Positions 1-64,000 of a stretch of 64,000 nt of DNA are shown one piece after another (position 1 is the first letter of the stretch; every line of letters begins with the position of its first letter). Source of the stretch: Methylopila sp. 73B (GTDB taxonomy: Bacteria; Pseudomonadota; Alphaproteobacteria; Rhizobiales; Methylopilaceae). The translations under genes and the position numbers were made by a program. The DNA is taken from positions 4,032,501 through 4,096,500 of the forward strand of contig NZ_JAFV01000001.1 of assembly GCF_000526315.1 (NCBI RefSeq). Direction: 5' to 3'. The notes under the pieces were generated by a model. That model was not told the origin of the DNA, made no database searches, and saw only the letters and a list, made by a program, of their open reading frames with translations.

Positions 1-1866
1 CAGCTGCTCCGGCTCCGGGATCAGCGACCGGCGCTGCTGCAGGCCGAGCCATTCGCGGGTCTGCTCGGGAAGCTGCGGCCAGCTCGCGCGGTCGTCGATG
101 ATGCCGCGCACGCGGGCCGCGACGTCGGTCGTCAGCGGCATGCGCCCGCCCACATAGGTCGGCACCTTCGGCGCGTCGGAGGTCGAGCGCGAGGCGTAGA
201 CGTCGGTGTCGACGAGGGCGTCGAACTTCAGGATCTCGCCGGCGAACATGAAAGTGTCGCCGGGGGTGAGCGTCTCGACGAAGTACTCCTCGATCTCGCC
301 CAGCACCCGCCCGCCGAAGCCGCCGGGGCCCACCGTCCCGGCCTTGCTGCGGCGCGCCTTGGCGAGGCGCACCTTCAGCGTCGTCGCCTCGATGATGGTG
401 CCGACGTTCATGCGCCAGCTCTGCGCCACCTGCGGGTTCGAGACCCGCCACAGCCCGTCTTTGGTCTGGCGGATCTTGGCGAAGCGTTCGTAGGAGCGCA
501 GCGCGTAGCCCCCGGTCGCCACAAAAGCGACGACGTCGTCGAAGGTCGCGCGGTCGACATGTGCGTAGGGCGCGGCGGAGGTGACCTCCGCGAACAGCGC
601 GTCGGCGTCGAACGGGCCGCCGCAGGCGACGCCCAGCACGTGCTGCGCCAGCACGTCGAGCGAGCCGGGCTTGGCGGCCTCCGCGTCCTGCTCGCCCGCG
701 AGCGCCGCGGCCCGCGCCGCTTCGCACTCGATCACCTCGAAGCGGTTGGCCGGCACCATGATGGCCTTGGAGGGCTCGTCCAGCCGGTGGTTGGCGCGCC
801 CCGTCCGCTGCAGCAGCCGCGACGCGCCCTTTGGCGACCCCATGTGGACCACGAGGTCGACGTCCCCCCAGTCGATGCCGAGATCGAGCGTCGAGGTCGC
901 GACCACCGCCTTCAGCCGGCCCTCGCCCATGGCGGCCTCCACCTTCCGGCGCTGGCCGACGTCCAGCGAGCCGTGGTGGAGCGCGATCGGCAGGGTGTCC
1001 TCGTTGATCCGCCACAGCTCCTGGAACGTCAGCTCGGCCTGCGCGCGGGTGTTGGCGAACAGGAGCGTGGTCTTGTGCCGCTTGATCTCCTCGTAGATCG
1101 CGCCGAGCGCGTGGCGGCCGCCGTGGCCGGCCCAGGGCAGGCGCTCGTCGGTCTGGTGGATCGAGATGTCCGGCGCCGCGCCGCCGGCGATCTGCACGAG
1201 CTCCGCCAGCGGGCGGCCCCGCCGGGGGTCGACCAGCCAGCGGCGCAACTCGTCGGGGTCGCTCACGGTGGCGGAGAGCCCAACCGTGACGACGTCCGGC
1301 GCCAGCGCCCGGATGCGCGCGAGCGCCAGCGCGAGCTGGTCGCCGCGCTTGGTGGGGCCGAGCGCGTGCAGTTCGTCCACCACCACGCGCTTCACCGTCT
1401 CGAACAGCCGGCCCGCGCTGGGGTCGCCGATGAGCAGCGCGATCTGTTCGGGGGTCGTCAGCAGGATGTCCGGCGGCTGCTCCTTCTGCCGCTTGCGGCG
1501 CGACGCCGGCGTGTCGCCGGTGCGGCCCTCGACGCGGACGGGGAGGCCCATCTCCGCGATCGGCCGCTCCAGATTGCGCGCGACGTCGACCGCGAGCGCC
1601 TTTAGCGGCGACACGTAAAGCGTGTGGATTCCAGCGTTGTGGGAGTTCGACGGCCCGCGGTCGGCGAACTCGACCAGCGTCGGCAGGAAGCCCGCCAGCG
1701 TCTTGCCGGCCCCCGTCGGCGCGATCAGCAGAGCGTCGCGGCCGCCTTGAGCGTGCGCCATGAGTTCGAGCTGGTGGACGCGCGGCGTCCAGCCGCGCCC
1801 GGCGAACCAGCGCACGAAGCGGTCGGGCAGCACGGCTGCGGAGGGGACGCGGGCGCGGGTGGACAC
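1..1866 (-). CDS. Lhr-type ligase-associated DEAD/DEAH-box DNA helicase (partial, C-terminus beyond window)
   Basis: Superfamily 2 helicase, 622 codons present, running off the left edge. Reading the minus strand from a GTG at 1866 gives motif I (APTGAGKT, about residue 50), TTPEQ, the motif II box VVDELHAL (DELH-type), motif III (GLSATV), and a second RecA domain with STLDLGIDWGDVD and the motif VI-like LLQRTGRANHR. These are characteristic of the Lhr family, which in alphaproteobacteria often sits with an ATP-dependent ligase and an exonuclease in a presumed DNA-repair set; those partners would lie outside the window. The family is usually about 800 residues, so roughly a quarter is missing. 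The GTG start has no convincing Shine-Dalgarno sequence, so it is the least certain point. The last residues visible are the start of the C-terminal Lhr-specific region. Confidence 0.85.
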   Translation of the reverse strand, partial: MSTRARVPSAAVLPDRFVRWFAGRGWTPRVHQLELMAHAQGGRDALLIAPTGAGKTLAGFLPTLVEFADRGPSNSHNAGIHTLYVSPLKALAVDVARNLERPIAEMGLPVRVEGRTGDTPASRRKRQKEQPPDILLTTPEQIALLIGDPSAGRLFETVKRVVVDELHALGPTKRGDQLALALARIRALAPDVVTVGLSATVSDPDELRRWLVDPRRGRPLAELVQIAGGAAPDISIHQTDERLPWAGHGGRHALGAIYEEIKRHKTTLLFANTRAQAELTFQELWRINEDTLPIALHHGSLDVGQRRKVEAAMGEGRLKAVVATSTLDLGIDWGDVDLVVHMGSPKGASRLLQRTGRANHRLDEPSKAIMVPANRFEVIECEAARAAALAGEQDAEAAKPGSLDVLAQHVLGVACGGPFDADALFAEVTSAAPYAHVDRATFDDVVAFVATGGYALRSYERFAKIRQTKDGLWRVSNPQVAQSWRMNVGTIIEATTLKVRLAKARRSKAGTVGPGGFGGRVLGEIEEYFVETLTPGDTFMFAGEILKFDALVDTDVYASRSTSDAPKVPTYVGGRMPLTTDVAARVRGIIDDRASWPQLPEQTREWLGLQQRRSLIPEPEQL

Positions 1867-1928
1867 GGGAGAGAGATAAGAGTTTCGCCGCGCGCGGGGA
1901 GGGGCGCGGAGCGAAGTCTGCGGCGCGG

Positions 1929-2552
1929 TCAGCTCGACGGCTTGTCCGTCGCGGGCTTCGCCGCCTTCGCCTTCTCGATCTGCGGCTTCAGCGTCGCCTC
2001 GGCCGACTCCATCGTCAGCGGGCCCACGAACTTGAAGGCGACGCGGCCGTCGCCCGTCACCACGAAGGTCTCGGGCACGCCGTAGACGCCCCACTCGACG
2101 CCGGCCCGGCCGTTGGCGTCGACGCCGACGCGCTCGTAGGGGTTGCCGAGGCCGCCGAGGAAGCGCCGGGCGTTCTCGGCCGTGTCCTTGTAGTTCAGCC
2201 CGAGAATGCGGACGCCCTGCTCCCGCAGCCGCATCAGCACCGGATGCTCCTGCCGGCAGGGGGCGCACCAGGAGGCGAACACGTTCACCAGCGTGACCTG
2301 CCCGGTCGCAAGGTCGGCGCTGGAGAAGCCTGCGACCGGCGCGCCGTTCGCGAGCAGCCCCTTAAGCCCCGGAAGCGCCGTCTGCGGGGCCGCCCGCCCG
2401 ACCAGCGCCGAGGGCAGGGCCGCGGGGTCCCGCCCGCTCGTGAGCGAGCCGTAGAAGAACCAGACGCCGACCGCGACCAGCGCGACGGGCAGCGCGAACA
2501 GCGCCCGCCGCAGCGGCGAGGGCCGGTCGTCCGGCGTGGTCGGCGCGGTCAT
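1929..2552 (-). CDS. ccmG: CcmG/DsbE periplasmic thiol:disulfide oxidoreductase
   Basis: 207 residues. An N-terminal membrane anchor (about residues 15-33, hydrophobic and ending in WFFYG) is followed by a thioredoxin fold with the active site WCAPC in VNVFASWCAPCRQEH. The family keeps apocytochrome c haem-binding cysteines reduced in the periplasm during cytochrome c maturation. The C-terminal part has the typical YGVPETFVV, containing the cis-proline of the thioredoxin fold. The start ATG overlaps the ccmD stop by four bases, so it is translated with ccmC and ccmD. The last residues are a charged, Ala/Lys-rich tail. Confidence 0.92.
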   Translation of the reverse strand: MTAPTTPDDRPSPLRRALFALPVALVAVGVWFFYGSLTSGRDPAALPSALVGRAAPQTALPGLKGLLANGAPVAGFSSADLATGQVTLVNVFASWCAPCRQEHPVLMRLREQGVRILGLNYKDTAENARRFLGGLGNPYERVGVDANGRAGVEWGVYGVPETFVVTGDGRVAFKFVGPLTMESAEATLKPQIEKAKAAKPATDKPSS

Positions 2553-2719
2553 GAGCGCGGTCCGCTGGCGGGGCGCTGCCGCCCCGACCGGGCCTCGAGC
2601 TCCGCCAGCGCCCGGCGCTGGGCGCGCTGGTCGAGCGCGGTCCAGAGGATGAGCCCCGCGATCACCGCGAAGGCGATGGCGTAGGAGGCGGCGATGTAGC
2701 CGAAGTGCGCGTCGGTCAT
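2549..2719 (-). CDS. ccmD: CcmD small membrane protein of haem export
   Basis: 56 residues, contained in a longer open frame and easily missed. It begins MTDAHFGYIAASY and has one transmembrane helix (about residues 10-28: SYAIAFAVIAGLILWTALD), then a basic QRAQRRALAELEARSGR tail. This is the classic CcmD shape: a single helix with a cytoplasmic charged segment, needed for release of holo-CcmE from the CcmABC complex. Both ends overlap neighbours by four bases (ATGA with ccmC upstream and with ccmG downstream), which fixes the start at 2719. Confidence 0.88.
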   Translation of the reverse strand: MTDAHFGYIAASYAIAFAVIAGLILWTALDQRAQRRALAELEARSGRQRPASGPRS

Positions 2720-3486
2720 GCCGCGGGCTCCGGCGCGAGGGCTGTGGGCGCCGAGGCCGCGGCGGTGAGACGCAGGGTGCGCACCCGACGGCGCAGCAGC
2801 TCGGTGCGCATGCCGACGAGATGCAGCGTCGTGAACAGCAGCGTGAAGGCGACGGCCGCGATCAGCAGCGGCCAGAGGATGGAGGGGTCCATCGTCGGCT
2901 TGCCGGCGCGGATCACGGAGGCCGGCTGGTGCAGCGTGTTCCACCAGTCGACCGAGAACTTGATGATCGGGATGTTGACCGATCCCACCAGCGTCAGGAT
3001 CGCGCAGGCCTTGGCGGCGCGCGACGGCTCCTCGATCGCGGCGCGCAGCGCCATCAGCCCGAGGTACATGATGAAGAGGATCAGGAACGAGGTCAGCCGC
3101 GCGTCCCAGACCCACCACGTTCCCCACATCGGCTTGCCCCACAGCGAGCCGGTGGCGAGCGCGAGGAAGGTGAAGGCGGCGCCGAGCGGGGCTGCGGCCT
3201 TGGCCGAGACGTCGGCGATGGGGTGGCGCCAGATCAGCACGCCGAGGCTCGCGATCGCCATCAGCGTGTAGGCGAACATGGCGAGCCAGGCCGACGGCAC
3301 GTGGATGAACATGATCCGCACCGTCTCGCCCTGCTGGTAGTCGGCGGGGGCGACGACCAGCGCGAGGTACAGCGCGACCGCGAAGACGACCGCAGTGGCG
3401 CCGATCAGCCACGGCGTGAGCCGCTCGGCGAAGGCGGCGAAGCGCGAGGGGTTCGCGAGCGAGGTGACGGCGGAGAGCAGGGACAT
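2716..3486 (-). CDS. ccmC: CcmC haem lyase / haem exporter membrane subunit
   Basis: 256 residues with six predicted membrane helices. The tryptophan-rich periplasmic WWD signature is seen as MWGTWWVWDARLTS near the middle. Conserved histidines of the haem-handling family are visible in MFIHVPSAW and in MTLHLVG-like positions near the C-terminus. CcmC transfers haem to CcmE. It is followed with a four-base overlap by ccmD and then ccmG, the standard alphaproteobacterial order. The C-terminus is extended by about 15 Ala/Pro-rich residues. It is separated from ccmB by 171 bp. Confidence 0.93.
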   Translation of the reverse strand: MSLLSAVTSLANPSRFAAFAERLTPWLIGATAVVFAVALYLALVVAPADYQQGETVRIMFIHVPSAWLAMFAYTLMAIASLGVLIWRHPIADVSAKAAAPLGAAFTFLALATGSLWGKPMWGTWWVWDARLTSFLILFIMYLGLMALRAAIEEPSRAAKACAILTLVGSVNIPIIKFSVDWWNTLHQPASVIRAGKPTMDPSILWPLLIAAVAFTLLFTTLHLVGMRTELLRRRVRTLRLTAAASAPTALAPEPAA

Positions 3487-3657
3487 GGGTTCGGTCGGGC
3501 CGGTCCGTTCGTGGTCGTCGGAGGCGAAGCCGGCGTGCCGGGATCGTCAATCGTCGCGGGATCTTCGGTCGTCGAATACGTCCATCCTGAGGTCGCCGTT
3601 ACCTAAGGCGCCTTTGCGCCGCAGGAAACGCGCCATCCGTCGCAAGCCGTTCACATC

Positions 3658-4332
3658 TCAATCCCGCAGCAGCCGGAGGGCGGCGGCGGCCGCGACGGGG
3701 CCGAGCACCGCGTAGCCGAGCGCGAGGCCCGCCAGCACGCCGAGCGGGCCGAAGCCGTCGCGGGCCGGGTCGCTCGCGGCGACGCCGAAGATCAGCACCG
3801 GGATCGCGAGCGGCAGGATCAGCACCGGGACCAGAAGTCCGCCGCGGCGCAGGCCGACGGTGAGCGCCGCGCCGACCGCGCCGAGGCAGGCGAGCGCCGG
3901 CGTCCCCAGCAGGAGGGACGCCGCGACCTTGAGCGAGGTCTGCGGCCCGACGTCGAGCATCACCGCGAACAGCGGCGCGGCGACGACGAGCGGCACGCCC
4001 GTTGTGAGCCAATGCGCGAGGATCTTGGCCGCGACGACGAGCTCGAGAGGCGCGGGCGCGAGATGCATCAGGTCGAGCCCGCCGTCCTCGTGGTCCGCCT
4101 GCAGCAGCCGGTCGAGCCCGAGCAGGGTGGCGAGAAGCGCGCCGAGCCACAGGATCGCCGGGCCGATGCGGCCGAGCAGCGGCAGGTCCGGTCCCACCGC
4201 GAACGGCGTGACGGTCACCACAAGAAGAAAGAAGACGACGCCGAGCCCGGCCCCGCCGCCACGGGCGAGCGCGAGATCGCGGCTGAGTACGGCCGAGAGG
4301 GGAGAGGGCAAGGCGGCGTCCTGAAGGCTCAT
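3658..4332 (-). CDS. ccmB: CcmB haem exporter permease
   Basis: 224 residues; the start at 4332 (MSLQDAALPSPL) is chosen because it begins the CcmB homology, while the open frame continues upstream only as antisense of the PepSY gene. Six hydrophobic helices are visible, with the family segment LLQADHEDGGLDLMHLAP (CcmB typically has LF.dD.edG.ldql). CcmB forms the ABC permease with ATPase CcmA. In most alphaproteobacteria ccmA lies directly upstream; here the upstream DNA instead holds a divergent PepSY gene. The 171 bp between ccmB and ccmC contain no gene that I can support. Confidence 0.9.
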   Translation of the reverse strand: MSLQDAALPSPLSAVLSRDLALARGGGAGLGVVFFLLVVTVTPFAVGPDLPLLGRIGPAILWLGALLATLLGLDRLLQADHEDGGLDLMHLAPAPLELVVAAKILAHWLTTGVPLVVAAPLFAVMLDVGPQTSLKVAASLLLGTPALACLGAVGAALTVGLRRGGLLVPVLILPLAIPVLIFGVAASDPARDGFGPLGVLAGLALGYAVLGPVAAAAALRLLRD

Positions 4333-4500
4333 GCGTGGGGCGCCCGCAGCCTTTGGCCAAGGGGGCGCGTCACGCTTTATTTCCTGCGGGCGACGAAACA
4401 TAGCAAGCGCCTCCGCGTTGAGCCTGCCCTTGGGTCGGCGGCAGCCGACCTCGTTCAACATGCGGTCGGCTCCAACCGACCGGCATTCGGAGGTTACGTC

Positions 4501-5019
4501 ATGTCCACCGTGTCCCGCATCGCTCTCGGCGCGTTCGCTCTCGGCGCCATCGCTCTCGCTCCTGTCTCCGGCGCCCGCGCCGACGAGACCGAGATGGCGA
4601 AGAACGCAAAGGTGTCGCTGGTCCAGGCGATCGACGCGGCCGAGGCCAAGGGCGGCGGCAAGGCCACCGAGGTCGAGTTCGAGGACGACAACGGCGGCCG
4701 TTGGGAGGTGAAGGTCCTGAGCGCGGCGGGCGACAAGCTCACCGAGTATTATGTCGACCCGAACTCCGGCCAGGTGACCGGAGAGGCCAACCAGCCGATC
4801 GAGGTCTATTTCACGATGCTGAAGCCCGAGGACTTCAACAAGGCCTCGACCCAGCTCAAGGCCGCGGTGGCCGCGGCGGAGCAGCTCGGCGGCGGCAAGG
4901 CGGTCAGCGCGGAAGTCGAGCGCGAGAGCGGCGCGGTCGCCTACGAGATCGACGTCGCCGGGGCCGACGGCAAGAAGGACGTGAAGGTCGACGCCAACGG
5001 CAAGGCGACCCTCGACTGA
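4501..5019 (+). CDS. Periplasmic PepSY-domain protein with two repeats
   Basis: 172 residues. A signal peptide (residues 1-27, cleavage near ARADET) is followed by two PepSY-like units: one around residues 35-85 (VSLVQAIDAAEAKGGGKATEVEFEDDNGG then YYVDPNSGQV) and one around residues 105-170 (TQLKAAVAAAEQLGGGKAVSAEVE then VKVDANGKATL). PepSY domains often inhibit peptidases or bind small ligands; the real ligand here is unknown. The gene diverges from ccmB and ends just before a strong terminator, so it is probably monocistronic. The ATG at 4501 is chosen because the signal peptide begins there; longer in-frame upstream sequence does not look coding. Confidence 0.85.
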   Translation: MSTVSRIALGAFALGAIALAPVSGARADETEMAKNAKVSLVQAIDAAEAKGGGKATEVEFEDDNGGRWEVKVLSAAGDKLTEYYVDPNSGQVTGEANQPIEVYFTMLKPEDFNKASTQLKAAVAAAEQLGGGKAVSAEVERESGAVAYEIDVAGADGKKDVKVDANGKATLD

Positions 5020-5044
5020 TCCACGCGCACCGCGCGACGTTATG

Positions 5045-5078
5045 GGCCGGCGCCTCCTGGAGGCGCCGGCCTTCTTCG
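5045..5078 (+). terminator. Rho-independent terminator after the PepSY gene
   Basis: A perfect 13-bp inverted repeat (5045-5057 with 5059-5071, GGCCGGCGCCTCC and its complement) is followed by CTTCTTC. It lies 26 bases after the PepSY stop codon. The T-run is short, so efficiency is uncertain. Confidence 0.75.
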
Positions 5079-5296
5079 TTCTAGGCCCGGTCCCCGCGGA
5101 GACAGATTCGCGGCTCCGGCGACGTTCGCAGCGGCTTCGGCGGCGCCCTGCGGGCATTTGTCGGGCCACCGTTCGGCGAGTTCCGCCTGATATCCCGCAA
5201 CAGATACCGCCCGGCGCCCGCGACGTTTCCGCCGCACCCCCGTACGGCGGCGTTTTTCACATTATTTTCAAGGCGTTGTAACTTTGCGGCGGAACC

Positions 5297-5325
5297 TTGA
5301 CAGCCTATGCCCCAAAAATTAGGGT
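5297..5325 (+). promoter_or_regulatory. Putative sigma-70 promoter of the F0 ATP synthase operon
   Basis: A perfect TTGACA -35 (5297-5302), 17-bp spacer and TAGGGT -10-like hexamer (5320-5325) lie about 60 bases upstream of the atpI start, following an AT-richer stretch. Strong -35 with weak -10 is common in alphaproteobacteria. Confidence 0.55.
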
Positions 5326-5384
5326 GCGCGCGACTTGAAGGGGGCGACGAACGGCTCCGGGGGTCGGGAGGAGACGCGGGCGCA

Positions 5385-5735
5385 ATGACGCAAGGCTCCG
5401 ACCATCGTCCGGATCGGAACGACGCTCCCGGCGACGGCGATCTGGCCGGGCGTCTCGAGCGGCTCGATCGTGAGATCGAAAAGCGGGGCTCCTCCAAATC
5501 CACCGGCGCTGACGGCCGCTCCGGCGGCGACGTCTCCTCGGGCCTCGCTCAGGCGTTCCGGCTCAGCTCGGAGTTCGTCGCGGGCGTGGTGGCGGGCGGC
5601 ATCGTCGGCTTCCTGGTCGACAAGCTGTTCGGATCGAGCCCTTGGGGCCTGATCGTCTTTCTGCTGCTCGGCTTCGTCGCCGGGGTGTTGAACGTGTTGC
5701 GCTCGGCGGGCCTCGTCAAAGGTCCGGGCCAATAG
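5385..5735 (+). CDS. atpI: AtpI, F0 ATP synthase subunit I-like protein
   Basis: 116 residues. A polar N-terminal half with a coiled-coil-like LAGRLERLDREIEKRG segment is followed by two membrane helices (FVAGVVAGGIVGFLVDKLFG and WGLIVFLLLGFVAGVLNVLRSA), the typical AtpI/Gct layout. AtpI assists c-ring assembly and possibly Mg2+ handling; it is not part of the mature enzyme. The start at 5385 has a GGGAGGAG ribosome binding site (5366-5373); a more upstream ATG in the same frame at 5307 lies within the presumed 5' UTR. It is the first gene of the F0 operon. Confidence 0.87.
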   Translation: MTQGSDHRPDRNDAPGDGDLAGRLERLDREIEKRGSSKSTGADGRSGGDVSSGLAQAFRLSSEFVAGVVAGGIVGFLVDKLFGSSPWGLIVFLLLGFVAGVLNVLRSAGLVKGPGQ

Positions 5736-5853
5736 GCCTCCCGAAAGCGCGCCGCGCAGGTTGGTCGGACGCCTTCGGGACCCCGAAGACGTCCGATTTT
5801 TCGAGGACGAGGGACGCCCGAGAGCGGCGCGCCCGTAACAGGCTGAAGGAACG

Positions 5854-6600
5854 ATGGCCGGCGCACTTGATCCGATCCACCAGTTCCAGATCGTTCCGCT
5901 CATCGGCGAGGGCGCGTTCGCCTTCACCAACTCCGCCGCCTACATGGCGCTGACGGTCGTCCTCATCACGGGCTTCCTGATGATCGGCACCTCGGCCCGC
6001 ACCCTGGTGCCGGGCCGGCTGCAGTCGCTGGCGGAGATGTCCTACGAGTTCGTGGCCGGCACGGTCCGACAAACGTCCGGCGACGGCGGGATGAAGTTCT
6101 TCCCGCTGGTGTTCTCGCTCTTCATGTTCGTGCTGTTCGCGAACCTGATCGGCCTGATCCCCTACACCTTCACCGTCACCAGCCACATCATCGTCACCTT
6201 CGCGCTCTCGATGATCGTGATGCTGACGGTCGTGATCTACGGCTTCGCCAAGCACGGAACGCACTTCCTGCACCTGTTCGTGCCATCCGGCGTGCCGGGC
6301 TACATCCTTCCGCTCGTGGCGGCGATCGAGGTCATCTCGTTCCTCTCGCGCCCCATCAGCCTCAGCGTCCGTCTGTTCGCGAACATGCTCGCGGGCCACA
6401 TCACGCTGAAGGTTTTCGCCGGCTTCGTGACGATGCTCTCCGCGAGCCTCGGCGGCGTCGGCCTCGCGCTCGGCGTGCTGCCGCTCATCCTGGCGATCGG
6501 CATCACCGCGCTCGAGTTCCTCGTCGCTTTCCTGCAGGCCTACGTCTTCACGCTGCTGGCCTGCATGTACCTCAACGACGCGCTGCACCCCGGCCACTGA
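5854..6600 (+). CDS. atpB: F0 ATP synthase subunit a
   Basis: 248 residues, five to six membrane helices. The essential arginine helix is visible as [19 protein letters not shown], containing the invariant Arg that faces the c-ring carboxylate, and the C-terminal [25 protein letters not shown] is characteristic. Forms the proton half-channels. An AAGGAA ribosome binding site immediately precedes the ATG. The 118 bp between atpI and atpB show no gene. Confidence 0.97.
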
Positions 6601-6655
6601 TCAAGCCTGCGGCGTCATCGCCCCGAAACCCACTGTCCCAATTGGAGTTCTCGTC

Positions 6656-6883
6656 ATGGAAGCTGAAGCCGCGAAGTTCATCGGCGCCGGTCTCGCCACC
6701 CTCGGCATGGGCGGCGCAGCCGTCGGCGTCGCGAACATCTTCTCGAGCTACCTCGCCGGCGCGCTGCGCAACCCCTCGGCCGCCGACGGCCAGTTCGCTC
6801 GCCTCATCTTCGGCTTCGCGGTGACGGAAGCGCTCGGCATCTTCTCGCTGCTCGTCGCGCTGCTGCTGCTGTTCGCCGTCTGA
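6656..6883 (+). CDS. atpE: F0 ATP synthase subunit c
   Basis: 75 residues forming a two-helix hairpin: helix 1 is glycine-rich ([20 protein letters not shown]) and the polar loop contains RNPSA. Helix 2 carries the proton-binding carboxylate in [10 protein letters not shown]. Multiple copies make the rotor ring. The ribosome binding site is GGAG, 9-12 bases upstream. Placement between atpB and the b' gene is the usual alphaproteobacterial arrangement. Confidence 0.97.
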
Positions 6884-6961
6884 TTTCGGACGGACCTTCC
6901 GCGTGAGGCGGCCCTCCCGGCCGTCCGCGCGGCCTGACGCGCGATCGATGGGGAGCTTTCG

Positions 6962-7567
6962 ATGACCGAGACCGCTGGTCCGGCCGGCACAATCATCCTG
7001 GCGCAGGCGGAGCACGCGACGCCCGCCGAGACGCATGCCGGCACGGAAGCGCAGGGCGGCGGCCATGGCGGCGGCGGCGCGTTTCCGCCGTTCGATTCGT
7101 CCACCTTCGCCGGTCAGATCCTCTGGCTCGCGATCTTCTTCGGCCTGCTCTACCTGCTGATGAGCAAGGTCGCGATCCCGCGCGTCGCCAACATCGTCGA
7201 AGGCCGCGCCGAACGCATCGCAGGCGATCTCGCCGAGGCGCGGCGTCTGCGGGCTGAAAGCAAGGCGGCCGGCGAGGCCTACGAAAAGGCGCTCGCCGAC
7301 GCGCGCTCCAAGGCTCAGGCGATCGCGTCCGAGACCCGCGAGCGGGTCTCCAAGGAGGCCGACGACAACCGCAAGCGCACCGAGGCCGAGCTCAACGCCA
7401 AGCTCGAGGCTGCGGAAGCGCAGATCGGCGCGACCAAGGCGCAGGCCCTGTCCAACGTCCGCGTGATCGCGGTCGACGCGGCCTCGGCCATCGTCGAGCG
7501 GCTGGCGGGCGCTTCGGCGCCGGCGGCGGACATCGAGCGGGCGGTCGACGCCTCGCTCGCACGCTGA
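6962..7567 (+). CDS. atpF': F0 ATP synthase subunit b'
   Basis: 201 residues. An N-terminal tail of about 50 Ala/Gly/His-rich residues is followed by a membrane helix (TFAGQILWLAIFFGLLYLLMSKVAIPRVANIV) and a long Ala/Glu/Lys coiled coil that reaches F1 as the peripheral stalk. The presence of divergent b' and b genes in tandem is typical of alphaproteobacteria and photosynthetic bacteria. The C-terminal part ends with ASAIVERLAGAS. The start is preceded by GGGGAG. The gene is named atpF', atpF2 or atpG in different genomes. Confidence 0.93.
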   Translation: MTETAGPAGTIILAQAEHATPAETHAGTEAQGGGHGGGGAFPPFDSSTFAGQILWLAIFFGLLYLLMSKVAIPRVANIVEGRAERIAGDLAEARRLRAESKAAGEAYEKALADARSKAQAIASETRERVSKEADDNRKRTEAELNAKLEAAEAQIGATKAQALSNVRVIAVDAASAIVERLAGASAPAADIERAVDASLAR

Positions 7568-7578
7568 GGGACGAGACC

Positions 7579-8061
7579 ATGGGAAGCGCTGAATTCTGGG
7601 TTCTCGTCGCCTTCGTCATCTTCATCGGGATCGTCGTCTATCTCGGCGTGCCTGGGAAGGTGACCGCGGCGCTCGACCGCCGCGCGGCCAAGATCAAGGC
7701 CGAACTCGACGAAGCCCGCGCCCTGCGCGAGGAGGCGAGCCGCCTGCTGGCGGAATTCGCCCGCAAGCGCGACCAGGCCGACCGTGAAGCGGAGGAGATC
7801 GTCGCCGCCGCCCGCGCCGACGCCGAACGTCTTGCGGCCGACGCGAAGGCCAAGGTCGAGGAGTTCGTCGCCCGCCGCACGAAGCAGGCCGAGCAGAAGA
7901 TCGCCATGGCCGAGGCCCAGGCCGTCACCGAGGTGCGCTCCGCCGCCGCCGACGCGGCCGTCTCCGCCGCCGCGGAGGTGCTAACCTCCCAGGCCCGCGG
8001 GCCGCTGGGCGACAAGCTGTTCGACAACGGCCTCTCGGAGCTTCGCGCCAAGCTCAACTGA
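7579..8061 (+). CDS. atpF: F0 ATP synthase subunit b
   Basis: 160 residues: one N-terminal helix (FWVLVAFVIFIGIVVYLGVP) and then an almost uninterrupted charged coiled coil (ALDRRAAKIKAELDEAR onward). It pairs with b' to form the peripheral stalk. The ATG follows the b' stop by 11 bases with a GAGGGA ribosome binding site. It is the last gene of the F0 operon and is closed by a strong terminator; the F1 genes are elsewhere, as usual in this group. Confidence 0.95.
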   Translation: MGSAEFWVLVAFVIFIGIVVYLGVPGKVTAALDRRAAKIKAELDEARALREEASRLLAEFARKRDQADREAEEIVAAARADAERLAADAKAKVEEFVARRTKQAEQKIAMAEAQAVTEVRSAAADAAVSAAAEVLTSQARGPLGDKLFDNGLSELRAKLN

Positions 8062-8082
8062 GCGACGCTGAGCTCGCATTTC

Positions 8083-8113
8083 AAAAGAGCCGCCCCAGGG
8101 CGGCTCTTTTCGT
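8083..8113 (+). terminator. Rho-independent terminator of the F0 operon
   Basis: A perfect 13-bp stem (AAAAGAGCCGCCC at 8083-8095 with its complement 8098-8110) ends in TTTT and is followed by CGTTTG. It lies 21 bases after the atpF stop and, with A/T on both sides, could act in both directions. Confidence 0.92.
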
Positions 8114-8201
8114 TTGTGCCCCAGCACGTCGTTCAACCAAAAGATGTACTTCTAAATCGCACCATTTAATGGTGTGGTGTGGCGCCTTCGAGGAGCGCTT
8201 C

Positions 8202-9242
8202 ATGACCGAGCTTTTCGCGGAAGTCCGACGCACGATCGAATTGGTCGCGGAGATCCAGACCGCCGCAACGCTTTCGGTGGTCGGGCTCGCACTGATGGCT
8301 TTCGCTTCTGCGGCGCTTTATTGGGCCATCAACCGGGCAGGGGAGGCCGCCACCTGGCTAAAGCTGACGATGGCGGCGAGCCTCGTCTCCGGCGTCGCAT
8401 TTTCCATCGCGGGGCCGGCGGTCGCGCTCCTCAGCCGCACCGACACGCCGATCAGAACACTCCCAAAGGATCAGATTTTCGCCAAGCTTCGCACAAACGA
8501 GCGTGTGACGTGGCTGATCAGGCTGATCCCCTATTATCCGGACAAGCAGCCCGAACTGGCGGTGAGCCAGCTCCGCACGCTGGGCCCATCCTCGCTGAAA
8601 TACGTGTTCGTCGGCTCGTACGAGGAGGTCAAGGGCCGCACCGTCGAGCAAGCCATCGCAATGGTGGGCGGCGCTTATCACCGAGATCAGCGTGTTTCAG
8701 CGGTGATCTTCGCGGTCTCCGGCCGCTATCCCATCTTTCCCGGAAATGCCCGGGGGCTCCTGCAAGTGATCAAGAAAATTGAGACGGATCCAGCATCGCA
8801 GGTCGCTAATAAACTGATCAAAGAAGACGCTCTCGGCAAAGACGCCGAAGAAAGTCTGTTAAACGAAGAGCTTAGTTCTTGGTCGTTTGATTTCTACAAG
8901 AAATACTTTTGGAAATTCTGTAGCCTGACTCATAAATTGCGGTGTGGGAAAGCTGCCTTTGATGTGCATCAGTCGATCAGCAGCATCAATTCCGATTGGC
9001 ATCCTGCGGGAGCCGCGACCATGAGACAGTCAGATCCGTGCGCTTCGGCACCGCGCGTCTGCACCTTCACGACATGGGATGAGATCACCAATGACATTTA
9101 TCCAGATTTTGGGGCTCGCGTGTTTCTGATCGAGAACAAGCCGATCACCGACTTGAGCAATCGCTATCTGATCGACTTCGAGAATCCGTCGATGCAGTTG
9201 ATCCCCGAAATCGGTAACGTCGCGACCGCACGCGGAGGCTGA
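8202..9242 (+). CDS. Unrecognised two-helix membrane protein, lower GC than surroundings
   Basis: 346 residues from the ATG at 8202, chosen over the in-frame ATG at 8169 because AGGAG lies six bases upstream (8191-8195). Two adjacent hydrophobic segments are visible near residues 20-40 (SVVGLALMAFASAALYWAI) and 57-77 (MAASLVSGVAFSIAGPAVALL), followed by a soluble domain of about 260 residues. The middle contains LIRLIPYYPDKQ and GSYEEVKGRTVEQAIAMVGGAY; the C-terminal part has four or five cysteines (FCSLTHKLRCG, DPCASAPRVC). I do not recognise a family. Base composition falls sharply in the second half (21 of 60 bases are G/C in 8881-8940), unlike neighbouring genes, which suggests recent acquisition. 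It stands alone between the atp terminator and a convergent gene. Confidence 0.7.
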   Translation: MTELFAEVRRTIELVAEIQTAATLSVVGLALMAFASAALYWAINRAGEAATWLKLTMAASLVSGVAFSIAGPAVALLSRTDTPIRTLPKDQIFAKLRTNERVTWLIRLIPYYPDKQPELAVSQLRTLGPSSLKYVFVGSYEEVKGRTVEQAIAMVGGAYHRDQRVSAVIFAVSGRYPIFPGNARGLLQVIKKIETDPASQVANKLIKEDALGKDAEESLLNEELSSWSFDFYKKYFWKFCSLTHKLRCGKAAFDVHQSISSINSDWHPAGAATMRQSDPCASAPRVCTFTTWDEITNDIYPDFGARVFLIENKPITDLSNRYLIDFENPSMQLIPEIGNVATARGG

Positions 9243-9257
9243 AGTGTCGGCGCCGCC

Positions 9258-9824
9258 TCACCGCCCCGCCGTCACCACCTTCGCGGCGCGCTGCAGTTCG
9301 GCCTGGCTCATCTCGAAGCCGACCACCACGGACCAGCCGGCGTAGTCCTTCGCCGGCGGCAGCGACAGGTCCTCGACCACATAGGCGAACGGGCCGGACG
9401 TCGCGCCGCGCGGCAGCTGAACCTTCACTTTGGCGCGACGGCTCGCCACCGGCTGTCCGCCGTCGTCGAGCACCGCGATGGTGAGCGGCGCATTGAACCA
9501 GCTCGGTCCGGCCGTCGTCGCCCGGACGCCGTCGCCGGTCACCGCGACCTTCACCAGCGTCTCGGCGCCCAGGTCGGCACAGTCGCGGGCGAGGGCCCCG
9601 AGCGTCGCCCGATTCGCGCCCGCCGCGCCGCGCGGGAAGCTCTCCGCGCCTTTGAGCGTCACGACGCGGGGGCAGGCGGCGTCGTCGGCCGGACGGGCGG
9701 CGACGCCCTGGCCGACCAGAGCCGCGGCGGCCTGCGAGGCGCTCGGGGCCTGCTGGGCGGATGCGGGAGCAACGAGCGCGAGCGTCGCGACGAGCGCGGC
9801 TGCGGACGGTGCGTGGAGAGACAT
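9258..9824 (-). CDS. Exported hypothetical protein
   Basis: 188 residues with a clear signal peptide (MSLHAPSAAALVATLALVAPASAQQ, cleavage after ASA). The mature part contains two conserved-looking cysteines (DDAACPRVV and ARDCADLGAE) that could form a disulfide, and a beta-rich segment GPSWFNAPLTIAVLDDGGQPV. It resembles small periplasmic or outer-membrane-associated proteins of unknown function found in Hyphomicrobiales; no enzymatic motif is visible. It converges on the unrecognised gene to its left, with 15 bases between stops. Confidence 0.72.
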   Translation of the reverse strand: MSLHAPSAAALVATLALVAPASAQQAPSASQAAAALVGQGVAARPADDAACPRVVTLKGAESFPRGAAGANRATLGALARDCADLGAETLVKVAVTGDGVRATTAGPSWFNAPLTIAVLDDGGQPVASRRAKVKVQLPRGATSGPFAYVVEDLSLPPAKDYAGWSVVVGFEMSQAELQRAAKVVTAGR

Positions 9825-9980
9825 CGTGCGAATCCCTGCGATGACGTTCGGCCGGCCCCGCGTTCATCTTTCGTCAAGGAATAGGGCTGAATTGCGCGCG
9901 CCCCCTCGCGTTCGGCCCGAGGCCCGCGGCCCGTCCCTGCGAGGGCGCGGCGAATGCCGCGGATAAGCCATACGGCGCCA

Positions 9981-10009
9981 TTGACAGGCCCCCTGTCGAC
10001 CCCCTAAGA
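9981..10009 (+). promoter_or_regulatory. Promoter of tRNA-Leu
   Basis: A perfect TTGACA (9981-9986), 17-bp spacer and CTAAGA (10004-10009) are placed so that transcription would begin a few bases before the mature tRNA 5' end at 10020. Confidence 0.65.
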
Positions 10010-10019
10010 CCCACCGCGA

Positions 10020-10104
10020 GCCCAGGTGGCGGAATTGGTAGACGCGCACGGTTCAGGTCCGTGTGGGTAACACCGTGGAGGTTCGAGTCCTCTTCTGGGC
10101 ACCA
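10020..10104 (+). tRNA. tRNA-Leu (anticodon CAG)
   Basis: An 85-nt class II tRNA with encoded CCA (10102-10104). The acceptor stem GCCCAGG pairs with TCTGGGC (one G-U), the D-arm contains GGTGGCGGAATTGGTAGAC, the anticodon stem CACGG/CCGTG encloses loop TTCAGGT with anticodon CAG at 10054-10056, a long variable arm follows (TGGGTAACACCGTG), and the T-arm is GGTTCGAGTCC. It decodes CUG, the main leucine codon of GC-rich genomes. Confidence 0.97.
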
Positions 10105-10108
10105 CATC

Positions 10109-10152
10109 CACGTTCGAGCGTCGCGAAGTTATTCTCGCGGCGCTCGAACGTG
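10109..10152 (+). terminator. Hairpin downstream of tRNA-Leu, probable transcript end
   Basis: A long inverted repeat begins five bases after the tRNA CCA: CACGTTCGAGCG (10109-10120) pairs with 10141-10152, and CGCGA pairs inside it. It is followed by TTCGTCTT, so it is likely a rho-independent terminator with a poor T-run. Confidence 0.65.
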
Positions 10153-10226
10153 TTCGTCTTGACGCGCGCCTGCCCGGCGGCTTCGCTTCGTCGCACGCCC
10201 GGCGCGCATGATCGGTAGAGCCGCGC

Positions 10227-10841
10227 ATGACGATCCGACTTCATCGGGGCGATCTTCCCAACGATTACGTTCCCGGTTTTGCGGTCGCGATCGACACCGA
10301 AACCCTCGGCCTCAATCCCCATCGCGACCGGCTCTGCCTGGTCCAGCTTTCGACCGGCGACGGCTCGGCCGATCTCGTCCAGATCGCGCCCGGCCAGACC
10401 CGCGCCCCGAACATCGAGGCGCTGCTGCGCGACCGCGCGGTGACCAAGCTGTTCCATTTCGCCCGGTTCGACGTCGCCGCCCTCTACAAGGCCTTCGGCG
10501 TCATGACCGAGCCGGTCTACTGCACCAAGATCGCGTCGAAGCTGGTCCGCACCTACACCGACCGCCACGGCCTGAAGGATCTCGTCCGCGAGATGCTCGG
10601 CGTCGAAATCTCCAAGCAGCAGCAGTCGTCGGACTGGGGCGCGGACGAACTGTCGGACGCGCAGCTTTCCTACGCCGCGAGCGACGTGCTGCATCTGCAC
10701 GCCCTGCGCGCGAAGCTGGACGGCGTGCTCGCGCGCGAGAACCGCACGGCCTTCGCCGACGCCTGCTTCGCCTTCGTTCCCGTGCGCGCGGCGCTTGATC
10801 TCGCGGGCTGGGCCGAGAACGACATCTTCTCGCACGCCTGA
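10227..10841 (+). CDS. Ribonuclease D-like 3'-5' exonuclease (short form)
   Basis: 204 residues, one DEDDy exonuclease domain without the HRDC domains of long RNase D. ExoI motif is AIDTETLGL (about residues 21-29), ExoII is HFARFDVAALY, and ExoIII is YAASDVLHLHAL with the tyrosine of the DEDDy class. Such short enzymes trim RNA 3' ends, including tRNA precursors, which makes the tRNA just upstream a suggestive but probably fortuitous neighbour. It precedes the lpt genes by 12 bases. Confidence 0.9.
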   Translation: MTIRLHRGDLPNDYVPGFAVAIDTETLGLNPHRDRLCLVQLSTGDGSADLVQIAPGQTRAPNIEALLRDRAVTKLFHFARFDVAALYKAFGVMTEPVYCTKIASKLVRTYTDRHGLKDLVREMLGVEISKQQQSSDWGADELSDAQLSYAASDVLHLHALRAKLDGVLARENRTAFADACFAFVPVRAALDLAGWAENDIFSHA

Positions 10842-10853
10842 CGGAACGCCCGC

Positions 10854-11546
10854 GTGCTGAGGTCCTCCCCCATCATCGCCATGGCTGCGGCGGGCGGCGT
10901 CCCGGCAGAGGCGTTCCGGCGCGCCGAACGGCACAGCCGGCTGGTGCGACGGTTGAGGATCGCGACGCCGATGCTGGCGGCGGCGCTCGTCGTCGCGGCG
11001 GGCGCCGCGGCGGTGCTGGAGCCACTGTCCGACGAGGTGCACGTGGACGTGGCCGGCATCGACGTCGGCGGCTCCACCGTGGCGATGGACGCGCCGCGGC
11101 TGCGCGGCTTCAACGGCCAGGACCGCGCCTACGACGTCACGGCCCGCACCGCGCGGCAGACCATCGCCAGTCCCAACCGGATCGAGCTCGACGGCCTCGG
11201 AGCGCGGATCGAGATGACGGACCAGGGGTGGGCGACGCTCACCTCCAGCGCCGGCGTCTACGACGCGACGGCGCAGGTGCTGGACCTCACGCAGAGCGTG
11301 CGCGCCATCTCCGACAAGGGCGACGACGCGACCTTCGCCAGCGCCCGGGCGGAGCTGAAGACGGGACGGATCGTGTCCGACCAACCCGTCACGATCAAGA
11401 TGGGCGGTTCTCTGCTCACCGCGGATCGCATGGAGATCCTACACAGCGGCGACAGCATGCGGTTCTCCGGCCGTGTTAAGCTGACGCTGCGTCGGGAATC
11501 CGCCGCGGCCGACGCTCTCCCCGCCAATCCCCCGCAAACGCCGTGA
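10854..11546 (+). CDS. lptC: LptC, inner-membrane LPS export bridge protein
   Basis: 230 residues from a GTG at 10854; an in-frame ATG at 10881 is an equally possible start, neither having a strong ribosome binding site. A basic N-terminus (RRAERHSRLVRRLR) precedes one membrane helix (ATPMLAAALVVAAGAAAVL), and the periplasmic part has the beta-jellyroll pattern of LptC: LRGFNGQDRAYDVTARTARQ, LTSSAGVYDATAQVLDL and a terminal MRFSGRVKLTL. It receives LPS from LptFG and hands it to LptA. It overlaps or abuts the lptA leader, giving lptC-lptA-lptB. Confidence 0.9.
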   Translation: MLRSSPIIAMAAAGGVPAEAFRRAERHSRLVRRLRIATPMLAAALVVAAGAAAVLEPLSDEVHVDVAGIDVGGSTVAMDAPRLRGFNGQDRAYDVTARTARQTIASPNRIELDGLGARIEMTDQGWATLTSSAGVYDATAQVLDLTQSVRAISDKGDDATFASARAELKTGRIVSDQPVTIKMGGSLLTADRMEILHSGDSMRFSGRVKLTLRRESAAADALPANPPQTP

Positions 11547-11578
11547 AAGCTCAAAACACTACGCCCAAGGAGGCGCCG

Positions 11579-12172
11579 ATGCGTTTCGTTCTCGCGATCT
11601 TCGCAAGTCTCGCGCTGCCGGCGGTCGCTTCGGCGCAGTCCGTCACCAGCGCGTTCGAAGGGTTCTCCGGCCGCTCCAACGAGCCGGTCAACGTCGAGGC
11701 GGACAATCTGGAGGTGCGCGAGAAGGACCAGGCCGCGGTGTTCTCCGGCAACGTCCAGGTGGTTCAGGGCGACTCGACGCTGAAATCGAAGCAGCTGACG
11801 ATCTACTACTACGGCCCGAACGATCAGCCGCAGAAGCCGAAGGACGCGCAGCGTCCAACCCAGGGCGCGACCTCGGGCCCGAGCGGCACGCCGAGCGCGC
11901 CGCAGGGCCGCGACATCCGTCGTCTCGAGGCCGACGGCAACGTGGTCGTCACCTCCAAGGAGCAGAAGGCCACGGGCCAGCACGGCGTGTTCGACATGCC
12001 GAGCAACACCGTGGTCCTGACGGGCGGCGTCGTGGTCTCCCAGGGCGACAACGTGATCCGCGGCGACCGGCTGCACGTCGACCTGACGACCCAGCGGTCG
12101 CGCGTCGAGAGCGCCGCGGGCGGCGGCCGCGTGCAGGGCGTGTTCAAGCCCGCGCAGCGCCAGCAGCCCTAA
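11579..12172 (+). CDS. lptA: LptA, periplasmic LPS transport protein
   Basis: 197 residues from the ATG at 11579, which has an ideal AAGGAGG site (11567-11573) five bases upstream; a longer frame from GTG 11543 is rejected. The signal peptide is MRFVLAIFASLALPAVASAQ. The OstA-like jellyroll follows: NVEADNLEVREKDQAAVFSGNVQVVQGDSTLKSKQLTIYY, then a proline/glycine-rich insert (residues about 88-112), then DGNVVVTSKEQKATGQ and GVVVSQGDNVIRGDRLHVDL. It forms the periplasmic bridge carrying LPS from LptC to LptD. A tail of about 20 residues follows. Confidence 0.93.
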   Translation: MRFVLAIFASLALPAVASAQSVTSAFEGFSGRSNEPVNVEADNLEVREKDQAAVFSGNVQVVQGDSTLKSKQLTIYYYGPNDQPQKPKDAQRPTQGATSGPSGTPSAPQGRDIRRLEADGNVVVTSKEQKATGQHGVFDMPSNTVVLTGGVVVSQGDNVIRGDRLHVDLTTQRSRVESAAGGGRVQGVFKPAQRQQP

Positions 12173-12182
12173 GGAGCGCCGC

Positions 12183-13004
12183 GTGAGCCTGATGTCGCGT
12201 TTCGCCGCCGGACGCCGGCGGCCCGAGGCCGCCTATTCGCCGTCGGCGGGCGGCCATGACTTCGAAACCGCGGACGTCGCCGAAGGCGCGCTGGTGGCGC
12301 GGGGGCTCGCGAAGAGCTACGGCTCCCGCGCCGTCGTGCACGACGTCGGCCTGTCGGTGCGGCGCGGCGAGGCTGTGGGCCTGCTCGGGCCGAACGGCGC
12401 CGGCAAGACGACGGTGTTCTACATGATCACGGGTCTCGTCCCGGCCGACCGCGGCCGGATCGAGCTCGACGGCAACGACGTGACGCGCCTGCCGATGTAC
12501 CGCCGCGCGCGGCTCGGGGTCGGCTATCTCCCGCAGGAGGCCTCGATCTTTCGCGGCCTGTCGGTGGAGGACAACATCCGCGCCGTGCTCGAGGTCGTGG
12601 AGCCGGACCGCAAGCGGCGTGAGCACGACCTCGACGCCCTGCTGGACGAGTTCGGCGTCGCGCGGCTGCGCAAGTCGCCGTCGATCGCGCTGTCCGGCGG
12701 CGAGCGGCGCCGCGTCGAGATCGCCCGGGCGCTTGCGAGCCGGCCGAGCTTCATGCTGCTCGACGAGCCGTTCGCGGGCATCGACCCGATCGCGGTGGGC
12801 GACATCCAGGCGCTGGTGCGGCATCTCACCAACCGCGGCATCGGCGTGCTCATCACGGACCACAACGTCCGCGAGACGCTGGGGCTAATCGACCGCGCCT
12901 ACATCATTCACGCGGGGCGCGTGCTGATGGAGGGGACGCCCGACGAGATCGTGTCCCATCCGGACGTCCGACGGCTTTACCTCGGCGAAGAGTTCCGGCT
13001 TTAA
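12183..13004 (+). CDS. lptB: LptB, ATPase of the LPS exporter LptB2FGC
   Basis: 273 residues from a GTG at 12183 with AAGGAG nearby. After an unusual N-terminal extension of about 38 residues the ABC domain starts at LVARGLAKSYGSR. Walker A is GPNGAGKTT, the signature is LSGGERRRVEIARAL, Walker B is MLLDEPFAGIDP and the switch is TDHNVRE. The sequence VGYLPQEASIFRGLSVEDNI is diagnostic for LptB. It completes the lptCAB set and precedes rpoN, as in most alphaproteobacteria. Confidence 0.96.
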   Translation: MSLMSRFAAGRRRPEAAYSPSAGGHDFETADVAEGALVARGLAKSYGSRAVVHDVGLSVRRGEAVGLLGPNGAGKTTVFYMITGLVPADRGRIELDGNDVTRLPMYRRARLGVGYLPQEASIFRGLSVEDNIRAVLEVVEPDRKRREHDLDALLDEFGVARLRKSPSIALSGGERRRVEIARALASRPSFMLLDEPFAGIDPIAVGDIQALVRHLTNRGIGVLITDHNVRETLGLIDRAYIIHAGRVLMEGTPDEIVSHPDVRRLYLGEEFRL

Positions 13005-13195
13005 GAACGGCGAAGCGGTTCGTTATGCAAGAATCGGCCCACACGCCTTGCGGCGCGGGTCGAAGTCGCAGACGATCGGCTCGGCGGGCGTGTCGCGCCC
13101 GCCCTGTTCCCGTGTCGACGACGCGGACCGGCCGCCGCTGACGAGTGCGCGACAGCCGGGGCCGCGTCGCCTCAGCCGTCCGAGCGCCCGCACTC

Positions 13196-14749
13196 ATGGC
13201 CCTGACCCCTAAGCTGCTTCTGCGCCAATCACAGTCGCTGGTGATGACGCCGCAGCTTATGCAGGCCATCAAGCTGCTGCAGTTGTCGAGCCTCGACCTC
13301 GCGACCTACGTGGAGAACGAGCTCGAGCAGAATCCGCTCCTGGAGCGGCAGGAGGAGCGGGTCGAAGACGTGCCCGACGAGGCCCAGGCGCAGGAGCGCC
13401 GCCTCGATGAGGCCTTCGAGGGCGCGAAGAGCTCCGATGACTGGAGCGAGGACGGCGGCGCCGGCTCGCGGTCCGAAATCGAGCAGCGGCTCGACACCGA
13501 CTTCGGCAACGTCTTTCCCGACGACGCGCCCCAGGAGGTCGCCCGGACGCCGGCGGAGACCCCGCCCGACGTCGGCGACTGGTCGTCGATCGGCCCTGGC
13601 TCCGCCGGTTCGGGGGAGGGCGCCGACCTCGAAGCCTACGTGGCCGATCGTCCGACGCTGGCAGATCACCTGGAGCGCCAGCTTGCGCTCGCGGTGTCGT
13701 CGACCGTCGAGCGCGCCATCGGCCTGCACCTGATCGATCTCGTCGACGAAGCCGGCTACATCCGCGAGCCGATCGAGTCGATCGCCGAGCGGCTCGGCGC
13801 CTCGCTGGCGGCGGTCGAGGGCGTCCTGCGCGTCATCCAGACCTTCGAGCCGAGCGGCGTCGGCGCGCGCACGCTCGCGGAATGCCTCGCGATCCAGTTG
13901 CGGGAGCGCGACCGCTACGATCCCGCCATGCAGGCTCTGGTGGAGAACCTCGAGCTCGTCGCGCGCCGTGATTTCACGGCTCTGCGCCGCCTGTGCGGCG
14001 TCGACGAGGAGGACCTCGCCGACATGCTGGCCGAGCTGAAGCGGCTCGAGCCGAAGCCGGGGCGCGGGTTCGGCGGCGAGGTGGTGCTGTCGGTCAGCCC
14101 CGACGTGCTGGTGCGGCTCGGCCAGGACGGCGCCTGGCTGGTCGAGCTGGTCGCCGACAGCCTGCCGCGCGTGCTCGTGAACCAAGCCTATTACGCCAAG
14201 GTGGTCCGGGTCGCGAAGGACGAGGGCGAGAAGACCTTCCTGACCGAATGCCTGCAGACCGCGAACTGGCTGACGCGCAGCCTGGAGCAGCGGGCGCGGA
14301 CCATTCTCAAGGTCGCGACCGAGATCGTGCGCCAGCAGGACGGCTTTCTCGTCCACGGCGTCGCGCATCTCAGGCCGCTCAACCTGCGCACGATCGCGGA
14401 CGCCATCGGCATGCACGAATCGACCGTGTCGCGGGTGACCGCCAACAAGTACATGGCGACGCCGCGCGGGGTGTTCGAGCTGAAGTACTTCTTCACCGCC
14501 TCGATCGCGAGCGCGGACGGCGGAGACGCCCATTCGGCGGAAGCCGTGCGGCATCGCATCCGCACGATGATCGACGCGGAGAGCCCCGACGACGTTCTGT
14601 CCGACGACACGATCGTGAAGCGGCTGCACGACGGCGGCGTCGAAATCGCCCGGCGCACCGTCGCCAAGTACCGCGAGAGCCTGCGCATTCCGTCGTCGGT
14701 GCAGCGCAGGCGCGAGAAGACGTCGGCCCGCAACGTGCCGGCCCAATAG
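13196..14749 (+). CDS. rpoN: RNA polymerase sigma-54 factor
   Basis: 517 residues from the ATG at 13196 (MALTPKLLLRQSQSLVMTPQLMQAIKLLQL), the usual region I start; an in-frame GTG 51 bases upstream is disfavoured. Region I is glutamine/leucine-rich; an acidic region II follows (residues about 50-150); the core-binding domain is at about 160-330; the HTH is seen at LRTIADAIGMHESTVSRVTANKY; and the RpoN box is ARRTVAKYRE near the C-terminus. It directs sigma-54 promoters for nitrogen and other functions. The lptB-rpoN gap of 191 bp shows no gene. Confidence 0.97.
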   Translation: MALTPKLLLRQSQSLVMTPQLMQAIKLLQLSSLDLATYVENELEQNPLLERQEERVEDVPDEAQAQERRLDEAFEGAKSSDDWSEDGGAGSRSEIEQRLDTDFGNVFPDDAPQEVARTPAETPPDVGDWSSIGPGSAGSGEGADLEAYVADRPTLADHLERQLALAVSSTVERAIGLHLIDLVDEAGYIREPIESIAERLGASLAAVEGVLRVIQTFEPSGVGARTLAECLAIQLRERDRYDPAMQALVENLELVARRDFTALRRLCGVDEEDLADMLAELKRLEPKPGRGFGGEVVLSVSPDVLVRLGQDGAWLVELVADSLPRVLVNQAYYAKVVRVAKDEGEKTFLTECLQTANWLTRSLEQRARTILKVATEIVRQQDGFLVHGVAHLRPLNLRTIADAIGMHESTVSRVTANKYMATPRGVFELKYFFTASIASADGGDAHSAEAVRHRIRTMIDAESPDDVLSDDTIVKRLHDGGVEIARRTVAKYRESLRIPSSVQRRREKTSARNVPAQ

Positions 14750-14805
14750 AGTTCCGACAAGTTTTTCAAGGTTTTAGCGGAAAAATGATCGCGCCGAAGG
14801 GTCGA

Positions 14806-14834
14806 TTGACTTCGATCTGGGCGGCTCTTAGGTC
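14806..14834 (+). promoter_or_regulatory. Possible promoter of hpf
   Basis: TTGACT (14806-14811), 17-bp spacer and TAGGTC (14829-14834) lie about 100 bases before hpf, in the rpoN-hpf gap. This suggests hpf can be transcribed independently of rpoN, as expected for a stress-induced factor; support is only the hexamer match. Confidence 0.4.
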
Positions 14835-14938
14835 TTAAAAGGAGGGTGACGACGGTGCGTTCGGCGGCGCGTTTTTGGCGGCGTTGAAGGCATGGTTCCG
14901 GCGCCCGACCTCCTGTCGTCAGTCGTGGAGCGAAATCC

Positions 14939-15520
14939 ATGTCATTGCGCGTTTCCGGAAAGAACCTCGATCTTGGAGAGACCCTTCGAGAGCAGGTTCA
15001 GGATCGTATTTCTGGCGCGATGTCGAAGTATTTTGACGGCGGTTTCTCCGGCCACGTCACCGTCGCCAAGGACGGGTCCGGGTTCCGCACCGAATGCTCG
15101 CTGCACCTGGACAGCGGGATCGTTCTGCAGTCCGCCGGCGCGGCCGCGGACGCCTACGCGAGCTTCGACCAGGCCGCGGCCCGCATCGAGCGCCGCCTGA
15201 AGCGGTACAAGGCCCGCCTCAAGGACCATCATGCGGAGGCCGACTCGAACGACAACGCGCCCTACGTGGTGTTCGAAAGCCCGACCGACGAGACGGACCT
15301 GGAGGACGACGGCTGGAGCCCGGTCATCGTCGCGGAGACCACCACCAAGCTGCGGCGGATGACTGTGGGTTTCGCCGTGATGGAGCTCGACCTCACTGGC
15401 GCGCCTGTGGTCGTTTTCCGGCATGCGGTTCACGGCCGCATCAATATGGTGTATCGCCGTGCTGACGGTAACGTCGGCTGGATTGACCCGCCCCCGGTTG
15501 GCGGCGCGGACGGCCACTGA
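14939..15520 (+). CDS. hpf: Long-form ribosome hibernation promoting factor
   Basis: 193 residues: an N-terminal YfiA/HPF domain (MSLRVSGKNLDLGETLREQVQDRI, with YFDGGFSGHVTVAKDGSGF, residues 1-105) and a C-terminal dimerisation domain (residues about 130-190) with KLRRMTVGFAVMELDLTGAPVVVFRHAVHGRINMVYRRADGNVGWIDP. Long HPF promotes 100S ribosome dimers in stationary phase. The rpoN-hpf-ptsN order is widespread in proteobacteria. Confidence 0.95.
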   Translation: MSLRVSGKNLDLGETLREQVQDRISGAMSKYFDGGFSGHVTVAKDGSGFRTECSLHLDSGIVLQSAGAAADAYASFDQAAARIERRLKRYKARLKDHHAEADSNDNAPYVVFESPTDETDLEDDGWSPVIVAETTTKLRRMTVGFAVMELDLTGAPVVVFRHAVHGRINMVYRRADGNVGWIDPPPVGGADGH

Positions 15521-15598
15521 ATTCGAGCCGCGGTCGCGGCGCGTGGGATAAGCTCCCGCGCGTCGCTGCGGGCCGCGCAGCCGAGGTTTCGACGTCAG

Positions 15599-16063
15599 AT
15601 GCCCCTAGCCGACCTCGTCGCGCAGAACGCGATATTACCGGCGCTCAAAGTGAATTCGAAAAAGCAGGCCATCCAGGAGCTTGCGGCGCGCGCCGCGGAG
15701 CTCACGGGCTTGCCCGAGCGCGACGTATTCGAGACGCTGCTGCAGCGGGAGCGGCTTGGCTCCACGGGCGTGGGGGCGGGCATCGCGATCCCGCACGGCA
15801 AGCTGCCGAAGTTTGACCGCTTGTTCGGCCTGTTCGCGCGGCTGGATCGTCCGATAGACTTCGACGCGCTCGACGGCGAGCCGGTCGATTTGGCCTTCCT
15901 GTTGCTCGCGCCGGAAACGGCGGGCGCGGACCATTTGAAGGCGCTCGCGCGGGTCGCCCGCGTCCTACGTGATCCGGCCACCGCCCAGAAGCTACGCGCC
16001 TCCCGCGACGCGACGGCGCTGCACGCCGTGCTGACCCAGCCTCTCGCCTCAAACGCGGCGTAG
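15599..16063 (+). CDS. ptsN: PtsN, nitrogen PTS EIIA
   Basis: 154 residues, a single PTS EIIA type 2 domain. The phosphoryl-accepting His66 lies in GIAIPHGKLP. The start MPLADLVAQNAILPALKVNSKKQAIQELA is standard. It regulates potassium transport, nitrogen and stress responses by protein contact rather than sugar transport. It is the last gene of the block, closed by a terminator. Confidence 0.96.
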   Translation: MPLADLVAQNAILPALKVNSKKQAIQELAARAAELTGLPERDVFETLLQRERLGSTGVGAGIAIPHGKLPKFDRLFGLFARLDRPIDFDALDGEPVDLAFLLLAPETAGADHLKALARVARVLRDPATAQKLRASRDATALHAVLTQPLASNAA

Positions 16064-16101
16064 ACTGCTTAGTTTGCGGGCGGTCGCTCCACCACGCAGC
16101 T

Positions 16102-16138
16102 GCGAGACGCCCCCTAGATCAGCGGGCGTCTCGCCTTT
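16102..16138 (+). terminator. Terminator between ptsN and DUF1150
   Basis: An 11-bp stem GCGAGACGCCC (16102-16112) with its complement (16124-16134) is followed by CTTTGTCTTT. It lies between two convergent genes, so it may serve ptsN chiefly. Confidence 0.8.
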
Positions 16139-16155
16139 GTCTTTCGCGGCTGGCC

Positions 16156-16422
16156 TCAGTGCAGGCTGACGGTGACGAGCTCATGCTCGCGCGCGCTCTC
16201 GAACAGGGCTTCGCGGCTGTCCGCGACCACGATCGGCTGTCCGTTGGCGCCGAGCAGCGCGAACAGCTTCAGGCCCGGCTCAAGCTCGGGAGCCTCCGGA
16301 AACAAAGCGTTCAGCTCCTCGGAGAGGATCGGTTTGACGTAGGCGATGTGGCCGTCGCCAACGGCCGCAAATTCGGCCGAACTCAGGGGACCCTGACGGA
16401 CCGAAGCGTTTTCCCGGATCAT
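16156..16422 (-). CDS. DUF1150 family protein
   Basis: 88 residues, acidic, no signal or membrane segment. The sequence AFAAVGDGHIAYVKP-like (here EFAAVGDGHIAYVKPI) and LFALLGANGQPIVVADSREAL are typical of DUF1150. This family is found almost always directly downstream of an Hsp20 gene in alphaproteobacteria, as here (three bases between the hsp20 stop and this start), so co-expression in heat shock is expected; molecular function is unknown. Confidence 0.88.
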   Translation of the reverse strand: MIRENASVRQGPLSSAEFAAVGDGHIAYVKPILSEELNALFPEAPELEPGLKLFALLGANGQPIVVADSREALFESAREHELVTVSLH

Positions 16423-16425
16423 GAC

Positions 16426-16881
16426 TCACTCCTTCTCCGCTAAGCGGCTGCTTTCGTCGCGCGACACGATGGCGATACGTTGAACTTCGCGCTTCGGCTC
16501 TGGACGAACGAGATCGACGACCAAAAGTCCCGTCGCAAGATCGGCGCCGAGAACTTCCATGCCTTCGGCGAGCAGAAAGGCTCGGACGAACTGGCGGGCC
16601 GCGATCCCCCTGTGCAGGTAGACGCGGTCTTCGCGCTCGGCCGGCGGCCGGCCACGGATCACCAGTTCGTTCTTCTCGATCGTGACCTCCAGCTGTTCGG
16701 GCTGGAAACCTGCGACGGCGAGCGTGATGCGGAGCCGTTCCGGCCCGTCGATCGACGGGCCCACACGTTCGATGTTGTACGGCGGGTAGCCGTCGGCGCT
16801 CTTCGCGACGCGATCCAGCGCGCGCTCAAGGCCGTCGAACCCGAGCAGAAACGGGCTCTGAAAACTCGTCATACGCGACAT
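16426..16881 (-). CDS. Hsp20 family small heat shock protein (IbpA class A type)
   Basis: 151 residues from the ATG at 16881 (MSRMTSFQSPF), preferred over upstream ATG 16899 because an AAGGA site sits eight bases before it. The N-terminus is FLLGFDGLERALDRV, followed by YPPYNIER, and the alpha-crystallin domain runs from about residue 37 to 125 (LRITLAVAGFQPEQLEV, ELVIRGR). The C-terminal IxI motif (IAI in VQRIAIVS) mediates oligomerisation. It binds unfolding proteins without ATP. It is preceded by a ROSE-like thermometer and followed by DUF1150. Confidence 0.95.
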   Translation of the reverse strand: MSRMTSFQSPFLLGFDGLERALDRVAKSADGYPPYNIERVGPSIDGPERLRITLAVAGFQPEQLEVTIEKNELVIRGRPPAEREDRVYLHRGIAARQFVRAFLLAEGMEVLGADLATGLLVVDLVRPEPKREVQRIAIVSRDESSRLAEKE

Positions 16882-16956
16882 GTTCAAAGTCCTTCGCATA
16901 AGCGACTTTGACGGAGCCTCGTAAACAAAGCGCTCCGAAGGCCGGTGGTTCCGGCC
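16882..16956 (-). promoter_or_regulatory. ROSE-type RNA thermometer in the hsp20 5' UTR
   Basis: Read on the minus strand, three hairpins precede the start codon. H1: GGCCGG/CCGGCC (16940-16956). H2: CGGAGC/GCTCCG (16912-16937). H3 (16886-16909): AAAGTC-(G)-CTT pairs with AAGGACTTT, so the Shine-Dalgarno AAGGA is buried in the stem with one bulged G in the motif TCGCT. A U(U/C)GCU motif with a bulged G opposite AGGA immediately before a small heat-shock gene is the defining feature of ROSE elements described in rhizobia. Heating would melt H3 and free the ribosome binding site. Confidence 0.8.
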
Positions 16957-16959
16957 GAT

Positions 16960-16993
16960 CGTTAAGGTGGGCGCGGGACGCGTGGCTTTCAAG
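16960..16993 (-). promoter_or_regulatory. Possible sigma-32-type promoter of hsp20
   Basis: On the minus strand CTTGAAA (16987-16993) matches the RpoH -35, and CCCACCTTAAC follows at about the right distance (16961-16971 region). Transcription would start just upstream of the first ROSE hairpin. The -10 match is imperfect. Confidence 0.45.
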
Positions 16994-17094
16994 CGCCCCG
17001 GGTTCCGCCGCCCTAAGGGCGCCGCCGCCCTTGCGGCTTGCGTTCGCAGGGTCGTTGGCGCCTCATGGCCGCCGCCAAAAAGGGGGTCTCGTTC

Positions 17095-18066
17095 ATGCTG
17101 TCCGGCTTCGACATCGTCGCGATCGCGGCGGCGCTGCTGATCATCTTCGTCATCTTCGCAGGCGTGAAGACGGTCCCGCAGGGCTTCAACTACACCGTCG
17201 AGCGCTTCCAGAAGTACACAAGGACGCTGGATCCCGGCCTCACCATCATCGTGCCGTTCATCGACCAGATCGGGCGCAAGGTGAACATGATGGAGCAGGT
17301 GCTCGACATCCCGAGCCAGGAGGTCATCAGCCGCGACAACGCCAGCGTGACGGTCGACGGCGTCGCCTTCTACCAGGTGATCGACGCGGCCCAGGCCTCC
17401 TACGAGGTGACCAGCCTCGAGCGCGCGATGATGGCGCTGACCATGACCAACATCCGCTCGGTGCTGGGCTCCATGGACCTCGATCACATCCTGTCCCAGC
17501 GCGACGAGATCAACATCAAGCTGCTGCACGTGGTCGACGCCGCCGCCGGGCCCTGGGGCGTGAAGGTCACCCGCATCGAGATCAAGGACATCACCCCGCC
17601 GGCGGACCTCGTCGCCGCCATGGGCCGGCAGATGAAGGCCGAGCGCGAGAAGCGCGCCTCGATCCTTGTGGCCGAAGGCGCGAAGCAGGCGCAGATCCTG
17701 GAGGCCGAGGGCCGCAAGGAGGCCGCCTTCCGCGACGCAGAGGCGCGCGAGCGGCAGGCGGAGGCCGAGGCGCGCGCGACGTCGCTCGTCAGCGAGGCGG
17801 TCGCGCGCGGCGACATGGCGGCGCTCAACTACTTCATCGCCGAGAAATACGTGGACGCCATGAAGGCGCTCGCGACCTCGCCGAACCAGAAGACGCTGGT
17901 CGTGCCCTACGAGGCGACGGCGCTGATCGGCTCGCTCGCCGGCATCGCCGAGATCGCGCGCGACACCTTCGGTGGCGACGGCGGCGCGACGCCCGCCGCC
18001 CGGACCTCCGGGTCCCGGCGCGGAAGCGTGCCGAACGCCGGCGCGTCTCCGGCGTCGGGGGCCTGA
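17095..18066 (+). CDS. SPFH/band-7 membrane protein (QmcA-like)
   Basis: 323 residues from the ATG at 17095, which has AAGGGGG nine bases upstream; in-frame earlier ATG 17065 and TTG 17038 are less likely. One N-terminal membrane helix ([20 protein letters not shown]) precedes the band-7 domain ([22 protein letters not shown] to about residue 190) and a flotillin-type Ala/Glu-rich coiled coil ([32 protein letters not shown] split here for length). It scaffolds membrane microdomains and quality control. It is paired with nfeD five bases downstream. Confidence 0.93.
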
Positions 18067-18071
18067 GGGCG

Positions 18072-18524
18072 GTGCTGGTCGAACTGATCGGCGGCCTCGG
18101 GCCGTGGCGCTGGGTGGTGCTGGGGGTCGCGCTGCTCGCGATCGAACTCGTGGCGCCGGGCACCGTGCTGCTGTGGCTTGGGCTCGCGGCGATCGTCGTC
18201 GGGGCGCTCGCCTTCCTCGTCGATCCCGGCTGGCAGACCGAGGTGCTGGCCTTCGCCGTGCTCGGCCTCGCCGCCGCGGTGGGCTGGTGGTTCTTCGGCC
18301 GCCGCGACAACGCCGCGGTCAGCGACCGGCCGCTCCTGAACCGGCGCGCGCACGCCTGCGTCGGGCGGGTGCTGTCGCTCGACGAGCCGCTCGTCGACGG
18401 CGCCGGCCGCGTGCGGATCGACGACACGGTCTGGCGCGCGACCGGCCCGGATCTCCCCGCCGGCGCGCGGGTGCGGGTGATGGCCGCCGAGGGCTCGACG
18501 CTGAAGGTCAAGCCGGCGGATTGA
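18072..18524 (+). CDS. NfeD family protein
   Basis: 150 residues from a GTG at 18072. Three membrane helices are visible (WVVLGVALLAIELVAPG, VLLWLGLAAIVVGALAFLV, VLAFAVLGLAAAVGWWFFG), followed by a C-terminal OB-fold (residues about 90-148: CVGRVLSLDEPLVDGAGRVRIDDTVWRATGP). Short NfeD proteins are nearly always encoded beside an SPFH protein and act with it. The gene follows the SPFH stop by five bases. Confidence 0.9.
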   Translation: MLVELIGGLGPWRWVVLGVALLAIELVAPGTVLLWLGLAAIVVGALAFLVDPGWQTEVLAFAVLGLAAAVGWWFFGRRDNAAVSDRPLLNRRAHACVGRVLSLDEPLVDGAGRVRIDDTVWRATGPDLPAGARVRVMAAEGSTLKVKPAD

Positions 18525-18565
18525 GCGGGTTGAGGCTGGCTCCTGCAAACGCGACGCCTATGCGT

Positions 18566-18589
18566 CTGGGTCCCGGCTTTCGCCGGGAC
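18566..18589. repeat. REP-like palindrome, family A (single copy)
   Basis: GTCTGGG followed by GTCCCGGC-TTTC-GCCGGGAC (18570-18589). The same core occurs twice as an inverted pair near 31.2 kb. It lies in the gap between the nfeD end and the convergent ABC permease. Confidence 0.7.
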
Positions 18590-18640
18590 ACGAGGGGAGG
18601 ATGTCCCAGTCGTCCGCCCCAGTGGCGGGGGAAGGGCCCG

Positions 18641-19410
18641 TCAGGCCTTCAGGCGGTATCCCGTCTTGAAGATCCAGCGGATCGCCACGAGGCAGGCCAA
18701 TAGGAACACCATCGTCATCGCGAGGCTCACCCCGATGTGGACGTCGGCCTTGCCGGTGAAGCTCCAGCGGAAGCCGCTGACGAGGTAGACCACGGGGTTG
18801 AACAGGCTGACCGCCCGCCAGAACGGCGGCAGCATGTCGATGGAGTAGAAGCTGCCGCCGAGGAAGGTGAGGGGGGTGATCACCAGCAGCGGGATGATCT
18901 GCAGCTGCTCGAACCCGTCCGCCCAGACGCCGATGATGAAGCCGAACAGGCTGAAGGTGAACGCCGTCAGCAGCAGGAAGGTCACCATCAGGACCGGATG
19001 CTCGATGGTGAGCGGCGTGAACAGCGAGGCGGTGGCGAGGATGATCAGGCCGATCACGATCGACTTGGTCGCCGCCGCGCCGACATAGGCGACGACGATC
19101 TCGAGGTAGGATACGGGCGCCGAGAGGATCTCGTAGATCGTGCCGGCGAAGCGCGGGAAGTAGATGCCGAACGAGGCGTTGGCGATGCTCTGCGTCAGCA
19201 GCGACAGCATGACGAGGCCCGGCACGATGAAGGTCCCGTAGGGGACGCCGTCGATCTCCTGCATGCGCTGGCCGATGGCCGCGCCGAACACCACGAAATA
19301 GAGCGAGGTCGAGATCACCGGCGAGATCACGCTCTGCATGATCGTGCGGAGCGCGCGGGCCATCTCGAACTTGTAGATGGCTCCGACGGCGCGCAGGTTC
19401 ACGGAGGGGG

Positions 19411-19414
<4 letters not shown>
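18641..19414 (-). CDS. ABC-2 type permease (YadH-like)
   Basis: 257 residues from the ATG at 19414, which overlaps the ATPase stop by four bases. Six membrane helices with the ABC-2 signature in the last third ([34 protein letters not shown], shown for position about 195-228). It exports an unknown substrate; YadGH and related DrrAB/NodIJ systems carry lipids, polysaccharides or drugs. It forms a two-gene exporter with the next gene. Confidence 0.9.
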
Positions 19415-20337
<923 letters not shown>

Positions 20338-20725
20338 GCGGGACAGACGCCTTTGCTCCGTCGCGGCAGGCGACGGCGGACGCGCAATCTAATCACTCGG
20401 CCCGTCCGGAAAAACCCTTCGCGGACGCGGTTTCGATATTGCGCCGCGGCATGATGCGTTTTTTCTATCATGCCATCGTGCCCCTAGATGATCCAAAATA
20501 TCGGGAGCGAATCTTCGATCGTTCGATAGCCTGATCCGATAGTAAGGGTGCGGAAACGTCTCCCTTGAATTGTTATAGTCTTCACGCATAGGAGCCATGC
20601 AGCTTTGGATTGCGGAGTATTCGAGCGATCTGTTGTTGCAGCGGGAGCAATCCAGGATTATCTCGCAAATCGATTGCTGGCCCGCTCGCGTTGGGTCTGC
20701 GCTTCTCCTTAGAATGGTTTGACTC
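20338..20725. other. 388-bp divergent intergenic region, AT-richer, with inverted repeat
   Basis: No gene supported. It separates the divergent ABC exporter and the molybdoenzyme gene. An exact 8-bp inverted repeat GGCATGAT (20448-20455) and ATCATGCC (20467-20474) flanks an 11-base T-rich spacer; farther right TCGATCGTTCGATA and a repeated CGATAG occur (20515-20545). These may be regulator sites for one or both divergent genes. No confident promoter hexamers are assigned. Confidence 0.5.
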
Positions 20726-23029
20726 ATGACCGAGGCGACCGCTCCGCTCAAACGCTCCCATGCCGCCGGCGGCTGGGGCGCTCTTCGCAGCTGCGGAAAG
20801 CACCTGATGGCGAGCGGCGCGATCCTGACCGGCGCCAAGGCGATGCTGAAGGCGAACCAGCCCGACGGTTTCGACTGCCCGGGCTGCGCCTGGGGCGACC
20901 CGGAGCACGGCTCGTCCTTCGAGTTCTGCGAGAACGGCGTGAAGGCCGTCGCCTGGGAGGCGACGGAGAAGCGCGCGACGCCGGCCTTCTTCGCCAAGCA
21001 CACGGTGAGCGAGCTGCGCGGCTGGAGCGACTACGAGCTTGAGGGCCAGGGCCGGCTGACCGAGCCGATGGCCTACGATCGGGCGACCGACCGCTTCGTT
21101 CCCGTGAGCTGGGAGCAGGCCTTCGCCGGCATCGCGAAAGAGCTCAACGCGCTGGCGAGCCCCGACGAGGCCGAGTTTTACACCTCGGGCCGCGCCTCGA
21201 ACGAGGCGGCGTTCCTCTACCAGCTGTTTGCGCGGGTCTACGGCACCAACAATTTCCCCGACTGCTCCAACATGTGCCACGAGGCGAGCGGCGTCGGCCT
21301 GATCCAGGCGATCGGCGTCGGCAAGGGCACGGTGACGCTCGAGGACTTCCACCACGCCGACGCGATCATCGTCATCGGCCAGAACCCCGGCACCAACCAT
21401 CCCCGCATGCTGGGCGACCTGCGCAAGGCCGCGCAGCGCGGCGCGCGGGTGGCGGTGCTCAATCCGGTGCGCGAGCGCGGGCTGGAGCGTTTCTCCGATC
21501 CGCAGGCGAAGATCGAGATGCTGCGCGGCGGATCGACCTCGATCGCGAGCCATTATTTCCAGCCCAAGCTCGGCGGCGACATGGCCGCGATCCGCGGCGT
21601 GGCGAAGGTCGTGTTCGCCCGCGACGCCGCCGAGCGCGCCGCCGGCCGCGCCTCGCTGCTCGACGAGGCCTTCATCGCCGAGCACACCACCGGGCTCGAG
21701 GCCTGGCGCGCGGAGGTCGAGGCGACGTCCTGGGGGGCGATCGAGGACCAGTCGGGCCTGACCTACGACGAGATCGCGACGCTCGCCGACGTCTACCTCG
21801 GCGCCGAGCGCGTCATCGCCACCTGGGCGATGGGCGTGACCCAGCACAAGCACTCCGTCGCGACCGTGCGCGAGATCGCGAACCTGCTGTTCCTGCGCGG
21901 CCATATCGGCCGCGAAGGCGCAGGGCTCTGCCCGGTGCGCGGCCATTCCAACGTGCAGGGCGACCGCACCGTCGGCATCAACGAGAACCCGCCGGCCTGG
22001 CTGCTCGACAACCTCGAGGCGGCCTACGGCAAGGCCATGCCGCGCAAGCCCGGCCACAACGTGCGGCACGCGATCGAGGCGATGGTCGAGGGCCGCTCCA
22101 GGGCCTTCATCGGCCTTGGCGGCAACTTCGCCCGCGCGACGCCGGACACCGAGGTCGTCGAGGCGGCGCTGCGCGCCTGCCGGCTGACGGTGCAGATCGC
22201 GACCAAGCCGAACCTCGGCCACATGTCGGTGGGCGAGGTCGCCTACCTCCTGCCGTGCCTCGGCCGCACCGAGATCGACCGCAACGCCCGGAAGGTGTCG
22301 CAGATCGTGACCGTCGAGGACTCGATGAGCATGGTCCACGGCTCCGGCGGCATCAACAAGCCGGCCTCGCCGCATCTGAAGTCCGAGGTCGCGATCATCT
22401 GCGGGATCGCGGCGGCGACCGTGGGCTCGGCCCATGTGGACTGGGCCGCCATGGCCGAGGACCACGACCTCGTGCGGGACGGCATCGCCCGCGTCATCCC
22501 GGGCTTCGAGGATTACAACGTCCGCGTGCGCCGGCCGCGCGGCTTCCGGCTGCGCAATCCCGCCGCCGAACGCGCGTGGGACACGCCCTCCCGCCGGGCG
22601 GAGTTCTCGGCCGCCCCGCTCCCCGCCGAGGTCGAGCACCAGGCGGCGCGCCGGACCGGCGGCCAGTTCGTGCTGCAGACCTTCCGCAGCCACGACCAGT
22701 ACAACACCACGATCTACGGCCTCGACGACCGCTACCGCGGCGTCTACGGCGAGCGCCGGGTGATCTTCATGCACGCGGACGACATCGCCGCGATGGGGTC
22801 GGAGCCGAACGCGCGGGTCGACGTGCTGGGCGCGTCCGACGACGGCCGCACCCGGCGCGCCGAGGACTTCCGCCTGATCGCCTACGACATCCCGCGCGGC
22901 TGCATCGCGGGCTACTATCCCGAACTCAACGCCGTGGTGCCGTTCAACAAGGTTGGCGACCTCAGCGACACGCCGCTGTCGAAGTCGGTGCTGGTGTCGC
23001 TCGCGCCGCGCGCGGAGGCGGCGGCGTGA
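20726..23029 (+). CDS. FdhF/YdeP family molybdopterin oxidoreductase
   Basis: 767 residues, the usual length of YdeP. The N-terminal region has DCPGCAWGDPEHGSSFEFCENGVKAV (shown as two parts: DCPGCAWGD and FEFCENGVKAV), characteristic of this family and possibly binding an Fe-S cluster. The molybdopterin domain follows with YTSGRASNEAAFLYQLFAR, NNFPDCSNMCHEASGVG and IVIGQNPGTNHPRML; the dinucleotide-binding C-terminal domain begins near residue 640 (FVLQTFRSHDQYNTTIYG). It is annotated in many genomes as a formate dehydrogenase alpha-like enzyme, but E. coli YdeP is linked to acid resistance and the substrate is not established. The next gene overlaps its stop by four bases. Confidence 0.88.
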   Translation: MTEATAPLKRSHAAGGWGALRSCGKHLMASGAILTGAKAMLKANQPDGFDCPGCAWGDPEHGSSFEFCENGVKAVAWEATEKRATPAFFAKHTVSELRGWSDYELEGQGRLTEPMAYDRATDRFVPVSWEQAFAGIAKELNALASPDEAEFYTSGRASNEAAFLYQLFARVYGTNNFPDCSNMCHEASGVGLIQAIGVGKGTVTLEDFHHADAIIVIGQNPGTNHPRMLGDLRKAAQRGARVAVLNPVRERGLERFSDPQAKIEMLRGGSTSIASHYFQPKLGGDMAAIRGVAKVVFARDAAERAAGRASLLDEAFIAEHTTGLEAWRAEVEATSWGAIEDQSGLTYDEIATLADVYLGAERVIATWAMGVTQHKHSVATVREIANLLFLRGHIGREGAGLCPVRGHSNVQGDRTVGINENPPAWLLDNLEAAYGKAMPRKPGHNVRHAIEAMVEGRSRAFIGLGGNFARATPDTEVVEAALRACRLTVQIATKPNLGHMSVGEVAYLLPCLGRTEIDRNARKVSQIVTVEDSMSMVHGSGGINKPASPHLKSEVAIICGIAAATVGSAHVDWAAMAEDHDLVRDGIARVIPGFEDYNVRVRRPRGFRLRNPAAERAWDTPSRRAEFSAAPLPAEVEHQAARRTGGQFVLQTFRSHDQYNTTIYGLDDRYRGVYGERRVIFMHADDIAAMGSEPNARVDVLGASDDGRTRRAEDFRLIAYDIPRGCIAGYYPELNAVVPFNKVGDLSDTPLSKSVLVSLAPRAEAAA

Positions 23030-23346
23030 GCGCGGCGATCGCCCAGGACGAGACCGCCTTCATGGCCGCGGTCGAGGCCGTGACCGAGGCCGCGCCGGGC
23101 CTCACGCCGCTGCACGCGGGACTGGTGACGGCGCTCGGCGCCGGCCTCGCCGCCGACAGCCGCTCCTTCGCCAAGGTCTTCGGCCTCGCCCACGCGCTGG
23201 TGCTGCGCGCCGTGGCCGATCTCGCGGATGACCTCGGCCTCGTGGCCGTCGCGGCGCGCGACGCCCGCACCCAGCGGACGAAGCTGACGCTCACCGACGC
23301 GGGGCGCACGCTCTACGGCGCGGTGGAGCGTCCGCGCGCGGCCTAG
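23026..23346 (+). CDS. Small winged-helix-like protein coupled to the YdeP gene
   Basis: 106 residues from a GTG that overlaps the upstream TGA (GTGA). The C-terminal half (AVADLADDLGLVAVAARDARTQRTKLTLTDAGRTLYGAVE) looks like the helix, wing and LTdaGr motif of MarR-type regulators, but the protein is shorter than a normal MarR and lacks an obvious full recognition helix. Translational coupling suggests that it works with the molybdoenzyme. Function is inferred only from this resemblance. Confidence 0.65.
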   Translation: MSAAIAQDETAFMAAVEAVTEAAPGLTPLHAGLVTALGAGLAADSRSFAKVFGLAHALVLRAVADLADDLGLVAVAARDARTQRTKLTLTDAGRTLYGAVERPRAA

Positions 23347-23367
23347 GCTAGCTCGGCCAGCCGTCGC

Positions 23368-23913
23368 TCACTGCATGTTGGGCGAGGGCATGTCGCGGAC
23401 GTTGAGTACGCGGCCGCCGCCGAGATCGATGTCGCCCGGCTTCATCGTCGCCTCGCACTCGCCGGTGCGTTTGGCGTTCAGCGTGGTCTGCTGCGACATC
23501 GGCCCGCCGGGGGTGATGTTCTTCACCCCGTTCGGCGCATTGCTGCCGCTCATCTTCATGTCGGTCTTCATGGTGTAGGCGCTGTCGAAGTCGCCCGTCA
23601 CCACCGAGTGCGACTCCGACTTCATGTCGCCGAGCTGGCACACGCTGTCGAGCACGATGGCGTCGCCGTCCTTCGTCTGCTCCTGCTTGGAGCACATGTT
23701 GGAGGCCATGCCGCTGAACTTCTGGTTCAGCAGCTTGTCGGTCTCGGCGTCGAGGCACATGCGGATCACCTGCGGCGGCATGGCGGCGGTGTCGACCTGG
23801 ATCGACATCTCCCATTGGCCGGGCTTGCGCGGCGGAAGCTCGAAACCGGCGGCCGCCGTGGGGAGGGCCGCGGCGGAAGAGACGAGAAGAACGGCGGCGG
23901 TGAGCATGCGCAT
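23368..23913 (-). CDS. DUF3617 family exported protein
   Basis: 181 residues with a signal peptide (MRMLTAAVLLVSSAAALPTAAAG). The mature start ELPPRKPGQWEMSIQVDTAAMPPQVIRMCLDAE is typical of DUF3617: a PG.W..t segment followed by conserved cysteines (MCLD, SNMCSK, DSVCQLG and TGECEA), probably forming disulfides in the periplasm. Function unknown. A second in-frame ATG at 23907 is possible. It converges on the preceding small gene. Confidence 0.85.
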   Translation of the reverse strand: MRMLTAAVLLVSSAAALPTAAAGFELPPRKPGQWEMSIQVDTAAMPPQVIRMCLDAETDKLLNQKFSGMASNMCSKQEQTKDGDAIVLDSVCQLGDMKSESHSVVTGDFDSAYTMKTDMKMSGSNAPNGVKNITPGGPMSQQTTLNAKRTGECEATMKPGDIDLGGGRVLNVRDMPSPNMQ

Positions 23914-24193
23914 GGAAGATGTTCCCGATTTTTCCGCGGCACCATCGCGCGGCCGGCGTCGCGGTTCAATCCCCCAACGATCCGCCACGCCCGGGACGGC
24001 TGCGGCGGCGCGATCGCCAAGTATCTCCATGATTATGCTGCGCTGCAGCAAGGCATCTGGAATGCCAGCGCAGACCCGCCGTTCCGCATCTCTTCGTTAA
24101 GCGGCCGACAAGCGGAGGCCCTGGCGCGGCACAACTGTTCGCGAAATGCTCTTTTCTCCGGGCGCTCCAATGGTCTTCCGCCATAGGGAGCGA

Positions 24194-24222
24194 TTGCACG
24201 CTCCGGAACGTATCCGTTACAT
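24194..24222 (+). promoter_or_regulatory. Possible promoter of the CoA-transferase gene
   Basis: In the 380-bp gap 23914-24293, which otherwise shows no gene, TTGCAC (24194-24199), 17-bp spacer and TTACAT (24217-24222) form a reasonable sigma-70 promoter about 70 bases before the start codon. A GAGCG-N-CGCTC inverted repeat overlaps its -35 region. Confidence 0.45.
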
Positions 24223-24293
24223 TGCGGGCAAAGCGCGGAGCGCCGACCTCCCCGGAGGCGGCCGGCGCGGCGAAGGTCAGGACACGGCGGGGC

Positions 24294-26258
24294 ATGAAGA
24301 AGAACAAGGTCATCACGGCGGACGAGGCGATCGCGCTCATTCGGGACGGCGACGTCGTCACCACGACGGGCTTCGTCCAGAGCTGCATCCCCGAGGCGCT
24401 GCACGCGGCGCTGGAGAAGCGCTACGTCGAGAGCGGCGCGCCGCGCGACCTCACGCTGATCATGACCGCCGGCGCCGGCGACAGCAAAGGCCTCGGCACC
24501 GGCCGGCTGCACCACGACGGCCTGCTGAAGCGCGTGATCGCCGCCAACTTCGGCCGCATGCCGAAGGTGGCGGAGGCGGCCAAGGCCAACAAGATCTATG
24601 GCTACAACCTGCCGCAGGGCGTGATCTCGCAGCTCTACCGCGCCTGCGCCGCCGGCCAGCCCGGGCTGTTCTCCAAGGTCGGCCTGAAGACCTACGTCGA
24701 CCCGCGTCTCGGCGGCGGCAAGGTCAACGAGCTCACCGACGAGGACATCGTCAAGCTGGTCGAGGTCGAGGGCGAGGAGTGGCTGTTCTACAAGGCCACC
24801 AAGATCGACGTCGCCTTCATCCGCGGCACCAGCGCCGACCCCCATGGCAACATCTCCATGGAGAAGGAGGCGCTCACCCTCGACGTGCTGGCCCAGGCCA
24901 TGGCCGCCCGCAACAACGGCGGCGTGGTGATCGCGCAGGTGGAGCGCATCGTCGAAGACGGCTCGCTGCGCCCGAAGGACGTGCGGGTGCCGGGCATCCT
25001 CGTCGACTGCGTGGTGCTCGCCGAAGGCGACATGCACCGCATGAACTACGGCGTGACCTACAACGCCGCGCTGGCCGGCGAGGTGCGCGTGCCGGTCGCC
25101 TCCATGAAGAAGATGACGCTCGACGCGCGCAAAATCATCGCCCGCCGCGCGGCGTTCGAGCTGCCGCCGAACGGCGTGGTCAACCTCGGCGTCGGCGCGC
25201 CGGAGGGGATCTCGGCCATCGCGGCGGAGGAGAAGGTGACGCCCTACATCACCCTCACCACCGAGGCCGGGGCGGTCGGCGGCGTGCTGGCGAGCGGGTC
25301 GAGCTTCGGCGCGGCGAGCAACGCCGACTGCGTCATCGACCAGAACCAGATGTTCGATTTCTACGACGGCGGCGGCCTCGACATGACCTGCCTCGGCATG
25401 GCCGAGTGCGACCGCTACGGCAACGTCAACACCTCGTCTTTCGGCGGCAAGCTCAACGGCTGCGGCGGCTTCATCAACATCAGCCAGAACGCCCGCGCGG
25501 TGGTGTTCGCCGGCACCTTCACGGTCGGCGGCCTCGACGTGAAGATCGAGAACGGCGAGGTGAAGATCGTCAAGGAAGGCCGCTCGCGGAAGTTCATCGA
25601 CCATGTCGAGCAGGTGACGTTCTCGGGCGAATTCGCGGCCGAACGCGGCCAGCCGGTGATCTACGTCACCGAGCGCTGCGTGTTCCAGCTCACCCGCGAG
25701 GGTCTCGAACTGATCGAGGTCGCGCCGGGCATCGAGATCGAGGAGGACATCCTCGCGCACATGGATTTCAAGCCGATCGTGAAGAACCCCGGCCTGATGG
25801 ACCGGCGCATCTTCATGGACGAGCCGATGGAGCTGAAGGCGGACCTGCTGAACCTGCGCTTGCCCGAGCGCGTCAGCTACGACCACGATCGCAACATCCT
25901 GTTCGTCAACCTCGAGGGCTGGCAGGCGCGCAGCAAGAACGACATCGCGGACCTGCGCCGCATCCTGGTCAACGCCTGCAAGGCGGTCGGCCGGCGCGTC
26001 AACTCGGTGATCAACCACGACGGCTTCAAGATCAGCGAGAACCTGTACGACGCCTACGCCGAGATGATCGAGTACATGTCGGAGCACCACTACCTGAAGA
26101 CCACGCGCTACGCGACGAGCGCCTTCCTGCGCCTGAAGATGCAGGAGGCGCTGAGCCGCCGCGGCCTCGCGCCCCATGTGTTCGAGCGCCGCGAGGACGC
26201 CCAGGCCTACATCGAGCGCGGCGACGAGCCGGAGGGCCGGGCGGTCGCCGCCGAATGA
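24294..26258 (+). CDS. Acyl-CoA:carboxylate CoA-transferase (propionate CoA-transferase-like) with C-terminal extension
   Basis: 654 residues. Two CoA-transferase halves are fused: an alpha-like half (VITADEAIALIRDGDVVTTTGF, GAGDSKGLGTGRLHH, residues 1-280) and a beta-like half (residues about 290-510) with the catalytic Glu324 in TTEAGAVGG. This arrangement is that of propionate/acetate CoA-transferases (Pct/YdiF). The usual length is about 520, so residues beyond about 520 (from FMDEPMELKADLLNLRLPERVSYD on) form an added C-terminal domain that begins with an acyl-CoA-transferase-like NILFVNLEGWQ segment. Substrate is not determinable. It stands alone between two intergenic regions. Confidence 0.85.
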   Translation: MKKNKVITADEAIALIRDGDVVTTTGFVQSCIPEALHAALEKRYVESGAPRDLTLIMTAGAGDSKGLGTGRLHHDGLLKRVIAANFGRMPKVAEAAKANKIYGYNLPQGVISQLYRACAAGQPGLFSKVGLKTYVDPRLGGGKVNELTDEDIVKLVEVEGEEWLFYKATKIDVAFIRGTSADPHGNISMEKEALTLDVLAQAMAARNNGGVVIAQVERIVEDGSLRPKDVRVPGILVDCVVLAEGDMHRMNYGVTYNAALAGEVRVPVASMKKMTLDARKIIARRAAFELPPNGVVNLGVGAPEGISAIAAEEKVTPYITLTTEAGAVGGVLASGSSFGAASNADCVIDQNQMFDFYDGGGLDMTCLGMAECDRYGNVNTSSFGGKLNGCGGFINISQNARAVVFAGTFTVGGLDVKIENGEVKIVKEGRSRKFIDHVEQVTFSGEFAAERGQPVIYVTERCVFQLTREGLELIEVAPGIEIEEDILAHMDFKPIVKNPGLMDRRIFMDEPMELKADLLNLRLPERVSYDHDRNILFVNLEGWQARSKNDIADLRRILVNACKAVGRRVNSVINHDGFKISENLYDAYAEMIEYMSEHHYLKTTRYATSAFLRLKMQEALSRRGLAPHVFERREDAQAYIERGDEPEGRAVAAE

Positions 26259-26415
26259 ACTGACCTTGGCCCGCGGGCGACCCTTCCAGGGGCCGCCTCG
26301 CGGGCGAGGGGGCTCAGACCTCGCTGAACCCTGACGTTCGCAGCCTGCGGCGCTATGCGCCGCCGGGCGCCCGGACGCGTGCTGGCGTTTTTCATACCGT
26401 CCGATATCTTTCGCC

Positions 26416-26466
26416 TTGACTCCCCGCCTCCGCAAATCTACCTATCGGTACCATACTGATCGGTAT
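26416..26466 (+). promoter_or_regulatory. RND pump promoter with TetR-type operator
   Basis: TTGACT (26416-26421) is spaced 17 bases from TACCTA (26439-26444), and the -10 runs into an operator-like dyad: GGTACCATAC TGATCGGTAT (26447-26466), containing ACCATAC-N6-GTATGGT (26450-26469). A related 20-bp sequence lies just upstream of the tetR gene (31959-31978). Binding there would block RNA polymerase. Confidence 0.6.
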
Positions 26467-26495
26467 GGTTTTGCATCGTGCTGGGGACGCAACCG

Positions 26496-27686
26496 ATGAT
26501 CCTTCGTTCCGCCCGCGCCGCCGCCTTGGGCGCCGCGGCCGTTGCGGCGTTCGCCGCCGTCGCTCTGTCGCCCACCGGCGTCGTCTCCGCCGACGCGCCC
26601 GCCGCGCCGCAGGCGACGCCTGCAAGCGTCGCCGCGGTCGAGCCGCGCGAGATCGTGGACTGGTCGAGCTTCTCGGGCCGTCTCGAGGCGGTCGACCGCG
26701 TGGAGGTTCGCTCGCGGGTCGCGGGCGAAATCCGGACGGTCCACTTCCGCGAAGGCGCGCTGGTCGCGAAGGGCGCTCCGCTCTTCACCATCGATCCTGA
26801 TCCCTATCAGGCCGAGGTGGACCGCGCCCGCGCGGATCTCGCGGCGGCCGAAGCGCGGGTGTCGCTCGCCCGCAACGATCTGGCGCGCGGTCGTCGCATG
26901 ACCTCCGCCTCCACCATTTCCGAGCGCGACCTCGACAACCGCGACAGCGCGGTGCGGCAGGCGGAGGCCGCGGCGCAGGGCGCGCAGGCCGCGCTCAGGA
27001 CCGCGGAGCTCAACCTCGGCTACACCGAGATCCGCGCCCCGGTCGCCGGCCGCGTCGGCCGGATCGAGGTGACCGTCGGCAACCTGATCGCCGCGGGCCC
27101 GGGCGCGCCGTCGCTCGCGAAGCTGGTCTCCGTCGATCCGATCTACGCGAGCTTCGACGCCGACGAAGGCGCGGTGGCGCGGGCGCTCGCGAGCCTTCCC
27201 GAGGGGGGCGACCACGCCGACAAGCTCGCCGCCATCCCGGTCGAGATGACCACCGCGACCGGCGCGCCGGTCATCGGCCGTCTGTCCTATGTCGACCCCT
27301 CGGTCGACGTGGCGGGCGGCACGGTGCGGCTGCGCGCGGCGTTCGACAATCCGGACGGCAAGCTCATGCCCGGCCAGTTCGCGCGGCTGCGGCTCGGCCA
27401 GGCCAAGTCCGCGCCGGCGCTGCTCGTCAGCGAGCGGGCGGTCGGCGTCGACCAGGACAAGACCTTCGTGCTGGTGGTGGGCGACGACCACAAGGCGATG
27501 TACCGCGAGGTGAAGCTCGGCGCGTCCGCCGAGGGCCTCAAGGTGGTGCTGAGCGGGCTCAACGCCGGCGAACGGGTGGTCGTGAACGGCCTGCAGAAGC
27601 TCCGCCCGGGCGCGCTGGTCGCGCCGGAGCCGGTCGGCATGGACGGCGCGAAACTGGTCGAGCGCCAGGCATCCGCGACCCGATGA
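26496..27686 (+). CDS. RND efflux periplasmic adaptor (MexA/AcrA-like)
   Basis: 396 residues from the ATG at 26496 (GGGGAC upstream; GTG 26478 is the alternative). An N-terminal signal/anchor (SARAAALGAAAVAAFAAVAL) lacks a lipobox cysteine. The membrane-fusion fold is clear: VEVRSRVAGEIRTVHFREGALVAKG (lipoyl), a coiled coil rich in RADLAAAEARVSLARNDLARG, then LNLGYTEIRAPVAGRVGRIEVTVGNLI. It bridges the permease to an outer-membrane channel, which is not encoded here. Operon with the next gene. Confidence 0.93.
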   Translation: MILRSARAAALGAAAVAAFAAVALSPTGVVSADAPAAPQATPASVAAVEPREIVDWSSFSGRLEAVDRVEVRSRVAGEIRTVHFREGALVAKGAPLFTIDPDPYQAEVDRARADLAAAEARVSLARNDLARGRRMTSASTISERDLDNRDSAVRQAEAAAQGAQAALRTAELNLGYTEIRAPVAGRVGRIEVTVGNLIAAGPGAPSLAKLVSVDPIYASFDADEGAVARALASLPEGGDHADKLAAIPVEMTTATGAPVIGRLSYVDPSVDVAGGTVRLRAAFDNPDGKLMPGQFARLRLGQAKSAPALLVSERAVGVDQDKTFVLVVGDDHKAMYREVKLGASAEGLKVVLSGLNAGERVVVNGLQKLRPGALVAPEPVGMDGAKLVERQASATR

Positions 27687-27822
27687 CGTAATCGCGACCC
27701 GACGGGCCTCAAGGCTGCGCGGGACGCTTCGTAAGCACTGAACGCCTTTTCCCGCGCCTCCCCGCTCCGCCGCACGCCGGCGTCCGGGACGACGCCCAAG
27801 CTGCGACCCGAAGGCTCCGGCC

Positions 27823-30800
27823 ATGAACATCTCGAAGTTCTTCATCGACCGGCCGGTGTTCGCCGGAGTCCTCTCCGCCGTGATCTTCCTGGCCGGCCTG
27901 CTGTCGATCCCGGCGCTGCCGATCTCGGAGTACCCGGACGTGGTGCCGCCGCAGATCGTGGTGCGCGCGACCTACCCCGGGGCGAACCCGAAGGTCATCT
28001 CGGAGACGGTGGCGACGCCGATCGAAGAGCAGATCAACGGGGTCGAGGACATGCTCTACATGTCCTCGCAGGCGACCACCGACGGCGTCATGACGCTGAC
28101 GGTGACCTTCGCGCTCGGCGCCGATCCCGACAAGGCCCAGCAGCTCGTCCAGAACCGGGTGAGCCAGGCCGAGCCGCGGTTGCCCGAAGAGGTGCGCGCG
28201 CTCGGCGTGACGACGGTGAAGTCCTCGCCGGACCTGACGCTGGTCGTCCACCTCACCTCGCCCGACGGCCGCTACGACTCCAAGTATCTGCGCAACTACG
28301 CCGTGCTGAACGTGAAGGACAGGCTGGCCCGCATCCGCGGCGTCGGCCAGGTCCAGCTGTTCGGCTCGGGCGACTACTCCATGCGCGTCTGGCTGGACCC
28401 GCAGAAGGTCGCCGAGCACGGCCTCTCCGCCTCCGACGTCGTCGCCGAGATCCGCGCCCAGAACGTGCAGGCGGCGGCCGGCGTCGTCGGCGGCTCGCCG
28501 GCGCCGTCGGACGTCGACCTGCAGCTCTCGCTCAACGCCCAGGGGCGGCTCCAGAGCGAGGAGGAGTTCGGCGACATCATCGTGAAGTCCGGCGTGAACG
28601 GCCAGATCGTGCGGCTGCGCGACGTCGCGCGGCTCGAGATGGGCGCCTCCGACTACGCGCTGCGGTCGCTGCTCGACAACAAGTCGGCCGTCGCGGTGCC
28701 GGTGTTCCAGGCGCCGGGCTCGAACGCGATCGAGATTGCGGACCGGGTGCGCTCCGAGATGCAGGACATCAAGGCGAACATGCCGGACGGCGTGGACTAC
28801 TCGATCGTCTACGACACGACCCAGTTCGTGCGCTCGTCGATCGAGGCCGTGCTGCACACGCTGCTCGAGGCGGTGGCGCTGGTCGTGCTGGTGGTGATCG
28901 TGTTCCTGCAGACCTGGCGGGCCTCGATCATCCCGCTGATCGCGGTGCCGGTCTCGATCGTCGGCACCTTCGCGGTGATGCACCTCTTCGGCTTCTCCAT
29001 CAACGCGCTCAGCCTGTTCGGGCTGGTGCTCGCCATCGGCATCGTCGTCGACGACGCGATCGTCGTGGTGGAGAACGTCGAGCGCAACATCGAGGAGGGC
29101 CTCAGCCCTCGCGCCGCCGCGCTGAAGGCGATGCAGGAGGTCTCCGGCCCGATCGTCGCGATCGCGCTGGTGCTGATCGCGGTGTTCGTGCCGCTCGCCT
29201 TCATCTCGGGCCTCACCGGCCAGTTCTACCGCCAGTTCGCGCTCACGATCGCGATCTCCACGGTGATCTCGGCGATCAACTCGCTCACCTTGTCGCCGGC
29301 GCTCGCGGCTCTCCTGCTGAAGGGCCACGGCGCGCCCAAGGACCGGCTGACGCGCGGGATCGACTTCCTGTTCGGCTGGTTCTTCCGCCGCTTCAACCGC
29401 TTCTTCGCCTGGAGCGCGGACTCCTACGGCCGCGGCGTCACCTTCGCGATCGGCCGCAAGCTGGTGATGTTGGTGCTTTACGCCGGGCTGATCGGCGTGA
29501 CGGCGCAGCTGTTCAAGACGATCCCCGGCGGCTTCGTGCCGGCGCAGGACAAGCAGTACCTCGTCGGCTTCGCCCAGCTGCCGGACGCAGCCAGCCTCGA
29601 CCGCACCGAGGAGGTGATCCGGAAGATGGGCGACATCGCGCTCAAGACCCCGGGCGTGAAGAACGCGATCGCCTTCCCCGGCCTCTCGATCAACGGCTTC
29701 ACCAACTCGTCCAACGCCGGCATCGTCTTCGTCGGGCTGAAGGAGTTCGAGGAGCGCAAGGACCCGTCGCTCAGCGCCGGCGCCATCGCGATGGAGCTCA
29801 ACAAGCAGTACGCCGGCATCCAGGACGCGGTGATCGCCATGTTTCCGCCGCCCCCGGTGCAGGGCCTCGGCACGATCGGCGGCTTCAAGCTGCAGATCGA
29901 GGACAAGGCCGGCCGCGGCTACCAGGCGCTGGACGAGACCACGAAGGCCTTTCTCGCCCGGGCGAACCAGGCGCCGGAGCTCGCCGGCCTGTTCTCCTCC
30001 TACCAGGTGAACGTGCCGCAGCTGTTCGCCGACATCGACCGCACCAAGGCCCGCCAGCTCGGCGTGCCGATCGCGGAGGTGTTCAACACGCTGCAGATCT
30101 ATTTCGGCTCGCTTTACGTCAACGACTTCAACAAGTTCGGCCGCACCTACTCGGTCCGCGTCCAGGCCGACCAGGATTACCGCGCCCGGGCCGAGGACGT
30201 CGGCTTCCTGAAGGTGCGCGCGACCTCGGGTGAGATGATCCCGCTGTCGGCGCTGATGACGGTGAAGCCGAGCGCGGGACCCGAGCGCGCCATGCGCTAC
30301 AACGGCTTCCTCTCGGCCGACGTCAACGGCGGCGCGGCGCCGGGCTTCTCCACCGGCCAGGCGCAGGCGGCCGTCACCAAGATCGCGGCGGAGACGCTGC
30401 CGAAGGGCTTCACCTTCGAGTGGACCGAGCTGACCTACCAGGAGTTCATCGCCGGCAACTCGGGGATGATCGTGTTCCCGGTGGCGATCTTCCTCGTGTT
30501 CCTGGTGCTCGCCGCCCAGTACGAGAGCCTGACGCTGCCGATCGCGATCATCCTGATCGTGCCGATGGGCATCCTCGCCGCTCTGGTCGGCGTCTGGCTC
30601 TCGGGCGGGGACAACAACGTCTTCACCCAGATCGGCTTGATCGTGCTGGTGGGCCTGTCGGCGAAGAACGCGATCCTGATCGTGGAGTTCGCCCGCGAGC
30701 TGGAGATCGCCGGCCGCACGCCGCTGCAGGCCGCGGTCGAGGCCAGCCGGCTCCGCTTGAGGCCGATCCTGATGACCTCGCTCGCCTTCATCATGGGCGT

Positions 30801-31044
30801 GCTGCCGCTGGTGACCTCCACCGGCGCGGGGTCGGAGATGCGGGCCGCCATGGGCGTCGCGGTGTTCTCCGGGATGATCGGCGTCACCGCCTTCGGCCTT
30901 TTCCTGACGCCGGTGTTCTACGTCGTGATCCGGACGCTCGCCGGCGGCCGCAAGCTCAAGAGCCACGGCCATGAGCCGGCGCCCGCCGGCCCTGCGCCGA
31001 CGGGGTCTGCGCCCGGCCACGCCGATCCGCTCTCCATCGGTTAG
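27823..31044 (+). CDS. RND multidrug efflux permease (HAE1, MexB/AcrB-like)
   Basis: 1073 residues with the typical twelve-helix RND architecture and two large periplasmic loops. The start MNISKFFIDRPVFAGVLSAVIF is standard. Proton-relay residues are visible: the Asp pair in GIVVDDAIVVVENVERN (helix 4) and the lysine in GLSAKNAILIVEFARE (helix 10). Repeats of PIAEVFNTLQIYFGSLYVNDFN are typical of pore-domain segments. Exports hydrophobic toxicants by proton antiport. The 136-bp gap to the adaptor gene shows no gene. Confidence 0.97.
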   Translation: MNISKFFIDRPVFAGVLSAVIFLAGLLSIPALPISEYPDVVPPQIVVRATYPGANPKVISETVATPIEEQINGVEDMLYMSSQATTDGVMTLTVTFALGADPDKAQQLVQNRVSQAEPRLPEEVRALGVTTVKSSPDLTLVVHLTSPDGRYDSKYLRNYAVLNVKDRLARIRGVGQVQLFGSGDYSMRVWLDPQKVAEHGLSASDVVAEIRAQNVQAAAGVVGGSPAPSDVDLQLSLNAQGRLQSEEEFGDIIVKSGVNGQIVRLRDVARLEMGASDYALRSLLDNKSAVAVPVFQAPGSNAIEIADRVRSEMQDIKANMPDGVDYSIVYDTTQFVRSSIEAVLHTLLEAVALVVLVVIVFLQTWRASIIPLIAVPVSIVGTFAVMHLFGFSINALSLFGLVLAIGIVVDDAIVVVENVERNIEEGLSPRAAALKAMQEVSGPIVAIALVLIAVFVPLAFISGLTGQFYRQFALTIAISTVISAINSLTLSPALAALLLKGHGAPKDRLTRGIDFLFGWFFRRFNRFFAWSADSYGRGVTFAIGRKLVMLVLYAGLIGVTAQLFKTIPGGFVPAQDKQYLVGFAQLPDAASLDRTEEVIRKMGDIALKTPGVKNAIAFPGLSINGFTNSSNAGIVFVGLKEFEERKDPSLSAGAIAMELNKQYAGIQDAVIAMFPPPPVQGLGTIGGFKLQIEDKAGRGYQALDETTKAFLARANQAPELAGLFSSYQVNVPQLFADIDRTKARQLGVPIAEVFNTLQIYFGSLYVNDFNKFGRTYSVRVQADQDYRARAEDVGFLKVRATSGEMIPLSALMTVKPSAGPERAMRYNGFLSADVNGGAAPGFSTGQAQAAVTKIAAETLPKGFTFEWTELTYQEFIAGNSGMIVFPVAIFLVFLVLAAQYESLTLPIAIILIVPMGILAALVGVWLSGGDNNVFTQIGLIVLVGLSAKNAILIVEFARELEIAGRTPLQAAVEASRLRLRPILMTSLAFIMGVLPLVTSTGAGSEMRAAMGVAVFSGMIGVTAFGLFLTPVFYVVIRTLAGGRKLKSHGHEPAPAGPAPTGSAPGHADPLSIG

Positions 31045-31180
31045 GAGGGGCGACACGCGAAGCGTCCCACGCTCTCTCGCCCCTCCCGACGACGACGGCC
31101 GCCGACGATCCCCCGGCGGCCGTCGCTGTTTTGCAAGGTGGATCGAGGCTGGCCGAACGGTCGCCACGAACGCTCCGCTC

Positions 31181-31293
31181 GGGTCCCGGCCTTGAGCCGG
31201 GACCCAGACATACCGCTTTTCAGACTGGGCGCGACGGGCGGGGCGTCAGCTCTCGAGCGGGCAAGCGTCTGGGTCCCGGCTCAAGGCCGGGCC
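31181..31293. repeat. REP-like palindromes, family A, inverted pair
   Basis: Two copies of GTCTGGGTCCCGGC-TCAAG-GCCGGG lie in opposite orientations: 31181-31208 (reverse) and 31268-31293 (forward), separated by about 60 bases. A third member is at 18566. The pair sits in the 290-bp gap between the RND permease and tetR, both of which point toward it, so it could act as a bidirectional transcript end. Confidence 0.8.
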
Positions 31294-31334
31294 ATGAGGC
31301 TTGCGACTAAACTCAGCGGAAAAAACGCGCCGGC

Positions 31335-31946
31335 TCAGGCCAGCGCCGGCTCCCGCGCGGGGAGCGCGCGCAGCGCGATCTCGGCGACGCGGTGGAGTTC
31401 GCAGCGCGTCGCGCCGGCGGCGGCCTTCACGGCCATGCCGAGACCAACCGACATGACGTAGCGCGCCCAGTCGGCGGGGTCCTCGTCGGCGGGGAACTCG
31501 CCTTCGGACGCGGCCCGCTCAAGACGACGCTTCAGCGTCTCCTCGTTGAGCGAACGGCGGGCGATCAGCTCCTGCCGGATCGTTTCCGCTTCGCCGCCGC
31601 CGGTGCAGACCGAGCTGTTGACGCCGAGGCAGCCCGGCGGATGCATGGGGTCGGTCAGAACGTCGGCGTAGCCGCGCAACAGCTCGCCGATGGTGCCGCG
31701 CGCGGTCGGCGCCTCCATGGCCTGCGCCACAAAGCAGAGGTGCATCTGCTCGTAGCGGTCGAGCGTCTTACGGAAGAGCTCTTCCTTGTTGCCATAGGTC
31801 GCGTAGAGGCTGGGGCGCGTGATGCCCATGGCCTCCGTCAGATCGGTCAGCGACGCGCCTTCGAAGCCGCGGCGCCAGAACACCTGCAGCGCGGCGCAGA
31901 GCGCCTCGTCGACGTCGAATTCCTTGTGGCGGCCCATCTCCGGCAT
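31335..31946 (-). CDS. TetR/AcrR family repressor of the RND pump
   Basis: 203 residues. The N-terminal HTH is textbook TetR: DVDEALCAALQVFWRRGFEGASLTDLTEAMGITRPSLYATYGNKEELFRKTLDRYE (residues about 8-62, shown in part). The C-terminal ligand domain has MHPPGCLGVNSSVC, typical of the subgroup with C-terminal CGCL-type signatures. It is encoded beside, and convergent with, the RND pump. Start at 31946; an in-frame ATG at 31937 (MGRHKEF) is possible. Autoregulation is suggested by an operator-like dyad 13 bases upstream. Confidence 0.93.
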   Translation of the reverse strand: MPEMGRHKEFDVDEALCAALQVFWRRGFEGASLTDLTEAMGITRPSLYATYGNKEELFRKTLDRYEQMHLCFVAQAMEAPTARGTIGELLRGYADVLTDPMHPPGCLGVNSSVCTGGGEAETIRQELIARRSLNEETLKRRLERAASEGEFPADEDPADWARYVMSVGLGMAVKAAAGATRCELHRVAEIALRALPAREPALA

Positions 31947-31958
31947 CCCAGTGTTTTT

Positions 31959-31978
31959 GTACCGGTTGATATAGTACC
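31959..31978 (-). promoter_or_regulatory. tetR operator-like dyad
   Basis: Read on the minus strand GGTACTATATCAACCGGTAC matches the pump-promoter dyad at 13 of 20 positions, including GGTAC at the left and CGGTA at the right. It ends 12 bases before the tetR start, so it probably overlaps that promoter. Confidence 0.55.
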
Positions 31979-32051
31979 AGCCGCCCTCCGCGTCGAGGCG
32001 CCGCTCGAGTCGGACAACGTCACAAGGTGTTTCGCCAGTCGCGGCCTGCGC

Positions 32052-33194
32052 TCACGAGGTCGCGGCGCGCCTGTCCTGCGCGCGGACGCCGAACTCGCCC
32101 GCGATCGTGCCATGGGCGCCGCGGCGGGCGGGACCGATCCCGAGCTCCGGGAACAGCAGCTCGGCGACCTTGTAGGACTCCTCAAGGTGCGGGTAGCCGG
32201 AGGCGATGACGGTGTCGATCCCGACCGCCTGATACTCCCGTAGCCGCCCTGCCACGGTCGCGGGATCGCCCACCAGCGCGGTGCCCGCGCCCTTGCGGAC
32301 GAGGCCGAGCCCGGCCCAGAGGTTGGGCGCGATTTCGAGGCGGTCGCGCCGGCCGCCGTGAAGCGCCGTCATGCGCTGCTGGCCGACCGAGTCCGACTGC
32401 GCGACCTTAGCCTACGTCGCAGCGATCGCCTCATCGCTGACCTTGCTGATCAGCCGGTCCGCCGCAGCCCAGGCCTCCTCCGCCGTCTCGCGCACAATGA
32501 GGTGGATCCTCAGGCCGAAGCGCAGCGTGCGCCCGCGCTTCGCCGCCGCCGTCTTCACCCGCGCGATCTTCTCCGCGACCTGCTCCACGGGCTCGCCCCA
32601 GGAGAGGTAGACCTCGGTCTGGTCCGCCGCGAGTTCGATCGCGGCGTCCGAGGAGCCGCCAAACCAAAGCGGCGGGTGCGGCGTCTGAACCGGCGGGAAC
32701 GCCAGCTCCGCGCCTTTCGCCGTGAGATGCCGTCCCTCGAAGTCGACCGTCTCGCCGGAGAGCATCCGGCGCCACACGGTGAGGAACTCCGCGGCTTGGT
32801 CGTAGCGGGCGTCGTGGTCGAGGAACACGCCGTCGCCGGCGAGCTCCGCCGCGTCGCCGCCCACCACCACGTTCAGCAGAAGGCGGCCGCCGCTAATCCG
32901 GTCGAGCGCCGCGGCCTGCCGCGCGGCGAAGGCCGGGCTCGTCACCCCCGGCCGCAGCGCCACGAGAAACTTGAGCCGTTCGGTGGCGGTCGCGAGCGCG
33001 GTCGCGACGATCCAGCTCTCCTCGCAGCCCTTGCCGGTCGGCAGCAGAACGCCCTCGAAGCCGAGCCGGTCCACCGCCGCCGCAACCTCGCGCAGATAGC
33101 CGTAGTCCGCCGGCCGGTGGCCGACGTCGGTTCCCACATAGGTCCCGTCGCCCTGGGTGGGGATGAACCAGAACAGGCTGAGCGGTTTGGTCAT
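32052..33194 (-). pseudogene. ssuD: ssuD, FMNH2-dependent alkanesulfonate monooxygenase interrupted by one in-frame amber codon
   Basis: 381 codons if read through, matching SsuD length (381 residues in E. coli). The frame is open from [17 protein letters not shown] to SDEAIAAT, then TAG at codon 261 (32412-32414), then continues in the same frame with [40 protein letters not shown] and a normal C-terminus ([21 protein letters not shown]). From memory of the family, the residue at the stop is usually Gln (CAG), so a single C-to-T change would explain it. No frameshift is needed. The gene diverges from ssuA. An ATG at 32372 restarts only the last third. It may be a pseudogene, an assembly error or a suppressed amber. 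Confidence 0.85.
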
Positions 33195-33341
33195 GCGCGT
33201 CGTCTCCGGTCGCGTCGGCTCGTCAGGGGGCTTGATACCGCCTCTCGGCGTGGCATGCAAAATTATGTTGACTGAATTTATGGATTTAATGTCTTTTGAG
33301 CGGGCCGCCGGCAGGGGTCGCGGCGTCTGGAGACTGGATCG
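33195..33341. promoter_or_regulatory. Divergent ssuD/ssuA regulatory region
   Basis: 147 bp with a strikingly AT-rich block at 33259-33297 (AAATTATGTTGACTGAATTT then TATGGATTTAATGTC) inside GC-rich DNA. TTGACT (33268-33273) faces ssuA and an ATTTAAT tract lies behind it. Sulfur-starvation regulators such as CysB/Cbl bind AT-rich sites upstream of ssu genes in other proteobacteria; no clear box is defined here. Confidence 0.5.
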
Positions 33342-34310
33342 ATGTTCCTCACCCGCCGCGCCGCCGTCCTCGGCCTTGCGCTCGCCGCCCTCGTAACGCC
33401 GTTTCGGGCCCACGCCGCGCCGAGCGAAATCCGGCTCGACTGGGCGACCTACAGCCCGGTCAGCGTCGCGCTGAAGGAGAATGGCTTCCTCGAGAAGGCG
33501 CTCGAGCCGCAGGGGATCTCGGTCCGCTGGGTGCAGTCGCTCGGCTCGAACAAGGCGCTCGAGTTCCTGAACGCGGGCTCGCTGGACTTCGGCTCCTCGG
33601 CCTCCGCCGCCGCCCTCATCGCCCGCGTCAACGGCAACCCGATCAAGTCGATCTACGTCTACTCGCGCGCCGAATGGACCGCGCTGGTGACGAAGCCCGA
33701 CAGCGGGATTGCGAGCGTCGCCGACCTCAAGGGCAAGCGCGTCGCCGTCACCCGCGGAACCGATCCGCACATCTTCCTGATCCGGGCGCTGGCCCGCGAG
33801 AAGCTGACCGACAAGGACGTCAAGCTTGTGCTGCTGCAGCACGCCGACGGCCGTCTCGCGCTCCAGCGCGGCGACGTCGACGCCTGGATGGGCCTCGACC
33901 CAATGATGGCCTCCGCCGAACTGCAGGACGGCGCGAAGCTGGTCTATCGCGATCCCTCGCTGAACAGCTGGGGGGCGCTGAACGTGCGGCAGGCCTTCGC
34001 CGCCGAGAACCCCGCTCTCGTCGACACCGTGTTGAAGGCCTACGACCAGGCCCGGACCTGGTCGCTGGAGCATCCGAAGGAGCTGAACGCGCTGCTCGCC
34101 AAGGCGGCGAAGCTGCCCGAGGACGTCGTCGCCCGGCAGCTTGAGCGCACGACCATCAAATACACCCCGATCGGCGACGGCGACGTGAAGGCGGTCGCCG
34201 CGGCAGGCGAGGCGCTCGCCCAGGCCGGCGTCATTCCGACCGAGACCGACGTGACGAAGGTGACGGGCGACCTGATCGACCGCGCCTTCGACGCCAAGCT
34301 GACGAACTGA
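33342..34310 (+). CDS. ssuA: SsuA-like aliphatic sulfonate-binding protein
   Basis: 322 residues. A Tat-like signal peptide ([24 protein letters not shown]) precedes a type 2 periplasmic binding fold: [44 protein letters not shown], and [24 protein letters not shown]. The pattern is that of SsuA/NrtA nitrate/sulfonate/taurine receptors. It is the first gene of ssuACB and diverges from ssuD. Substrate is probably an alkanesulfonate. Confidence 0.9.
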
Positions 34311-34324
34311 CGGGCGGCCGAGCC

Positions 34325-35164
34325 ATGTCCGCCGTCGAGCTTCTGCAATCCGGCTCCGCCGCGCGCGACGAGCGCCCGGCGGTCCGGCGCGCCGCAAGCG
34401 GCTGGGCGCGTCCGCTGCTGGGCCTCGCCCTGCCGCTCGGCGTCGCCGCCGCGTGGGAGCTCGCGGTCCGGTCCGGCCTGTCCGACGGGCGGCTGATGGC
34501 GCCGCCGAGCCGCATCGCGACGACGCTGGTCGAGCTGTGGCGGACCGGCGATCTGGCGCTCCACATCGGTGCGACCGCGGCTCGGGTCGCCGCGGGCTTT
34601 GGCATCGGCGTCGCGGCGGGCACCCTGCTCGGCGCTATCGCCGGCGGATCGACCCTCGTGCGCCGCATCATCGATCCGACGCTGCAGGGCCTGCGCGCCG
34701 TGCCGTCCATCGCCTGGGTGCCGTTGTTCATCCTCTGGCTCGGCATCCTGGAGACGCCGAAGATCGCGCTGATCGCGGCGGGGGTGTTCTTCCCCGTCTA
34801 TCTCGGCGTGTTGGGCGCGATCGCCTCCGTCGACCGCAAGACCATCGAGGTGGGCCGCATCTTCCGGCTGTCCCGGCTCGCGCTCGCCCGCCGCGTGCTG
34901 CTGCCGGCGATCCTGCCGGCCTATGCGCTCTCGCTCCGCGCCGGCCTCGGCCTCGGCTGGATGTTCGTGGTGGCGGCCGAGTTCATGGGCGCCTCCGAGG
35001 GCCTGGGCTATCTGCTGGTCGACGGCCAGCAGCTGGGCAAGCCCGACCAGATCGTCGCCGCCATCCTCGTCTTCGCGCTGCTCGGCAAGGCGACCGACAG
35101 CCTGCTGGTGGCGGCCTCCGCGCCCTTCCTGCGCTGGCAGGACACGGCGGAGACGCGGTCGTGA
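34325..35164 (+). CDS. ssuC: SsuC-like sulfonate ABC permease
   Basis: 279 residues with six helices and the permease coupling motif around [25 protein letters not shown]. The N-terminal 40 residues are polar and basic. The sequence [29 protein letters not shown] is typical of SsuC/TauC/NrtB. It starts 15 bases after ssuA and its stop is embedded in the ssuB GTG, so the three are coupled. Confidence 0.93.
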
Positions 35165-35928
35165 GCGCGGCGCTGGCCTTCGAGGACGTCACCAAGGTCT
35201 TCGCCAACGGCAGCCTCGTGCTGTCGCACGTCTCGCTCGCCGTCGCGCCGAGCCGCATCCTCGCGATCGTCGGCGGCTCCGGCTGCGGCAAGAGCACCCT
35301 GCTGCGCCTGGCCTCCGGCCTCGACGCCCCGAGCGCGGGCCGCGTGCGGCTCGACGGCGCGGCGGTCGCCGGCGCGACCGAGGCGATCGGCCTCGTCTTC
35401 CAGGAGCCGCGGCTGCTGCCGTGGCTCACGGTGCGCGGCAACGTCGGCTTCGGGCTCGAGCATCTTCCCGCCGCCGAGCGCCGGGATCGGGTCGACGCCG
35501 CGCTCGCCCGCGTGGGCCTCGCCGACCGGGCCGAGGCTTGGCCGCGGCAGCTCTCGGGCGGTCAGGCGCAGCGCGCCGCGCTCGCCCGCGCGCTGGTGGC
35601 GCGCCCCCAGGCCCTGCTGCTGGACGAGCCGTTCTCGGCGCTCGACGCCATCACCCGCGCCGACCTGCAGGACCACCTGCTGGAGCTCTGGGCGGAGCTG
35701 AAGACCACGCTGGTCCTCGTCACCCACGACGTCGAGGAGGCGGTCTACCTCGCCGACGAGGTCGCCGTGATGGCGGCGAAGCCCGGCCGGATCGCTGCGC
35801 GGATCGTGATCGACGTCCCCCGTCCGCGCCGCCGCCGCTCGCCCGAACTCGACGAGGCCGCCCGCGCCGTGGCCTCCGCCCTCGACGCCGCCCTGGAGCG
35901 GACGCCCGCGCAGAGCCGCCACGGCTGA
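35161..35928 (+). CDS. ssuB: SsuB-like sulfonate ABC ATPase
   Basis: 255 residues from a GTG overlapping the ssuC stop by four bases. Walker A is GGSGCGKSTLLR, the Q-loop is LVFQEPRLLPWLTV, the signature is LSGGQAQRAALARALVARP, Walker B is ALLLDEPFSALDA and the switch is VTHDVEEAVYLAD. The EPRLLPW segment is characteristic of the SsuB/TauB/NrtD group. It energises SsuC. Confidence 0.94.
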   Translation: MSAALAFEDVTKVFANGSLVLSHVSLAVAPSRILAIVGGSGCGKSTLLRLASGLDAPSAGRVRLDGAAVAGATEAIGLVFQEPRLLPWLTVRGNVGFGLEHLPAAERRDRVDAALARVGLADRAEAWPRQLSGGQAQRAALARALVARPQALLLDEPFSALDAITRADLQDHLLELWAELKTTLVLVTHDVEEAVYLADEVAVMAAKPGRIAARIVIDVPRPRRRRSPELDEAARAVASALDAALERTPAQSRHG

Positions 35929-35962
35929 GCGCTTCCTCGCACCCTTCGACGGATCACCCGCA

Positions 35963-36766
35963 ATGACCTCCAGACTCTTCGCAGCCGTCGCCCTGTTCGC
36001 CGCAGCGCTCGTCACGCCCGTCGCCGCCGCAGGGCTCAAGATCGGCGTGACGCCCGGCGCCTATGCGGACTCGGTCGCCGCCGCGGCCGAGGAGGCCAAG
36101 GCGCAGGGGCTCGCCGTCGAGGTGGTGGAGTTCAGCGACTGGACGACGCCGAACGTCGCGCTCGAGGCCGGCGACATCGACGTCAACTACTTCCAGCACC
36201 AGCCGTTCCTGACCAACGCCATCAAGCAGCGCGGCTACGCCTTCACCGACGCCGGCGTCGGGACGCTCGCGAACATCGGGCTCTATTCCCTCCGTCACAA
36301 GAGCTTCGCGGAGATCCCGACCGGCGGCACGGTGGCGATCGCCAACGACCCGGTGAACCAGGGCCGCGGGCTGCTGCTGCTGGAGAAGGCGGGACTGATC
36401 AAGCTGAAGGACGGCGTCGGCTTCCTCGGCTCGCTGGACGACATCGTCGAGAATCCGAAGACGCTCACCTTCACCGAGGTCGAGGGCCCGCAGCTCGTGC
36501 GGATCACCGCCGACGTCGACCTCGCGCTCGGCTACCCGCACTTCATCGTCGCCGCTAAGAGCTTCGATCCCGGCTCCGCGCTGATCTACTCCGGCATCGA
36601 GGACCGGCAGTTCGCGATCCGCTTCGTGGTGAAGAAAGGGCGCGAGACCGACCCGGACATCCTCAAGTTCGTCGAGATCTACCACTCCTCCCCGAAGGTG
36701 CGGGAGGCGATCGGCAAGGCCTTCGCGAACAACCCGAAGCTCTACGCGATCGCGTGGGAAAAGTGA
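35963..36766 (+). CDS. MetQ/NlpA-family substrate-binding protein
   Basis: 267 residues with an ordinary signal peptide (ending PVAAAG) and no lipobox cysteine, although most MetQ proteins are lipoproteins. NlpA landmarks are present: [39 protein letters not shown] and [22 protein letters not shown]. MetQ binds methionine; but context with ssu genes and flavin/acyl-CoA-type monooxygenases indicates another organosulfur compound is likely. First gene of a four- to five-gene unit 34 bases after ssuB. Confidence 0.9.
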
Positions 36767-37914
36767 TGGAGGCGCTCTTCGCCCGCGCGGACGCGGCGCC
36801 GCGGCCGCTCGCGGCCCGTGATTGGACGCCGAAGTTCGTCGAGCCGCTGATGTTCGACCAGGGCGCGGAGCGCGAGCGGGCGGCGCGCGCGGGGTCGATC
36901 GCCTTCCGCGGCGTCTCCAAGGTCTACGCAGCCAGCGCCGCGCCGGCGCTCGCCGGGATCGATCTCGCGATCGAGCCGGGCGAGATCTTCGGCGTCATCG
37001 GGCGCTCCGGCGCCGGCAAGTCGACGCTGCTCCGCCTGATCAACCGGCTGGAGACGGCGACCGAGGGCCAGGTGCTCGTCGGCGGCGAGGACGTCGGCGC
37101 GCTGGACGAGGGCCGGCTCGTCGCGCTGCGCCGGCGCGTCGGCATGATCTTCCAACACTTCAACCTGATGTCGGCCAAGACCGCCGCCGAGAACGTCGCG
37201 CTGCCGCTGGTCGTCGCGAAGCGTCCGCGCGCCGAGATCGAGACGCGCGTGCGCGAGGCCCTGGCGCTCGTCGGGCTGAGCGACAAGCGCGACGCCTATC
37301 CCGCCCGCCTGTCCGGCGGCCAGAAGCAGCGGGTCGGAATCGCCCGCGCGCTGGTGGCGGGGCCCGACGTGCTGCTGTGCGACGAGGCGACCTCGGCGCT
37401 TGATCCCGAGAGCACGCAGTCGATCCTCGCCCTGCTGAAGGACATCAATCGCAGGCTCGGCCTGACCATCGTGCTGATCACCCACGAAATGAGCGTGATC
37501 CGCGAGATCTGCGACCGGGTGCTCGTGCTGGACCGGGGCGCGATCGCCGAGGTCGGCCCGGTCTGGCGCGTGTTCGGCGAGCCCCGGCACGAGGCCACCC
37601 GCACGCTGCTGCGCCCGCTGGCGCGAGGGCTTCCCGAGGACGTCGCGGACCGCCTGCGGCCCGACCCTGCGCCGCAGAGCCGGAGCGACGCGATCGTCGA
37701 GCTCACCTTCTCCGGCGAGGGAGAGCCGGACGTCGGCGCGATCGCGGCGGCGCTCGGCGGGGCCAAGCCGCGCATCCTTTCCGCCCAGCTCGACCGCATC
37801 GGCGGCCACACCCAGGGGCGCTTGCTGCTCGCCGTGCGGCTCTCGGCCGCTCCAATGCTCTCGGGCCTTGCGCCCTCGTCCAAGGTGCTCGGCTATGTCG
37901 CCGCAGATGATTGA
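36766..37914 (+). CDS. MetN-like ABC ATPase with NIL domain and N-terminal extension
   Basis: 382 residues from the ATG at 36766, which overlaps the upstream stop (TGATG). About 45 unusual residues ([15 protein letters not shown] through ERERAARAG) precede the ABC domain, which starts at [20 protein letters not shown]. Walker [14 protein letters not shown]-loop MIFQHFNLM, signature [15 protein letters not shown], Walker [15 protein letters not shown] and switch ITHEM are all intact. A C-terminal NIL-type regulatory domain covers about residues 310-382 ([15 protein letters not shown]). Such domains bind the transported amino acid and inhibit the ATPase. Confidence 0.92.
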
Positions 37915-38548
37915 CCGCCTGCTGCACGGCCTGCTCGACACGCTGACGATGGTCGGCGTGTCGGCGCTGGTCGCGCTCGCGGCGGGCGTGCCGATCGCGG
38001 TCCTGCTGGTGCTGACTGCGCCCGACGGGCTGTCGCCGGCGCCGCGGATCAACCGGGCGCTCGCCGCCGTGGTCAACGGCTTCCGGGCTACGCCCTTCAT
38101 CGTGCTGCTGGTGGCGCTGCTGCCGCTGACCCGGCTCGTCACCGGCACAACCATCGGCGTCTGGGCGGCCATCGTGCCGTTGTCGATCTCGGCCACGCCG
38201 TTCTTCGCGCGCATCGCCGAGGTGTCGCTGCGCGAGGTCGACGCCGGGCTGATCGAGGCCGCGCAGGCCTTGGGTTGCCGTCGGCGGCAGATCGTTCGCC
38301 ACGTGCTGCTGCCCGAGGCGCTGCCCGGCATCGTCGGCGGCTTCACCATCACCGTCGTCACCATGATCGGCGCCTCCGCCATGGCGGGCGCGGTCGGCGC
38401 GGGCGGGCTCGGCGACCTCGCCATCCGCTACGGCTACCAGCGCTTCGACACCACGGTGATGGCGGCCGTCATCGTGGTGCTGATCGCGCTCGTCTGCGCG
38501 GTCCAGTTCGCCGGCGACCTCGCGGTCCGCCGCCTGAGCGCGCGCTAG
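37907..38548 (+). CDS. MetI-like ABC permease
   Basis: 213 residues, five helices. The start chosen is the ATG at 37907, overlapping the metN-like stop by eight bases; an in-frame ATG at 37895 is possible. The EAA motif is [33 protein letters not shown] (shown for residues about 115-147), and [28 protein letters not shown] is the classic MetI signature. It couples to the MetN-like ATPase. Confidence 0.93.
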
Positions 38549-38558
38549 GGGAGGCGCT

Positions 38559-39947
38559 ATGTCAAAGGAGATCCGCCTCAACGCCTTCGCCATGAACTGC
38601 GTCGGGCACCAGTCGCCGGGGCTCTGGCGCCATCCGCGCGACCGCTCGGGCGAGTTTAACCGGCTCAGCTACTGGACCGATCTCGCCAAGACGCTGGAGG
38701 CCGGGCTGTTCGACGGCCTGTTCCTGGCCGACGTGCTCGGGATCTACGACGTCTACGGCGGTTCGCCGGAGTCCGCGCTGCGGCATGGCACGCAGGTTCC
38801 GGCCAACGACCCGGCGCTGCTCGTGCCCGCCATGGCCGCGGTCACCGCGAACCTCGGCTTCGGCGTGACCTCGAACCTCTCCTACGAGCCGGCCTTCCCC
38901 TTCGCCCGCCGCATGTCGACGCTCGACCATCTCACCGAAGGCCGCGTGGGCTGGAACGTGGTGACCGGCTATCTCGACAGCGCCGCCCGCGCGGCGGGTC
39001 TTGCGCAACAGCGCGCCCATGACGACCGCTACGCCGTCGCCGACGAGTACATGGATGTCGTCTACGCGCTCTGGGAGCGGAGCTGGGACGACGACGCGGC
39101 GGTGCGCGACCGGGCGAGCGGCGTGTTCACGGATCCGGCGAAGGTGCGGGCCGTCGTCCATCGCGGCCCGCACTTCCAGCTCGACGCGGTGCATCTGTCC
39201 GAGCCTTCGCCCCAGCGCACGCCGGTGATCTACCAGGCCGGAACCTCTCCGAAGGGCCGCGCCTTCGCCGGCCGCCACGCCGAATGCGTGTTCCTCTCCG
39301 GCCCGAGCCCGCAGGCGATCGCCCCGCGCGTCGCCGACATCCGCCGCCTGGCCGCCATCGCCGGGCGCGACCCCGCCGCCATCACGGTCTTCGCGCTCGC
39401 GACCGTCATCACGGGGCCGACCGACGCCGCGGCGGAGGCCAAGCTCGAGGACTACCGCCGTTACGTCAGTCCGGAAGGCGCGCTGACGCTGATGTCCGGC
39501 TGGACCGGCGTCGACTTCTCCGCCTACGCGCTCGACCAGGAGGTGCGGCACGTGGAGACCGAGGCCGGGCGCTCCGCCATGGAGAACGTCACCCGGGCCG
39601 ACCCGTCCCGCGTCTGGACGGTGCGCGAGGTGGCCGAGCATGTGGGGATCGGCGGGGCGGGTCCCGTCTTCGTCGGTTCGGCCGCGACCGTCGCTGACCG
39701 GATGGAGGCCTGGATCGCCGCCACGGGCGTCGACGGGTTCAATCTCGCCTACGCCGTTGCGCCGGAGACGTTCGAGGACGTGGCGGAGCACCTCGTGCCC
39801 GAGCTGCAGCGCCGCGGCCGTTTCAAGCGGTCGTACCGATCGGGAACCCTGCGCGAGAAGCTCGGCGGGGCAGGCCCCCGTCTCGGCGCCGCGCATCCCG
39901 GCGCCGCCTTCCGGCGCGCCGGCGCAACAGTCGAAGCCGCCGAATGA
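38559..39947 (+). CDS. Bacterial-luciferase-like flavin monooxygenase, NtaA/SnaA/DszA family
   Basis: 462 residues. Class landmarks: LNAFAMNCVGHQSPGLWRHP, FDGLFLADVLGIYDVYGG, ATNLSYEP-like TSNLSYEPAFPFARRMSTLDHLT, GRVGWNVVTGYLDSAARAAG and VIYQAGTSPKGRAFAGRHAECVF. These match NtaA/DszA-type FMNH2-dependent oxygenases that cleave C-S or C-N bonds. Ten bases after the metI-like gene, followed by a DszC-like oxygenase, the context supports desulfurisation of an organosulfur compound imported by the MetQNI-like transporter. A FMN reductase was not seen here. Confidence 0.92.
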   Translation: MSKEIRLNAFAMNCVGHQSPGLWRHPRDRSGEFNRLSYWTDLAKTLEAGLFDGLFLADVLGIYDVYGGSPESALRHGTQVPANDPALLVPAMAAVTANLGFGVTSNLSYEPAFPFARRMSTLDHLTEGRVGWNVVTGYLDSAARAAGLAQQRAHDDRYAVADEYMDVVYALWERSWDDDAAVRDRASGVFTDPAKVRAVVHRGPHFQLDAVHLSEPSPQRTPVIYQAGTSPKGRAFAGRHAECVFLSGPSPQAIAPRVADIRRLAAIAGRDPAAITVFALATVITGPTDAAAEAKLEDYRRYVSPEGALTLMSGWTGVDFSAYALDQEVRHVETEAGRSAMENVTRADPSRVWTVREVAEHVGIGGAGPVFVGSAATVADRMEAWIAATGVDGFNLAYAVAPETFEDVAEHLVPELQRRGRFKRSYRSGTLREKLGGAGPRLGAAHPGAAFRRAGATVEAAE

Positions 39948-39960
39948 TCAGGAGACGCCC

Positions 39961-41193
39961 ATGACCGTCGCCAGCCCCAGCCTTCGCGTGGTCGCGCCGC
40001 GCCTGCCGACGCCCGGCTCGCGCGAGCTCTCGGAGCTGCTCGCCGCGATAGCGGAGGGCGCCTCCGAGCGCGACGCGACGCGCACGCTGCCCTTCGCCCA
40101 GATCGACCTGCTGCGGGCGGCGCGCTTCGGCGCGCTGCGGCTCCGCACGGAGGAGGGCGGCGCCGGGCTCACGCTTCGCGAGCTGCTGTCGGTCGTGATC
40201 GAACTCGCAGTCGCCGATCCCAACGTCGCGCACATCGTCCGCAACCATTTCGGCTACGTCGAGCGCTTCGCGCTGCCGTCGACCGGCGACCGTCATGTCC
40301 GCTGGGCGCAGCTCGTGGTCGGCGGCGCGATCGTCGGGCTCGCGATGAACGAGATCAACGCGCGCAGCGTCGGCGGCACGAGCTTCGACACGCGGCTCGT
40401 CGCGCGCGGCGACGGCTTCTCGCTGACGGGCGTGAAGTATTTCAGCACCGGAAGCCTGTTCTCGGACTACGTGCTGATCCGCGCGCAGGACGAGGCCGAC
40501 CGCTTCGTCAGCGCCATCGTGCCCGTGGACCGGAAGGGCCTGACGCTCGAGGACGACTGGGACGGCCTCGGCCAGCGGCTGACCGGCACGGGGACGACCC
40601 GGCTCGACGACGTTCACGTCGCGGCGAACGAGGTCATCTTCGACGACGAGAGCGCGGGCGTCGGCTTCGCCCGGCCCTACACCGGCTCCTACTCGCAGCT
40701 GTTCCTGACCGCGATCGTAGCGGGCGTCCTGCGCAACGCCGCCGAGGACGCGGCGGAGCTGGTGCGCACCCGCAAGCGCTCGTTCTCCTTCGCGCCGGCC
40801 GAGCGCCCGGCGGACGACCCTATCCTGCAGCAGGCGGTGGGCGAGATTGCAAGCGCCGCCTTCGCGGCGGAAGCGGCGGTGCTGGCCGCGGCCGAGGCGC
40901 TGGACCGCGCCGTGGCCTCGCGGGTCGACGGCGTTCCGCAGATCGACGCCGCGCACGCGGGAGCGCTCGCCGCGGCCAAGGCCAAGGTGGTGGTCGACGC
41001 GCTGGCGATCCGCGCCGGCTCGCTGGTGTTCGACGCCGGCGGCGCCTCCGCCACCAAGAAGAGCGCGAACCTCGACCGCCACTGGCGCAACGCCCGCACC
41101 CTGGCCTCGCACAACCCCGCCGCCTACAAGGCGCGCAGCGTGGGGCTGCACCTGATCTCGGCCGAGCGCCTGCCGCTCACCGGGTTCTACTGA
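39961..41193 (+). CDS. Acyl-CoA dehydrogenase-like flavin monooxygenase, DszC/SfnB type
   Basis: 410 residues from the ATG at 39961 with AGGAG upstream. The ACAD fold is recognisable: RLRTEEGGAGLTLRELLSVVIELAVADPNVAHIVRNHFG (shown for residues about 58-96), GVKYFSTGSLFSDYVLIRA, and the C-terminal RHWRNARTLASHNPAAYKARSVG, a DszC/SfnB hallmark. Members use reduced flavin to oxidise sulfur (dibenzothiophene, dimethyl sulfone). Next to the DszA-like gene it suggests a two-step route releasing sulfite. Confidence 0.9.
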   Translation: MTVASPSLRVVAPRLPTPGSRELSELLAAIAEGASERDATRTLPFAQIDLLRAARFGALRLRTEEGGAGLTLRELLSVVIELAVADPNVAHIVRNHFGYVERFALPSTGDRHVRWAQLVVGGAIVGLAMNEINARSVGGTSFDTRLVARGDGFSLTGVKYFSTGSLFSDYVLIRAQDEADRFVSAIVPVDRKGLTLEDDWDGLGQRLTGTGTTRLDDVHVAANEVIFDDESAGVGFARPYTGSYSQLFLTAIVAGVLRNAAEDAAELVRTRKRSFSFAPAERPADDPILQQAVGEIASAAFAAEAAVLAAAEALDRAVASRVDGVPQIDAAHAGALAAAKAKVVVDALAIRAGSLVFDAGGASATKKSANLDRHWRNARTLASHNPAAYKARSVGLHLISAERLPLTGFY

Positions 41194-41236
41194 GGCTGGC
41201 CGCGGCCGAGCTTGCCCGGCCGCCGAGGCGCGTCGC

Positions 41237-42121
41237 TCAGGCCTTGGCGATCTCGTGGTTCGCCATGATCTCGAGCGCCTTCGCCATGCCGGAGTGATCC
41301 CAGCCCGCGCCGCCGTTCGCGACGCAGACCGAGAACAGCTGCTGGGCGATCGCGGTCGAGGGCAGGCTGACGCCGAGCGCCTTGGCGCCTTCGAGCGCGA
41401 GGTTCAGGTCCTTCTGGTGCAGCGCGATCCGGAAGCCGGGATCGAAGGTGCGCTTGATCATGCGCTCGCCGTGCAGCTCCAGGATGCGCGAGGTGGCGAG
41501 GCCGCCGGTGATCGCCTGCCGCACCTTGGCGGGGTCCGCGCCCGCCTTGGAGGCGAACAGCAGCCCCTCGGCGACGGCCTCGATCGTCAGCGCCACGATG
41601 ATCTGGTTCGCGACCTTGGCCACCTGACCGGAGCCGACCGGGCCGACATGCGTCACGGTCTTGCCCATCAGGTCGAACAACGGCTTCACGAGCTCGAAGT
41701 CGCTCTCCTCGCCGCCGACCATGATGGACAGCGCCGCGTTCTTGGCTCCGACCTCGCCGCCGGAGACCGGCGCGTCGAGATAGGACGCGCCCTTGGCGGC
41801 GACCTTCTCCGCAAACCCCTTGGTGGCGATCGGCGAAATCGAGCTCATGTCGACCACGATCTTAGCCGTCGACAGGCCCTCCGCCACGCCGCCCTCGCCG
41901 AACAGCACCGTCTCCACGTCCGGCGTGTCCGGCAGCATCAGGATGACGACGTCGCTCTTCTCCGCGACCTCGGCCGCGGAGGCGCAGGCCGTCCCGCCGG
42001 CTGCGACCAGCTCGGCCGGAACCTCGCGCCGCGTCTTCAGGAACAGCGTATGGCCGCCGGCGATGAGGTGGCCCGCCATGGGCTTGCCCATGATGCCGAG
42101 GCCGATGAATCCGATGTTCAT
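41237..42121 (-). CDS. garR: 2-hydroxy-3-oxopropionate (tartronate semialdehyde) reductase
   Basis: 294 residues. The Rossmann start MNIGFIGLGIMGKPMAGHLIAGGH, the substrate loop DAPVSGGEVGAKNAALSIMVGG and the catalytic Lys in GPVGSGQVAKVANQIIV are all intact, as is the cofactor helix HQKDLNLALEGA. GarR/GlxR reduces tartronate semialdehyde to glycerate with NAD(P)H, the last step of aldarate breakdown. The gene is first in reading from the right boundary of the aldolase/dehydratase set, separated by a paired repeat. No glycerate kinase is visible. Confidence 0.93.
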   Translation of the reverse strand: MNIGFIGLGIMGKPMAGHLIAGGHTLFLKTRREVPAELVAAGGTACASAAEVAEKSDVVILMLPDTPDVETVLFGEGGVAEGLSTAKIVVDMSSISPIATKGFAEKVAAKGASYLDAPVSGGEVGAKNAALSIMVGGEESDFELVKPLFDLMGKTVTHVGPVGSGQVAKVANQIIVALTIEAVAEGLLFASKAGADPAKVRQAITGGLATSRILELHGERMIKRTFDPGFRIALHQKDLNLALEGAKALGVSLPSTAIAQQLFSVCVANGGAGWDHSGMAKALEIMANHEIAKA

Positions 42122-42186
42122 GAGAGGTCTCCGGTCTGTGGATAGGCTGTGGAGAAGCTGTGGACGCTTGGGATGGCCCGCTGGTC

Positions 42187-42320
42187 TTCACCTCTCTCCG
42201 GCGGGGAGAGGTCGGGAGGCGAAGCCGAGCGGGTGAGGGGGCTGGCGGTCTTCGGAGAGGGCTCGAAGCCCCCTCACCCGGCCCTTACGGGCCGACCTCT
42301 CCCCGCTGGGGAGAGGTGAA
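42187..42320. repeat. Inverted repeat pair, family B
   Basis: Two copies of TTCACCTCTC-YCC-GGCGGGGAGAGGTCGG ... GGGTGAGGGGGCT lie head to head: 42187-42242 forward and 42268-42320 reverse. Together they can fold into a long cruciform. They occupy the 234-bp gap between garR and the aldolase gene, which otherwise shows no gene. Confidence 0.8.
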
Positions 42321-42355
42321 GGGACGTCGGCGCTCCTGACGGCCTGCGCCCGTGA

Positions 42356-43123
42356 TCAGCCCTGCTTGAACCGCTTCGCCAGCGCCTCGGTGGTGCGGGC
42401 GAGCAGGCTCATGTCGGAGCCGACCGCGGTGAACAGCGAGCCGGCGGCGATGTAGCGCCGGGCGAGCGTCTCGTCGCCGGTGAGGATGCCGGGGGCGGCG
42501 CCGGCGGCGACGATGCGCTTCAGCGTGGCCTCGATGGTCGCGACCACGTCCTCGTGGCCCTGCCGGCCGATGTAGCCGAGGCTGGTCGAAAGGTCGCCGG
42601 GCCCGACGAACACGCCGTCGACGCCCTCGACCCCCGCGATCTCCTCGAGGTTGTCCAGCGCGCGCTGGGATTCGATCTGGACGGTGACGAAGATCTGCTC
42701 CTCGCACAGCGAATGGTAGTTCGCGACGCGGCCGAAGCGGGCGGCGCGGGGGGCCTGGCTGAAGCCGCGGACGCCGCGCGGGGCGTAGCGGGTGGCGGCG
42801 ACGGCGCGGGCCGCCTGCGCGGCGTCCTCCACGTTCGGAATCATCAGCGACAGGGCGCCGGCGTCGAGGATGCGCTTGATGGTGATCGGGTCGTCGCTCG
42901 GCACCCGCACCATGGCCTGGGTCGGGCCCTCCATGATCGCCTGCAGCTGGACGTAGACGTCCGCGAGGTCGTTCGGGGAGTGCTCCATGTCGAGCAGGAT
43001 CCAGTCGAAGCCCGAGCCCGCGATCACCTCGGTGGAGATGTGGCTCGCGAGGCTCGACCACAGGCCGATCTGCTGGCGACCGGATTTGACCGCGGTCTTG
43101 AAGGTGTTCTGGGGGAGGTTCAT
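42356..43123 (-). CDS. HpcH/HpaI family aldolase (GarL-like 2-keto-3-deoxyglucarate aldolase)
   Basis: 255 residues. Family motifs: QIGLWSSLASHISTEVIAGSGFDWILLDMEHSPNDL (shown from residue about 18), QAMVRVPSDDPITIKRILDAGA, IPNVEDAAQAARAV, ARFGRVANYHS and VFVGPGDLSTSLG. This fits class II aldolases that cleave 5-keto-4-deoxyglucarate to pyruvate and tartronate semialdehyde, as required between GudD and GarR. Other aldehyde-pyruvate aldolases of the family are possible, but context is decisive. Confidence 0.9.
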   Translation of the reverse strand: MNLPQNTFKTAVKSGRQQIGLWSSLASHISTEVIAGSGFDWILLDMEHSPNDLADVYVQLQAIMEGPTQAMVRVPSDDPITIKRILDAGALSLMIPNVEDAAQAARAVAATRYAPRGVRGFSQAPRAARFGRVANYHSLCEEQIFVTVQIESQRALDNLEEIAGVEGVDGVFVGPGDLSTSLGYIGRQGHEDVVATIEATLKRIVAAGAAPGILTGDETLARRYIAAGSLFTAVGSDMSLLARTTEALAKRFKQG

Positions 43124-43169
43124 CGCCGGTCCCTTGTGTCTCTGACGTCTGTCGGCATCGGTCCGCGCT

Positions 43170-44504
43170 TCAGCGCACCATTGCGGGGCGCTTGTTGTCG
43201 AAGGTCCAGCCGGGGATGAGGTGCTGCATCGCCGCCGCGTCGTCGCGGGCGCCGAGGCCGTGGGTCTTGTAGAGCTCGTGATGCTTTTCGACTTCGCGCC
43301 AGTCGATCTCGATCCCGAGGCCCGGCCGCTCCGGCACGGCCACGAGGCCGCCCTTGATCTCGAGCGACTCCTTGGTCAGGCGCTCGCCGTCCTGCCAGAT
43401 CCAATGGGTGTCGATCGCCGTCACCCGGCCCGGCGCCGCGGCGGCGCAGTGGGTGAACATGGCGAGCGAGACGTCGAAATGGTTGTTCGAATGCGACCCC
43501 CAGGTGAGGTCGTGGTCGCGGCAGAGCTGGGCGACGCGCACCGAGCCCGCGAGCGTCCAGAAATGCGGGTCGGCGAGCGGGATGTCGACGGAGCCGAGCT
43601 GGATCGCGTGCCGCATCTGCCGCCAGTCGGTGGCGATCATGTTGGTCGCGGTCGGCAGGCCGGTCTCGCGGCGGAACTCGGCCATGATCTCGCGGCCGGA
43701 GAAGCCATCCTCAGCGCCGCAGGGGTCCTCGGCGTAGGCGAGGATGTGGCCCTGGCCCTTGCAGACGCGGATCGCCTCCTTCAGCGACCAGGCGCCGTTG
43801 GGATCGAGCGTCACGCGCGCCTCGGGGAAGCGCTGCTTGATCGCGGTGACGGCGGCGATCTCGTCCTCGCCCGCGAACACGCCGCCCTTCAGCTTGAAGT
43901 CGTTGAAGCCGTACCGCGCGTGCGCGGCTTCCGCGAGCCGCGCGACGGCGTCGGGCGTCATCGCCTCCTCGTCGCGCAGCCGTATCCAGTCGTCGCCACT
44001 CCCCGCGCGCCGGTAGGGCAGGGGCGTCCGGTCGGAGGGGCCGACGTAGAAGAGGTAGCCGAGCATCTCGACGGCGTCCCGCTGCTGTCCTTCGCCGAGC
44101 AGAGCCGCGACGGGCACGTCGAGGTGCTGGCCCAGCAGGTCGAGGAACGCGCTCTCGATCGCGGTCACGGCGTGGATGGTGATGCGCAGGTCGAAGGTCT
44201 GCAGGCCGCGTCCGCCGCTGTCCCGGTCGGCGAAGGCCGCGCGCATGGCGTTCAGCACGCCGTTCCAGCTTCCGATGGGCTTGCCCACGATCAGCTCGCG
44301 GGCGTCCTCCAGCGTCTGGCGGATGCGTTCGCCGCCGGGAACTTCACCGAGGCCGGTGTGTCCGGCGTTGTCGGTGAGCGCGACGAGGTTGCGGGTGAAG
44401 AACGGTCCGTGCGCGCCGCTGAGGTTCATCAGCATGCTGTCGTGGCCGGCGACCGGAACGACGCGCATTTCGGTGACGACGGGCGTGTCGCTCGGTCCGG
44501 GCAT
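43170..44504 (-). CDS. gudD: Glucarate dehydratase
   Basis: 444 residues, the E. coli GudD length. Enolase superfamily residues are intact: the KxK-like lysine in [11 protein letters not shown], the metal ligand segment [20 protein letters not shown], and the catalytic histidine in [15 protein letters not shown]. It converts D-glucarate to 5-keto-4-deoxy-D-glucarate. It is convergent in function with the GalrD-like gene transcribed the other way. The 269-bp gap to that gene shows no gene. Confidence 0.96.
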
Positions 44505-44773
44505 GTCGGCTCCCTCGATCCGGCGTCTGGCGGCCGGTGCGAGGCCGACGTTAAGCCTCGGCGACGATGCCGGTCCAAGCCAAAGAGGGAATGGTTCGAT
44601 GCGTCATGGGCATCGTTCTTGCCGTTCCGTGAAGTCAAACCTCGCATGAACCGATGCGCGCTCTGGATCAAAGAGGCGCGCCAGGACGCGGTATGGCTAT
44701 CGTCGCGTCCCTCTCATTGCGACGCCAAGACGGCCGCGCGCGAACGGCGGCCTCAACCCCGAGGAGACCGCCC

Positions 44774-45970
44774 ATGACCGCCCCGACGCCTGCGACGATC
44801 GCCGCCAACCCGCTGATGGCCGGCCTCGCGCCCGGCGAAGCCACCACCGACCGCATCGCCTGGGTCAAGCTCTCGCTCGCCTTCCTGCCGCTCAAGACCC
44901 CGATCAGCGACGCCAAGGTGCTGACCGGGCGGCAGAAGCCGCTGACCGAGGTCGCGATCCTGTTCTGCGAGATCGAGAGCGCCAACGGCGCCTTCGGCCA
45001 CGGCTTCAGCTATTCCAAGCGCGCCGGCGGTCCGGGCATGTTCGCCCACGCCAAGGAGATCGCGAACAACCTCATCGGCGAGGACCCGAACGACATCGCG
45101 CGCCTCTGGGAGAAGCTCTGCTGGGCCGGGGCCTCGGTCGGGCGCTCAGGGCTCGCGGTCCAGGCGATTGCCGCGATGGACATCGCGCTCTGGGACATGA
45201 AGGCGAAGCGCGCCGGCCTGCCGCTCGCCAAGCTTCTCGGCGCCCACCGGGACAGCGTGCGCGCCTACAACACGTCGGGCGGCTTCCTGTCGTCGCCGAT
45301 CGAGGAGGTGCTGGAGAGCTGCGCCCGCCTGAAGGACAAGGGCATCGGCGGCGTGAAGATCAAGGTCGGCCAGCCCGACCCGATGGTGGACCTTTCCCGC
45401 GTGGAGGCCGTGCGCAAGCTGCTCGGCGACGCCTTCCCCGTCGCGGTCGACGCCAACCAGCAGTGGGACCGACCGACCGCCTCCCGCGTCGGCCGCGCGC
45501 TGGAGCCGATGAACCTGTTCTGGATCGAAGAGCCGCTCGACGCCTACGACGCCGAAGGCCACGCCCGGCTCGCCGCCGCCCTCGACACCCCGATCGCGAC
45601 CGGCGAGATGCTGACCTCCGTCGCCGAGCACTTCGAGCTGATCCGCAACGACAGCGTCGACTTCATCCAGCCGGACGCCGGCCGGGTGGGCGGGATCACC
45701 CAGTTCCTGAAGATCATGGCGCTCGCCGACTTCAAGGGCCTCAAGATGGCGCCGCACTTCGCCATGGAGATCCACCTCCACCTCTGCGCCGCCTACCCCC
45801 GCGAGCCCTGGGTGGAGCACTTCGACTGGCTGGAGCCGCTGTTCGACGAAACGCTCGAAATCCGCGACGGCCGCATGGTGGTGCCGAACCGCCCCGGCCT
45901 CGGCTTCACCATCAGCGAGCAGGCCCGCGCCTGGACGGTCGCGACGCACGAGGAGGGCAAGCGGGGGTAG
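44774..45970 (+). CDS. Mandelate racemase-family L-talarate/galactarate dehydratase
   Basis: 398 residues from the ATG at 44774 with GAGGAGA seven bases upstream. The catalytic KxK is KIKVGQPDPMVDL, metal ligands lie in VAVDANQQWDR, FWIEEPLDAYD and TPIATGEMLTS, and the His-Asp dyad is MAPHFAMEIHLHL. These match L-talarate/galactarate dehydratase (TalrD/GalrD), which yields the same product as GudD. Together the two dehydratases extend the pathway to galactarate and talarate. Confidence 0.88.
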   Translation: MTAPTPATIAANPLMAGLAPGEATTDRIAWVKLSLAFLPLKTPISDAKVLTGRQKPLTEVAILFCEIESANGAFGHGFSYSKRAGGPGMFAHAKEIANNLIGEDPNDIARLWEKLCWAGASVGRSGLAVQAIAAMDIALWDMKAKRAGLPLAKLLGAHRDSVRAYNTSGGFLSSPIEEVLESCARLKDKGIGGVKIKVGQPDPMVDLSRVEAVRKLLGDAFPVAVDANQQWDRPTASRVGRALEPMNLFWIEEPLDAYDAEGHARLAAALDTPIATGEMLTSVAEHFELIRNDSVDFIQPDAGRVGGITQFLKIMALADFKGLKMAPHFAMEIHLHLCAAYPREPWVEHFDWLEPLFDETLEIRDGRMVVPNRPGLGFTISEQARAWTVATHEEGKRG

Positions 45971-46042
45971 GACGCGGCGCGGACCTCTTCAGGCGACGAG
46001 CAGCGACGCCCGTCGTCGCACGGTCGCGTTGCCCGCCCCAAG

Positions 46043-46216
46043 GCCCCACCCGACCCCGGCCTCTTGGCCGGGGCCACCCTCCCCACGCCTTCGGCGCGAG
46101 GAGGGATTTCGCGCGTCAGGTTCTGAGCCGTGGCGCTCGCCGTTGCGGAAGCGAACGCGGGGATCCCTCTCCTGGGACAGGGGAGGGTGGACGGCCGAAG
46201 GCCGGCCGGGTGGGGT
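46043..46216. repeat. Inverted repeat pair, family C, in a 352-bp intergenic region
   Basis: In the 45971-46322 gap, which shows no other gene, CCCCACCCG-GCCGGCCT...CCACCCTCCCC occurs twice in opposite orientation: 46043-46084 and 46181-46216 (reverse). Internal GGCC-rich palindromes (GCCTCTTGGC, GGCCGAAGGCC) form the hairpin tips. It lies between genes that converge (the dehydratase and tctA), so it may also end transcription. Confidence 0.8.
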
Positions 46217-46322
46217 GCGCCTCAAGATGAAGCTCCGCCCGCTTCGTGACCCGCCTGCTCCATCACCGGCCGCGACGCTCCGCGCGGTCGGTCGAGAGCG
46301 CCCACGCGCCGCGTAGCGCGCC

Positions 46323-47822
46323 CTACTCCACCAGCGCCTCTTCGCGCTTGGCGGCGATCTTCGGCGAGAACATCGCGATCAGCAGCAGGGCGACGATCGC
46401 GAGGATCACGGCGCTGATCGGCGAGGTGACGAACACGGTCACGTCGCCGTCCGCGAGCAGCATGGCGCGGCGGAAGTTCTCCTCGAGCTGCGGCCCGAGC
46501 ACGAGCCCGAGCAGCAGCGGCGCGGGCTCCACCCCGACCTTGATGAAGAAGTAGCCGATCGCCGCGCAGCCCAGCATCAGCCAGACGTTGAACATCGAGT
46601 TCGAGATGCCGTAGGCGCCGATGCAGCAGAACAGTACGATCGCCGGGAACATCAGCCGGTAGGGGATCTTCAGCATCGAGATCCAGATGCCGATCATCGG
46701 CAGGTTGATGACCAGCAGCATCAGGTTGCCGGTCCACATGCTCGCGATCAGGCCCCAGACCAGCGCCGGCTGCTCGGTCATGATCTGCGGGCCGGGCTGG
46801 ATGCCGTGCATCATCAGCGCGCCGATCATCAGCGCCATCAGCGCGTTCGACGGGATGCCCAGTGTCAGCAGCGGGATGAAGCTGGTCTGCGCGCCGGCGT
46901 TGTTGGCGGCCTCCGGCCCTGCCACGCCTTCGATCGCGCCGTGGCCGAAGCGCGAGGGATCCTTCGCAAACTTCTTCTCCAGCGCATAGGCGGTGAACGG
47001 CGGCAGCGCCGCGCCGCCGCCGGGCAGCACGCCGAGGAACGAGCCGATCGCGGTGCCCCGCGCCATGGCGGGGAAGGCCTGCCGGAGGTCCGCCCAGCTC
47101 GGCATCAGGCTGCCGACCTTCTGAGCCACCACGCGACGCTCGGGCGAACGCTCGAGGTTGGCGATGATTTCGCCGAGGCCGAACAGGCCCATGGCGACGG
47201 GGACGAAATCGAGCCCGTCCGCGAGGTTCGGGATGCCGAAGGTCATGCGCGAGGCGCCGGAGGAGACGTCGATGCCGACGATCCCGAGGATCAGCCCCAG
47301 CACGATCATGGCGAGGGCCTTGGCGACCGAGCCGTGGGCGAGCACCACCGCGGCGATCAGGCCGAGCACCAGCAGGGAGAAGTACTCCACCGCCGTGAAC
47401 TTGAGCGCGAGCGCGGCGAGCGGGAGCGCGAGCAACGCGATGACGATGGTGGCGACGGTGCCGGCGAAGAACGAGGAGAGCGCGGCGATCGCGAGCGCGT
47501 GCCCGGCGCGGCCCTTCTTCGCCATCTGGTGGCCATCGATGCAGGTGACGACCGAAGAGGTCTCGCCCGGCACGTTGACCAGGATCGCCGTGGTCGAGCC
47601 GCCGTACTGCGCGCCGTAGAAGATGCCGGCTAGCATGATGAAGGCGGTCGCGGGCTCCAGCCCGAAGGTGAAGGGCAGCAGCAGCGCGACGGTCGGGATC
47701 GGCCCGATGCCGGGCAGCACGCCGATCGCGGTGCCGATCAGGACGCCGAACAGGCAGTAGAGCAGGTTCTGCGGCTCGACCGCGACCTGCAGGCCGAGGA
47801 ACAGGCTGTCGAAGAGCTCCAT
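46323..47822 (-). CDS. tctA: TctA, large membrane subunit of tripartite tricarboxylate transporter
   Basis: 499 residues with about twelve helices. Family signatures: GVLIGTAIGVLPGIGPIPTVALLLPFTFGLEPATAFIMLAGIFYGAQYGGSTTAILVNVPGETSSVVTCIDG (residues about 25-97, shown in part), and TVFVTSPISAVILAIVALLL near the end. It moves a carboxylate across the inner membrane with TctB, fed by TctC. Beside the aldarate genes it is likely to import glucarate/galactarate. Confidence 0.96.
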   Translation of the reverse strand: MELFDSLFLGLQVAVEPQNLLYCLFGVLIGTAIGVLPGIGPIPTVALLLPFTFGLEPATAFIMLAGIFYGAQYGGSTTAILVNVPGETSSVVTCIDGHQMAKKGRAGHALAIAALSSFFAGTVATIVIALLALPLAALALKFTAVEYFSLLVLGLIAAVVLAHGSVAKALAMIVLGLILGIVGIDVSSGASRMTFGIPNLADGLDFVPVAMGLFGLGEIIANLERSPERRVVAQKVGSLMPSWADLRQAFPAMARGTAIGSFLGVLPGGGAALPPFTAYALEKKFAKDPSRFGHGAIEGVAGPEAANNAGAQTSFIPLLTLGIPSNALMALMIGALMMHGIQPGPQIMTEQPALVWGLIASMWTGNLMLLVINLPMIGIWISMLKIPYRLMFPAIVLFCCIGAYGISNSMFNVWLMLGCAAIGYFFIKVGVEPAPLLLGLVLGPQLEENFRRAMLLADGDVTVFVTSPISAVILAIVALLLIAMFSPKIAAKREEALVE

Positions 47823-47826
47823 GCCG

Positions 47827-48273
47827 TCACCAGGGCCAGGCGGGAATGGGGAGCGCCAGCGCCTTCACGAACAGCAGCACGGAGGCCGCCGCCAGCGCGA
47901 TCGCGAACAGGACGACTTCGACCGGCCGGGTCTCGTCGCTGCCTGCGGCGGCGACCAGCACCGTCGCGATCGCGGCGACGGCCAAGCCCGCCGTCACGCC
48001 GAGCAACGCGAAGGCCGCGATCGCGCCGAGCACCGCCACGAAGGGGCGCAGGCGCGGACGCTCGATCGGCTCGCCGCCGCGGCTGAATCCGCGCGCCGCG
48101 AAGAACAGGCCGAAGGCCATCGCGATCCCGGCCAGCACCCGGGGCATGAAGCCCGGCCCCATGTCCGCCGGCGAACCGAAGCTCAGCGTCCGCGTCGCGT
48201 AGAACACGAGCGCGGCGACGACGACGAGGAACGCGCCGAACAGCGCGTCCTGCAGGTCGAAGCGGGTGGTCAC
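47827..48273 (-). CDS. tctB: TctB, small membrane subunit
   Basis: 148 residues, four helices (ALFGAFLVVVAALVFYA, VLAGIAMAFGLFFAARGF, FVAVLGAIAAFALLGVTAGLAVAAIATVLVAAAGS and a terminal helix ending ALALPIPAWPW). The DMGPGFMPRVLAG segment is a TctB hallmark. It is separated from TctA by four bases and from TctC by four, so the three genes form one unit. Confidence 0.92.
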   Translation of the reverse strand: MTTRFDLQDALFGAFLVVVAALVFYATRTLSFGSPADMGPGFMPRVLAGIAMAFGLFFAARGFSRGGEPIERPRLRPFVAVLGAIAAFALLGVTAGLAVAAIATVLVAAAGSDETRPVEVVLFAIALAAASVLLFVKALALPIPAWPW

Positions 48274-48277
48274 GGCC

Positions 48278-49276
48278 TTACTGGCCCTTGATCCCGGCGT
48301 CGGCGATGATCTTGCCCCAGCTCTCGGTGTTGGTCGCGAGCCAGGTCTTGAGGTCGTCCGCCGGTCCGCCGACCACGCGGCCGCCCTGCTGCTTGATGCG
48401 CTCGATCACCTCGGGGCGCTTCAGCGCCTCGTTCACCGCGGCGTTCACCGCCGCGATCTTCTCCGGCGGCGAGCCGGCGGTGGTCAGCAGGCCCTGCCAC
48501 GAGCCGACGTCGGATTGCGGCAGCTTCGCCTCCTTGAAGGTGGGGAGATCCGGCGCGGCGGCGACACGTTCGTCGCCCGTTACCGCGAGGCCCTTGAGCT
48601 GGCCGTTGGTCACGAAGGGCAGCGTCGCGGTGGCGCCGTTGATGATCACCTTGCTCTCGCCGGAGACCACCGCCTGGGTCGCGGCCGCGCCGCCCTTGTA
48701 GGGCACGGTCTTCCACTGGACGCCAAGCTCCTTCGCCATGGCGACCGCGGTGATGTGGTTGACGCCGCCGACGCCGGAGTTCGCGACCGCGAGCTTGCCC
48801 GGGTTGGCCTTGGCGTAGGCGAGAAGGCTCGCGACGTCGGTCACGCCCTCGAGCTTGGGGCTGACCGCCAGCACATAGGGCGAGAACATCACCATCGTCA
48901 CCGGCGCGAGGTCCTCGAGCGGCTTGTAGGTGAGGTCGGCGAACAGGCCGGGGGCCGAGGCCACGGTGCCGACGTCGGTCAGCAGGTAGGTCTGCCCGTC
49001 CTTATCGGCCTTGGCGACGGCGTCGGCGCCGATGTTGCCCGCCGCGCCCGGCTTGTTCTCGACCACGACCGGCTGGCCGACCTTTTCCTGCAGGAGTGGG
49101 GCGATGATCCGGGCGAGGGTGTCCGAGGTGCCGCCCGGGGCGTAAGGGACAATGAGGCGAACCGGCCGATCGAAGGTCTGCGCCGCGGCGGGCGCCGCGT
49201 GGGTCATGCTGAGAAGCGCCGCGCCGGCGAGGCCGAGCACGATGCGGCGGGTGAGCGGCGTCGCTGCGAACGTCAT
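48278..49276 (-). CDS. tctC: TctC periplasmic carboxylate-binding protein
   Basis: 332 residues. A Tat-like signal peptide (TPLTRRIVLGLAGAALLSMTHAAPAAAQ) precedes the Bug-family fold: PVRLIVPYAPGGTSDTLARIIAP, VENKPGAAGNIGADAVAKA, and VNHITAVAMAKELGVQWKTVPYKGGAAATQAVVSGE. It captures a carboxylate and delivers it to TctAB. It is first in the tctCBA operon, 112 bp downstream of a LysR regulator gene. Confidence 0.95.
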   Translation of the reverse strand: MTFAATPLTRRIVLGLAGAALLSMTHAAPAAAQTFDRPVRLIVPYAPGGTSDTLARIIAPLLQEKVGQPVVVENKPGAAGNIGADAVAKADKDGQTYLLTDVGTVASAPGLFADLTYKPLEDLAPVTMVMFSPYVLAVSPKLEGVTDVASLLAYAKANPGKLAVANSGVGGVNHITAVAMAKELGVQWKTVPYKGGAAATQAVVSGESKVIINGATATLPFVTNGQLKGLAVTGDERVAAAPDLPTFKEAKLPQSDVGSWQGLLTTAGSPPEKIAAVNAAVNEALKRPEVIERIKQQGGRVVGGPADDLKTWLATNTESWGKIIADAGIKGQ

Positions 49277-49388
49277 GGGAGTCCTCCTTGGATCCGCTTT
49301 GCGCGGGTTATTTGGAGGCGAGGGTCCCAGCGCGCGTCGTTGCTGTCCAAGACAAACACGGCATTGATTGATGCAGGCTGCGCATGGT

Positions 49389-50288
49389 TCAGCTGTCGAG
49401 CGGCGGCGCCTGGCGCAGGATCACCTCAAGCGCGCGTTCCGCCGCCGGGTTTTCCTGCTCGGTACGCCAGACGGCCGCGAGCTGCGCCATGCCCTCGCCC
49501 GGGGACCGGATCGGGCGGTGGACGACGCCGTCGAACCGCAGCTTCGCCGCCGCCTCCGGCACCAGCGCGAGGCCGAGGCCGATGCGGACCAGCGCCAGCA
49601 CCGAGTGGATCTGGCTGACGTGCTGGGTGATCGTCGGCTGCACGCCGGCCGCGCCGAACAGGCTGAGCACCAGGTCGTGGAAATAGCGCGCCTCGAACGG
49701 CGAGTAGCTGATGACCGGCTCGTCGCCGAGATCGTGCAGGTCGACCACCTCGCGCTCGGCCATGGGATGGCCGGCGGGCAGCGCGAGGATCATCGGCTCC
49801 CGGAGCACGATCCGGGAGCGGAAGGTCGCGCGGCGGACCGGCGGGCGCACCAGCGCGATGTCGAGGCGGCCGGAGGCGAGGGCGTCGAGCTGCGCCGAGG
49901 TCACGGCCTCGCGCAGCACGAGGTCGACGTTCGCGAGCTCCGCCCGCAATTCGCGCACGATGCGGGGGAGGAAGTCGTAGCCGGAGGCGGCGGTGAAGCC
50001 GATGGTCACGGTTCCCGCCTCGCCGACGCCGATGCGCCGGATCGACATCGCCGCGCCTTCCGCGAGCTGCAGCAGGCGGCGCGCCTCCGGCAGGAAGGCC
50101 CGGCCCGAGGGGGTGAGCGCCACCCGCCGGTTGGAGCGCTCGAACAGCTTCGCCTCGAGCAGGTGCTCGAGCAGCTGGATCTGACGGCTAAGCGGCGGCT
50201 GCGTCATGTTCAGCCGCCGCGCCGCCCGCCCGAAATGCAGCTCCTCGGCCACCGCCACGAAACAGCGCAGATGGGTGAACTCGAACAT
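49389..50288 (-). CDS. LysR-type transcriptional regulator
   Basis: 299 residues. The N-terminal winged HTH is clear: TQPPLSRQIQLLEHLLEAKLFERSNRRVALTPSGRAFLPEARRLLQLAEGA (residues about 28-78). The effector domain has VTIGFTAASGYDFLPRIVRELRAEL and the usual SGRLDIALVRPP. It sits between tctCBA and a divergent TctC-like receptor gene, so it may control one or both carboxylate systems. An ordered dyad lies in its divergent promoter. Confidence 0.95.
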   Translation of the reverse strand: MFEFTHLRCFVAVAEELHFGRAARRLNMTQPPLSRQIQLLEHLLEAKLFERSNRRVALTPSGRAFLPEARRLLQLAEGAAMSIRRIGVGEAGTVTIGFTAASGYDFLPRIVRELRAELANVDLVLREAVTSAQLDALASGRLDIALVRPPVRRATFRSRIVLREPMILALPAGHPMAEREVVDLHDLGDEPVISYSPFEARYFHDLVLSLFGAAGVQPTITQHVSQIHSVLALVRIGLGLALVPEAAAKLRFDGVVHRPIRSPGEGMAQLAAVWRTEQENPAAERALEVILRQAPPLDS

Positions 50289-50303
50289 GGGCCGCCGCCA
50301 AAC

Positions 50304-50335
50304 GATGCGCCAACGGCATCAGACGATGCCGCATC
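50304..50335. promoter_or_regulatory. Nested dyad, putative LysR operator
   Basis: CGGCATC-AGAC-GATGCCG (50314-50331) is a perfect dyad, embedded in the outer GATGCG...CGCATC (50304-50335). It lies 16-47 bases upstream of the LysR start and before the divergent receptor gene, the right place for an autoregulator/activator site; another GGCATCG follows at about 50348. Confidence 0.6.
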
Positions 50336-50433
50336 TGGTTTAGACCGGCATCGACGCCCCCGCTAGCGTTTCCCTTCGGAAGCGGCGCCGCCAGAGCGCC
50401 CGCCACAGGGAACGCCTGACAGGAGACGCGCAC

Positions 50434-51402
50434 ATGCGCATCGTTCGAGCTTTCTGCGCCGCCGCCGCGATCGTCGCCGCCGCGGTCCCGGCCTTCGCGG
50501 CCGGCTACCCCGAGCGCCCGATCACCGTGGTCGTGCCGTTCCCGCCGGGCGGCGGGTCGGACGCCGCGGCCCGCATCGTCGCCGCCGCGGCCGAGAAGAC
50601 GATCGGCGCGAACATGATCGTCGAGAACCGCCCGGGCGCCACCGGCAACATGGGCGCGGCCGCCGTCGCGCGCGCGGCGCCGGACGGCTACACCATCCTC
50701 TGCGCCGCGCTTTCGGTGTGGTCGATCAACCCGGCGCTGTTCAAGGGCCTGACCTACGACGCCGCCAAGGACTTCGACCTGCTCACCGTCGCCGTGCGCA
50801 CGCCGAACGTGCTCGTGGTGCGGAAGGACTTTCCCGCGAACACCGTCGCCGAGCTTGTCGCTCACCTGAAGGCCAACCCGGAGAAGGTCTCGTTCGCGAG
50901 CTCCGGATCCGGCTCGTCCGACCATCTGACGGCCGAGCTGTTCTGGCAGAAGACCGGCACCAGCGGAAACCACATCCCCTACAAAGGCGGCGGACCGGCC
51001 ATCGTCGACCTCATCGGCGGCCAGACCGACGCCTCGTTCCAGAACCTCGGCGTGATCTACCCGCAGATCGCCGCCGGCAAGGTCAAGGCGCTGGCCGTCA
51101 CCAGCGACGAGCGCCACGCCATGCTGCCGGAGGTTCCGACGCTGAAGGAGCAGGGCGTCCAGGGCGTCGACGTCTACTCCTGGCAGGCCTTCGGCGCGCC
51201 GAAAGGCCTCGATCCGGCCGTCCGCGCCAAGCTCGAGACCGCGCTCACCGACGCGCTCCGGACCGACGCGGTGAAGGCGGCCTTCGCCAAGACCGGGTTC
51301 GACGTAGTGGCGAACACCGGCAAGGAGTTCGAGGCGTTCCAGGCCAAGGAGATCGCCCGCTGGAAGCAGGTGGTGGCGGAAGGAAACATTCCCTCGCCGT
51401 AA
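50434..51402 (+). CDS. Second TctC/Bug-family receptor
   Basis: 322 residues with a signal peptide (MRIVRAFCAAAAIVAAAVPAFAAG). Fold landmarks: PITVVVPFPPGGGSDAAARIVAAA, ENRPGATGNMGAAAVA, and ASSGSGSSDHLTAELFWQKTGTSGNHIPYKGGGPAIVDLIGGQ (shown in part). No TctA/B pair of its own is nearby, so it may feed the TctAB above or another transporter. It diverges from the LysR gene. Confidence 0.92.
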   Translation: MRIVRAFCAAAAIVAAAVPAFAAGYPERPITVVVPFPPGGGSDAAARIVAAAAEKTIGANMIVENRPGATGNMGAAAVARAAPDGYTILCAALSVWSINPALFKGLTYDAAKDFDLLTVAVRTPNVLVVRKDFPANTVAELVAHLKANPEKVSFASSGSGSSDHLTAELFWQKTGTSGNHIPYKGGGPAIVDLIGGQTDASFQNLGVIYPQIAAGKVKALAVTSDERHAMLPEVPTLKEQGVQGVDVYSWQAFGAPKGLDPAVRAKLETALTDALRTDAVKAAFAKTGFDVVANTGKEFEAFQAKEIARWKQVVAEGNIPSP

Positions 51403-51469
51403 CGAGGACCCAGCGTCCGGCGGGAGAGCCGCTGGCCCGGCCCCAATGTCCCGGCTCGGGCCGCGGCGC

Positions 51470-52501
51470 TCAGGCCCCGGCGATCTGCAGGACGATGCGC
51501 CCGTCCACCTCGCCGGCCTCCATCCGCTCGAAGATCGCGTTGACGTTCTCGAGCCTGTCCCAGCTGAAGTGCGCCGCGACGGCGCCGTCGCCGGCGAAGG
51601 CCAGCGCTTCCTCCAGATCCTGTCGCGTGCCCACGATCGAGCCGCGCACGGTGATGCGCTTCAGCACGGTGTCGAAGATCGGCAGCGCGAAGCGGCCGGG
51701 CGGCAGGCCGACAAGGGCCATCGTGCCGTGCGGGCGCAGCGCGCCGAAGGCCTGCTCGAAGGCCGCGGGCGAGACGGCGGTGACCAGCACGCCATGGACG
51801 CCGCCGGTCTTCGCCTGGATCTCCGCGGCCGGATCGCCCGCGCTGGCGTCGACCACGAGCTCGGCGCCCAACGCGGTCGCGAGCGCCAGCTTGTCCGGAT
51901 GGACGTCGATCGCCGCGACATGCATGCCCATCGCCTTGGCGTACTGCACCGCCATGTGGCCGAGCCCGCCGACGCCGGACACCGCCACCCATTCGCCGGG
52001 CTTCACCTCGGTTTCCTTGAGGCCCTTGTAGACCGTGACGCCGGCGCAGAGGATCGGCGCGGCCGGCCCCCAGTCGAGGCCGTCCGGGATGCGGCCGACA
52101 TAGTTCGGATCGGCGAGGGCGTACTCCGCGAAGCTGCCGTTGACCGAATAGCCGGTGTTCTGCTGCTGGCCGCAGAGCGTCTCCCAGCCGGTGCGGCAGT
52201 GCGGACAGTAGCCGCAGGCGGTGTGAAGCCAGGGGACGCCGACGCGATCGCCCTCGCGCACCCGCTTCACGGACCGGCCGACGCCCACCACGACGCCGAC
52301 GCCCTCATGGCCGGGAATGAACGGGACGGTCGGCTTCACCGGCCAGTCGCCCTTGATCGCATGGAGATCGGTGTGGCAGACGCCCGTCGCCTCGATCCGG
52401 ACCAGAATCTGCTCCGGCCCCGGCTCCGGGACGGGCCATTCCTCGATCACGAGCGGCTGGCCGAGCGCGCGCGCGACGGCGGCTTTCATCATGTTGGCCA
52501 T
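51470..52501 (-). CDS. Zinc-dependent alcohol dehydrogenase (AdhP type)
   Basis: 343 residues from ATG 52501 with an ideal GAGGAGG site. Catalytic zinc ligands GVCHTDLHA, GHEGVG and structural zinc cysteines in CGYCPHCRTGWETLC are intact; the cofactor loop is VAVSGVGGLGHMAVQYAKA. It matches AdhP/AdhA ethanol dehydrogenases. It lies between the tct region and a small membrane protein gene. The physiological alcohol is unknown. Confidence 0.93.
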   Translation of the reverse strand: MANMMKAAVARALGQPLVIEEWPVPEPGPEQILVRIEATGVCHTDLHAIKGDWPVKPTVPFIPGHEGVGVVVGVGRSVKRVREGDRVGVPWLHTACGYCPHCRTGWETLCGQQQNTGYSVNGSFAEYALADPNYVGRIPDGLDWGPAAPILCAGVTVYKGLKETEVKPGEWVAVSGVGGLGHMAVQYAKAMGMHVAAIDVHPDKLALATALGAELVVDASAGDPAAEIQAKTGGVHGVLVTAVSPAAFEQAFGALRPHGTMALVGLPPGRFALPIFDTVLKRITVRGSIVGTRQDLEEALAFAGDGAVAAHFSWDRLENVNAIFERMEAGEVDGRIVLQIAGA

Positions 52502-52525
52502 GGCGGCCTCCTCGGCTGATGGGGG

Positions 52526-52726
52526 TCAGGATTTCAGGTTTCGCCAGGCGCCCTTCGCCCACTGGGCGACCGGCGACCAGAGGGCGAGGACGGCGAGGCC
52601 CATGACGAGCAGGATGATCGCGACGAACACGTTGACGACGCCGAAGTTCGGCGCGTCCTTCGCCACGAAGGCGGCGGTGACGAAGCTCGCCAGGGCGAGG
52701 GAAAGCCGAACGAACCAGCCCATCAT
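52526..52726 (-). CDS. Small two-helix membrane protein
   Basis: 66 residues from the ATG at 52726, with GAGGAG ten bases upstream; the longer frame to 52789 lacks a site. Two helices are visible (FVRLSLALASFVTAAFVA and VVNVFVAIILLVMGLAVLAL) and a basic end (WAKGAWRNLKS). It lies 24 bases upstream of the adh start in the same direction and might share its transcript. No family recognised. Confidence 0.6.
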   Translation of the reverse strand: MMGWFVRLSLALASFVTAAFVAKDAPNFGVVNVFVAIILLVMGLAVLALWSPVAQWAKGAWRNLKS

Positions 52727-52936
52727 CGAAACGCCGCTCCTCGTCGCTGCGCGGTGGGTCCCGTCACCCGGGGTCCCGCCGGCCGCCAAGACCGTCGCAC
52801 GGGGAGCGGGGTTGGGCTTTGAGCTATGTCATCGTCTGATCGGTCGAGAGATGCGCCCGCGGCCGCCATGCGGCGCTTGATTGTGGGCGGGGCGGTCGCG
52901 CATACAATCCACCGAGTGCATGGATGAGGGCCGGGA

Positions 52937-54307
52937 ATGAGCGGCGCGACGTCGTGGACGCCCCGGATCGACCCCGCGGGCGGGCCGCTTTATCTGCAGA
53001 TCGCGGACTCAATAGAAGGCGCCGTCGCTTCCGGCGCGCTCCGGGAGGGCGACCGGCTGCCGCCGCAGCGCAGCCTCGCGCAGGCGCTCTCCGTTGATCT
53101 GACCACGGTGACGCGGGCCTACGCGGAGGCACGGCGCCGGGCCTTGCTCGACGCGGTCACGGGACGCGGCTCGTTCGTCGCGGCCCGCCGGGACCCCACG
53201 GCGCCGCCGATCGACCTCGGCATGAACATTCCGCCCGCGCCGCGCGGCGTGCGGCTCGCGGAGGTTCTCGGTCGGAGCGTCGCCGATCTCGTGGCGCGGA
53301 CCGACATCGACCAGCTGATGTCCTATCACCCTGGCGCCGGCTCGGTCTCCGACCGTGCGGCGGCGGCGGCCTGGCTGCGGCCGACGTTGGGCGCGGTCGA
53401 CCCAGACCGCATCCTCGTCGCGGCGGGGGCGCAGGGCGCGATGGCGGCGATCGCCACGACGCTTGCGCGGTCCGGCGACGCCATGGCCTGCGAGCCGCTG
53501 GTCTATCCCGGCGCTTTGTCGATCGCTCATCAGTACGGTCTCGAGCCGCGCGCGGTCGAGGGGGACGCGGACGGCATGCGGCCGGAGGCGCTCGATCGCC
53601 TGTGCCGGACGCGCAAGCCGGCCTTCGTTTACCTCAACCCGACGATCGGAAACCCCACCGCGATCACGATGCCGGAGGCGCGACGGCGCGCCTTGGCCGA
53701 GGTCGCGGCCGCCCACGGCCTGCCGATTCTGGAGGACGATCCCTATTCGCCGCTGGCGATGGGCGCGCCGCCGCCCTTCGCGACGCTTGCGCCCGACCTC
53801 ACCTGGCACGTCCACACCCTGTCGAAATGCCTGACGCCGGGCCTACGGGTGGCCTACGTGGTCGCGCCGTCGCCGGCCGCGCGCGCCGAACTGGTCGCCG
53901 GCCTTCGCGCCGTCAGCCTGATGGCGCCGCCGCTGATGACCGCGGTGCTGGGACGCTGGATCCGGGAGGGGACGGCGCAGGCCTTTCTCGACGGCGTGCG
54001 CACTGAAGCCGCCGCGCGCCAGACGCTGGCCCGCGCGGCGTTGCCGGACGCGCGCGCGCACCGGAACGGCCTGCATCTGTGGCTGCCGCTGCCGGCGCGC
54101 TGGGATCGACACCGCCTGGCGGACCGGGCGCGGGCGCAGGGGCTCGCCGTCACGCCGTCCGACGCGTTCAACGTCGGCGGGCCTGCGGTCGAGGCGGTGC
54201 GGATTTCGCTCGGCGCGGTGCCGGAGCGGGCGCGGCTCGCCGCCGCGCTCACGACGCTGGCCGAGATCCTGCGCGACGGCCGCCGGACGCTGCACGACGT
54301 GGTCTGA
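52937..54307 (+). CDS. MocR-type GntR/aminotransferase fusion regulator
   Basis: 456 residues. The N-terminal winged HTH (PLYLQIADSIEGAVASGALREGDRLPPQRSLAQALSVDLTTVTRAYAEARRR, shown from residue about 17) is fused to a fold-type I aminotransferase domain with LNPTIGNPTAITM, and the PLP lysine in HTLSKCLTPGLRVAYVV. Such MocR proteins sense vitamin B6 or amino-acid metabolites. It diverges from the adh/small membrane protein pair. Target unknown. Confidence 0.9.
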   Translation: MSGATSWTPRIDPAGGPLYLQIADSIEGAVASGALREGDRLPPQRSLAQALSVDLTTVTRAYAEARRRALLDAVTGRGSFVAARRDPTAPPIDLGMNIPPAPRGVRLAEVLGRSVADLVARTDIDQLMSYHPGAGSVSDRAAAAAWLRPTLGAVDPDRILVAAGAQGAMAAIATTLARSGDAMACEPLVYPGALSIAHQYGLEPRAVEGDADGMRPEALDRLCRTRKPAFVYLNPTIGNPTAITMPEARRRALAEVAAAHGLPILEDDPYSPLAMGAPPPFATLAPDLTWHVHTLSKCLTPGLRVAYVVAPSPAARAELVAGLRAVSLMAPPLMTAVLGRWIREGTAQAFLDGVRTEAAARQTLARAALPDARAHRNGLHLWLPLPARWDRHRLADRARAQGLAVTPSDAFNVGGPAVEAVRISLGAVPERARLAAALTTLAEILRDGRRTLHDVV

Positions 54308-54331
54308 GCGCCGTCGACGCGAAGGCGACGC

Positions 54332-54733
54332 TCAGCGCTCGGCGTCGTCCTCTTCGCCGGGGCGTACGAGACGGCCCTCGGCGGCCTTATGGTAGTACTG
54401 GCTCGCGACCAGCCAGCCCTTCAGCGGCCTCAGGGGCGGCAGCAGCGTCGCCAGCATGATCGGCACCGTCGTGAAGAGGTGGAGCCAGTACGGCGCCTGG
54501 TAGGCGAGCTCCAGCCAGACCGCGAAGCAGGCCGAGGGCAGGCAGGCGAAGGTGATGGCGAAAAAGGCCGGCCCATCCGCCGGATCGGCGAAGGAATAGT
54601 CGAGGCCGCAGACCTCGCACTTCGGCTTCAGCGTCAGGAACCCGTTGAACATCTTCCCCTCGCCGCAGCGCGGGCAACGGCCGCGCACGCCCACGTCGTA
54701 GGGGTTCTGGCGGGGGTAGGTCGCCGCCGTCAT
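54332..54733 (-). CDS. DUF983 membrane protein
   Basis: 133 residues from the ATG at 54733, chosen for its GAGGAGG site five bases upstream; ATG 54757 has none. A zinc-ribbon-like pair of CxxC motifs (RCPRCGEGKMF and PKCEVCGLDYSF) precedes two helices (FAITFACLPSACFAVWLELAYQAPYW and LFTTVPIMLATLLPPLRPLKGWLVA). This is the DUF983 layout; function unknown. Its promoter contains a strong dyad. Confidence 0.88.
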   Translation of the reverse strand: MTAATYPRQNPYDVGVRGRCPRCGEGKMFNGFLTLKPKCEVCGLDYSFADPADGPAFFAITFACLPSACFAVWLELAYQAPYWLHLFTTVPIMLATLLPPLRPLKGWLVASQYYHKAAEGRLVRPGEEDDAER

Positions 54734-54763
54734 GGGAGCCTCCTCTGGGTCCTTCATGCGGAG

Positions 54764-54800
54764 GAGATAGGGTGCGAAACATACATTGTCAATAATGTAT
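54764..54800 (-). promoter_or_regulatory. Promoter and dyad of the DUF983 gene
   Basis: Read on the minus strand, TTGACA (54787-54792), 17-bp spacer and TATCTC (54764-54769) form a near-consensus promoter. The -35 sits inside ATACATT-N6-AATGTAT (54781-54800), a perfect 7-bp dyad suitable for repressor binding. AT content there contrasts with the GC-rich surroundings. Confidence 0.7.
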
Positions 54801-54825
54801 GCAGACACGTTGTTGGCGCCGGTGC

Positions 54826-54860
54826 AAAAAAAGTCGGCGAGCCCACGAGGGAGCTCGCCG
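54826..54860 (-). terminator. Rho-independent terminator of xoxF
   Basis: On the minus strand CGGCGAGC (54853-54860) pairs with GCTCGCCG (54835-54842) and is followed by ACTTTTTTT (54826-54834). It lies about 95 bases after the xoxF stop, an excellent terminator for the highly expressed dehydrogenase. Confidence 0.9.
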
Positions 54861-54955
54861 TGTCCATAAGTTCTGCGTCGGGGCCGAGGGAGGAAGGGAA
54901 GCCCGGACACGCTATGGAAAAGCGGGGGGCCCGAAGGTCCGGGCCCGAAATCAGG

Positions 54956-56761
54956 TCAGCGCGGCAGCTCGAACACCGTGAGCTGTCCGCCGAGAGCGGT
55001 GTACTGGGCGAGCGCGGCGTAGCCGCCGACCGCGCCGAGGCCCTCGTTGCCGCCGGTCAGGCCGGCCGCGAGGCCGATGCCGGCCCAGCCGCCGACGCCC
55101 GAGAGCACCGCCACGTACTGCCGGCCCTTGTTCTCGTAGGTCATGACGTTGCCGACGATGCCGGACGGCGTCTTGAACTTGTAGAGCTCCTTGCCGGTCT
55201 TGGCGTCGACCGCCTTCAGGTAGCCCTCGAGCGTGCCGTAGAACACCACGCCGCCGGCGGTCGCCAGCGCCCCGGACCACACGGAGAACATCTCCTTGTT
55301 GGACCAGACGATCTTGCCCGCCTTGTTGTCCCAGGCGATGAAGTTGCCCATGCCGCCGTGGCTGTTGGGCGCCGGGTACATCGAAAGCGTCGCGCCGACG
55401 TAGGGCTGGCCGGCGGTGTAGGCCACCTGGAACGGCTCGTAGTCCATGCAGACGTGGTTGGTCGGGATGTAGAACAGCTCGGTCTCGGGCGAGTAGGCCG
55501 AGGGCTGCTGGTCCTTGGTGCCGAGCGCGGTCGGGCAGATGCCCTGGCTGTTCACGTCCTCGCCGTTCTGCTCCGTCGAGTACTTGGCGACGACGAGCGG
55601 CCGGCCGTAGGTCTTTGACGACTTGTCCATGTCGACCTTGGTGGCCCAGTTCACCACCGGATCGTACTTCTCCGCGACCAGCAGCTCGCCGGTCTCACGG
55701 TCGACCGTGTAGGCGAAGCCGTTGCGGTCGGGATGGGTGAGGAGCTTGCGCGCCTTGCCCCCGATCGTCTGGTCCGTGAGGATCATCTCGTTGGTGGTGT
55801 CGTAGTCCCACTCGTCGTGGGGCGTGACCTGATAGACCCACTTGGCGACGCCCGTGTCGGGGTCGCGCGCCCAGATCGTCATCGACCACTTGTTGTCGCC
55901 CGGCCGCTGCTTCGGGTTCCAGGTCGAGGGGTTGCCGGAGCCGTAATAGACGAGGTTCAGCTTCGGATCGTAGGAGTACCAGCCCCAGGTCGTGCCGCCG
56001 CCGATCTTCCACTGGTCGCCCTGCCAGCTCTTCAGCGACGAATCCTTGCCGATCGGCTTCCCGAGCTCGGTGGTCTTCTCCGGGTCGACCAGGAGATCCT
56101 TGTCCGGCCCCATCGAATAGGCGCGCCAGGCCAGCTTGCCGGTCTTGAGGTCGTAGGCGGTGAGGTGGCCGCGCACGCCGAACTCGCCGCCGGCGATGCC
56201 GACCAGCAGCTTGTCCTTCACCGGCAGCACGGTGGCGGTGTTGGTCTCGCCCTTCTTCGGGTCGCCGTTGACGACCGACCAGATCTTCTTGCCGGACTTG
56301 GCGTCGAGCGCGACGACCGTGGTGTCCGCCTGCTGCAGGAAGATCATGCCGTCGGCGTAGGCGACGCCGCGGTTGACGGTGTCGCAGCACATCACCGGGA
56401 CCACGTTCGGGTCCTGGCGGGGCTCATACTTCCAGATGATGCGGCCGTTGTCGTTGAGGTCGAGCGCGAACACGTTGTTCGGGAACGGCGTGTGGACGTA
56501 CATGACGTCGCCGACGACAAGCGGGCCGCCCTCATGGCCGCGCAGCACGCCGGTCGAGAAGGTCCAGGCGACCTGGAGCTTGTCGACGTTCTTCGCGGTG
56601 ATCTGGTCGAGCTTGGAGTAGCGGGTGTTGGCGTAGTCGCCGGTCTGGATGCCCCACTGCTTGGGGTCCTTGAGGATCGCCTCGACGCTGTCGTTGGCGA
56701 AAGCGGGCGCGGATCCGGCGAGGATCGCGGCGCCGAGGCCGAAAAGCAAAGCGCGTTTCAT
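54956..56761 (-). CDS. xoxF: Lanthanide-type PQQ methanol dehydrogenase XoxF
   Basis: 601 residues with a signal peptide ([16 protein letters not shown]). The fold is the eight-bladed PQQ propeller: [16 protein letters not shown], a vicinal disulfide Cys125-Cys126 in [10 protein letters not shown], and the active-site HDEWDYD, in which Asp319 is the catalytic base and Asp321 is the extra aspartate that marks lanthanide-dependent enzymes (MxaF has alanine there). It oxidises methanol (or other small alcohols) in the periplasm. No xoxG/xoxJ or mxa genes are visible here; a histidine kinase/response regulator pair diverges from it. Confidence 0.94.
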
Positions 56762-56974
56762 GGACGTTCTCCGGAAGCGCGGGCGGCGCCGGCGGCGTCT
56801 TTTGTTTCGTCTCGAGCGTTCCGTCCGCTGTCCTTGTGAAACTGCTGATAAGAGCGAGGATCCCAAGAGCCGGGCTCCCGACTTGCGCTGGGAACTTCTC
56901 CTGATCTCGCAGGGGACACTTGCTTTCGGAGCCCTGGTCTTAGACACCAAGACGTTGAGACGGAAGGCGAAAAC

Positions 56975-58387
56975 ATGTCGCTGGTGGCGGCCCTCGTTCT
57001 GCGGATCTTCGCCGTCGTCGCCCTGTGCCTCGCCTGCGCGGGCGCCTGGACGATGATCGAGGCGAACCGCGTCATCCGGGACGAGGTCACGGCGACCGCG
57101 CAACGGGTCGAGCGCGAGGCCCGGAACCTCGCCTGGCGCGAGGTCATGTTCCGCGGCGCGCAAGGGTCGGGCGCCAAGCTCGCCTTTCCCGAATGGCGCA
57201 CCGCGGACACGCTCCGGATCATCGGTCCCGGATTCTGCGTGACGCTCGCCTGGACGGGCGACGCGCCGACCCGCTTCTGCGGCGGCCTGTCCGAAGTCGG
57301 CGAGGCGCCCCGCTGGTTCGAAGCCCTGAACGGCGCGCTGTTCGGCGCGGTCGAGCCGGCGACGCGCAAGGTCGCGAGCGGCCGCCACGAGGTCGGGACC
57401 GTTGAAGCGGAGGCGGAGCCGGGAACGGTGGCCTGGCGGGCCTGGCGGCAGGTCAGCGTCGTGATCGGCGTCGCGGGCGCGATGGCGATCGCGATCGCGC
57501 TGCTCGCCACGCTCGCGATCGGCCACGCGCTGCGTCCGGTCGAGACCATCGTGCGGGGGCTGAATCGGCTGGAGGGCGGCGACCATTCGGTGCGGCTGCC
57601 GCACTTCGCCGCCCGCGAGTTCGCCCATGTCGCCCGGGCGTTCAACGACCTGACGGAGCGCCTCGCCCGCACCACCGAGGCGCGCGCGGCCGTGACCCGG
57701 CGGCTGTTCAACGTGCAGGAGGAGGAGCGCCTCGCCCTGGCGCGCGATCTCCACGACGAGTTCGGCCAGTGCCTCACCGGCGCCCGCGCGCTCGCCGCCG
57801 CGATCGCCTCCGCGAGCGCCAGGGACCGGCCCGACATCGCCGAGAGCGCCCGCGAGATCGCGGGCCTCAGCGAAGGCATGGCCGCCACGCTGAAGAACGC
57901 GCTCGCCCGGCTGCGGCCGCCGGAGCTCGACGACGTCGGGCTGGAGCACAGCCTCGCGCATCTGGTGGCGAGCTGGAACGCGCGCGTCGCGATCGCGGCG
58001 CAGCGCCCGGTGTTCCGGCTCGAACTCGCGGGCGACGTCGACGGCGCGCCGGAGCAGGCGGCGCTGACGGTCTACCGCATCGCGCAGGAAGGGCTGACCA
58101 ACGCCGCGAAGCACGGCCGGCCGCAGGAGGTGCGCCTGCGCGTCGAACGCTCGGCGGAGCCGACCGACGCCGTCGCGGTGACGGTCGAGGACGACGGCGG
58201 CGGCTCGGCCCAGGATCTCGGCGCCGGCCGCGGACACGGCCTCGTCGGCATCCGCGAGCGCGTCGACGCCCTCGGCGGCCGGTTCGACGCGGACGCCACC
58301 GGGCGCGGCGTCCGGATCTCGGCGGTGATCCCGCTCGCGCGCGCCGGCGAGCTGCGCGGCCCGACGATCGAGCACAAGGCGGCCTGA
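56975..58387 (+). CDS. Membrane sensor histidine kinase (HisKA_3 type)
   Basis: 470 residues. Helix 1 is at the N-terminus ([20 protein letters not shown]), a periplasmic sensor of about 130 residues follows with two cysteines ([15 protein letters not shown]), helix 2 is about residues 160-185, and a HAMP domain runs to about 240. Phospho-acceptor His260 is in [12 protein letters not shown]; the HATPase lies near [18 protein letters not shown] and [18 protein letters not shown]. Partner of the next gene and divergent from xoxF, it is a good candidate to sense methanol- or metal-related signals. Confidence 0.93.
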
Positions 58388-58391
58388 GGCG

Positions 58392-59054
58392 ATGAGCGAC
58401 CTTACGATCCTTCTGGTCGACGACCACCCGGTCGTGCGCGCCGGCTACCGCAAGCTGATCGAGCTTCAGCCGGGCTACCGCGTCACCGGCGAGGCCGACA
58501 GCACGGCGGCCGCCTATCTCGCCTACCGCCGGGAGCCGGCGGACATCGTCGTCGTCGATCTCAGCATGCCGGGCTCGAGCGGGCTGGAGGCGATCCGGCG
58601 CATTCGCGCGGTCGACCGCAAGGCGCGCATCCTGGTGTTCACGATGCACGAGGGCCTGTCCTACGCGCTGAAGGCCTTCGAGGCCGGCGCGGCGGGCTAC
58701 GTCACCAAAAGCAGCCCGCCCGAGGCGCTGATCGCCGCGATCGCGACCATCGCGGCCGGCGGCAAGGCGGTCAGCGACGACATCGCCCACGAGATCGCCG
58801 TCGAGCGGCTCTCCGGCCGCAAGTCGCCGCTCGAGGCGCTCGGGCCGCGGGAGGTCGAGATCCTGCAGCTGATCGCCTCCGGCATGACGACCGACGAGAT
58901 CGCCGACGCGCTCTCGCTCAGCCAGAAGACGATCCAGAACTACCACTCCGGCATCAAGGCGAAGCTCAACGCCCGCACCGACGCCAACCTCGTCTGGGTC
59001 GCGATCGACGCCGGCCTGCTCGAGATGCGCGCCGCGGGCGGCGGCGTGGCCTGA
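58392..59054 (+). CDS. LuxR-type response regulator
   Basis: 220 residues. The receiver domain has acidic residues DDHPVVRAG, phospho-acceptor Asp56 in [12 protein letters not shown], and the conserved Lys in [12 protein letters not shown]. The C-terminal LuxR HTH is [43 protein letters not shown] (residues about 149-193). It follows the kinase by four bases. It would control xoxF, itself or both. Confidence 0.95.
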
Positions 59055-59084
59055 TTCTAAGCCTGTCCGCCTCTCCGCCGCGAT

Positions 59085-60596
59085 TCAGTTCGCGCGTGGC
59101 GTCTGATCGAGGCGCAGGAGCACCGTCCGCAGGGTCTCCACGCCCTCGTCCATCTGCTCCGCCGAAAAGGCGCTGAAGCCGATGGTGACGAGATCGTCGA
59201 CCTCGGCCTCGCGGGCGAGCGCGGAGAGCGGCATCAGCTCGAGCCCCTCCTGGATCGCGGCGGCGGCCACCCGCCGCGCGCTCAGGCCGGGCCGCAGCCG
59301 GGCGACGATCTCCATGCCGGTCTCGGTCGGCTCCGGGGTCATCCAGTCGCCGAGCCGTCGGGCGATGGCGTCGAGAAGGTGGGCCTGCCGCTGGGCGTAG
59401 AGCTTGCGCATGCGGCGCACGTGGCTGGCGAAATGCCCCTCGCTCATGAAGCGTGCGACCAGCGCCTGCTCCAGCATGGGCGAGTAGCGGCCGGTGACGG
59501 AGCGGGCGGCGACGAAGGCCTCGACCAGCGCGTCCGGCACGACCGCGAAGCCGAGCCGGAGGCCCGGAAACAGCGTCTTCGAGAAGGTGCCGAGGTAGAT
59601 CACGCGGCCCTCGCGGTCGAGCGCGTGCAGGGCGGGCAGAGGGCGCCCGGCGTAGCGGAACTCGGCGTCGTAGTCGTCCTCGAGGATCCAGGCGTCGGCG
59701 CGGCTCGCCCAGTCCAGCAGCGCGCGCCGCCGCTCCAGGCTGAGGCTCATGCCGAGCGGGAACTGCTTCGAGGGCGAGACATAGGCGAGCCGCGCGTCGG
59801 GCGCCCGCGCGACGCCTGCCGCGACGTCCAGCCCGTCGGCGTCGACCGGCACGGCCACGGGCCGCGCGCCCGCCGCCGTGACGGAGGCGTAGGCGCCGTC
59901 GTAGCCCGGATCCTCGCACCAGGCGGTCTCGCCCTCGGTCAACAGGATGCGGCAGGCGAGGTCGACCGCGTGCTGGGCGCCGGCGAAGACCACGACGTTC
60001 TCCGGCCGGCAGACGAGGCCGCGGCCGAGCGTGACGTGCTCGACGATGGCGGCGCGCAACGGCGCGTAGCCCTGTGGGTCGCCTTCGCCCATCAGCTCGC
60101 CGGCGAGCTCGGGGCTCATCTTGCGGTAGATGTCGGCCGCGAGCTTCGCCCAGACCTGGACGGGGAAGGCGTCGACGGCCGGGAAGTTGGAGCGGAACGG
60201 CACGGGGCGGCGCATGTGCCGGAGCGTGGCGGGAACGTCCGCGAAGCCCGAGCCGCAGGCGAAGGAGCGGTCGAGCGTGCCGGCGGCGCGGAGCGCGGGG
60301 TTGATGCGCGCCGGCGCGGGCGTCGCGGCTTTCGACGGCGGCTCGCGGGCGACGTAGGTGCCGGAGCCGCTTTGGCCTTCGAGGAAGCCCTCCGCCGTCA
60401 GGTGCTCGAACGCCAGCATGATGGTGTTGCGGGAGACGCCCAGAAACTGCGCAAGATCGCGCGTCGAGGGCAGCTTTTCGCCCGGCTTGATGGCGCCGGC
60501 GGCGATCCCGTCGACCAGCCGATCGTAGAGCTGCCGATGCAGCGGCGCGTCGGGCCGGCGTTCGAGGTCGAGACCGAGGGCGTCGAGCAGGGGCAA
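59085..60596 (-). CDS. MocR-type GntR/aminotransferase fusion regulator
   Basis: 503 residues. The N-terminal HTH is APLHRQLYDRLVDGIAAGAIKPGEKLPSTRDLAQFLGVSRNTIMLAFEHL (shown from residue about 15), followed by the aminotransferase domain with the PLP lysine in YLGTFSKTLFPGLRLGF. It is the distal gene of the left-oriented ABC transporter block, 69 bp after the second permease, so it might regulate that transporter. Ligand is unknown; GabR- and PdxR-like functions are possible. Confidence 0.9.
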   Translation of the reverse strand: MPLLDALGLDLERRPDAPLHRQLYDRLVDGIAAGAIKPGEKLPSTRDLAQFLGVSRNTIMLAFEHLTAEGFLEGQSGSGTYVAREPPSKAATPAPARINPALRAAGTLDRSFACGSGFADVPATLRHMRRPVPFRSNFPAVDAFPVQVWAKLAADIYRKMSPELAGELMGEGDPQGYAPLRAAIVEHVTLGRGLVCRPENVVVFAGAQHAVDLACRILLTEGETAWCEDPGYDGAYASVTAAGARPVAVPVDADGLDVAAGVARAPDARLAYVSPSKQFPLGMSLSLERRRALLDWASRADAWILEDDYDAEFRYAGRPLPALHALDREGRVIYLGTFSKTLFPGLRLGFAVVPDALVEAFVAARSVTGRYSPMLEQALVARFMSEGHFASHVRRMRKLYAQRQAHLLDAIARRLGDWMTPEPTETGMEIVARLRPGLSARRVAAAAIQEGLELMPLSALAREAEVDDLVTIGFSAFSAEQMDEGVETLRTVLLRLDQTPRAN

Positions 60597-60665
60597 GGCG
60601 GCATCCGGGCGAGGGGGCGCGTGACGCCGACCGCACGCAAGATTCGCGCCGCGGGGGCGCGGCGC

Positions 60666-61487
60666 TCAGACCGCCGCCCGCTCCCGTTCCGGCCGATGCC
60701 CGAAGGTGGCCAGCCCGGTGCGCATCAGCACGAACATCACCGCCAGCACGCAGAGCACCACGAGGTTCACGCAGGTCGCCAGCGCATAGAGCTCCGGCTT
60801 CACGCCGTAGCGCAGCGCGCCCCAGGCGACCGAGGGCAGGGTGGGCGTGGCGCCCAGCAGGTAGAACGAGATCTCGAGATTGTTGAACGCCATGATGAAG
60901 GTGACGATGAAGGCGCCCAGCAGCCCAGGCCAGATCAGCGGCAGGGTCACCTCGAAGAAGGTGCGCGCGGGCGTCGCGCCGAACACCATGGCGGCGTCGT
61001 CGAGCCGCCAGTCGTAGCGGTAGAGCTGCGTCGCCATGATCAGCAGGGCGTAGGAGAAGCAGTGCACGACGTTGGCGAGCACCGCCGAACCGAGGTTGCC
61101 CTGGAGCCCCAGGAACAGGCCGCTGAAGATCAGCGAGGAGATGCCGAGCAGCACCTCGGCCACGAACAGCGGCGCGATGAACAGCGTGAGGAACAGGGTG
61201 GTCTTCCGGCCCGCGTGCCGCATCAGCCCGATGGTGGCGGCGCCGGCGAGGGCGGTGGAGAGCGTCGCCACCAGCACGCCCAGCAGCAGGCTGTTGCCGA
61301 GCGCGGTCTGGTAGAGCGAGTTGCCGAGCAGCCGGGACATGGTCGCGAACGACCAGTGCGGCGGGTAGGGGAAGCTCGAGTTCCGCGACAGGCTGGCGAG
61401 CCCGATGTGCACGATCGGCAGGTAGAGGAAGAGGTACGAGACGACGACGGTCGCGATCAGCGCGATCTTGCCCGGACGAAACCGCAT
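60666..61487 (-). CDS. PotC/PotI-like spermidine/putrescine-type ABC permease
   Basis: 273 residues, six helices. The EAA-type coupling motif is RTFFEVTLPLIWPGLLGAFIVTFIMAFNNLEISFYLLG (residues about 165-205), typical of polyamine-type permeases. Its start overlaps the preceding stop by one base (TGATG). It forms the inner-membrane channel with the next gene. Confidence 0.9.
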   Translation of the reverse strand: MRFRPGKIALIATVVVSYLFLYLPIVHIGLASLSRNSSFPYPPHWSFATMSRLLGNSLYQTALGNSLLLGVLVATLSTALAGAATIGLMRHAGRKTTLFLTLFIAPLFVAEVLLGISSLIFSGLFLGLQGNLGSAVLANVVHCFSYALLIMATQLYRYDWRLDDAAMVFGATPARTFFEVTLPLIWPGLLGAFIVTFIMAFNNLEISFYLLGATPTLPSVAWGALRYGVKPELYALATCVNLVVLCVLAVMFVLMRTGLATFGHRPERERAAV

Positions 61488-62347
61488 CAGCTCCTCCCGA
61501 AGCCCGTGAAGCCGGTGCGGCGCAGGTCGACCGTGCGGAACGCCACGAACACCGCCGCGATCGAGAGCGCGAACAGCACCACGCCCATGGCGGCGCCGAG
61601 CGCCCAGGTTCCGCTTTCGCCGAACTGCTGCGCCATCGCCATGCCGTAGAGCGTGCCGTTGGGGCCGCCGAGGAAGCGCGGGGCGAGCGTCGCCGAGAGG
61701 CAGGGGATGAAGCAGAGCGCGAAGCCGATCAGCGTGCCGAACAGGTTGAGCGGCCAGGCGATCTCGAAGAAGGCGCGCGCCGGGCTCGCGCCGAAGATCT
61801 TGGCGGCGTCGAGCAGCCGCTGGTCGAAGTTCAGCAGCGACAGGTAGATCACCGTGACGACGATCGGCAGGTAGAGGTAGACGAGGCCGATCGCGCTCGC
61901 GACGTTGGTGTACATGATGGCGCGCAGCGGCGCGGCCCCGAGCGACATCAGCACGCCGTTGACGAGGCCCACGGGTCCGAGCAGTCCCTGCAGCGCGATC
62001 ACCCGCAGCACCTCGCCGGTGAGGAACGGCACCGCGAAGCCCAGCGTCAGCAGCAGCTTGTAGCGGCCGCCGTAGAGCGTGATGCCGTAGGCGACCGGCC
62101 AGGCGATGGCGGTGCAGATCACCGAGACCGCGGTCGCCATCGCGAGCGAGCGGAGGAGGAAGGTGGCGTAGGCCCCGTCGGTCGCCAGCACCCAGTAGTT
62201 CCTGAGGTTCCAGTCCTGGACGATGTGGTAGTTCTCGGTCCGCCAGACGCTGAGCACGAGCATCGACAGCAGAGGCAGGACGAACAGCGCGATCAGGAAG
62301 ACGGTCGGAACGCCGAGCGTCAGCCAGGGGGCGAGGCGGCTCCTCAC
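61487..62347 (-). CDS. PotB/PotH-like ABC permease
   Basis: 286 residues from GTG 62347, which overlaps the potA-like stop (GTGA). Six helices; the coupling motif is LLDAAKIFGASPARAFFEIAWPLNLFGTLIGFALCFIPCLSATLAPRFLGG (residues about 190-240). Its C-terminus overlaps the next permease start. Together with the ATPase and receptor this is one transporter. Confidence 0.9.
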   Translation of the reverse strand: MRSRLAPWLTLGVPTVFLIALFVLPLLSMLVLSVWRTENYHIVQDWNLRNYWVLATDGAYATFLLRSLAMATAVSVICTAIAWPVAYGITLYGGRYKLLLTLGFAVPFLTGEVLRVIALQGLLGPVGLVNGVLMSLGAAPLRAIMYTNVASAIGLVYLYLPIVVTVIYLSLLNFDQRLLDAAKIFGASPARAFFEIAWPLNLFGTLIGFALCFIPCLSATLAPRFLGGPNGTLYGMAMAQQFGESGTWALGAAMGVVLFALSIAAVFVAFRTVDLRRTGFTGFGRS

Positions 62348-63423
62348 GCGGCGGCCTCCTTTTCGGGGAAGAGGTCGACGTCTTCCGGGTCCCAATGCGC
62401 GACCACGGCGTCTCCGGCGGAGAACTCTACCTCCGCGCGGGGCCGGCTCGCGATCATCTCGCCGGCGGCCCAGGTCAGGACATACTCGGCGTAGGCGCCG
62501 CGCAGGATGACGTGCTTGACCGTCGCCGCCAGCGCGTTCGCGCCGAGGGCGCGAAGCGTCTCCGGGGTCCGCAGCCGGACCTTCTCGTTCTTCACATAGG
62601 CCGCGACCGAGCCCTCCTTGAGCCCCGGCCGGTCGGCGGTCGCGAGCGCGACGGCGCCGGCGTCGATCGCCGCGGTCGCGCCCTCGCGCTTCAGCACGCC
62701 GACGAAGCGGTTCGAGCGCCCCACGAACTGGGCGATGAAAGCGGTCTTCGGCCGATCGTAGATCTCGGCGCGCGGCGCGAAGTCTTCGATCCGGCCGTTC
62801 CGCACCACCGCGATCCGGTCGCTCATGGAGAGCGCCTCCTCCTGGTTGTGCGTGACGTAGATGAAGGGGATGCCGAGCGCCGTCTGGTGCTTGCGGATCT
62901 CGACCTCCATCTCCTGCCGCAGCTCGCGGTCGAGGTTGGCGAGCGGTTCGTCGAGCAGCAGCGCCTTCGGCCGGCCGACGAGCCCACGGCCGAGCGCGAC
63001 GCGCTGCTGCTGGCCGCCGGACAGCTGGTTGGGGTAGCGGCCCTCGAGCCCGCGCAGCGAGAGGATGCCGAGCACCCAGTCGATGCGCTCGTCCATCTCC
63101 GTCTTCGGCAGCTTCAGCATGCGCAGCGGGAAGGCGAGGTTTTCACGCACGGTCCGGTGCGGGAACAGCAGGAACTCCTGGAACACCATCGCGACGCCCC
63201 GCTTGTGCGGGGCTAAGTCGGTGACGTCCTCGCCGCCGATCAGCACGCGGCCGTTGGTCGGCTTTTCCAGCCCGGCGATGATGCGCAGCAGGGTGGTCTT
63301 GCCGGAGCCGCTCGGGCCCAGCAGCGAGACGAACTCGTTCTTCTCGATCGCCATCGCCACGCGGTCGACGGCCCATGCGGCGCCGTACTGCTTCGAGACG
63401 CCGTCGAGGGAGATGTAGGACAC
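62344..63423 (-). CDS. PotA/PotG-like ABC ATPase
   Basis: 359 residues. Walker A GPSGSGKTTLLR, Q-loop MVFQEFLLFPHRTV, signature LSGGQQQRVALGRGLV, Walker B ALLLDEPLANLDRELR and switch THNQEEAL are intact. A TOBE domain occupies about residues 270-340. The group imports polyamines or related cationic compounds. The receptor gene is upstream. Confidence 0.93.
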   Translation of the reverse strand: MSYISLDGVSKQYGAAWAVDRVAMAIEKNEFVSLLGPSGSGKTTLLRIIAGLEKPTNGRVLIGGEDVTDLAPHKRGVAMVFQEFLLFPHRTVRENLAFPLRMLKLPKTEMDERIDWVLGILSLRGLEGRYPNQLSGGQQQRVALGRGLVGRPKALLLDEPLANLDRELRQEMEVEIRKHQTALGIPFIYVTHNQEEALSMSDRIAVVRNGRIEDFAPRAEIYDRPKTAFIAQFVGRSNRFVGVLKREGATAAIDAGAVALATADRPGLKEGSVAAYVKNEKVRLRTPETLRALGANALAATVKHVILRGAYAEYVLTWAAGEMIASRPRAEVEFSAGDAVVAHWDPEDVDLFPEKEAAA

Positions 63424-63465
63424 GCGCTGGGAACTCCTGCGGACGACGCGGATCGGAAAAGGCTC

Positions 63466-63547
63466 GCGCGCCGGCGTTCGTGGGCGAGACGGACGCCGGC
63501 GCGCTGCTTGAGCGCGCGCGGCCCGCGAAGGAGCCGCGCGCGCTCAA
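63466..63547. other. Two tandem strong hairpins between receptor and ATPase genes
   Basis: Hairpin 1 pairs GCGCGCCGGCGT (63466-63477) with 63493-63504; hairpin 2 pairs 15 bases (63508-63522 with 63533-63547, TTGAGCGCGCGCGGC). Neither is followed by a T-run on the minus strand. Such structures in ABC operons often protect or partly terminate the receptor transcript so that it is made in excess. Confidence 0.7.
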
Positions 63548-63552
63548 ACGGC

Positions 63553-64000
63553 TCAGGCGGCCTGCATGCGCGACCAGACCCGCTCCCACTTCTCCGTCGA
63601 GGACGGCTGGTCGAACATGTACATGTCCGACAGCTCCTCGGTGCGGTCCATGAGGTAGAGCTTCTGCTCCTCGGGCGTCGCGATCGAACGGATGTCGATG
63701 GTGGTCGAGGCGCCGCCGATCAGCGCCTGCTGCTTCATGATCTCGGGCGCGAGCATCATGTCCATGAACTGCTCGCAGAGCGTGAGCATGGGGCCGTCCG
63801 CGACGCCGGAGGTCACGAGCCAGGTGTCGACCCAGCCGAGGCCGCCTTCCTTCGGGATGAGCTGGTGGGCGAAGTCGGCGTCGATCTCGCCCTTGGCCTT
63901 CTTGGCGAGCAGCACGCGGTAGGACTGCGCGAACTCCGGCGCCGCGGCGATCGCGCCGCTCTCGAGCAGCTGCTGCAGCGTGTTGTTGTCGTTGTAGCGG
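63553..64000 (-). CDS. PotD/PotF-like substrate-binding protein (partial, N-terminus beyond window)
   Basis: The last 149 codons are visible. The preceding residues read RYNDNNTLQQLLESGAIAAA and the C-terminal fold contains DWFAHQL-like FAHQLIPKEGGLGWVDTWLVTSGVADGP and LCEQFMDMMLAPEIMKQQALIGGASTT. The pattern is that of polyamine-type receptors, consistent with the potA-like gene next downstream. The signal peptide and substrate pocket start lie to the right of the window. Confidence 0.85.
   Translation of the reverse strand, partial: RYNDNNTLQQLLESGAIAAAPEFAQSYRVLLAKKAKGEIDADFAHQLIPKEGGLGWVDTWLVTSGVADGPMLTLCEQFMDMMLAPEIMKQQALIGGASTTIDIRSIATPEEQKLYLMDRTEELSDMYMFDQPSSTEKWERVWSRMQAA

Follow-up and report, generated by a model that had tools for sequence, protein, structure and literature searches.

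A conserved ROSE-like leader of the hsp20-larA operon, a candidate RNA thermometer in Methylopila and related Alphaproteobacteria

Described ROSE elements and the hsp20-larA operon

The published signature of ROSE RNA thermometers, as described in PMC3669281 and PMC11342760, is a U(U/C)GCU motif that pairs with the Shine-Dalgarno (SD) sequence around a bulged G. For the short ROSE-like leader of Pseudomonas ibpA, hairpin I is described as not melting; leaders without it were still thermoregulated, breaking its pairs led to derepression, and the role of ROSE 5' hairpins is called incompletely understood (PMC3669281). ROSE-like motifs are reported upstream of ibpA and also of hspD in a strain of the Roseobacter clade (PMC3230580), which is a precedent for such an element at a second small heat-shock gene. 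In Caulobacter, the DUF1150 protein LarA is an activator of the Lon protease, and its gene follows shsp2, which encodes a small heat-shock protein, in an operon under sigma32 control; the word 'thermometer' does not occur in the main text of that paper (PMC10665427). Among titles and abstracts, we found none describing a thermometer of hsp20-larA or a hairpin I that repeats the core, although Nocker 2001, Waldminghaus 2005 and Chowdhury 2003 may cover part of this.

We analysed a stretch of 64,000 nucleotides from Methylopila sp. 73B (contig NZ_JAFV01000001.1), hereafter the window, which contains an operon of the LarA type. Its genes and promoter are:

16429..16881, minus strand: hsp20, encoding a 151-aa small heat-shock protein (PF00011 at 58.2 bits; cut-off 20.8)
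16159..16422, minus strand: second gene of the operon, DUF1150 (PF06620, 97.1 bits), LarA family
16965..16993, minus strand: probable sigma32 (RpoH) promoter, with CTTG at 16993-16990, a degenerate -10 CCACCT at 16970-16965 and an offset of 23, assigned from the motifs of relatives and from position

The DUF1150 gene directly follows hsp20, starting three bases after its stop codon, and the Hsp20 product shares 99% identity with its counterpart in Methylopila sp. Yamaguchi. For comparison, we collected homologous leaders, taking the best 80 of at least 574 confirmed stretches. CCATWT occurs within 160 nt of the start in 74 of these 80, and is preceded 18-24 nt upstream by CTTG or TTGAA in 71; the corresponding counts in shuffled controls were 113/1600 (CCATWT) and 4/1600 (CCATWT with CTTG), a somewhat generous contrast because only CTTG was sought in the shuffles. 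The -10 of the window fits CCATWT at 4/6 positions and was recognised by its position and, by eye, from relatives in the genus; its assignment to a sigma32 promoter of the hsp20 operon is probable.

Three hairpins over the ribosome binding site

Between this putative promoter and hsp20, the minus strand from 16956 to 16879 folds into three hairpins within 78 nt, leaving the start ATG (16881-16879) unpaired in the minimum-energy structure (-34.2 kcal/mol; z -4.0; none of 200 dinucleotide shuffles as stable). The elements of the leader are:

16940..16956, minus strand: H0, the 5'-most hairpin, GGCCGG-aacca-CCGGCC, a variable accessory (computed fold)
16912..16937, minus strand: H1, CGGAGC(G16931)CTT-tgtttac-GAG.GCTCCG, a twin of the ROSE core that hides GAGG (fold, core search, arm-swap, covariation)
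16884..16911, minus strand: H2, the ribosome-binding-site hairpin, TCAAAGTC(G16903)CTT-atgcg-AAG.GACTTTGA (fold, core search, covariance model, covariation, class-wide sample)
16890..16894, minus strand: SD sequence AAGGA within H2 (sequence reading)
16901..16905, minus strand: UCGCU anti-SD motif with the bulged G16903 (sequence, with the motif as defined in PMC3669281 and PMC11342760)

An earlier, sequence-only reading of this DNA had described three consecutive hairpins before hsp20, the last of them burying AAGGA, and the computed fold agrees with it on both points (H0 16956-16940, H1 16937-16912, H2 16911-16884), with AAGGA paired to UCGCU around the single bulged G16903. The stem of H2, given there as nine pairs, has eleven in the computed fold, eight outside the bulge and three inside, and the bulged-G architecture of H1, omitted from that reading, is an addition to it. 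Eight bases separate AAGGA from the start ATG. By eye, the stem of H0 differs among relatives in the genus and is apparently missing in some.

The opposite strand of the leader is of comparable stability (z -4.2), because inverted repeats fold on both strands. The pair adjoining the H1 bulge is UG in 21 and CG in 19 of the aligned leaders described below, and this exchange, together with the gene and its ribosome binding site, indicates the minus strand. A run of three neighbouring G+C-rich inverted repeats close behind an inferred promoter could also be a transcription attenuator or terminator, or an operator acting at the DNA level. We consider this very improbable: the sequence contains no U run after any of the three hairpins, the UG/CG exchange makes sense in a minus-strand RNA and not in DNA, and the SD lies within H2.

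In structure and position, the ROSE-like class is characterised by a U(U/C)GCU motif imperfectly paired with the SD and containing one bulged G, by a position in the leader of a small heat-shock gene, and by two to four hairpins in about 60-100 nt with a free start codon; we found all of these here, with the computed openness of the start codon at 37 C being 0.54-0.77 once more coding sequence is included. For the further trait of the class, temperature-dependent opening and translation, nearest-neighbour melting gives a weak, non-discriminating and context-dependent signal. We favour, with a probability of roughly 0.8, the interpretation that the leader of hsp20-larA is a ROSE-like translational RNA thermometer. 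At growth temperature, H2 would keep the 30S subunit out; heat would then open the strained stem at the bulge and allow translation of Hsp20, and LarA would be translated along with it by coupling. The likeliest role for H1, whose bulged-G core is the same but covers no ribosome binding site that is used, is that of a partner to H2 in folding or recognition.

None of the Rfam ROSE covariance models, a comparison that the sequence-only reading had proposed, matches the leader: there was no match to RF00435 (ROSE) even at E <= 10, its gathering score being 45 bits, and none to RF01832 (ROSE_2) or RF02523 (ROSE_3) at the gathering score. The leader is therefore ROSE-like and outside the catalogued families; the original description as ROSE-like stands on the published signature, the Hsp20 gene, the compensatory changes and the class-wide sample, but not on membership of any Rfam family. 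Among 20 of the 80 homologous loci searched, one (L076) had a weak ROSE_3 match (21.3 bits against a cut-off of 43), and RF01832 had no match at E <= 0.001 among the candidates scored in the genome of the window.

The leader shares with RF00435, the Bradyrhizobium hspA type, the UYGCU hairpin with a bulged G over the SD, the small heat-shock gene and the upstream hairpins, but its hsp20 belongs to another Hsp20 branch and is paired with DUF1150. Like the two-hairpin element of Pseudomonas ibpA, it is compact and combines a G+C-rich hairpin with a U(U/C)GCU SD hairpin (PMC3669281). ROSE_2, including E. coli ibpA, also has a UCGCU SD hairpin preceded by a hairpin with a single bulged G (4/5 RF01832 matches, in a search of 5'-side bulges only that left out the fifth match, L165); the upstream core there is Y(G)UCC, whereas that of the window is Y(G)CY. 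ROSE-G likewise has a bulged G in the anti-SD strand, but it is described with CUGCU, another bulged G on the SD side and ABC transporter genes, unlike the single bulge found here (PMC12857270).

The same genome contains a second Hsp20 gene (C1:2950083-2950582, minus strand; L001), in which CATGTC(G)CTT lies over the SD and whose start gives a sub-threshold RF00435 match of 27.8 bits.

Conservation and spread of the architecture

In the computed fold, the UCGCU strand of H2 pairs with the SD and leaves one G bulged, and the Hyphomicrobiales keep this arrangement with compensatory changes. We searched the last 90 bases of the 80 homologous leaders for the core Y(G)C[CU] facing [AG]GG, requiring four or more outer pairs. 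Two such cores were found in 68 leaders and one in the remaining 12, as compared with two cores in 4/4000 dinucleotide shuffles and in 3/5314 segments taken from elsewhere in these loci; this makes H1 a twin of H2, both having Y(bulged G)CY opposite RGG.

We also compared stems with their arms as found and with arms swapped between leaders, anchoring on the inner pair and excluding the outer stem. For the first four outer pairs of H1, 0.83 of positions pair as against 0.65 with swapped arms (56 distinct arm pairs; 77/80 leaders anchored), and the maximum over 5000 swaps, 0.746, lies below the observed value. For H2 alone, with 19 distinct arm pairs, the observed 0.829 (swapped mean 0.671) did not exceed the swapped maximum of 0.842. 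A first anchoring, with an ambiguous frame at GGG runs, had given 0.697 (swapped, 0.572) for H1 and 0.641 (swapped, 0.579) for H2, and was superseded.

In an alignment of 41 leaders that was itself fitted to the structure (41 matches from 45 chosen sources, drawn from the 80 loci, the window and L110), 99.0% of the cells pair. Changes on both sides occur in 9/17 pairs and 36 cells, as compared with 4.0 pairs and 5.4 cells in shuffles, and with at most 4 pairs and 9 cells when partners are slid.

The last core near the start is YGCU in 43 of the 80 leaders of the order and YGCC opposite GGG, a G+C-richer variant found, for example, in Methylobacterium, Microvirga and Bosea, in 34; a strict core near the start is absent from the other three (L052, L054, L083). 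Four Methylobacterium leaders (L058, L073, L079, L082) have 20-23 nt between the end of their last core hairpin and the assigned start; either the start codon may be misassigned or control may be different in them. Within the genus (L168-L179), the H1 loop is, by eye, nearly constant in sequence but H0 and the linkers are variable, a pattern that would suit recognition of the loop by some factor.

We built a covariance model from 11 leaders picked for equal H1 loops, because MAFFT misaligned H1 in several rows, and excluded the Methylopila-like loci L005-L007 from it. The model finds the leader of the window (37.8 bits, E 2.6e-7) and 48/80 homologous leaders at E <= 0.01, of which 11 are its own seeds. 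It also matches 13/13 genomes of the genus (own included), 15/18 of the family and, under strict filters that make this a lower bound, at least 43/199 of the order. Across 142 genomes of the class, with 40 candidates scored per genome, the only match was in the genome of the window. Two further matches in that genome, C1:4148088 (26.4 bits) and C1:3504403 (20.3 bits), were rejected as second copies, as they have coding-like frames and no small heat-shock gene after them; around them, L107 lies before a long open frame and L106 resembles the reverse of one. Three Bradyrhizobium genomes (L065, L072, L078) contain an element of the window type before hsp20 (42.9-48.3 bits) and RF00435 matches elsewhere, and the leader from Rhizobium leguminosarum (L083) scores only 11.7 bits.

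DUF1150 is present in 66/134 alphaproteobacterial genomes. From the 30 best-scoring DUF1150 loci, 28 had a recognisable hsp20 start, including that of the window (L112), and 27 of these 28 leaders have a YYGCU hairpin over the SD, as compared with 116/2800 shuffles; the exception without a core covering the SD, L110, is from the same order. The outer stems are often short, with three pairs in 11/27, and under the strict rule the 28 leaders contain two core hairpins in 17 cases, one in nine and none in two.

Predicted melting and the role of the twin hairpin

In nearest-neighbour computations, SD openness in the leader of the window is 0.13 at 20 C and reaches 0.32 at 50 C. Across eight ROSE elements used as yardsticks, six over and two under the Rfam cut-off, the gain is between 0.04 and 0.26; three others (L085, L088, L092) were excluded because the AGGA taken was the wrong one, in the coding region. 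Without the bulged G, H2 is locked shut in silico, with an SD openness of 0.00-0.01. From 20 to 42 C, SD openness increased by at least 0.05 in 10 of 25 chosen leaders and decreased in six (L033, L014, L044, L083, L070, L130). Computed melting is shallow, and it was rejected as a discriminator of thermometers.

Folding at several temperatures, which the sequence-only reading had put forward as a check, was carried out on five stretches, four with the start codon region and one being the interval proposed by that reading, and all of them have H2 in their best structure up to 37 C. H1 drops from the best structure with extra 5' or coding sequence, up to 48 C in 16870-17005 and up to 37 C in 16840-16985. 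In transcripts starting at 16957 and folded at 25 C, the pairs of H2 form with a mean probability of 0.91 when 3 or 12 nt of coding sequence are included and of 0.86 when 22 are; the value is 0.04 at 32 nt and 0.65 at 42 nt, and then 0.80, 0.86 and 0.87 at 62, 92 and 122 nt. For H1 it is 0.39 at 42 nt and returns to 0.84 at 122 nt. The start of the hsp20 coding sequence may therefore compete with both hairpins for pairing in this model.

That predicted melting is shallow and dependent on context would also suit a constitutive structured leader, which stabilises the mRNA or keeps basal translation low with no useful temperature response, and mRNA protection has been proposed for hairpin I of Pseudomonas ibpA (PMC3669281). 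Stability alone, however, would need neither the bulged G nor the YYGCU motif found over the SD in 27/28 class-wide leaders, and removal of the bulge locks H2 shut in silico; we therefore regard this explanation as improbable, and retain the ROSE-like thermometer as the preferred reading.

An alternative of another kind arises from the twin hairpin. The hairpins could be a binding site for Hsp20, free Hsp20 keeping the leader closed and leaving it when titrated by aggregates, so that melting would be secondary and H1 a second recognition hairpin. The analogy is with E. coli IbpA, which represses its own mRNA via R93, with Y34 also implicated, while IbpB does not repress (PMC10474464). The residues aligned to R93 and Y34 are R and Y in the window and in 80/80 relatives, the R93 pattern extends to 28/28 class-wide proteins, that of the window included, and the non-repressing IbpB has Q at the R93 position. 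Moreover, H1 retains its bulged G though it has no ribosome binding site in use. The best upstream hairpin with a single bulge has a 5'-side G in 59 of the 80 leaders, as compared with C in four, T in three and A in two; the bulge is on the 3' side in 10, and two have no such hairpin.

The upstream bulged-G hairpin is also found beyond these leaders. The first hairpin has a bulged-G core in 10/12 RF00435 matches (four of the 12 below the Rfam cut-off; for example, L085-L094) and, in a second set, in 14/20 (two below the cut-off, and one of the 14 positives, L147, doubtful), as compared with 145/2000 shuffles (for example, L155-L158 and L161). Three of the 23 loci of the second set had been dropped for lying too near a contig end, and the second Hsp20 leader of the genome of the window is among the six of 20 without the core. 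A bulged-G upstream hairpin also occurs in E. coli ibpA and four further enterobacterial leaders, but there U, not C, follows the G, and 5'-side bulges alone were searched.

The conservation of R93 and Y34, together with the twin hairpin, therefore makes chaperone feedback a serious possibility, although both residues may be conserved for other reasons and Pseudomonas ibpA leaders lacking hairpin I stayed thermoregulated (PMC3669281); on balance, we hold it to be possible and rather doubtful. More speculatively, and in our view unlikely, the ROSE core may be duplicated such that H1 is a site of its own, most likely one that Hsp20 grips in repressing its own mRNA, and the leader would then read both temperature and free chaperone and so set LarA and Lon, in alphaproteobacterial hsp20-larA as well as in classical ROSE and enterobacterial ibpA leaders.

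With the ROSE-like thermometer as the favoured interpretation, this leader is a conserved thermometer candidate, missed by Rfam, for an operon of Alphaproteobacteria in which the genes of a chaperone and of a Lon activator stand together. As both genes share one leader, heat could govern the holding and the degrading of damaged proteins together. The upstream hairpin, which in many ROSE elements has the same bulged-G core as the SD hairpin, offers a testable lead on the function of ROSE 5' hairpins.
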